Both the position numbers and the translations under genes were made by a program. Positions 1-38,973 of a DNA stretch of 38,973 nt are shown here, in pieces. Position 1 is the first letter of the stretch; each line of letters starts with the position of its first letter. The DNA lies in the NCBI GenBank assembly GCA_022071945.1, contig JAJVIN010000010.1, forward strand, positions 1 through 38,973. Direction: 5' to 3'. The stretch is from Thermoanaerobaculia bacterium. GTDB taxonomy: Bacteria; Acidobacteriota; Thermoanaerobaculia; UBA5066. The notes under the pieces were generated by a model. That model was not told where the DNA came from and did no database searches. It was given only the letters and a program-made list of their open reading frames with translations.

Positions 1-805
<805 letters not shown>

Positions 806-883
806 CGAATCCTCCCTGGTTCCTCATGTCGTGTCGTCCGGTCAACGGGGACACTCGCGTTTTGGTTCTTCTGTCAACGGCCC

Positions 884-2959
884 CTAGACGGAGACCTTCG
901 CGATGATTCCGTCCGCGATCGCCTTCGGAACCTCGTCGTAACGTTCAAACTGCATCGTGTAGTTCGCCCGGCCCTGCGTGAGCGAGCGGAGCGTCGTAGC
1001 GTACCCGAACATCTCGGCGAGGGGAACACTCGCCTGAATGACCTGGAAGTTGAGACGCGGCTCCATGTGATTGATCTTGCCGCGGCGTGAGTTCAGGTCC
1101 CCGATGACATCGCCCATGAACTCCTCGGGCGTGACCGCCTCGACCGCCATCATCGGCTCGAGGATCACGGGTTGCGCCTTTTTCGCGCCGTCCTGGAACG
1201 CCATGGACCCGGCGATCTTGAAGGCCATTTCCGACGAGTCGACCTCGTGGAAGGAGCCGTCGTAGACCTCGATCTGGATGTTCACCGTCGGGTAGCCCGC
1301 GAGCACTCCGGTGAGCATGGCCTCGCGAATCCCCTGGTCGATGGGCTTGATGAACTCCCTCGGGATCGACCCGCCGACCGTGGCGTTGATGAACTCGTAT
1401 TCCTTCCCTTCCGGGTGCGGACGGAGCCGGAGCTTGACGTGCCCGTACTGCCCCTTGCCGCCCGACTGCCTCACGAACCGGCCCTCGGCCACCGCCTCCT
1501 TGCGGACCGTCTCGCGATAGGCCACCTGCGGCTTGCCGACGTTGGCCTGGACGTTGAATTCCCGCATCATCCGGTCGACGATGATCTCGAGGTGCAGCTC
1601 GCCCATTCCGGCGATGATCGTCTGGTTCGTTTCCTTGTCGGTCGTCACCTTGAAGGTCGGGTCTTCCTGCATGAGCTTGGCGAGGGCCATGCCCATCTTT
1701 TCCTGGTCGGCCTTCGTCTTCGGCTCGATGGAGAGCGTGATGACGGGCTCGGGGAACTTCATGGATTCCAGAACGACCACGGAGTTGCGATCGCAGATCG
1801 TGTCGCCCGTGGTCACGTTCTTCAGGCCCACGGCGGCGGCGATGTCGCCCGCCCAGACTTCCTTGATCTCCTCGCGCTTGTTGGCGTGCATCTTCAGGAG
1901 CCGGCCGACCCGCTCGTTCGTCTGCTTGGTCGAGTTGTAGATCGGCGAACCGGCGTCGAGATGCCCGGCGTAGACGCGGAAGAAGGCCAGCTGACCCACA
2001 AAGGGATCCGTCATGATCTTGAAGACGAGCCCGGCGAACGGAGCCTCGTCCTTCGTCTCGCGCAGCACCTCGTGGCCGCTGTCGTCGACGCCGCGGATGG
2101 GCGGGATGTCGATCGGCGAGGGCAAGAACGAGATGACGGCGTCGAGAAGCTGCTGGACGCCCTTGTTCTTGAAGGCGGTCCCGCAGACGACCGGGTGCAG
2201 CAAGCCCGCGCAGGAGGCGCGCCTGAGGGCGGCCCGGAGCTCCTCGGGCGTCGGGAGGACGCCCTCCATGTACTTTTCCATGAGCGCATCGTCGGACTCG
2301 ACGACCGCCTCCACGAGCTTCTCGCGGTAGGTGTCGTACATCGCCTTGTGGCTCGCGGGAACGTCACAGACCGTGAACTCGGCACCCAGGGTCTCGTCCT
2401 TGAACTGGTACGCCTTCTCCTCGATGAGGTCGATGATGCCCTCGAAGGTATCGCCGAAGCCCCACGGGATCTGGACGGGTGTCGGCTTGGCCCCGAGCTT
2501 GGTGACCATCATGTCGACGCACCGCTCGAAGTCCGCGCCGGTGCGGTCCATCTTGTTCACGAACGCGATGCGCGGAACTCCGTAGCGGTCCGCCTGGCGC
2601 CAGACCGTCTCGGACTGAGGCTCAACCCCGGAAACCGCGTCGAAGACCGCCACGGCGCCGTCGAGCACCCGAAGGGAGCGCTCGACCTCCGCGGTGAAGT
2701 CGACGTGTCCCGGCGTGTCGATGATGTTGATCCGGATTCCCTTCCAGAAGCACGTCGTGGCGGCGGACGTGATCGTGATGCCGCGCTCCTGCTCCTGGAC
2801 CATCCAGTCCATCGTCGCGGTGCCGTCGTGGACTTCACCGATCTTGTAGTTGACGCCCGTGTAATAGAGGATCCGCTCGGTAGTGGTCGTCTTACCGGCG
2901 TCAATATGAGCCATGATGCCGATGTTTCGGCACTTTTCCAAAGGTTGAGTTCTCGGCAT
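884..2959 (-). CDS. fusA: Elongation factor G
   Basis: Ribosomal translocase GTPase, which also acts in ribosome recycling with RRF (frr is at 23735-24298). 691 residues, the usual family length. The N-terminus has the G1 motif AHIDAGKT (17-24), a normal switch [18 protein letters not shown] and NKMD, followed by the domain II-V sequence of canonical EF-G. Its intact RGITI contrasts with the altered one in the adjacent EF-Tu. The ATG at 2959 gives the standard [23 protein letters not shown] start. It lies 222 bases after rpsG, an unusually long gap for this operon, and 78 bases before tuf. Confidence 0.98.
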
Positions 2960-3130
2960 AACCTATCTGATTCCTTGCCGGAGTGTCTGCGCCGTCGAAC
3001 CCTGGGGGCCTTCGCCCGCCTGGGAGGAGCCAGCCGTCTTTCGATTCGGGCCGTTCCTCCGGGGTTCCGCACGCTTTTGGCGTGGCCCGGGACGTTTTCG
3101 GGGACCTATCCGGAAATCCGGCTGGTTTCC

Positions 3131-3154
3131 CCGCCCGGGATCCGGGCCGGGCGG
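3131..3154 (-). other. Hairpin in the rpsG-fusA intergenic region
   Basis: Perfect 8-bp inverted repeat (CCGCCCGG/CCGGGCGG) with an 8-base loop, 27 bases past the rpsG stop and about 170 bases before fusA. No T tract follows, so it is not a standard intrinsic terminator. It could be an mRNA stability or processing element, or a GC-rich coincidence. Confidence 0.4.
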
Positions 3155-3181
3155 ATCAGAGTCCGCTCGGCCCACTGCAGC

Positions 3182-3658
<477 letters not shown>

Positions 3659-3670
3659 CTACCTTGATCC

Positions 3671-4048
3671 TTACTGCTTCTTCGGGCGCTTGGCCCCGTA
3701 CTTGGAACGGGACTGCTTGCGATTGGCCACACCGACAGCATCCAGGGTCCCCCGGATGATGTGGTAGCGAACGCCAGGGAGATCCTTGACGCGGCCCCCG
3801 CGGATCAAGACGATCGAGTGCTCCTGCAGATTGTGTCCGATCCCCGGGATGTAAGTCGTGACCTCGATCCCATTCGTCAGACGGACACGTGCGATCTTGC
3901 GGAGAGCCGAGTTCGGCTTCTTTGGCGTCGTCGTCTTGACCTGAGTGCACACGCCACGCCGCTGCGGACACGCCTGCAGGGCGGGCGACTTCGTCTTGTA
4001 CCGGACAGGGTCACGACCCATCCGAACGAGTTGGCTGATCGTCGGCAT
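3671..4048 (-). CDS. rpsL: 30S ribosomal protein S12
   Basis: Decoding-centre protein of the 30S subunit. 125 residues. Conserved blocks: N-terminal [35 protein letters not shown] (carrying the Lys whose mutation gives streptomycin resistance) and [12 protein letters not shown]. Both streptomycin-target lysines are wild type, which suggests sensitivity at this site. The ATG at 4048 has an AAGGAG five bases upstream. It is the first gene of the str operon, about 125 bases downstream of a consensus-like promoter. Confidence 0.98.
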
Positions 4049-4178
4049 CAGGCTCCTTCACCGCCCCAGGGTCAAACCCCAGAGACTCCTCACCATACGT
4101 AACTGTTGCTTTCGACGAGCGAACCGATCGACACCCGCAGACTGATCCGCAGGCGGGGGCTCGCGGCGAAACTCGTGA

Positions 4179-4207
4179 ATGCTAATAAAGAGCCATTCAT
4201 CTGTCAA
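4179..4207 (-). promoter_or_regulatory. Housekeeping-type promoter of the str operon
   Basis: On the minus strand TTGACA (4202-4207), 17-base spacer, TAGCAT (4179-4184). Perfect -35 and a 4/6 -10 with ideal spacing, about 130 bases upstream of rpsL with nothing else between. It probably drives rpsL-rpsG-fusA-tuf. Confidence 0.7.
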
Positions 4208-4272
4208 GCCGGTCGGCCGCTCGAAACCTCCCCAAGCTCTTCTTCGCCTGGGAGGCGCCCGCTCTTTCGGGC

Positions 4273-4301
4273 TTGTCGCCCTCGGGTTTCGGGAATAGAT
4301 T
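4273..4301 (+). promoter_or_regulatory. Candidate promoter of the SGNH-like gene
   Basis: TTGTCG (4273-4278), 17-base spacer, TAGATT (4296-4301). Each hexamer matches consensus at 4/6 with ideal spacing. It gives a leader of roughly 60 bases before the GGAGG-preceded ATG at 4370. Confidence 0.4.
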
Positions 4302-4369
4302 TCCATCAACAGGTTGGCTCGAGTCTGCCTCTTTTCGCACACGCGGCCAGAAGACGCGTGGAGGTGATC

Positions 4370-6106
4370 ATGACTCTGCCCTGGACGAAACCCCCAGCCG
4401 GTGCCGTTTTTCCCGGTTCTTTCGTCCTCCTGCTCCTGACTCTCGCGCCATGCCTTTCGGGGTTTGGAGCGGGACCGGCGGCTCCCTCGCCGATGGCCCT
4501 CAACCCTTCGGCGCCCTCCTCCCCCGTCAAGCTGGTCTTCCTTCACCACTCGACGGGAGAGAACTGGCTTGCGGACGGGAACGGCGATCTGGGCCTTTCC
4601 CTGCGGGACAACAACTACTTCGTCTCCGACACCTACTACGGCTGGGGACCTCGCGACGAGGAGCTCGGCGGCCCGATCGGCGACTCCACCGATATCGGCC
4701 ACTGGTACAACTGGTTCCTCGGTCCCAGCCGGAACACCCACATCTCGGCTGTCCTCGCGAACTCGGAGCGGAGCACCGAGTACACCCGGATGGGAAGAGA
4801 TCCGGGAGGCGAGAACCAGATCGTGATGTTCAAGTCGTGCTTTCCGAACTCCAACCTGAAGGGAAGCTCCTCCGCCCCCGTTCCGGCCCTCTCCCAGAAT
4901 CCCCTTCGGGGCCAGGACTCTTACTCGGACGCCCACACCTTCGCCAACGCGAAGGGGATCTACGTCGCCCTCCTCGATTTCTTCGCGACCCGGACCGACA
5001 AGCTCTTCATCATCGTCACGGCTCCCCCGCTGCGCCAGGAGGAGACGGAATCTCAGTACGCCGCCAACGCCCGGGCGTTCAACACCTGGCTGGCGCGGGA
5101 CTGGCTCGCCCACTACCCGAACCGGAACGTGTTCGTGTTCGACTTCTACAACGTCCTCACTTCCAACGGCGGTTCGACCCGGACGAATGACCCGAACACG
5201 AATGACACGGGACGCGCGGACGGGAATCACCATCGCCTTCGCGACGGAGGCATCCAGCACAGCCAGACGGTCAACCATTCCACCTCCGCGTACTGGACCG
5301 GAGACAGCCATCCGAGCGGGGCGGGCAATCAGAAGGCCACGGCCGAGTTCCTGCCGCTCCTGAACATTGCCTATCACTGCTGGAAGGGCACGGGAGGCTG
5401 CTCCGGGACGACGGCTGCCTACACCACCATCATCCCGGCGGTGTCTCACAGCCCGGGGATGGGTACGAGCCAGTGGAGGTCCGACGTCGCGGGGGTGAAC
5501 CTCTCCTCGACGGCAGCCGCCGTCCAGGTGACCTACCTGCCGTCCTCCGGCGAGGCCGTCACCGAACCCTCGACGGTTCCGGCCAACGGCATCCGTGAGT
5601 GGCCCGACATCCTCTGCTCCCTGTTCCGGATGAGCTCTTCCGCCGAGACATCGGGCGTCCTGAAGTTCACGTCCGACCGGCCGCTGCTCTTGACGTCCCG
5701 GACCTTCAACGAAGACCCGAGCGGGACTTTTGGAGCGTTCCTCCCACAGGTCGCGAGCGACGGGGGAATCACTCACGGTCAGAAGGGTTATCTCCCGCAC
5801 TTGAAGAAGAGCAGCAGATTCCGGACGAACCTCGGAATCACGAACCTCGGTTCGACGGACGTCGAGGTCGGCGTACGGCTGTACGGCAAGGACGGCGAGT
5901 CTCTCGGGGTCGAGCTCGTACTCCCCGTGCCCGCAGGGTCGTTCCGCCAGGTCACGGACGTGTTCGGGCAGTGCGAGACGGGGATGAACGAAATCGCCTA
6001 CGCGGAGTTGGACGTGAGAACGAGCGGGGGCCGGATCTGGGCCTTCGCCTCGATGATCGACAACGTCACGAACGACCCGACCATCATCCCGCTGCTCGTG
6101 CCGTGA
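4370..6106 (+). CDS. Secreted SGNH-hydrolase-like protein with a C-terminal beta-rich module
   Basis: 578 residues from ATG 4370, chosen because GGAGG lies five bases upstream and it opens a signal peptide (hydrophobic residues 13-33, FVLLLLTLAPCLSG). The middle domain begins VKLVFLHHSTGENW and contains FKSCFPNSN, IIVTAPPLR and near residues 312-314 DSHPSG, resembling the last SGNH/GDSL block (DxxH). S61 in HHSTG is a candidate nucleophile but is not in a classical GDSL motif, so esterase activity is only a hypothesis. From about residue 360 two repeated half-modules follow (IPAVSHSPG...WRSDV; LPHLKKSSRFRTNLGITN; ending DNVTNDPTIIP). I recognise this from memory as a recurrent C-terminal domain of secreted acidobacterial proteins. 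It is probably extracellular or surface-associated. The adjacent lipoprotein gene has its own apparent promoter. Confidence 0.75.
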   Translation: MTLPWTKPPAGAVFPGSFVLLLLTLAPCLSGFGAGPAAPSPMALNPSAPSSPVKLVFLHHSTGENWLADGNGDLGLSLRDNNYFVSDTYYGWGPRDEELGGPIGDSTDIGHWYNWFLGPSRNTHISAVLANSERSTEYTRMGRDPGGENQIVMFKSCFPNSNLKGSSSAPVPALSQNPLRGQDSYSDAHTFANAKGIYVALLDFFATRTDKLFIIVTAPPLRQEETESQYAANARAFNTWLARDWLAHYPNRNVFVFDFYNVLTSNGGSTRTNDPNTNDTGRADGNHHRLRDGGIQHSQTVNHSTSAYWTGDSHPSGAGNQKATAEFLPLLNIAYHCWKGTGGCSGTTAAYTTIIPAVSHSPGMGTSQWRSDVAGVNLSSTAAAVQVTYLPSSGEAVTEPSTVPANGIREWPDILCSLFRMSSSAETSGVLKFTSDRPLLLTSRTFNEDPSGTFGAFLPQVASDGGITHGQKGYLPHLKKSSRFRTNLGITNLGSTDVEVGVRLYGKDGESLGVELVLPVPAGSFRQVTDVFGQCETGMNEIAYAELDVRTSGGRIWAFASMIDNVTNDPTIIPLLVP

Positions 6107-6120
6107 GCCGAGGGCTGCCG

Positions 6121-6126
6121 TAGACT
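6121..6126 (+). promoter_or_regulatory. Candidate -10 element placed for a leaderless mRNA
   Basis: TAGACT lies only six bases before the ATG at 6133. No Shine-Dalgarno is visible, and no good -35 is present. The spacing would start the transcript at or next to the start codon. Confidence 0.35.
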
Positions 6127-6132
6127 GAACGC

Positions 6133-7758
6133 ATGCCAGCCGGAAGAGGGCCCCTTGCCGGGCGGCCGCGATTGGGCACGGCCGCGCGCACGCTGAAGAA
6201 CCCCGCGAAACGGTTCGGTGCCGGCGTCGTGGCGGCCCTTGCCGTCCTCGGGACCCTCGTTTCTGCGTGCGGCGGAAGGGCGCCGGGGAAGGAGACCGCG
6301 ACGGTCGTCATCCTGGCCGAGAGAGACGTCGAGGGACTCGACCCGCACCTGGCGGGCCACATCCGGCAGACCCAGAGCGTCCTCGCCAACATGTACGAGG
6401 GCCTCGTGACGCTCGGCACGCAGATGGAGATCACGCCCGGCCTCGCGACATCCTGGACGAATCCGGATGAGCTGACGTGGGAGTTCCGGCTGCGGGAGGA
6501 CGTCGTCTTTCACTCCGGAGGAAAGCTCACGGCCGGCGACGTCGTTTACAGTCTGGAGCGGGCGCGGAGCCACCCGAAGTCCACGCACCGGGAAGTCCTC
6601 CCGAACGTCGTCATCGAGGAGGCGACCGAGAGCTCGGTTCGCATCCGGACTCCCAAGCCCGACGCCTTCCTGCTTTCTCAACTTCGCAGCATCGCGATTC
6701 TCTCCAGGGACTTCGTGGAGAAGGAGGGCGAAGCCGCTCTCGAGTCGAGGTCGGCCGGCACGGGGCCCTTCTTTCTCGGCACGAGGACACCCGGATCGAG
6801 CGTGGAGCTCCTGCGGTTCGAGAAGTACTGGCGAGGGCCTGCCTCCATCCCGAGAGGACTCGTTCTGGCGAAGGGGTTTGAAGATCCGCATCTTGCGACC
6901 GTCGTCCCGGAAGGGGCGAAGGTCGTCTTTTTCGCCCGTCCGGGAACAGATCTCTTCGAGAAGGGCCAGAAGATCGCCCGGCCGTCCGTGGTGCCCAGCC
7001 TCTCGGTGGTGTATCTCGGTTTCGATCTGAGGCCGAGAGCCGCCGGCGGAAAGGAGAACCCCTTCCTCGACATCCGGGTGCGCAGGGCCGTTTCCAGGGC
7101 GCTGGACTGGAGAGAGATCGCGAGGGACACGACGTCCGGGCAGGGTTTTCGTCCAACCCAGATGGTTTCTCCTCTCGTCTTCGGGTTCGACCCGTCGATT
7201 CCGGCCGTCGACCCCGATCTGCGAGAGGCCCGGGCTCTCCTTTCACAGACTCCGTGGGCTGACGGCCTCGAGGTCGAGCTCGATGTTCGCGAGATCATGT
7301 CGGGATACGGCGCCCCGATCTCCCGGAGTCTTCAGGGACTCGGCTGGCGGGTCAAGGTGAACACCCTCCCTGAGGATGCCTTCTTTGACCGGATCGCCCG
7401 GGGAACCGCTCCCCTCTACGTGCTCAGGTTCTCCTGCAGGAGCGGAGACGCGCAGGAGCTCCTGGACCGATGGGTCCACTCGCGAGATGCGGTCAGGGGC
7501 TTTGGGAGCGCGAACAACTCGTACGAGAAGAACCCGGTTCCCGGGCTGGACGCGGCGATCGAGGAGGCACGGCGCGATCTCGATCCTCGTTCCCGCAAGG
7601 TGAAGCTCCAGTCCGCGATTCGCGCGGTGCACGAGGCCGTTCTCGCGGTCCCGGTCTACATCGAACAGCAGGTCGCGTTCATCCCGCCGGGCCTTTCCTG
7701 GGATGCTCGCGCGGACAGCGCCCGCCTTCTTTACGACGCAAAGCTCACGGATCCCTGA
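6133..7758 (+). CDS. Family 5 extracellular solute-binding lipoprotein (peptide/oligopeptide type)
   Basis: 541 residues. A basic N-terminus and hydrophobic stretch (28-45) end in the lipobox VSAC with C46 as the lipidated residue, so it should be anchored in the cell envelope facing the periplasm. The body matches SBP_bac_5 proteins (DppA/OppA type): LAERDVEGLDPHLAGH, NMYEGLVTLG, LATSW, WEFRLREDVVFHSGGKLTAGDVVYSLERA, GTGPFFLG, and DIRVRRAVSRALDW in the second lobe. These bind peptides, nickel or sugars for ABC importers. No permease or ATPase genes are adjacent, so it is an orphan here and its ligand cannot be predicted. It starts 26 bases after the SGNH-like gene and converges on the hydrolase gene 35 bases past its stop. 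Confidence 0.88.
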   Translation: MPAGRGPLAGRPRLGTAARTLKNPAKRFGAGVVAALAVLGTLVSACGGRAPGKETATVVILAERDVEGLDPHLAGHIRQTQSVLANMYEGLVTLGTQMEITPGLATSWTNPDELTWEFRLREDVVFHSGGKLTAGDVVYSLERARSHPKSTHREVLPNVVIEEATESSVRIRTPKPDAFLLSQLRSIAILSRDFVEKEGEAALESRSAGTGPFFLGTRTPGSSVELLRFEKYWRGPASIPRGLVLAKGFEDPHLATVVPEGAKVVFFARPGTDLFEKGQKIARPSVVPSLSVVYLGFDLRPRAAGGKENPFLDIRVRRAVSRALDWREIARDTTSGQGFRPTQMVSPLVFGFDPSIPAVDPDLREARALLSQTPWADGLEVELDVREIMSGYGAPISRSLQGLGWRVKVNTLPEDAFFDRIARGTAPLYVLRFSCRSGDAQELLDRWVHSRDAVRGFGSANNSYEKNPVPGLDAAIEEARRDLDPRSRKVKLQSAIRAVHEAVLAVPVYIEQQVAFIPPGLSWDARADSARLLYDAKLTDP

Positions 7759-7793
7759 GTCCACCGGCTCGCCGCCGGACCCCTCCGTCACGG

Positions 7794-8846
7794 TCAGTTC
7801 GCGAGGTCTCTCTCCTTCAGCCAGCCGCTGATGACGGGCCAGACGACGCGTGGAGCTTCGGACCCACAAATCAAATCGCAGTGTCCGAAGGAAACGCCAT
7901 CGGTCTTCAGGCCAAACTCGCGCCAGGTTTTGTCGGGACCCCGGAGGTTCCGGAAAGCCCCCTCCACCGAGGGGGCGGGAACCGCCGTATCGCGATCACC
8001 CGTGACGAACAGCGCCGGGACCTCGACCTCCCTCAAGCGCTTCTCGAAGTCGCGTTCGCGGTTCGCGTCGTGGAACTCGCCGGAGTTGGCCCAGCGAACC
8101 ATGATCCCGATCACGGCCGTGCCGGTGCGATCGAAGCCCATGCCGATCCGCTCGAGGAGAATGTCGCGCTCGATCGACCGCGGCAGCCAGATGTGGTCGA
8201 GCACCCGGTTCCGAGGGTGATCGATGACGCCGATCAGCGGCAGGGCCAGCGCTCCGATGACGTCGATCATGAAGGAATCAGGAAGCAGGTGATCGACCCG
8301 GAAGACTCCCTGAAGAAAGCCCAGCGCCCTCGCCAGCGCCCGCAGGAGCGGGACTCCCTGTCCGAGATGGCACGGACCGGCGATCGGAACGAGACCCTTC
8401 AGGTACGGCTGCTGGTCCGGCGCCGCGGCGTAGGAGATCGTCCCTCCCAGGGAATGGCCGATGATGAAGACCTTCTCGTGCCGGGAGAGTCTCCGGACGA
8501 ACTCGATCAACGCGGGCACGTCGTAGTCGACGTAGTCGTCGAACTCCCTCGGATAGGGCGAACCGTTCGCGCGGGAGAGGCCGTGTCCCCTGAGCTCGGC
8601 GTTGTAGACATCGAAGCCTTCACCGACGAGGTAGTTCATCATCGAGCGCCGGCTCAAGTCGTAGCTGAACCGGTTCTGGCCGAGTCCGTGAATGAGAATG
8701 ACCGGAGCGCTCTCCCGATTCAGCTCGACGGGTCTCTTTCGGGTGAGGATGAGCTTCACGCCATCGCTCGTTTCGACCTCGAAGAGTTCCTTGTACAGCA
8801 GTGTGGTGGTGTCGAGGTTGATGACCTCGCGTGTCCTGTGTCCCAC
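7794..8846 (-). CDS. Alpha/beta-fold serine hydrolase
   Basis: 350 residues. The start is GTG at 8846, supported by an AGGAGGA Shine-Dalgarno just upstream. Fold markers: oxyanion HGLG (53-56), ELRGHGLS (84-91), nucleophile elbow GHSLGG with S132, acid D284/D286 in VTGDRD, and H322 in FGHCDL. It looks like the lipase/thioesterase side of the superfamily with a large lid region (about 150-250). No signal peptide is visible, so it is probably cytoplasmic. The substrate is unknown. It is transcribed in the same direction as rpoC but lies beyond the rpoC terminator and has its own candidate promoter. Confidence 0.88.
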   Translation of the reverse strand: MGHRTREVINLDTTTLLYKELFEVETSDGVKLILTRKRPVELNRESAPVILIHGLGQNRFSYDLSRRSMMNYLVGEGFDVYNAELRGHGLSRANGSPYPREFDDYVDYDVPALIEFVRRLSRHEKVFIIGHSLGGTISYAAAPDQQPYLKGLVPIAGPCHLGQGVPLLRALARALGFLQGVFRVDHLLPDSFMIDVIGALALPLIGVIDHPRNRVLDHIWLPRSIERDILLERIGMGFDRTGTAVIGIMVRWANSGEFHDANRERDFEKRLREVEVPALFVTGDRDTAVPAPSVEGAFRNLRGPDKTWREFGLKTDGVSFGHCDLICGSEAPRVVWPVISGWLKERDLAN

Positions 8847-8885
8847 GAAGGCTCCTCCTTGAGGATCGCGGACGGGCCCGTGGGG

Positions 8886-8894
8886 ATTATCTCA
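8886..8894 (-). promoter_or_regulatory. Candidate extended -10 promoter of the hydrolase gene
   Basis: Minus strand TGAGATAAT: a 5/6 -10 (GATAAT) preceded by TG at the extended -10 position. No recognisable -35. It lies 40 bases before the GTG start, with the Shine-Dalgarno between them. Confidence 0.4.
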
Positions 8895-8975
8895 GGGGAA
8901 GGCCGCCGGGCCATGGGGACGGCCCGACGGCCAGGAAGGCGCGCACCCGGGCACCACCGCCCTCATCAAGAGGAA

Positions 8976-9001
8976 ACGGCGGGGGGCTGACCCCCCGCCG
9001 T
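8976..9001 (-). terminator. Intrinsic terminator of the rpoBC operon
   Basis: Perfect 11-bp GC-rich stem (ACGGCGGGGGG pairs with CCCCCCGCCGT) with a 4-base loop, 41 bases past the rpoC stop. On the minus strand it is followed by a T-rich TTTCCTCTT. The other strand also continues T-rich, so it may work in both directions. Confidence 0.85.
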
Positions 9002-9042
9002 CTCGTTTGTTGGCGTGCTTGCCTGGCTGCGGGCGAATCGAG

Positions 9043-12000
9043 TTATTCGTCTTCCTGGTCCGCGTGGGCGATCGTGTCTTCCTCGTAGTCGAGCTCCTCG
9101 TTCTCCTCCGGGAGGACCGGAATCTCTTCTCTTTCGAGGACGATGTTGCGGTACCAGTCCATTCCCGTCCCCGCCGGGATCAGCCGCCCGACGATGACGT
9201 TCTCCTTCAGCCCGCGGAGGTAGTCCGTCTTGCCAGAGATCGATGCCTCCGTCAGGACGCGCGTTGTCTCCTGGAACGAGGCCGCCGAGATGAACGAGTC
9301 GGTCGACAACGAGGCCTTCGTGATCCCCAGGAGCAGCGGCCGGCCGCTCGCCGGGGTTCCCCCCGCCGCCAGAATCCTCTGGTTCTCCTCGTAGAACCGG
9401 AAACGATCGACCTGTTCGTCGACCAGGAAGTCGGTATCCCCCACTTCCTCCACCTTCATGCTTCGCATCATCTGGCGAACGATCACCTCGATGTGCTTGT
9501 CATTGATGGCGACGCCCTGCGACCGGTAGGCCTCCTGGATCTTCCCGACCAGGAACCGCTGCAGCTCCTTCTCGCCACGGACGCTCAGGATGTCGTGCGG
9601 CGAAGGATCGCCCTCGGTCAGGGCGTCACCGGCCTCGACGTGTTCGCCGTCGCCGACCATGATGTGAACACCGCGCGGAATCAAGTACTCGCGCTTCTGC
9701 CCGTCCTCGGACTCCACCACCAGCTTCTGCTGGCCCTTCACCGCCCCGGCGTGACGGACGACTCCCGTCACCTCCGTGATGGTCGCCGATTCCTTCGGCC
9801 GCCGGGCCTCGAAGAGCTCCACGACGCGCGGCAGACCGCCGACGATGTCACGAGTCCTCTTCTTCTCGACGGGCTTTTTCGCCAGGAAGTCGCCGGCGTT
9901 GACGAGGTCCCCCTCGGCAACCAGGAGGTGAGACGGGATCGGGAGCTGGTACTTCCGCTCCGTGCCATCCTCCGCCTGGATGATCAGCATCGGCGACCGC
10001 TTCTCGGTCGTGCCCGTCGTCTCGACGACGATCTTCTGCGACAGACCCGTCACGCGGTCGATGTCCTCACGGAGGTTCTCGCCCTCGACGATGTCCTTGT
10101 AGGCGACCGTGCCGGCCGTCTCGGACAGAATCGGCGACGCGAACGGATCCCACTCGACCAGGACCTGCCCCGGCTTGACTTCGTCGTCCTGCCGCACGCG
10201 GAGCTCGGAGCCGTAGGCCAGCGAGTAGCGCTCCTTCTCCTTGCCCTTGGCGTCCTGGATGACGAGCTTGCCGTTCCGGTTGACGACGACCTCGACCTCG
10301 CTCTCCGTCCCGTCGCTCGCCTTCTTCTTCTTGCGAACCGCCGAGACGTTCAGGAGCCTCACGAAGCCGAGGTTCTTTGCCTTGTGCTGGGCGGCTTCTG
10401 AAACACGGGCCGTTCCGCCGTAGTGGAACGTCCGCATCGTCAGCTGCGTGCCCGGTTCGCCGATCGACTGCGCCGCGATGACGCCGACGGCTTCGCCGAT
10501 GTCGACGAGGCGCCCGGTCGCCAGGTTTCGCCCGTAGCACTTGCGACAGACGCCCCGCTTGGTCTCGCACGTGAGAACCGACCGTATCCGGATCCTCTCG
10601 AAGCCCGCCTCCGACACGCGGGTGGAGAGGTCCTCGCTGATCTCGTCGTTGGACGCCACGATCACCTCGCCCGTGGCCGGATCGAAGATGTCGTCGACGC
10701 AGATACGGCCGACGATGCGGTCCCGGAGCGGTTCGAGGATTTCACCGCCCTCCTTGATGTCCATGACCACGATTCCCTCGAAGGTCCCGCAGTCTTCCTC
10801 GGTGATGATCACGTCCTGAGCGACGTCGACGAGCCGTCGCGTCAGGTAACCGGAGTCGGCCGTCTTCAACGCCGTGTCGGCGAGACCCTTGCGGGCGCCG
10901 TGCGTCGAGATGAAGTACTCGAGAACCGAGAGCCCCTCGCGGAAGTTCGAGATGATCGGCTGCTCCATGACCTCGCCCGACGGCTTGGACATGGGTCCGC
11001 GCATTCCGGCCAGCTGGCGCACCTGCTCCTTCGAACCCCTCGCGCCGGAGTCCGCCATCATGTGGATCGGATTGAACGGGTGTCCGCCCTTTCCGTCCGT
11101 CGTCTGCATCTCCTTCGACATGGCGTCGGCCACCTTTTCGGTGACCCGGTGCCAGATGTCGATGATCTTGTTGTGCCGCTCGCCGTCCGTGATCACGCCC
11201 TGCTGGCGCAGGTCGTTGACCCACCGCTCCTGCCCGCGAGCCTCGTCGACGAGGTTCCTCTTCGTCGATGGGATGCGCATGTCATCGACGCCGATCGAGA
11301 GACCGGAGCGCGTCGCGAAGTTGAAGCCCAGATTCTTGATGATGTCGAGGATCTCGACCGTCCTCTCGAGACCCATGTTGTGGAAGCAGAAGTTGATGAC
11401 GTCCTGAAGCCCCTTCTTCTTCAGGGTCCCGTTCAGGAACGGGATGTCCTTCGGAAGGTTCATCGCGAGCATCACGCGCCCGACTGTCGTGTAGATCAGC
11501 TGCCGGTCGAATTCGATCGGCTCCGCCTGGGTCACGCTCTGGTCGTCCTTCTGGTCCTCGAGTCCGATGTAGCGGCCCGTGTAGCGAACGTAGATGGGCG
11601 AGTGCGTCTCCACCTCGCCGAGCTCGTAGGCGTGCGCCACCTCCTCGAACGAGGCGAAGCGCTTGTCCTCGCCCTTGCAGCCGTCTTTCCGCCGCGTCAG
11701 GTAGTACAGCCCGAGGACCATGTCCTGAGACGGCACGGCCAGCGGCTTGCCATGGGCGGGCGAGAGGATGTTGTGAGCCGAGAGCATCAGGACCTGCGCC
11801 TCGACCTGGGCCTTTGGCGACAGGGGCACGTGGACCGCCATCTGGTCGCCGTCGAAGTCAGCATTGAAGGCGGCGCAGACGAGCGGATGGATCTTGATCG
11901 CTTTCCCTTCGATTAGGACGGGCTCGAAGGCCTGGATGCCGAGACGGTGGAGCGTCGGAGCCCGGTTGAGAAGGACCGGATGTTCCTTGATGACTTCCTC

Positions 12001-13269
12001 GAGAGCGTCGTAGACCTCCGGCGTCTCCTGCTCGACGAGCTCCTTGGACGCCTTGATCGTCTGGGTGATCCCCTTCTGCTCGAGCCAGCGGTAGATGAAG
12101 GGCTTGAAGAGCTCGAGAGCCATCTTCTTGGGCAGGCCGCACTGGTTGAGCTTCAGATCCGGGCCGACGACGATGACGGAGCGGCCGGAGTAGTCGACGC
12201 GCTTGCCGAGGAGGTTCTGGCGGAAGCGGCCCGTCTTGCCCTTCAGGGTGTCCGAGAGCGACTTGAGAGGCCGGTTGTTCGTCCCCTTCAGGACGCGGCC
12301 GCGGCGGCCGTTGTCGAAGAGGGCGTCCACCGCCTCCTGGAGCATCCGCTTCTCGTTTCTCACGATGACTTCGGGCGCGCGGAGCTCGAGGAGCTTCTTC
12401 AACCGGTTGTTGCGGTTGATGACCCGGCGGTAGAGGTCGTTGAGATCCGAGGTGGCGAAGCGGCCGCCGTCGAGAGGGACGAGGGGGCGGAGCTCGGGCG
12501 GGATGACGGGGATGACGTTGAGGATCATCCACTCGGGCCGGTGCCCGGAGCGGCGGAAGGCGTCGACGACCTTCAGGCGCTTGGCGGCCTTGAGCTTCTT
12601 CAGGGCCGACGTCTCCGTCTTCATGATCATCCGGAGCTCACCCGCGAGATCGTCGATGTTGACGCGCTGCAGAAGCTCCTGGATGGCCTCGGCCCCCATC
12701 TTGGCAACGAACTCGTCCGGGCCGTACGTGGCTCTCAGCTCCCGGTAGCGCTGCTCGTCGATCAGGTCCTTTTCCTTGAGCCCCGTGTCGTAGAGCGCGC
12801 CCGGATCGATGATCACGTACGACTCGAAGTAGAGGATCTTCTCGAGATCACGCAGGGTGAGGTCGAGAAGGTGGCCGATGCGGCTCGGCAGGCCCTTGAA
12901 GAACCAGACGTGGGAGACGGGGGCGGCGAGCTCGATGTGGCCCATCCGTTCCCGGCGGACCTTCGACTTCGTCACCTCGACGCCGCACTTGTCGCAGACC
13001 ACGCCGCGGTGCTTCATGCGCTTGAACTTGCCGCAGAGGCACTCCCAGTCGGTGATCGGACCGAAGATCTTGGCGCAGAAGAGCCCGTCGCGCTCCGGCT
13101 TGAAGGTCCTGTAATTGATCGTCTCGGGCTTCGTGACCTCACCAAAGGACCAGGACCGGATCTTCTCCGGGCTCGCCAGCGAGATCTTGATCGCGTTGAA
13201 GTCCCTCGGACCGGGGTTCCGGGTGAACGTCGCCGGCTGCTGGGAGAGCGGGTTGGTGTAGAAATCCAT
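9043..13269 (-). CDS. rpoC: DNA-directed RNA polymerase subunit beta'
   Basis: 1408 residues, normal length for an unsplit bacterial beta'. The N-terminal zinc-binding domain has C77, C79, C92 and C95 (ECLCG and VCDKCG). The catalytic NADFDGD gives D471, D473 and D475, the Mg-binding triad. The second zinc site includes [13 protein letters not shown], and the trigger/bridge region includes [16 protein letters not shown]. The acidic C-terminus ends DQEDE. Starts at ATG 13269, 17 bases after the rpoB stop, so the two are surely co-transcribed. A strong intrinsic terminator follows. Confidence 0.98.
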
Positions 13270-13286
13270 GATTCCCCCGTCGCTTC

Positions 13287-17573
<4,287 letters not shown>

Positions 17574-17625
17574 GGCGTCTGCGCTCCGATCAGCCGGCTT
17601 TGTAGCTTTGGAAAGACACGAATGC

Positions 17626-17716
17626 CCGGTCCGCGTCAGACCCGCCCTCCGCGGAAGAAGTTCCCCGCGGAGGACGGCAGACCCTGAAAGGTCTTGGTCT
17701 GAGGAAAGCGGACCGG
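17626..17716 (-). ncRNA. Structured RNA candidate (three-way junction) in the rplL-rpoB spacer
   Basis: Four nested or adjacent helices can be drawn by hand on the minus strand. P1 is 9 bp (17708-17716 with 17626-17634), P2 7 bp (17696-17702 with 17636-17642), P4 5 bp with a 6-base loop (17690-17694 with 17679-17683) and P3 9 bp with a 10-base loop (17665-17673 with 17646-17654). All are perfect Watson-Crick. The repeated AGACC/GGTCT segments also permit an alternative hairpin pairing P2's 5' arm with P4's 3' arm. No U tract follows. E. coli has an attenuator and RNase III site in the same spacer, which makes a role in setting rpoBC versus rplJL output plausible. Confidence 0.55.
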
Positions 17717-17738
17717 ACGGTTTCGAGAGGGCAAAGGC

Positions 17739-18122
17739 TTACTTGACTTCGACCTTGGCGCCGGCGTCCTCGAACTTCTTCTTGATCGCGGCGGCCTCTT
17801 CCTTGGAAACGCCCTCCTTGATGGTGCCGAGGTTCTCGACGAGGTCCTTGGCTTCCTTCAGGCCGAGGGAAGAATTGACCTCACGGACGGCCTTGATGAC
17901 GTTGATCTTGTTGGCGCCGGCCTCCTTGAGGACGACGGTGAACTCGGTCTGCTCCTCGACGGGGGCAGCTGCGGCGGCCGGAGCGGCGGCGGCGGCGGCC
18001 GGGGCGGCCATCATCGCGGCGGAAACACCGAACTTGTCCTCGAGAGCCTTCACGAGGTTGTTGAGCTCGAGGACGGACATCTTCTCGACTTCGCTGACGA
18101 ACTGTTCGATCGAAAGGGACAT
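17739..18122 (-). CDS. rplL: 50S ribosomal protein L7/L12
   Basis: 127 residues. Stalk protein that recruits translational GTPases such as the EF-Tu and EF-G encoded in this window. The N-terminal dimerisation domain (1-33), Ala/Pro-rich hinge (about 39-55, [15 protein letters not shown]) and C-terminal factor-binding domain ([33 protein letters not shown]) are complete. ATG preceded by AGGAG at good spacing. It follows rplJ by 74 bases and precedes rpoB by 165 bases that can fold strongly. Confidence 0.98.
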
Positions 18123-18196
18123 CTATTTCTCCTGGTGAAATCTCGTGATGAAAACCGGAAACCGGAAATCGTTCTCTTCAGCGGGAGCCTGAGGCG

Positions 18197-18721
18197 TCAG
18201 GACTCGCCGCCCTTCTGTTTCGCGACGGCGGCGAGGGTGGCCGCGAGGTTGCGCTGGGGCGCCGACAGGACGGTGACGAGCCGGCGCAGCGGCGACTGCA
18301 TGAGGCCGAGCAGCCTGGCCACGAGCTCCGTGCGGGACGGCATCGAGGCCAGAGCCTCCACGGCGGTGCCCGGAGCGGCCTTGCCGTCAACGAGGACGGC
18401 CTTGACCTTCACGTTGGGGTTCGTCTTGCCGAAGGTGTGGAGGACCTTCGCGAGTCCGACGATGTCGTCGTTGGAGTACGCCACGGCCGTCATGCCGGAG
18501 AAGTGCTCCGAGAGGGCGTGGAGAGGGGAATCCTTGACGGCCCGAAGGGCCAGCGTGTTCTTGACGACCACGTACTTCGAGCCCGTCGCGCGGATCTGGC
18601 GGCGAAGCTCCGTGACACCCGGGACGTTGATTCCCTTGTAGTCGATGAGGAAGACGTGCGGAGCCTTGCCGACCGTTGCGGCGATGGTCTCGACGGCCTG
18701 GGTCTTCTCGGTGCGCGTCAT
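18197..18721 (-). CDS. rplJ: 50S ribosomal protein L10
   Basis: 174 residues. It anchors L7/L12 dimers to the 23S rRNA through its C-terminal helix. Conserved parts: [49 protein letters not shown], and a C-terminal [25 protein letters not shown]. Its ATG (18721-18719) overlaps the rplA TGA as ATGA, so translation is probably coupled to rplA. There is no room upstream for the classical L10 leader that senses free L10-L12 complex. Confidence 0.98.
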
Positions 18722-19428
18722 GAAGCCCTCCCGGCCGCCTTGTCGACCGCCGCGGGGTCAACCGGGATCCCGGGACCCATGGTCGAGCACAGAAAGATAC
18801 TCCTGACGTACTTGCCCTTGGCGGCGGCGGGCTTGGCCTTCTGGACGGCTGCCAGGAAGGCTTCCGTGTTCTCGACGAGCTGGGTCTCGTTGAACGAGAC
18901 CTTGCCAACGGGCACGTGAACGATGGCTGTCTTGTCGAGGCGGAATTCGATCTTGCCGGCCTTCAGCTCCTTGACGGTCTTGCCCACGTCGAAAGTGACG
19001 GTACCCGCCTTCGGGTTCGGCATGAGGCCGCGGGGGCCGAGGATCTTACCCAGACGGCCGAGGGACTTCATCATGTCGGGCGTCGCCACGAGCGACTCGA
19101 AGTCGAGGAAGCCGCCCTGGATGCGGGCCACGAGGTCATCGCCGCCGACGATGTCGGCTCCGGCTTCCTCGGCTTCCTTGATCTTCTCGCCCGAGGCCAC
19201 GACGGCCACGCGGACGCTCTTGCCGAGTCCGTTCGGCAAGACGACCGTTCCCCGGACCATCTGGTCGGCGTGCTTCGGATCGACACCGAGCCGCATCGCG
19301 ACCTCGACGGTTTCATTGAACTTCGCGAACGCGGCGCTCTTCACGACCGCAACGGCCTCGCTGACGGAGTACAGCTTGGCCTGGTCGACCTTTTGCGCCG
19401 CGGCGCGGTACTTTTTCCCCTGTTTCAT
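18718..19428 (-). CDS. rplA: 50S ribosomal protein L1
   Basis: 236 residues from ATG 19428. The reading frame stays open further upstream, but [15 protein letters not shown] matches the family N-terminus. L1 stalk protein that helps release deacylated tRNA. Typical segments: [70 protein letters not shown]. It follows rplK by 133 bases. In other bacteria L1 represses the rplK-rplA mRNA by binding a hairpin in it. The stop codon overlaps the rplJ start. Confidence 0.97.
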
Positions 19429-19561
19429 TGTTGTTCCCCGTCTACGAACGCTTGCGGGATGTCCGATCGGCTCGCCAGAGAGAAGCCCCGGTGGCAAATC
19501 CGGGCTCTGACGGGCCACGCGCCCTGAGAGAGGCCAGGCGCGCGGATCCCAGGCCGTTCAA

Positions 19562-19984
19562 TCAGATGACTTCGATTCCCATGGACCGGGCCGTCCCCTC
19601 CACGGAGCGGATGGCCTGGCCGAGGTCGGTCGTGTTGAGGTCGGTGAGCTTCAGCTTGGCGATCTCCTCGACCTGCGCCTTCGTCACCTTGCCGACCTTG
19701 TTCTTGTTCGGGACTCCGGACCCCTTCTCGACCTTGGCGGCCTTCTTCAGAAGGACGGAGGCCGGCGGCGTCTTCGTGATGAACGTGTAGGAACGGTCGG
19801 AGTAGACCGTGACGATCACCGGGATGATGAGTCCTGCATCCTTCGCCGTTCGGGCATTGAAGGTCTTGCAGAAATCCATGATGTTGACGCCCTGGGGACC
19901 CAGGGCCGTTCCGACCGGAGGCGCCGGAGTGGCCTTCGTGGCCTCGATCTGGAGCTTTACCTGTGCTACGACTTTCTTTGCCAT
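19562..19984 (-). CDS. rplK: 50S ribosomal protein L11
   Basis: 140 residues. GTPase-associated-centre protein, needed for stringent-response sensing by RelA and the target region of thiostrepton. Characteristic N-terminus with the Pro-rich [24 protein letters not shown] and C-terminal rRNA-binding domain [25 protein letters not shown] at 19984. It lies 111 bases after nusG, and that gap contains a hairpin. Confidence 0.98.
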
Positions 19985-20051
19985 ATCGTCTCAACTTCCC
20001 GGCACTGACGAAAAGAGCCGCTGTGCGTGATGAGGATTCGGCCCGAAGACC

Positions 20052-20074
20052 CCCGGATCCCTTGTGAATCCGGG
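20052..20074 (-). other. Hairpin in the nusG-rplK spacer
   Basis: Perfect 7-bp stem (CCCGGAT/ATCCGGG) with a 9-base loop, about 70 bases upstream of rplK. The position corresponds to the L11-operon leader where L1 binds in E. coli, but I could not confirm an L1-site consensus. Confidence 0.35.
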
Positions 20075-20095
20075 AGCCCGCCGGCGCCGGCAACG

Positions 20096-20689
20096 TCAGA
20101 TCTTCTGAACCTGAACGAACTCGAGTTCGACCGGAGTGGGGCGGCCGAAGATCGTGACGCGCACCCGGAGCGTTGACCGCTCGAGGTTGACGTCCTCGAC
20201 TTCCCCGCTGAAGTCCTTGAACGGGCCGTCCGTGATCCGGACTTGCTCTCCCCGCTCGTAGACGTACTTGGGCTTGGGCTTCTCGCGCGACTCGGCCGTG
20301 TGATGGAGGATGGCGTCGACCTCGTCCCTCGTGAGCGGCACCGGCATCTTCGCGGACCCGCCGACGAAGCCCGTCACACGCGGGGTCTGACGGACCAGAT
20401 GCCAGGTCTCATCCGTCATCACCATCTGGACGAGGACGTAGCCGGGGAAAAACTTCCGCTCCACGTTCCGGCGCTTTCCAGACTTCATCTCGACCACGGT
20501 CTCCTTGGGGACCCTGATCTCTCCGAAGTACGGATCCTTGCCGAAGGCCCGGATACGGCTCCGGAGCTCGTCGGCAACGTGATCCTCGAAGCCCGAGTAC
20601 GTGTGGAGGATGTACCACTCCATTCCCGACGGGACCTCGGTTCCCTCGGCTTCGAGAACGCCTTCCTCGGGCATGCGGCCCTCTTCCAT
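20096..20689 (-). CDS. nusG: Transcription termination/antitermination factor NusG
   Basis: 197 residues. The NGN domain starts [20 protein letters not shown] and includes [21 protein letters not shown]. The KOW domain includes [21 protein letters not shown] and ends [10 protein letters not shown]. NusG binds the beta' clamp and links RNA polymerase to Rho or ribosomes. The start at 20689 gives an acidic 22-residue leader before the NGN domain. An ATG at codon 6 (MPEEG), with GAGG upstream, is an equally good start. It is 54 bases after secE, as is usual in bacteria. Confidence 0.97.
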
Positions 20690-20743
20690 CTTTCAATATC
20701 CCCCAGGGAACCGGACAGCCCCGGCGAGAACCACCGGAATCCT

Positions 20744-20965
20744 TCAGCCGCCGAAGGCGGTGAAGAGCTTGTTAACGAGCGGCGTGACGGCCGCATCCAC
20801 CAGGAACAGGAACGTCCCCACGATGGCGGTGTAGACGACCACGACGATCGTCGTCCCCCCGACCTCTTCCCTGGCGGGCCACGTCACCTTGGCCGCCTCT
20901 TTCTTCACTTCCGACGTGAACTCACGGAAGCGGGCGTAGCGTTCGCCCAGATTCAATCCAGCCAT
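20744..20965 (-). CDS. secE: Preprotein translocase subunit SecE
   Basis: 73 residues, the short single-span form of SecE. An amphipathic cytoplasmic segment with the signature FTSEVKKEAAKVTWPAREEV is followed by one membrane helix (TTIVVVVYTAIVGTFLFLVDAAV). It clamps SecY in the SecYEG channel. Located between tRNA-Trp and nusG, a conserved bacterial arrangement. Confidence 0.97.
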   Translation of the reverse strand: MAGLNLGERYARFREFTSEVKKEAAKVTWPAREEVGGTTIVVVVYTAIVGTFLFLVDAAVTPLVNKLFTAFGG

Positions 20966-21010
20966 GGATCATGGTTCCTCTCGGCCCGGGTCCCCGAGCA
21001 GATTCAAGAC

Positions 21011-21087
<77 letters not shown>

Positions 21088-21102
21088 GCAACAGGACATC
21101 AA

Positions 21103-21258
21103 CTAGACCTTCCCCTCCTTGTGAGGGGTGTGCTTCCGGCAGGCCCGGCAGAACTTTGACGTCTCCAGCTTTTCCTGGTGCGTCTTCTTGTTCTTCGTGG
21201 TCGTGTAGTTCTTCCTCTTGCACGACCCGCAAATCAGACTGATCAATTCTCTCGGCAT
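21103..21258 (-). CDS. rpmG: 50S ribosomal protein L33 (zinc-binding form)
   Basis: 51 residues, [17 protein letters not shown] to HKEGKV. Small large-subunit protein. It has two CxxC pairs (C10/C13 and C37/C40), so it is the zinc-binding (C+) paralogue type, consistent with adequate zinc or with being the only copy. It sits between tRNA-Gly and tRNA-Trp, within the same minus-strand unit that leads into secE-nusG. The TAG stop is at 21103-21105. Confidence 0.95.
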
Positions 21259-21276
21259 CGACTCTTCCCCGATTTC

Positions 21277-21351
21277 TGGAGCGGGAGACGGGATTCGAAC
21301 CCGCGACCAACAGCTTGGAAGGCTGTGACTCTACCCCTGAGTTACTCCCGC
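21277..21351 (-). tRNA. tRNA-Gly (UCC anticodon)
   Basis: Acceptor GCGGGAG/CTCCCGC, D arm TAACTCAGGGGTAGAGT, anticodon stem-loop centred on TTCCA (anticodon TCC), T arm GGGTTCGAATCCC, discriminator T and encoded CCA (21277-21279). Confidence 0.96.
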
Positions 21352-21375
21352 CCGCCCGGCCTACGACCTATGCTC

Positions 21376-21451
21376 TGGAGCCCACGAGCAGATTTGAACT
21401 GCTGACCCCGTCCTTACCAAGGACGTGCTCTACCGGCTGAGCTACGTGGGC
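21376..21451 (-). tRNA. tRNA-Thr (GGU anticodon)
   Basis: Acceptor GCCCACG/CGTGGGC, D arm TAGCTCAGCCGGTAGAGC, anticodon loop TTGGTAA between CGTCC and GGACG, T arm with GTTCAAATC, discriminator T and encoded CCA (21376-21378). Confidence 0.96.
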
Positions 21452-21508
21452 CCTCGACCCTTTCGACCGTGTCCCCGTTGTGAATCTCCGAAGTATCAAC
21501 CCTAAATC

Positions 21509-21596
21509 TGGTGGGCAGAGAGGGATTCGAACCCCCGTAGCACGTCAGTGCGGCAGATTTACAGTCTGCTGCCATTAACCACTCGGCCATCTGCCC
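21509..21596 (-). tRNA. tRNA-Tyr (GUA anticodon)
   Basis: Class II tRNA with a long variable arm. Acceptor GGGCAGA/TCTGCCC, anticodon loop CTGTAAA (GTA) between CAGA and TCTG, variable arm including CGCACTGACGTGC, T arm GGGGGTTCGAATCCC, discriminator A and encoded CCA (21509-21511). Confidence 0.95.
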
Positions 21597-21637
21597 TTTC
21601 GATCGAAGCTTCTCCTCGGCGACCCTCACCGGATACT

Positions 21638-21713
21638 TGGAGCTGGCGATGGGAATCGAACCCGCAACCTGCTGATTACAAATCAGCTGCTCTGCCAATT
21701 GAGCTACGCCAGC
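21638..21713 (-). tRNA. tRNA-Thr (UGU anticodon)
   Basis: Acceptor GCTGGCG/CGCCAGC, D arm TAGCTCAATTGGCAGAGC, anticodon loop TTTGTAA between CTGA and TCAG (anticodon TGT), T arm GGGTTCGATTCCC, discriminator T and encoded CCA (21638-21640). First RNA of the cluster, about 85 bases downstream of the promoter. Confidence 0.96.
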
Positions 21714-21803
21714 TTCTTGCCTTCCCCTCGCTTCTCCTGAGCCCTCGACGGCTCCGCCAGTGAGTCCTCCGGAAGAGCTTTCCGAAGGAAGGCGCGAAGG
21801 CGC

Positions 21804-21832
21804 TTTATATCAAGAACCATTCCCGCGGTCAA
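21804..21832 (-). promoter_or_regulatory. Promoter of the tRNA-rpmG-secE-nusG-rplKAJL-rpoBC unit
   Basis: Minus strand TTGACC (21827-21832), exactly 17 bases, TATAAA (21804-21809). Both hexamers are 5/6 matches. It overlaps the 3' end of rlmB, whose stop codon lies in the spacer. Predicted start near 21797, about 85 bases before the first tRNA. Confidence 0.8.
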
Positions 21833-22559
21833 CCCGGATCTTCGCCTGGACCGAATTTTGCCTCCGGATCTCGTACAGGAGGATCGCGGCGGCGGCCGAA
21901 ACATTGAGCGAACCGGCCCCCTCGACCATCGGAATCGAGACGAGACCGTCACAGAGTTCTCGCGTCAGCCGGCGAAGGCCGGTCCCCTCCGCCCCCAGAC
22001 ACAAGACCACGTCTCCGGAAAGCTGAACCTCGAAAGCGGGGCGTCCGTCCATGGCCGCTCCGTAAACCCAGAAGCCTTCCTCCTTCACTCTCGCGAGGAA
22101 CTGGGAGACGTTGCCCGTCTGTCCGATCCGGACCTTCTCGAGAGCACCCGCCGCGGCCTTGGCCGCCGCCTCGGACAGCGGGGCGCTGTGCCGCTCGGGA
22201 ATCACGACCGCGGCGCCGAGCGCCGCGGCCGAGCGCAGGATCGCCCCGAGGTTCCCCGGATCCGACACCTCGTCGAGCAGAAGCACCGTCCGGCGTCCTT
22301 TCTCTCCGGCGAGGCACTCCTCGACCTCGTCGAACGAGCGCGTGGCCAGAACCGCCGCGACCCCGTTGTGCGCCTTGCCCGCCAGGCGGTCGAGCTCGAA
22401 GCGCGCCACCCGCCTCACCGGGACTCCCGCCTCGCGGGCCAGCCTCTCGAGCTCGTCCGCTCGCGGGTCCCGCCGGCCCGCCTGCAACACCAGATGCTGA
22501 ATCGCCCTCGGCCGGCTCGCGAGGGCCTCCCTCACGGGGTGAAAGCCCCAGATCTTCAA
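21810..22559 (-). CDS. rlmB: TrmH/SpoU-family 2'-O-ribose RNA methyltransferase (RlmB-like)
   Basis: 249 residues. SAM-dependent SPOUT enzyme; the RlmB group methylates G2251 of 23S rRNA. The N-terminal substrate-binding domain begins WGFHPVREALASRP with the L30e-like AHNGVAAV. SpoU motif 1 is LDEVSDPGNLGAILRSA, motif 2 CLGAEGTGLRRL and motif 3 IPMVEGAGSLNVSAAAAILLYE, which build the trefoil knot. The start is TTG at 22559, which overlaps the ispF TGA (TTGA) and so suggests coupled translation. RlmB versus another TrmH-family target is the main uncertainty. Confidence 0.9.
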   Translation of the reverse strand: MKIWGFHPVREALASRPRAIQHLVLQAGRRDPRADELERLAREAGVPVRRVARFELDRLAGKAHNGVAAVLATRSFDEVEECLAGEKGRRTVLLLDEVSDPGNLGAILRSAAALGAAVVIPERHSAPLSEAAAKAAAGALEKVRIGQTGNVSQFLARVKEEGFWVYGAAMDGRPAFEVQLSGDVVLCLGAEGTGLRRLTRELCDGLVSIPMVEGAGSLNVSAAAAILLYEIRRQNSVQAKIRVDRGNGS

Positions 22560-23026
22560 CGCGGCTCCTCGACCAGGAGGACCACCGTGGCCTCGATCGC
22601 CTCTCCCCTGCCCGCCTCACCCACGCCGTTTCCCGACGAGGCCTTGACCGAAACGGCGCCGGCCGGAATCGACAGGAGGCTGGCGATCCGGTCCCGCATC
22701 TCCTGCCGCCGGGCAGCCATCCGGGGCCGCGCCCCGACGACGGTCACGTCCACGTTCACGACGCAAAGACCGGGGACGCTCGCAAGGATCGCCGCGACGA
22801 AGCGGCTCGACTCCGCCCCCCGCCACTCCGGACGCGCCGTTCCGAACCACTCGCCCATGTCGCCCAGGGCGAGCGCTCCGAGCAAGGCATCACACAGGGC
22901 GTGCAGGACGACATCCCCGTCCGAGTGCCCCTCCGGCCCGGCCGGACAGTCGAACTCCAATCCCCCCACGACGCACGGACGGCCTGCGACGAGCGGGTGG
23001 ATGTCGTATCCGTGGCCGACCCTCAT
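22556..23026 (-). CDS. ispF: 2-C-methyl-D-erythritol 2,4-cyclodiphosphate synthase
   Basis: 156 residues. Fifth step of the MEP isoprenoid pathway. Start at ATG 23026 because MRVGHGYDIHPL is the family N-terminus and the codon overlaps the ispD stop (ATGA). Zinc ligands D8, H10 and H42 fall at the same numbers as in E. coli. EGHSDGDVVLHALCDALLGA and the C-terminal VSVKASSGNGVGEAGRGEAI are conserved. Acts as a cytoplasmic trimer, and takes its substrate after IspE, which is not in this window. Confidence 0.96.
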   Translation of the reverse strand: MRVGHGYDIHPLVAGRPCVVGGLEFDCPAGPEGHSDGDVVLHALCDALLGALALGDMGEWFGTARPEWRGAESSRFVAAILASVPGLCVVNVDVTVVGARPRMAARRQEMRDRIASLLSIPAGAVSVKASSGNGVGEAGRGEAIEATVVLLVEEPR

Positions 23027-23715
23027 AGCGCCGCGGGCTTCGCCAGGTGAGAGAGAAGGGCCTCGGCCGCCGCAAGGTCCTCGGGAAACGTGATCTTCAG
23101 ATTCCATCGCGACGTCAGGACCACGCGGACCTCAACGCCGAGCTTTTCGACCACCTGGGCGTCGTCGGTTGCCTCGGCGCCCCCCTCGACCTCGAGCGCG
23201 CGGGCAAACAGGCCGGCTCTGAAGACCTGAGGAGTCGTGGCCGCCACGAGGTCGTGCCTCGGGACGGTCTCGACGATGCTGCCGCCGCGGACCCGCTTGA
23301 GGGTGTCGGTCATCTTGAAACCAGCGATGGCGGCGCCGGTCTCGAGCGCCGCATCGAAGACGGCAACCGCCTCACAGGGGTCGATGAGGGGGCGCGCGGC
23401 GTCGTGCACGCACACGAAGTCATCGGGACCGGGCGCCGCCTCGCGGAAGGCGTTGGCGACCGACTCCTTGCGAGAAAGCCCGCCGGCGATCAGGGTGAAG
23501 GGCAACCTGGCGGGCCTGAGGGCCTTCCGGAACATCTCGACGTGATCTTCCTGCACGGCGATGACCGCGCGGGCGATCCGTTCCGTTGCCAGAAACCTGT
23601 CCAGGACATGAAGGATGAGGGGCTTGCCTGAAAGCCGGACGAGCGCCTTGGGGCGCTCGTCGTTGAACCGCGTGCCGAACCCGGCAGCCGGAATCAAGGC
23701 GATGATCTGGCTCAA
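23023..23715 (-). CDS. ispD: 2-C-methyl-D-erythritol 4-phosphate cytidylyltransferase
   Basis: 230 residues. Third step of the MEP pathway, joining MEP to CTP. Signature IPAAGFGTRF...RPKALVRLSGKPL with R16 and K23, then GGLSRKESVANAF, VHDAARPL, TDTLKRV, TPQVFRAGLF, ATDDAQVVEK and LKITFPEDLAAAE. Start is TTG at 23715, the only start codon that fits the family N-terminus. It follows frr by 19 bases and overlaps ispF by four. ispD and ispF are often adjacent or fused in bacteria. Confidence 0.95.
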   Translation of the reverse strand: MSQIIALIPAAGFGTRFNDERPKALVRLSGKPLILHVLDRFLATERIARAVIAVQEDHVEMFRKALRPARLPFTLIAGGLSRKESVANAFREAAPGPDDFVCVHDAARPLIDPCEAVAVFDAALETGAAIAGFKMTDTLKRVRGGSIVETVPRHDLVAATTPQVFRAGLFARALEVEGGAEATDDAQVVEKLGVEVRVVLTSRWNLKITFPEDLAAAEALLSHLAKPAAL

Positions 23716-23734
23716 CCGTCGCGAACCCAGGCGC

Positions 23735-24298
23735 TCAGCGCGCCATGATGTCGGTTTCCTTGGCCTTGATGATCGCGTCCACGTCGTGGATGGCCTTGTC
23801 GATCATCTTCTGGATGTCCTCGAGGCTTCTCTTTTCCTCGTCTTGCGAGATCGTCGCGGCCTTGGACTCCTTTTTCACCTTGTCGTTGGCCTCGTGGCGG
23901 TGGTGGCGGATCTCGACGCGCGCGTGCTCGCCGAACCCGTTGGCCTTCTTCACCAGCTCCTTGCGCCTCTCCTCGGTCGGGGGGGGGACGGGGATGCGGA
24001 TGACCTTGCCATCCGAGGCCGGGTTGAGCCCCAGGTCACTGATCCTGACGGCCTTCTCGATCACCGGGCAGAGAGAGGGCTCCCACGGCTGAACGAGGAG
24101 CATGGTCGCGTCCGGCGCCGAAAGATTCGCGACCTGGTTCAGCGGGGTGGGCTGGCCGTAATACTCGACCTGGATCCCTTCGAGAAGGCCCACGGAGGCG
24201 CGTCCGGTGCGGAGGTGCTTCAGCTCCGTGCGAAGGGCCTCGAGAGTTGCCTGGATCCTGCGCTCGGTTTCTTTCTTGATCTCTTGGACTGTCAACAT
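23735..24298 (-). CDS. frr: Ribosome recycling factor
   Basis: 187 residues from ATG 24298, preceded by AAGGAG. The open frame extends upstream into pyrH, but MLTVQEIKKETERR is the natural start. With EF-G it splits post-termination ribosomes. Conserved: LRTGRASVGLLEGIQVEYYGQPTPLNQVAN, VQPWEPSL, GLNPASDGKVIRIPVPPPTEERRKELVKKA, VEIRHHRHEANDKVKK. The 35-base gap after pyrH and conserved order tsf-pyrH-frr indicate an operon. Confidence 0.97.
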   Translation of the reverse strand: MLTVQEIKKETERRIQATLEALRTELKHLRTGRASVGLLEGIQVEYYGQPTPLNQVANLSAPDATMLLVQPWEPSLCPVIEKAVRISDLGLNPASDGKVIRIPVPPPTEERRKELVKKANGFGEHARVEIRHHRHEANDKVKKESKAATISQDEEKRSLEDIQKMIDKAIHDVDAIIKAKETDIMAR

Positions 24299-24333
24299 CG
24301 GATCGTTTTCTCCTTCCTCGTACCTCGGGGCGT

Positions 24334-25083
24334 TCAGGGCAGAGGCTCTCCCGAGTCCACGACACTGCCCGTGGTCTCGCCGAGGACGACTCGCTTGATG
24401 TTTCCGGGGACGAGCAGGTTGAACACACGGATCGGGATGCGGTTCTCGCGGCACAGGGCGATGGAGGCCGCGTCCATGACCGCGAGCCTCCACTCGAGGA
24501 CCTGCTGATAGGTCACTCTCGGGAGAAAGGTCGCCATCGGGTCGCGGCGCGGGTCGGCCGTGTAGATACCGTCGACCCGCGTCGCCTTCAGGATCGCATC
24601 CGCCTTGATCTCGTTGGCTCGAAGGGCCGCCGCGGAGTCGGTCGTGAAGAAAGGGTTGCCGGTGCCGCCCGCGAAGATGACGACGCGGCCCTTCTCGAGA
24701 TGCCGGATGGCGCGCCGCCTGATGAAGGGCTCGGCCACGGCGCGGATCTCGAACGCCGTCATCACCCGCGTCGGCAAGCCCCGCTTTTCCAGCGAATCCT
24801 GCAGGGCCAGCGAATTGATGACCGTCGCGAGCATTCCCATGTTGTCGCCCGTGACGCGGTCGATGCCCTGGCTGGCGGCCGAGACCCCCCTGATGATGTT
24901 GCCGCCCCCGATCACGACCGCGACCTCTAGGCCGAGCCGGCAGACGTCGCCCACCTCGTCCGCGATGCGGGCGACGACGGCCGGATCGATCCCGAAGGCC
25001 TGCTGCCCGAGGAGCGCCTCCCCGGAGAGCTTCAGGAGGACTCTCTTGTAGACGGGCTGCCGGGCGGAATCGGGAGTCTCCAT
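24334..25083 (-). CDS. pyrH: UMP kinase
   Basis: 249 residues from ATG 25083 (a TTG directly before it is a possible alternative). Amino-acid-kinase-fold enzyme phosphorylating UMP to UDP. Motifs: [14 protein letters not shown] (phosphate binding), [85 protein letters not shown]. It starts 13 bases after the tsf stop. Confidence 0.97.
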
Positions 25084-25096
25084 CAACGGACCGGAA

Positions 25097-26014
25097 CTAC
25101 TGAGTCATGGCGGCCACGTCCGCCGCCAGGTCGGTCTGCTTCTTTTCGATCCCCTCGCCCACGCGGAAGCGGGCGAACCTCACGATCGCGGCTCCCTTGG
25201 CGCCCCGCTCGGCGAGGACCTGGGACACCTTCTTCGTGTCGTCCTTGGCGAACGCCTGCTCGAGGAGGACGGTCTCGGAGGCCCACTTGCCGATCATCCC
25301 CTCGACCATCTTCTCGACGACGGCCTCGGGCTTTCCGGACTGGGCCGCCTTGGCGCGGGCGATCTCCCGCTCGTCGGCGAGGGTCTTCTCGGGAACGGCG
25401 TCACGCGAGACGAACTGCGGGGAGAGAGCAGCCGTGTGCATCGCGATGTCCTTGGCGAGAGCCTCGTCGCACCCCTTCGTCTCGAGAAGGACGACGGTCT
25501 TGTCTCCCTGGTGGACGTAGAGGGTCAAGGCGGCGCCCTCCGCGGCCACAAAGCGGCAGAAGCGGCGCAGCTGGGTGTTCTCTCCCGTCTTGGCGGTGAA
25601 GGCCTGGGTCCAGTCGGAGATCGTCCCCGTGGCGCCGGGCAGATCCGCGGGGGCCGGCATGGACAGGAGCTTCGCGACGTCGCCGTCGAGGGTGTTGCCG
25701 AGCTCGGAAGAGGCGAAGACGAGGCCGGCCAGGATCTGGCGCGCCGCCTTGAAATCATCCAGCTTGGCGACGAAATCGGTCTCCGAGTTCAGCTCGACGA
25801 GGGCGGCGGTCTGACCGTCGCACTTGTAGCCGATCAGTCCGTCGGCCGCGGTCCGGGTGGCCTTCTTGGCGGCGGCGGCCAGGCCCTTCTTGCGGAGGGC
25901 CTTCTCGGCCTCGGCCAGATCTCCCTTCGACTCGGCAAGAGCGGCCTTGCAGTCGAGGATTCCCGCTCCGGTCTTCTCCCGGAGCTCCTTGATCATTGCG
26001 GTCGTGATTTCCAT
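25097..26014 (-). CDS. tsf: Elongation factor Ts
   Basis: 305 residues. Nucleotide exchange factor for EF-Tu. N-terminal UBA-like [20 protein letters not shown], then the core [12 protein letters not shown] whose TDFVA loop contacts EF-Tu, and an extended C-terminal subdomain. Start ATG 26014 fits the family and has AGGA nearby; the open frame continues upstream through the terminator, which argues against an earlier start. TDFVA looks normal although the partner EF-Tu has a divergent switch I. Separated from rpsB by 172 bases containing an intrinsic terminator. Confidence 0.97.
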
Positions 26015-26057
26015 GGACTGTTCCTCGTATCCAAAGGTTAACGCGTGAGTTTTCTGG

Positions 26058-26079
26058 CAGGACCACGTGGGGGGTCCTG
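26058..26079 (-). other. Hairpin in the tsf leader
   Basis: Perfect 7-bp stem CAGGACC/GGTCCTG with an 8-base loop, about 45 bases before the tsf ATG and after the rpsB terminator. No U tract. It might mark an RNA element controlling tsf. Confidence 0.35.
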
Positions 26080-26131
26080 TGGTCGGAGTCTCGTGCGGAT
26101 CGACGTTTCCGGCTCCCACGCGCCGGATGTG

Positions 26132-26166
26132 AAAAAGCCGGCGGGAGCAGAACGCACCCCGCCGGC
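26132..26166 (-). terminator. Intrinsic terminator/attenuator between rpsB and tsf
   Basis: Minus strand: perfect 9-bp stem GCCGGCGGG/CCCGCCGGC (26158-26166 with 26137-26145, 12-base loop) followed at once by five T (26132-26136). It lies 20 bases past the rpsB stop. It should stop or reduce transcription into tsf-pyrH-frr. A partial rpsB-tsf terminator is also known in E. coli. Confidence 0.8.
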
Positions 26167-26186
26167 CGGATCTCAACGGGAAAAGG

Positions 26187-26993
<807 letters not shown>

Positions 26994-27003
26994 GGCTCCC
27001 CCA

Positions 27004-27396
27004 TCAACGCTTCGAGAACTGGAACCGGGCGCGAGCGCCGCGCTGCCCGTACTTCTTGCGCTCCTTCATGCGCGAGTCGCGCGTGAGGAGGCCGGCTTTC
27101 TTCAGAGTCTGCCGGAGCTCGGTATTGAAAAGGCAGAGCGCCCTCGAGATCCCGTGACGGATCGCTCCGGCCTGACCCGCCGGGCCGCCGCCGTCCACGA
27201 GCGCGAGCACGTCGAACTTCTCGACGCTCTCGGTCAGCTGGAGAGGCTGCCGGATGATCATCTTGAGCACGTCATTCGGGAAATAGGTGTCGATCGGCCG
27301 GTCGTTTACGGTCAACACACCCGTGCCAGGGCGCAAGAAGACGCGAGCAACTGCCTCTTTGCGCCGCCCCACAGCGTGATACTGGAGATTTGCCAA
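27004..27396 (-). CDS. rpsI: 30S ribosomal protein S9
   Basis: 130 residues. Its C-terminal tail reaches the P-site tRNA. N-terminus [18 protein letters not shown], then [33 protein letters not shown] and the end [10 protein letters not shown] with the essential basic tail. The start is TTG at 27396: no other start codon exists between it and an in-frame stop, and GAGGGGG lies upstream. Paired with rplM as in nearly all bacteria. Confidence 0.97.
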
Positions 27397-27428
27397 GTTT
27401 CCCCCTCTACTTCAGGAACCGGCGCCGG

Positions 27429-27857
27429 TCAGCCCTGGACCGGCATCTGGGCCACGTGCGGATGGCTCGGGCCCGCATAGACCTTCAACTTCTTAAACAT
27501 CTTCCGCCCGAGCTTGGTCTTCGGAAGCATTCCCTTGACCGCTTCCTCGATCATCTTCTCGGGTCGGGACGCCTTGAGCCGGAAGGCCGGCGTCTCCTTC
27601 AGTCCCCCGGGATAGCCCGTGTGACGGCGGTACACCTTGTCTTGCAACTTGGCGCCGGTCAGGGCCACCTTTTCCGCGTTCACGATGATGACGAAGTCAC
27701 CCGTGTCGAAGAAGGGGGTGTAGCACGACTTTGTTTTGCCCGAAAGGTGACGGGCGACAGTCGTGGCTAGACGGCCCAGCACCTTGCCGTCTGCATCGAT
27801 GACGATCCAGCGGCGGGTCAGCTCATTCATGTTCGGAAGGGGCGTTCGGGTACTCAC
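27429..27857 (-). CDS. rplM: 50S ribosomal protein L13
   Basis: 142 residues if translation starts at GTG 27857 ([17 protein letters not shown]), which matches the E. coli length and N-terminal spacing to the conserved Trp. Alternatives are an in-frame ATG nine codons later and a frame that stays open upstream to 27899. Core: [76 protein letters not shown]. First gene of the rplM-rpsI-rpsB unit, about 180 bases downstream of a good promoter. Confidence 0.96.
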
Positions 27858-28038
27858 GGGTTCCAGCGGCTCCGCTTCTGTGAAGACGTAAGGGAACAAC
27901 TCTCCGGCTGCTCCCCGATGAAATAGGGGTACCGGAAAGAGACCACTCGAAAGAGCGTTCGCCAGACCGGTATCCCGAACCTAGACGAGCCAGTCAGCGT
28001 CGAGACACGTTGCCGCGCTTTTCGCAACCGGGCCCTGG

Positions 28039-28068
28039 AAAATACCCCGAGCTGTCCCTGAAAGTCAA
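28039..28068 (-). promoter_or_regulatory. Promoter of the rplM-rpsI-rpsB unit
   Basis: Minus strand TTGACT (28063-28068), 18 bases, TATTTT (28039-28044). 5/6 at -35 and 4/6 at -10. The -35 overlaps the stop codon of the upstream peptidase gene. It leaves a leader of about 170 bases before rplM, in which I saw no recognised riboswitch or leader motif. Confidence 0.65.
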
Positions 28069-28928
28069 GCGGTCTCGGCAGACGCAACTCTTCTCGGGCT
28101 CTTTTCTTCTTCGGATGGGCCCTCATCCGCGCCCATCACCCGGCGCTCCACCACGTTGAACCGGTCCCCGTCCGTCAGGACGTGCAGGGCGACTTCCGAG
28201 ATGCTGAACGGCCGGGTCTTCGGTGCGTCTCCCAGGCCGTTCACGACGACCCTGGCGGCATCCAAGATGAAGACTTGCCCCGTACCGATGACCTCGATCA
28301 CGCCATTGCCGTAGTAGACGATGGCGGTGTCCTCGTCGATGCCCACGCCGAGCTTGGCGGGCTCGGAGGCGACCGCGGCGAGAAGACGCCCCAGCCGGTC
28401 TCTTTGCGAGAAGTGCTGATCGATGATGAGGCGCGTGATGATCCCCAGGCCCGTCCCGAGGCGGACCGAGTCTCGCCGCAGATTCAGGCCCGTCTGCCCC
28501 CCGACGATCATGGTCGCCGAGAACGCCGACGCGCCCGCCGAGGTGCCGGCCACTACGCCGCCCGCGACGAGTCCCGTCCGGATGGCCTCGAAGGAGCGCG
28601 TCTCCGCCAGGACCGAGACGAGCCTCGTCTGGTCGCCCCCGGTCAGAAACACACCGCTGCACGACCGGACCAGCTCCGCGTTCGCCACGAGCTGGGCATC
28701 CCGCCGCGTCACGATCGGCACGTGGACGCAATCACCGGCCCCGAGCTGCCCGAAGACCTCGGAGTAGAAGCTCGCTCGCTCCTCCGGGATCGACGACGCG
28801 GTCGGAACGATCGCAATGCGGCCCGAACGGCCGCCGGCCTCCCTGACGAACCGCTGCAGGATGGCCCTCTTCTTGACTTTGTCCTCTGCCCCGCCGACCG
28901 CGAGGATCGCTCCTGGTGCCGCTCCCAT
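28065..28928 (-). CDS. Cyanophycinase-like peptidase (family S51)
   Basis: 287 residues from ATG 28928. A GTG at 28973 in the same frame is an alternative and neither has a clear ribosome site. Serine exopeptidase fold related to CphB and peptidase E: AILAVGGAEDK, IVPTAS, GVFLTGGDQTRLV, nucleophile elbow AGTSAGASAF, and the CphB-type IDQHFSQRDRLGRLLAAV and GVGIDEDTAIV. Cyanophycinase cuts the Asp-Arg polymer cyanophycin into beta-Asp-Arg dipeptides. No cyanophycin synthetase is in the window, so the substrate may be other beta-aspartyl peptides. No signal peptide, so probably cytoplasmic. Divergent from the AstE-like gene. Confidence 0.85.
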   Translation of the reverse strand: MGAAPGAILAVGGAEDKVKKRAILQRFVREAGGRSGRIAIVPTASSIPEERASFYSEVFGQLGAGDCVHVPIVTRRDAQLVANAELVRSCSGVFLTGGDQTRLVSVLAETRSFEAIRTGLVAGGVVAGTSAGASAFSATMIVGGQTGLNLRRDSVRLGTGLGIITRLIIDQHFSQRDRLGRLLAAVASEPAKLGVGIDEDTAIVYYGNGVIEVIGTGQVFILDAARVVVNGLGDAPKTRPFSISEVALHVLTDGDRFNVVERRVMGADEGPSEEEKSPRRVASAETA

Positions 28929-29074
28929 CCTTGTCGAAACCCACTCCCCACGCCAGATTCGATGGCGAACCACGAGAAATTCGTGGCGCGTGATCTTATC
29001 CTCTCACGGGCACTTCCTCTATCACGGTGGATTCCGGCGTGCCCGAAAGGCCGGGTCCCTCAAGCGAGGTCTTC

Positions 29075-30238
29075 ATGGCTACCTGGGAACGCCGGGACAT
29101 CCCGGTCCGAACTCTCGCCACCGGTCACGTGCTGACCGCCCCCGCCTTTTCTTGCCGCGGCCGTCAGGAACACCCGCTCGCCTATATCCAGGCGAACGTC
29201 CACGGCGGGGAGCTGCAGGGCAACGCAGCGATCCTGGCCCTTTTCGATCAACTGGCCGGCCTCGATCCGATCGGAAGCCTCGTCATCGTCCCCAGGGTGA
29301 ACCCGATCTCGGCCAACCAGGTCATGGGGGACTGGGTCGCCGGCGTCTACGACTTCCAGACCGGGATCAACTTCAACCGCGGCTACGTTCCCTTGACCGG
29401 CCGGACCCGCGAGAACCCATCCGAGTTCTACGTCAACCCCGACGCCTTCGCCCAAGCCCACCGCGACGCCCAGCTTCCCGAGATCCGGGAGAAGTTCCGG
29501 GCGGCTCTTCGGGCCGGCCTGGCCCGCGCCCGCTCCGAGGCCGCCACCTGGGGAACGGAGCTGAAGCTCGAGCTCGCTCTGGCCATCCAGGAGCTCGCGG
29601 TCGAGGCCGACGTGGTCTTCGACCTGCACACCGGCGACCGCGCGCCCCGCTACCTTTACATTCCAGAAGGAGCGCACGCCGCCGCCCGGGCCCTCGGCAT
29701 CCCCTTCGTCCTCGAGGTGCCCGCGCACTTCGCCGGCGCCCTGGACGAAGCGGCCTTCGTCCCGTGGCAGCACCTGTCGGACGCCTACCTGCGGCTGGGG
29801 AGGGAAGATGTTCCCCGGCTGGCGGATGGCTTCACCGTCGAGCTCGGCTCGATGAACTCCTTCTCGCTCTCCGATGCCGTAACCGACGCCAGGCGCCTCG
29901 TCTCGGCCCTGAGGCTCTACGGCGTTCTCGAGGGAGAACCCGAGACCTGGAGCACGCCGCAGGTTCGGTGCGCGATCGACCACTACCGTTCGATCTACTC
30001 CCCGGCCAGCGGCCTCCTCGAGATGCTCGTCCCGCCAGGAACGGCCGTGAAGGCCGGAGATCTCGTCGCCCGCGTCGCGGATCCGTCCCGGTGCCGGTCC
30101 CTCCCGCCCCGGTCATCGGAGGCCATCGTCGACATTCGCGTTCCCGAGGACGGTGTCGTCATCCTGTTCCATGCGTTTTCCTCGATCATGAAGGGGGCGC
30201 GGCTCCTCTCGATGATGACGAGAGTCGGACCTCTCTGA
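29075..30238 (+). CDS. Succinylglutamate desuccinylase/aspartoacylase-family zinc hydrolase
   Basis: 387 residues from ATG 29075 (GAGG six bases upstream). M14-like zinc carboxypeptidase fold of the AstE/ASPA group: QANVHGGELQGN gives zinc ligands H43 and E46, DLHTGD gives H185, the NFNRGY loop (99-104) supplies a substrate Arg, and E256 in FTVELGS is the likely catalytic Glu. A C-terminal barrel-sandwich-like stretch (SGLLEMLVPPGTAVKAGDLVARV) is also typical. It removes an acyl group from an amino-acid derivative; which one is not readable. Divergent from the cyanophycinase-like gene and 36 bases before glmM. Confidence 0.88.
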   Translation: MATWERRDIPVRTLATGHVLTAPAFSCRGRQEHPLAYIQANVHGGELQGNAAILALFDQLAGLDPIGSLVIVPRVNPISANQVMGDWVAGVYDFQTGINFNRGYVPLTGRTRENPSEFYVNPDAFAQAHRDAQLPEIREKFRAALRAGLARARSEAATWGTELKLELALAIQELAVEADVVFDLHTGDRAPRYLYIPEGAHAAARALGIPFVLEVPAHFAGALDEAAFVPWQHLSDAYLRLGREDVPRLADGFTVELGSMNSFSLSDAVTDARRLVSALRLYGVLEGEPETWSTPQVRCAIDHYRSIYSPASGLLEMLVPPGTAVKAGDLVARVADPSRCRSLPPRSSEAIVDIRVPEDGVVILFHAFSSIMKGARLLSMMTRVGPL

Positions 30239-30250
30239 CCGCCCTCTTGC

Positions 30251-30274
30251 CGGGCCGGATAGAATTCCGGCCCG
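30251..30274 (+). promoter_or_regulatory. Hairpin abutting the glmM start codon, with a -10-like loop
   Basis: Perfect 9-bp inverted repeat CGGGCCGGA/TCCGGCCCG (30251-30259 with 30266-30274) whose 6-base loop is TAGAAT, a 5/6 -10 hexamer. The repeat ends at the base before the glmM ATG and no Shine-Dalgarno is visible. Either a promoter for a nearly leaderless glmM transcript or, on readthrough RNA, a hairpin hiding the start. Confidence 0.45.
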
Positions 30275-31606
30275 ATGAGCAAAAAGTTCTTCGGCACGGA
30301 CGGGATCCGCGGCCGCGCAGGCAGTCCTCCGCTCGATGGGGCCACGATCTCCCGAGTCGGGGCCGCTCTCGTCCTCTCCCTGGCCCGGGAGGGGGCCTCA
30401 CCCCTCGTCGTCGCGGGCTGTGATACCCGGGAATCGAGCGAGTGGATCATCGAGGCCTTCGCGGGCGGGGTGACGTCGGCCGGGGGCCGTCTCGTTGCCG
30501 CGGGAGTGATTCCAACGCCCGGAGTCGCGTTCCTCACGAGCGCCCTCGGCGCGGACGCGGGCGTCGTCGTCTCCGCCTCTCACAATCCGTGGCACGACAA
30601 CGGGATCAAGCTCTTCGGGGCGGACGGGAAGAAGCTGCCGGATCACGTCGAGGCCCGGCTGGAGAGCTTGATCCCCGCCCGCGAGGCCGCTCCGCCCGTG
30701 GCCGTCACCACCGATCCCGCTCTCTGCGAGCGCTACACCGCGCATCTCGCCACATCGGCGTCCTCTTCTCTTTCCGGACTCAGGATCGTCATCGACGCGG
30801 CCAACGGCGCCGCCTTTTCGGTCGGGCCCGAGGCCTTTCGGCGAGCCGGCGCCACGGTCATTCCGGCCCACATCTCCCCGGACGGCCGCAACATCAACGA
30901 CGGCTGCGGGGCGGTTCACCCGCAGAAGATGGCGGGCCTCGTCGTGACCTCCCGCGCCGACCTCGGGATCGCCCTGGATGGAGATGCCGACCGGATCGTG
31001 ATGGCCGACAACGCCGGACGGGTCCTCGATGGAGACGACCTCCTGTACCTCTTCACCCTCGAGCTCGAGCGCGAGGGGAGGAAGCCCCCTCTCGTCGTGG
31101 GAACGGTCATGTCGAATTTCGGTCTCGAGGAGGCGCTGAAGAAGAAGGGGATCGGGCTCCTCAGAGCTCCCGTCGGTGACCGGTACGTCTCCGAGGAAAT
31201 GCAGAAGACCGGCGCCCCGCTGGGCGGCGAACAGTCGGGCCACATCATCCACTCGGACTTTTCCACGACGGGGGACGGCGTCCTGACCGGACTCGTCGTC
31301 AGCTCTCTCGTGGCGGCCTCCGGCCAGAGGCTCTCCCAGCAGCCTCGCATCCTCCGGACGCCGCAGATCCTGAAGAACGTCCGGGTGAAAGAGAGGGTGC
31401 CCTTCGAGGCCATTCCCGGGTTCGACGCCCAGAGGCTCGCCTGCGAGGCGCTCTTGAATGGCCATGGCCGGATCCTCCTGCGCTATTCGGGAACCGAGGC
31501 CTTGGCGCGTGTGATGGTCGAGGGAGCCGAGGCCTCGGTCGTCGAAACGGTTGCCGAGCGGCTCGTCTCGGTCCTGGAGTCGGCGATCGGCGCCCCCTCT
31601 CACTGA
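30275..31606 (+). CDS. glmM: Phosphoglucosamine mutase
   Basis: 443 residues. Converts glucosamine-6-phosphate to glucosamine-1-phosphate for UDP-GlcNAc, peptidoglycan and LPS synthesis. N-terminus KKFFGTDGIRG; phosphoserine loop VVVSASHNPWHDNGIKLFG; metal loop ALDGDADRIV; sugar loop GGEQSGHII; phosphate-binding RYSGTEALARVMVEG. Complete and of typical length. The KFFGTDGIRGRAG start and SASHNP context mark GlmM rather than ManB/Pgm. 33 bases upstream of ppk1. Confidence 0.96.
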   Translation: MSKKFFGTDGIRGRAGSPPLDGATISRVGAALVLSLAREGASPLVVAGCDTRESSEWIIEAFAGGVTSAGGRLVAAGVIPTPGVAFLTSALGADAGVVVSASHNPWHDNGIKLFGADGKKLPDHVEARLESLIPAREAAPPVAVTTDPALCERYTAHLATSASSSLSGLRIVIDAANGAAFSVGPEAFRRAGATVIPAHISPDGRNINDGCGAVHPQKMAGLVVTSRADLGIALDGDADRIVMADNAGRVLDGDDLLYLFTLELEREGRKPPLVVGTVMSNFGLEEALKKKGIGLLRAPVGDRYVSEEMQKTGAPLGGEQSGHIIHSDFSTTGDGVLTGLVVSSLVAASGQRLSQQPRILRTPQILKNVRVKERVPFEAIPGFDAQRLACEALLNGHGRILLRYSGTEALARVMVEGAEASVVETVAERLVSVLESAIGAPSH

Positions 31607-31639
31607 CCTTTCCGAAACGACCTCATCGAGAGTCCATCC

Positions 31640-33898
31640 ATGCCTCCCACCCGGAAGAAGTCCTCCCCCCGCGCCTCCTCGAAAGCGAAGAAGGCTCTGG
31701 CGGCTCCCCTTCCCCTGGCCCCCCCGCGAGAGCTCCCGCCGCCCAAGAAGCTCTCGGCCCTCCTCCTGAACAGGGAGCTCTCCTGGCTGGAGTTCAACGA
31801 CCGCGTACTCGAGGAGGCGCTGGACGGCCGGTGGCCGCTTCTGGAACGCGTCAAGTTCCTGGCGATCTCGGAGACCAACCTGGACGAGTTCTTCATGATC
31901 CGCGTCGCGGGCTTGAGGGATCAGCTCTACTCCGAGAGCACGGAACTCGCCGACGACGAAAAGCCCCCGAACGAGGTCCTCGCCCAGATCCGGCAGCGTG
32001 TCATCCGGATGGAAGAGACACAAACGCGCTGCCTGGTAGAGGATCTCCTCCCCAAGCTCGCCCAGGCGGGTATCCAGGTCGTCACCTGGCAGGAGCTGCC
32101 CCCCGAGCGGCAGGAATCGGCCGCCGCGTACTTCAGCAAACACGTTCTCCCGGTCCTGACCCCGCTGGCCGTGGATCCGGGGCACCCGTTCCCCTTCCTC
32201 TCGAATCTCTCGCTCAATCTCGCCATCGAGGTCCGCGACCCGTCGACGGGCGAGACCAAGTTCGCGCGAGTCAAGATGCCCCCCGCCATCCCCCGCCTCC
32301 TTTCCCTGCGGGAAATCCTGGAAGGCAAGAAGAAGGTCAAGGCCGAGAAGGCGGAGTTCCTCCTGCTCGAGAGTCTCGTCCAGGCCAACCTCGCCGAGCT
32401 CTTCCCCGGCCTCGAGATCGTCTCCTCCCACGCGTTTCGCATCACCCGGGACGCCGACATCGAGATCCAGGAAGACGAAGCGTCCGACCTTCTGGAGACG
32501 ATCGAGCAGGAAGTGAGACGCCGGCGTTTCGGAGCCGTCGTGAGGCTGGAAGTCGCCCCCAAGACGCCGAAACGGATCCGGCGGCTCCTGATGCGGCAGC
32601 TCGAAGTGGTCGAGGCGGATGTCTACGAGGTTCACGGACCTCTGGGCGCCGCGGACTTCATGTCCCTCTACAAGCTCGACCGCCGCGATCTGAAGGACCC
32701 TCCCTTCGTCCCCGCGCCGGTCCTGCAGCTCGCCAACCCCGAAAAGAACATCTTCCAGGCGATCCGGGAGGGAGACATCCTCCTTCACCACCCCTATGAC
32801 GCTTTCCAGCCGGTCCTGGAGATGATCGACAAGGCCTCGACGGACAGCAAGACGCTCGCGATCAAGATGACGCTGTACCGGACGGGGGCGGACTCGCCCC
32901 TCCTCCCTGCCCTCATCAAGGCCGTCGAGAACGGAAAGCAAGTCGCGGTCCTGGTGGAGCTGAAAGCGCGCTTCGACGAGGAGAACAACATCGTCTGGGC
33001 CCGGGCTCTCGAGCGAGCCGGCGTCCACGTGGTCTACGGCGTCGTCGGACTGAAGACCCATGCCAAGATCGCCCTGATCGTCCGACGGGAGAAGGACGGG
33101 ATCCGCCGCTACGTTCACCTCGGGACCGGCAACTACAACGCCGGGACGGCGAAGATCTACACGGACTTCGGACTCCTGACGGCTCGCCCGGAATTCGGCG
33201 AGGACGCCACCCGGTTCTTCAACTCCCTGACCGGCTTCGCTTCCAAGCCTTCGTTCTCACGCCTCATCACGGCTCCCCTGGACTTGCACCGGACCGTTCT
33301 CTCGTGGATCGAGCGGGAGACCGAGCACGCCCGGAACGGACGACCCTCGGGAATCCGCGTGAAACTCAACTCGCTCGTCGATTCCAAGGTGATCGCCGCC
33401 CTTTACAAGGCGTCTGGTGCAGGTGTTCCGATCGACCTCATCGTCCGCGGGGTCTGCTGCCTGAAGCCCGGCATCCCGGGCGTCTCGGAGAAGATCCGCG
33501 TCACCTCCATCGTCGGCCGCTTCCTCGAGCACAGCCGCGTCTTCTCGTTCGAGAACGGAGGACAGAGAGAAGTCTGGCTCTCCTCGGCAGACTGGATGCC
33601 CCGGAACTTCTTCCGGAGAGTCGAGACGGCGTTCCCTGTCGTGGACCCTGAATCGGCTCGGCACATCCATGACGAGGTGCTCGGCACCATCCTCAAGGAC
33701 AACGTCCGGACGCGTCTCCTCAACGCGGACGGTTCGTATTCCAGGCTCGCGCCATCGGACGGCAGCCCCGCCCTCGACAGCCAGGCGTTCTTCCTCGAGG
33801 CGGCCCGACGCCGCACCCAGCGTGTGGAGGAGTTCGAGGACCCCTTCGATCTCGTCCCCGCGCCGAGGCGGTTCGACGACTCGGACGAAGCCGCCTGA
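31640..33898 (+). CDS. ppk1: Polyphosphate kinase 1
   Basis: 752 residues. Reversibly makes polyphosphate from ATP at the membrane face. A basic, Ala/Pro-rich N-terminal leader (about 35 residues) precedes the PPK N domain LNRELSWLEFNDRVLEEA. Further blocks: HPFPFLSNLSLNLA, SLYKLDRRDLKDPPF, ILLHHPYDAFQPVLEM. The autophosphorylated His is H474 in LKTHAKIALIVRRE, with H493 in YVHLGTGNYN; then TDFGLLTA and a C-terminal IRVTSIVGRFLEHSRVF with SSADWMPRN. Follows glmM closely and may share its transcript. Confidence 0.96.
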   Translation: MPPTRKKSSPRASSKAKKALAAPLPLAPPRELPPPKKLSALLLNRELSWLEFNDRVLEEALDGRWPLLERVKFLAISETNLDEFFMIRVAGLRDQLYSESTELADDEKPPNEVLAQIRQRVIRMEETQTRCLVEDLLPKLAQAGIQVVTWQELPPERQESAAAYFSKHVLPVLTPLAVDPGHPFPFLSNLSLNLAIEVRDPSTGETKFARVKMPPAIPRLLSLREILEGKKKVKAEKAEFLLLESLVQANLAELFPGLEIVSSHAFRITRDADIEIQEDEASDLLETIEQEVRRRRFGAVVRLEVAPKTPKRIRRLLMRQLEVVEADVYEVHGPLGAADFMSLYKLDRRDLKDPPFVPAPVLQLANPEKNIFQAIREGDILLHHPYDAFQPVLEMIDKASTDSKTLAIKMTLYRTGADSPLLPALIKAVENGKQVAVLVELKARFDEENNIVWARALERAGVHVVYGVVGLKTHAKIALIVRREKDGIRRYVHLGTGNYNAGTAKIYTDFGLLTARPEFGEDATRFFNSLTGFASKPSFSRLITAPLDLHRTVLSWIERETEHARNGRPSGIRVKLNSLVDSKVIAALYKASGAGVPIDLIVRGVCCLKPGIPGVSEKIRVTSIVGRFLEHSRVFSFENGGQREVWLSSADWMPRNFFRRVETAFPVVDPESARHIHDEVLGTILKDNVRTRLLNADGSYSRLAPSDGSPALDSQAFFLEAARRRTQRVEEFEDPFDLVPAPRRFDDSDEAA

Positions 33899-34039
33899 CT
33901 CCTGGCCCGCCCTCGAGGAGAAAGACGGCCCGCCGGCTGCGCGTGTCCATCCGGCGAGAGATCCGGGCCGGGACACTCGTACCGGAGGGCGAAACCGCCG
34001 GACGTCCTCCGGCATCCTAGGGGGCGGCCTGGAGAACGA

Positions 34040-35473
34040 ATGCAGAAATACAACCTCGTTGTGATTGGCGGAGGGTCTGGCGGCCTCGTGGTCGCCGCCG
34101 GCGGAGCCGGTCTCGGCGCCAGAGTCGCCCTGGCGGAAAAGCACAAGATGGGGGGCGACTGTCTGAACTACGGGTGCGTGCCGTCGAAATCGCTTCTGCG
34201 GGCAGCCAAGGCGGTCCACCAGGTTCGCGCCGCGAGCCGGTTCGGAATCCAGAACACCACGGACCCGGGTCCCCAGGACTTCCTGCCCGTTCGCGACTAC
34301 ATCCGGGCCTCCCAGGCTCACATCGCCCCCCACGACTCGGTGGAGCGTTTCAGCGGACTCGGGGTGGAGGTGTTCCAGGCCGCGGCGCGTCTCGTCTCAC
34401 CGCACGAGGTCGACGTGGACGGGAAGCGGCTCTGGGGCCGCCACATCGTGGTCGCGACCGGGTCGCGGGCGCGGGTCCCCTCGACTCCGGGCCTCCTCGA
34501 GGCGGGCTTTCTGACCAACGAGAGCATCTTTTCCATTGAACAGCTTCCGGGCAGCCTGGCCGTTCTCGGGGGCGGTCCCATTGGTGTGGAGATCGGTCAG
34601 GCCTTTGCCCGCCTCGGGTCGAAGGTCACGATCGTCTCCCGCACCCCGCACATCGTCCCGAAGGAGGATCCGGACGCCGCCCAGGCCCTGACGCGGTCGC
34701 TTCGCAACGAGGGGGTCACGGTCCTGGACCGCTCCGAAGTCATTTCGGTCCGTCTCGTCTCGGGCAAGAAGCGGCTCGAGATCGCGGGAACGGGATCGAG
34801 CCCTTCACACGTGGATGTCGAGGAAATCCTGGTTGCTGCAGGACGGACACCAAACGTGGAGGGACTCGGCCTGGAAAACGCCGGGGTGGCGGTCTCGGCG
34901 AAGGGAATCCAGACCGACCGCCGGTGCCGGACGACCAGCCCGTCGGTCTGGGCAATCGGAGACGTCGCCGGCGAGTTCCTGTTCACCCACTGGGCGGGGT
35001 ACCAGGCCCGCGTGATTCTCCGCAACACCCTGTTTCCCCTCACGGTCGAGTGCGACTACGAGAACCTTCCGTGGACGACTTTCACGGATCCCGAGATCGC
35101 ACGGGTGGGCCACTCGGAGACGAGCGCCAGCAAGGCCGGGATTCCACACGATGTCTTCCGGGTGGAGTTCTCGAGCAACGATCGGGCCGTCTGTGATGGC
35201 GAGCATGAGGGGTCCTTCGCGAAGGTCCTGGCGGATCGAAAGGGCAGGATTCTCGGAGCCACGATCGTCCATCCGCATGCGGGCGACCTCCTCGCCGAGC
35301 TCGTCCTGGCGAAAAAGCACGGCCTGCGACTCCCGGCGCTCTCCAACACGGTCCATGCGTACCCGACCCTCTCCGAGATCGGGAGGGCCCTGGGTGACGC
35401 CTATATGCGGACCCGGCTGACGGCAGGCACAAAGAGCCGCCTGACGAAGGTGTACCAGTGGCTGAGGCGGTAG
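34040..35473 (+). CDS. FAD/NAD-dependent disulfide oxidoreductase, mercuric reductase/dihydrolipoamide dehydrogenase type
   Basis: 477 residues; GGAG six bases before the ATG. Class I pyridine-nucleotide disulfide oxidoreductase: FAD motif VVIGGGSGGLVVAAG (8-22), redox disulfide GGDCLNYGCVPSK, NAD-binding VLGGGPIGVEIGQAFARLG, second FAD motif VWAIGDVAG, and C-terminal dimerisation domain with the HAYPTLSEIGRAL motif. It lacks the N-terminal metal-binding NmerA domain, and the C-terminal Cys pair of true MerA is not seen, so Hg(II) reduction is doubtful; the C-terminal HAYPT replaces the usual HxHPT. The 3' end overlaps the VTT membrane-protein gene by 16 bases, so the two are probably coupled in function. 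Confidence 0.88.
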   Translation: MQKYNLVVIGGGSGGLVVAAGGAGLGARVALAEKHKMGGDCLNYGCVPSKSLLRAAKAVHQVRAASRFGIQNTTDPGPQDFLPVRDYIRASQAHIAPHDSVERFSGLGVEVFQAAARLVSPHEVDVDGKRLWGRHIVVATGSRARVPSTPGLLEAGFLTNESIFSIEQLPGSLAVLGGGPIGVEIGQAFARLGSKVTIVSRTPHIVPKEDPDAAQALTRSLRNEGVTVLDRSEVISVRLVSGKKRLEIAGTGSSPSHVDVEEILVAAGRTPNVEGLGLENAGVAVSAKGIQTDRRCRTTSPSVWAIGDVAGEFLFTHWAGYQARVILRNTLFPLTVECDYENLPWTTFTDPEIARVGHSETSASKAGIPHDVFRVEFSSNDRAVCDGEHEGSFAKVLADRKGRILGATIVHPHAGDLLAELVLAKKHGLRLPALSNTVHAYPTLSEIGRALGDAYMRTRLTAGTKSRLTKVYQWLRR

Positions 35474-36207
35474 AAACGCCCGTACGGGGACGTCCCTGGT
35501 GGGTCACGGGTCTTTTCGCCGGGGCCGTCATCGGAGGGCTCGTCCTGTTGTTCCGCGAGCTTCCCGTGGCTTTGTGGATCGAGAGCTTCAAGACCTACGT
35601 GGCCGGGCGCGGAGCGTGGGGGATCGTCCTCTTCGGCCTCGTCTACGCGGGGGTCTCGCTCATCCCCGGTGGTCCGGCCGCTCTTTTGACGCTGGCCGCC
35701 GGGGCCCTGTTCGGCCTCGTCACCGGCACGGTGACCGTCTCCCTCGCCTCGACCGCGGGGGCCACGATGGCCTTCCTCCTCGCCCGCACCGCGTTCCGCC
35801 AGCGGGTCGAGCGCCTGGCCGCGAAGAACCCCAGGTTTCGCGGACTCTACCGGGCCATCGAACGGCAGGGAGCCAAGATCGTGGCGCTCGTGCGGCTCTC
35901 GCCGGTCTTTCCCTTCACGTACGTGAACTACCTCTTCGGACTGACACCAGTGAAACCCGTTCCCTACGTCCTGGCGAGCTGGGCCGCGATGCTCCCCGGC
36001 ACTCTCGCCTACGTCTATCTCGGGTACAGTCTCGGGGCGGCCACGGGCGCGGCCTCCCCCCGGCAGAAGGCGATCCAGATCGCGCTCGGGGTTGCCGCGG
36101 TCGTGGCCACGGCCTGGATCGCCCGGATCGCCGTGGTCTCCATTCGCAAGGCCGGACTGGAGGAAGAACGGGCGGGACCCGGTCCGGATTCCGCGGGGTC
36201 AGGGTGA
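35458..36207 (+). CDS. TVP38/TMEM64-family (VTT domain) membrane protein
   Basis: 249 residues. GTG start at 35458 inside the preceding gene, with AAGGTG upstream. Four to six hydrophobic spans: WWVTGLFAGAVIGGLVLLF, GIVLFGLVYAGVSLIPGGPAALLTLAAGALFG, LASTAGATMAFLLA, WAAMLPGTLAYVYLGYSLG and a C-terminal helix ALGVAAVVATAWIARIAVV. The VTT signature LSPVFPFTYVNYLFGLTPVKPVPYV is clear. Related DedA/VTT proteins act in lipid scrambling or transport. Linkage or fusion to MerA-like flavoproteins is known in other bacteria (from memory), which supports a joint redox/membrane role. Confidence 0.9.
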   Translation: MAEAVETPVRGRPWWVTGLFAGAVIGGLVLLFRELPVALWIESFKTYVAGRGAWGIVLFGLVYAGVSLIPGGPAALLTLAAGALFGLVTGTVTVSLASTAGATMAFLLARTAFRQRVERLAAKNPRFRGLYRAIERQGAKIVALVRLSPVFPFTYVNYLFGLTPVKPVPYVLASWAAMLPGTLAYVYLGYSLGAATGAASPRQKAIQIALGVAAVVATAWIARIAVVSIRKAGLEEERAGPGPDSAGSG

Positions 36208-36259
36208 ACTGGAGACCCTCTTTCGCCGTAAACGGGCCGAGCCCTTGGAGAAAAAGACG

Positions 36260-38629
<2,370 letters not shown>

Positions 38630-38633
38630 AAGG

Positions 38634-38674
38634 GGGTGAGCGGTGGAAGCCGGATCCGACATCACCGCTCACCC
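38634..38674. terminator. Hairpin terminator between convergent genes
   Basis: Perfect 12-bp inverted repeat (GGGTGAGCGGTG at 38634-38645, CACCGCTCACCC at 38663-38674) with a 17-base loop, four bases past the kinase stop and 17 before the end of the convergent TPR fragment. T tracts are weak on both sides, but the placement suits a bidirectional terminator. Confidence 0.6.
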
Positions 38675-38691
38675 TTCCGCCAGCGGCTTGG

Positions 38692-38850
38692 CTACTTGAG
38701 CTTCTCGAGTTCCTTGCGGATCCGCTTCTTCTGCTCCTCGTCCTCGGTCATCGAGAGCGCCTTCTCGTAGTTGAGGACGGCGTTCTTCTTGTTCCCTGCG
38801 GCCGCCCAGGCCTCGGCCAAGGAGTCCCACGTGTTCCAGGAACCGGGGCT
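38692..38850 (-). pseudogene. 3' fragment of a TPR-repeat protein gene, 5' part lost
   Basis: The minus strand encodes 52 residues beginning SPGSWNTWDSLAEAWAAAG and ending RIRKELEKLK before TAG at 38692-38694. The WxTWDSLAEA...AxxxYEKAL pattern is a tetratricopeptide repeat, usually the last one of a longer protein. An in-frame TGA (38851-38853) stops the frame just upstream, at the point where mobile-element-like sequence begins. No start codon or ribosome site remains. Probably a gene broken by insertion; the rest would be beyond the window. Confidence 0.65.
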
Positions 38851-38973
38851 TCAACGCTCGCCAGAAGTGATCCACATGTGCTCGTGAGAAGTGATCCACC
38901 CGTGTAGAGAGGGTTCTGATCAGCATCATCCGCCGAAGGCGCCTGAGGCGGGTCGACAGGACGGCCATGGAAT
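38851..38973 (+). mobile_element. Probable end of an IS21-type insertion element (partial)
   Basis: Sequence character changes where the TPR frame stops. Two spaced direct repeats with the core AGAAGTGATCCAC follow; repeated copies of such a GTGGATCACTT motif near the termini are a trait of IS21 elements (from memory). About 70 bases later, at 38967, ATGGAA opens a plus-strand frame that leaves the window and sits where istA would start. No transposase residues can be read, so the family assignment is inference. The exact left end lies between about 38848 and 38860. Confidence 0.5.
38856..38899. repeat. Two 20-base direct repeats, 24-base period
   Basis: 38856-38875 and 38880-38899 share GCTCG, two variable bases, then AGAAGTGATCCAC. 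Candidate transposase-binding repeats at the end of the putative insertion element. Confidence 0.8.

Follow-up and report, generated by a model that had tools for sequence, protein, structure and literature searches.

Right end of a multicopy IS21-like element in a DUF2911-TPR gene of a Thermoanaerobaculia bacterium, and a ParB-like gene in related elements

The window analyzed in this study (38,973 nt, from a Thermoanaerobaculia bacterium) made up all of contig C51, in an assembly of 69 contigs and 6.17 Mb, and its right edge was therefore an assembly break at a repeat. At position 38849 a host gene on the minus strand gave way to an IS21-type element, entered at its right end; the contig ended 125 bases further on. 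The features of this region were as follows.

36092-38629, plus strand: ORF for a Ser/Thr protein kinase (Pkinase, E 1.6e-46) that converges on the cut gene.
38634-38674, no strand: inverted repeat between the convergent genes, with 12-nt perfect arms and a 17-nt loop; from its sequence, a probable terminator.
38692-38848, minus strand: 3' remnant of a DUF2911-TPR protein gene, 51 codons and a stop; identity to the paralogue on contig C24 ran to 38848 and then stopped.
38842-38848, no strand: ACCGGGG, which would be one half of a 7-bp target duplication, predicted from the 7-bp duplications at other copies; the partner flank was absent from the assembly.
38849-38973, minus strand: the last 125 bp at the right, istB-side end of an IS21-like element; the boundary was identical in 13 genomic copies.
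38856-38875, minus strand: terminal repeat R1, GCTCGCCAGAAGTGATCCAC, a probable IstA-binding site, by its 24-nt direct repetition, by analogy with R1/R2 of IS21 (accessible part of PMC10122671) and by the same terminal motif in relatives.
38880-38899, minus strand: terminal repeat R2, GCTCGTGAGAAGTGATCCAC, assigned as R1, at a period of 24 nt.

The TPR-like frame had its stop codon at 38692-38694 and was open to 38848, giving 51 residues (PGSWNTWDSLAEAWAAAGNKKNAVLNYEKALSMTEDEEQKKRIRKELEKLK), and an in-frame stop for it lay just within the inserted DNA. The inserted DNA started with CTTCAACGCTCGCCAGAAGTGATCCAC and held two direct repeats, the 24-nt copies of which (38856-38879 and 38880-38903) were 83% identical and had the exact stretch GAAGTGATCCAC in common. 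The genes of the element would run from right to left, on the minus strand. Apart from this, a short tandem repeat of GGGCGTCCTCAAGGGGACGCT-like units was seen by eye inside the kinase ORF (37160-37245).

The genome had 13 copies of the 125-base right end, of which 12 lay at contig ends. All the copies began at the same base and were 96-100% identical, and the flanks outside the boundary looked mutually dissimilar. The two direct repeats, which the sequence-only reading had placed at an IS21-like end, were thus beyond chance, since the end that contains them recurred at 13 places. Aligned to the copy on contig C9, 11 of the 12 contig-end copies reached 124-127 nt into the element and the twelfth, that of the window, 125 nt; an overlap of 124-127 nt looks like the k-mer length of the assembler. 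The thirteenth copy, on C9, extended 1184 nt inward from the terminus. Its minus strand encoded, in the direction of the terminus, first the last 224 residues of IstB and next an ORF of 112 aa. This IstB matched the IS21 helper family NF038214 with 212.8 bits (cut-off 200). Because istB and the 112-aa ORF lay inward of the same end, the end in the window was the right, istB-side one. The new ATG of the sequence-only reading does exist in the window, near 38968, but was no conserved gene start, since the codon was ATG in six of the 13 copies and AGG in seven; it also lay outside the two C9 ORFs.

An uninterrupted paralogue of the cut gene was found on C24. It encodes 347 aa, with DUF2911 at E 3e-52 and weak TPR matches. 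The window and C24 were 92% identical over the 339 nt that lead up to the boundary, a stretch that includes the end of the kinase ORF, and a shorter alignment gave 95% over 243 nt; the similarity ceased at 38848. The insertion site accordingly corresponds to about codon 296 of the DUF2911-TPR gene (347 codons in the paralogue). A search for the rest of the TPR gene had been proposed as a check, and it was answered in part: the intact paralogue was there, but the 69 contigs lacked the 5' part of the gene cut in the window; the sole other matches were weak ones on C26 and C6.

The left end of the element was sought by clustering the outward ends of all 69 contigs (138 ends) and reading the clusters. 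A cluster of eight contig ends started with CTTGACCGCTCGTCAGAAATGACCC, a diverged inverted copy of the terminus in the window, and the far inverted end that had been anticipated was thereby found. In the assembly the right ends (13) outnumbered the left ends (eight). When the 13 right flanks were compared with the eight left flanks, four exact 7-bp complementary pairs were obtained (C50e-C6e, C1s-C56s, C44s-C40e and C3e-C32e); for flanks taken at random positions 0.0145 pairs would be expected. These pairs tie the left end to the right one. Two further pairs matched at 5 bp only, a number that chance can give (0.15 expected). In the pair C3e-C32e both ends were sequence variants, consistent with one copy. 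With the host flanks joined, stop-free frames of 163-173 aa ran over all four junctions, a count that carries no control for such frames in G+C-rich DNA. The predicted target duplication was therefore present at four other sites, but the window copy's own left partner and duplication were absent from the 69-contig assembly; none of the eight left ends had the expected flank CCCCGGT.

The termini of the element read CTT...AAG in all 13 right and eight left ends, and not TG...CA, so that the terminal 3' CA of IS21 was absent. For this reason the element is filed as IS21-like and not as a standard IS21 member. The expectation of istA and istB inward of the end held for istB, in the C9 copy, but not for istA, since no istA of this element occurred in the assembly and the istA models matched other elements only. 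On C53 the window's element interrupted the 5' part of the istA of another IS21-type element (C53:33892-36061; L016, L283), which is a nested insertion. Most of the 138 contig ends fell in clusters of shared sequence (the largest with 12, 8, 8, 5, 5 and 5 members), and many other repeats thus break the assembly. Two four-member clusters (C15s, C2s, C3s and C62s; C29e, C36s, C58s and C8e) looked like possible 5' ends of group II introns.

With the frame open to 38848, the recurrent end from 38849 and istB inward of that end in C9, the TPR gene was cut by an IS21-type element at the window edge, as first read. In the wider explanation, which includes its mechanistic steps and which we hold with high confidence, a multicopy IS21-like element has inserted in a DUF2911-TPR gene, and 38849-38973 is its right terminus. 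The window's copy would have moved by the same IstA/IstB reaction (a DDE transposase with an AAA+ helper) and so knocked the gene out. By analogy with the family, IstB would select and activate and IstA would cut and join, and the insertion would have left a 7-bp staggered duplication like those at the other copies of this element. The contig probably breaks at 38973 because the assembler was unable to cross the repeat.

Two other accounts of the junction were weighed. The 5' part of the TPR gene might have been lost by rearrangement or deletion between element copies, with the right end left beside the remnant. The absence from the assembly of both this part and the matching left flank fits such an event, and at least 13 copies of the element would be a good substrate for recombination. 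However, the smallest contig of the assembly was 9.4 kb, and short pieces were therefore evidently discarded; moreover, other right ends were partnerless too, the 7-bp match being found for only four of 13. A rearrangement is thus rather improbable. It is harder still to credit that 38849 is an assembly or binning artefact, a chimera of a host contig and a repeat, even with an unbridged junction 125 nt from the contig end. The 13 junctions shared a base-exact boundary, four of them were paired by exact 7-bp duplications, and an overlap resembling the k-mer length would be normal assembler behaviour at a true repeat. The insertion of the element is ordinary genome wear; it accounts for the truncated gene and, together with the other repeats, for the assembly breaks.

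Relatives of the element were collected by comparing the C9 IstB with the GTDB species-genome collection. The comparison gave 129 related stretches; the 80 best were retained, and four more were added from relatives, giving 84 loci that were picked by IstB alone. By tblastn, istA was present in 83 of the 84. A ParB-like gene occurred in 77, normally just upstream of istA, and a small ORF after istB, called orfX here, in 39 (38 by plain tblastn). Among the seven loci without parB, four (L200, L222, L238 and L260) started within or just before istA or istB, in L261 parB was matched on the other strand, and no parB was detectable in L236 and L264 despite enough upstream sequence. The order in the relatives was left end, zinc-finger-like ORF, parB-like gene, istA, istB, in some cases the helical orfX, and right end. 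The catalytic D, D and E of IstA were invariant (D122, D184 and E230 in L217 numbering). The IstA of two relatives scored 158.5 and 157.8 bits against NF033546, just below the NCBI cut-off for IS21 of 160, and the IstB of L217 scored 234.6 bits against NF038214 (cut-off 200).

Ungapped matching, used to look for inverted ends de novo, yielded noise only, and the terminal motif was used instead. By this motif both ends were located in 47 of the 84 loci. The elements had a median length of 4078 bp (3787-5070), and in 40 of the 47 a small Cys-rich ORF preceded parB. The distance from istB to the right end was 490-925 bp with orfX and 146-1222 bp, often below 270, without it. Target duplications were looked for in 39 relatives, after removal of 37 loci in which the motif did not locate both ends and of eight others with less than 12 nt of flank. 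Duplications of 5-8 bp were seen in seven of the 39, with the ends set by motif alone, against a mean of 0.27 and a maximum of 4 in permutations. Plasmids were considered and rejected as a source: ParB had three weak matches there and orfX none, even though an istB relative occurred in at least 5000 plasmid records.

The product of the parB-like gene had the ParB N domain and the ParB helix-turn-helix by profile, domain and fold. The protein of L217 matched TIGR00180 with 64.4 bits (cut-off 58.45). A profile was built from 64 of the 77 proteins, with 13 truncated, over-long or redundant ones left out, and it matched the PDB structures of Noc and Spo0J at 7e-15. At E up to 0.001, HTH_ParB was detected in 57 of the 64 proteins and ParB_N in 15. 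The AlphaFold model had a mean pLDDT of 84, with a low-confidence tail, and matched Noc, ParB and KorB (best E 3.7e-11). In the GxKR box the G was invariant and the R near-invariant.

With the parB profile, no parB of the element was found in the genome of the window, where the sole match was another ParB on C11. The element's own parB is instead suggested by the position of the C9 copy in the IstB tree and by the start of the first ORF. In the tree, the C9 copy grouped with L191, L192 and L257, all of them parB-positive (support 100/99), and this group lay inside an 88-row clade that holds all 77 parB loci (100/99), with long outgroup branches. The left end of the element, on C32e, opened an ORF of the Cys-rich type that begins MGWSSEPERQRCTVCRDWYRPHK, like the first ORF of the relatives. 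Alternatively, the element could be an ordinary two-gene IS21 (istA-istB), the parB of the relatives having been acquired elsewhere in the clade. The lack of a visible parB in its own genome's copy and the two parB-free loci L236 and L264 speak for this. We consider it very unlikely, in view of the third ORF after istB in the own copy, the left-end first ORF typical of parB-bearing elements, and a place within a clade where 77 of 84 relatives have parB.

A repeat array was present between the left end and parB in many of the relatives. In 20 of the 47 elements GCG[AC]AAGACCAG occurred three times or more on the same strand, normally 68-70 nt apart, and the controls gave 0/47 on the other strand, 0/47 in equal lengths of parB and 0/940 in shuffles. 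A sequence-free test was applied to 49 regions (the 47 two-ended elements with L191 and L257). Evenly spaced triples occurred in 24 of the regions, at a lag of 68 (three) or 69 (21), and in 1/49 and 0/245 of the controls; no triple was seen in the other 25. The sequence of the unit varied by clade, with GGCGCGAGACGCG in Holophagaceae, and the period did not. In L191, which is closely related to the window's element, TGTCACGGAC repeats were read by eye about 80-86 nt apart, and this region was negative in the triple test. General counting of repeated 8-mers was weakly above the shuffles. A structured RNA was also considered and rejected: 16 of the 23 array stretches listed were aligned and their consensus fold gave -1.39 kcal/mol, and no Rfam match was obtained at the array in the four loci scanned.

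The array partly overlapped the Cys-rich, zinc-finger-like ORF, and part of its periodicity could therefore arise at the protein level. The 69-bp array might even reflect a 23-codon repeat within the zinc-finger protein and not a DNA site, as the first two copies were in frame in several elements (AKDQF...AKDQF). Nevertheless, spacings of 68 and 70 occurred, the frame ended inside the array in L199 and L061 while later copies persisted, and the unit differed between clades at a constant period. A protein repeat is thus unlikely. As a DNA site, the array lies just upstream of the start codon of parB. The ParB-like protein might bind it there and repress or clamp the operon, and hence transposition, a step that we regard as evenly poised. 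KorB acts as such a repressor or clamp on its plasmid. End synapsis and target immunity are, with the protein repeat, the alternative roles of the array. Taken as a whole, it is conceivable, with the balance slightly against it, that a widespread IS21-like lineage is equipped with a ParB-family protein of its own and with a centromere-like site array of fixed 68-69-bp period as a private ParB-parS-type clamp. If so, this would be a small transposon whose clamp controls its transposition or marks its DNA, with target immunity or end synapsis as conceivable purposes.

The IS21 family serves as a structural model for transposases driven by an AAA+ helper. As far as the accessible part of PMC10122671 describes them, its members have two ORFs and terminal repeats separated by 23 bp, and give 5-bp duplications in assays. 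The present element resembled IS21 and IS5376 in the istB helper, above the curated cut-off in both C9 and L217, in the invariant triad of the relatives' istA products, in pairs of direct repeats, about 24 bp apart, at both ends, and in short target duplications (7 bp here). It differed in its ends; in addition, the IstA scores of two relatives were slightly low, the relatives have four or five genes in about 4.1 kb, and the C9 copy has an extra ORF after istB. The relatives' parB product was similar to ParB, Noc and KorB, known from ParB-parS partition and from the KorB repressor, in sequence profile, predicted fold and GxKR box, and in having a repeat array next to its gene. In contrast to those systems, its neighbours were istA and istB, and no ParA stood out among the L217 ORFs read by eye. 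Binding and hydrolysis of CTP and loading at a parS-like site would be putative functions here, where the GxKR box is conserved and the array is a candidate site. No description of parB in IS21-like elements was found among open-licence PMC titles and abstract starts. In the accessible part of PMC12175520, "PARB" is an abbreviation for antibiotic-resistant bacteria and not the ParB protein. The insertion itself is ordinary; the parB-bearing family looks like a new variant. An IS21-like branch with a ParB-family protein and a regular site array would make control of a transposase-helper pair by a ParB clamp testable.

The orfX product was modelled as a confident, helical protein (mean pLDDT 91.9). 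Neither Foldseek nor VIA-align gave a clear structural relative, the best Z being 5.3, in the tool's warning range, and orfX had no PHROGs family and no match among plasmids. An alignment of 39 of 40 proteins was used, the identical L218 being left out. In seven of the 39, a weak likeness to the C-terminal helical domain of RepB primase (PF22448) was detected at E up to 0.1 (best 0.0012); it was not significant for most members, and the orfX of the present genome matched no family. In the phylum, orfX was found in 30 of 396 sampled genomes (the present one included), often after a very divergent istB (for example L272-L281), and IS21-like elements may widely carry it as a third gene. A distant, complete IS21 of the present genome was located inside a response-regulator gene (C1:450956-454299; L282 3457-6800), with istA-istB-orfX, the canonical ends TGTCA...TGACA and a CCATCC duplication. 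No parB was detected within the 10 kb examined around it, so orfX also occurs outside the parB lineage. Moreover, a third orfX-like ORF of the genome (C52:1508-1804, 109 bits) was situated away from the IS21 istA and istB matches found.
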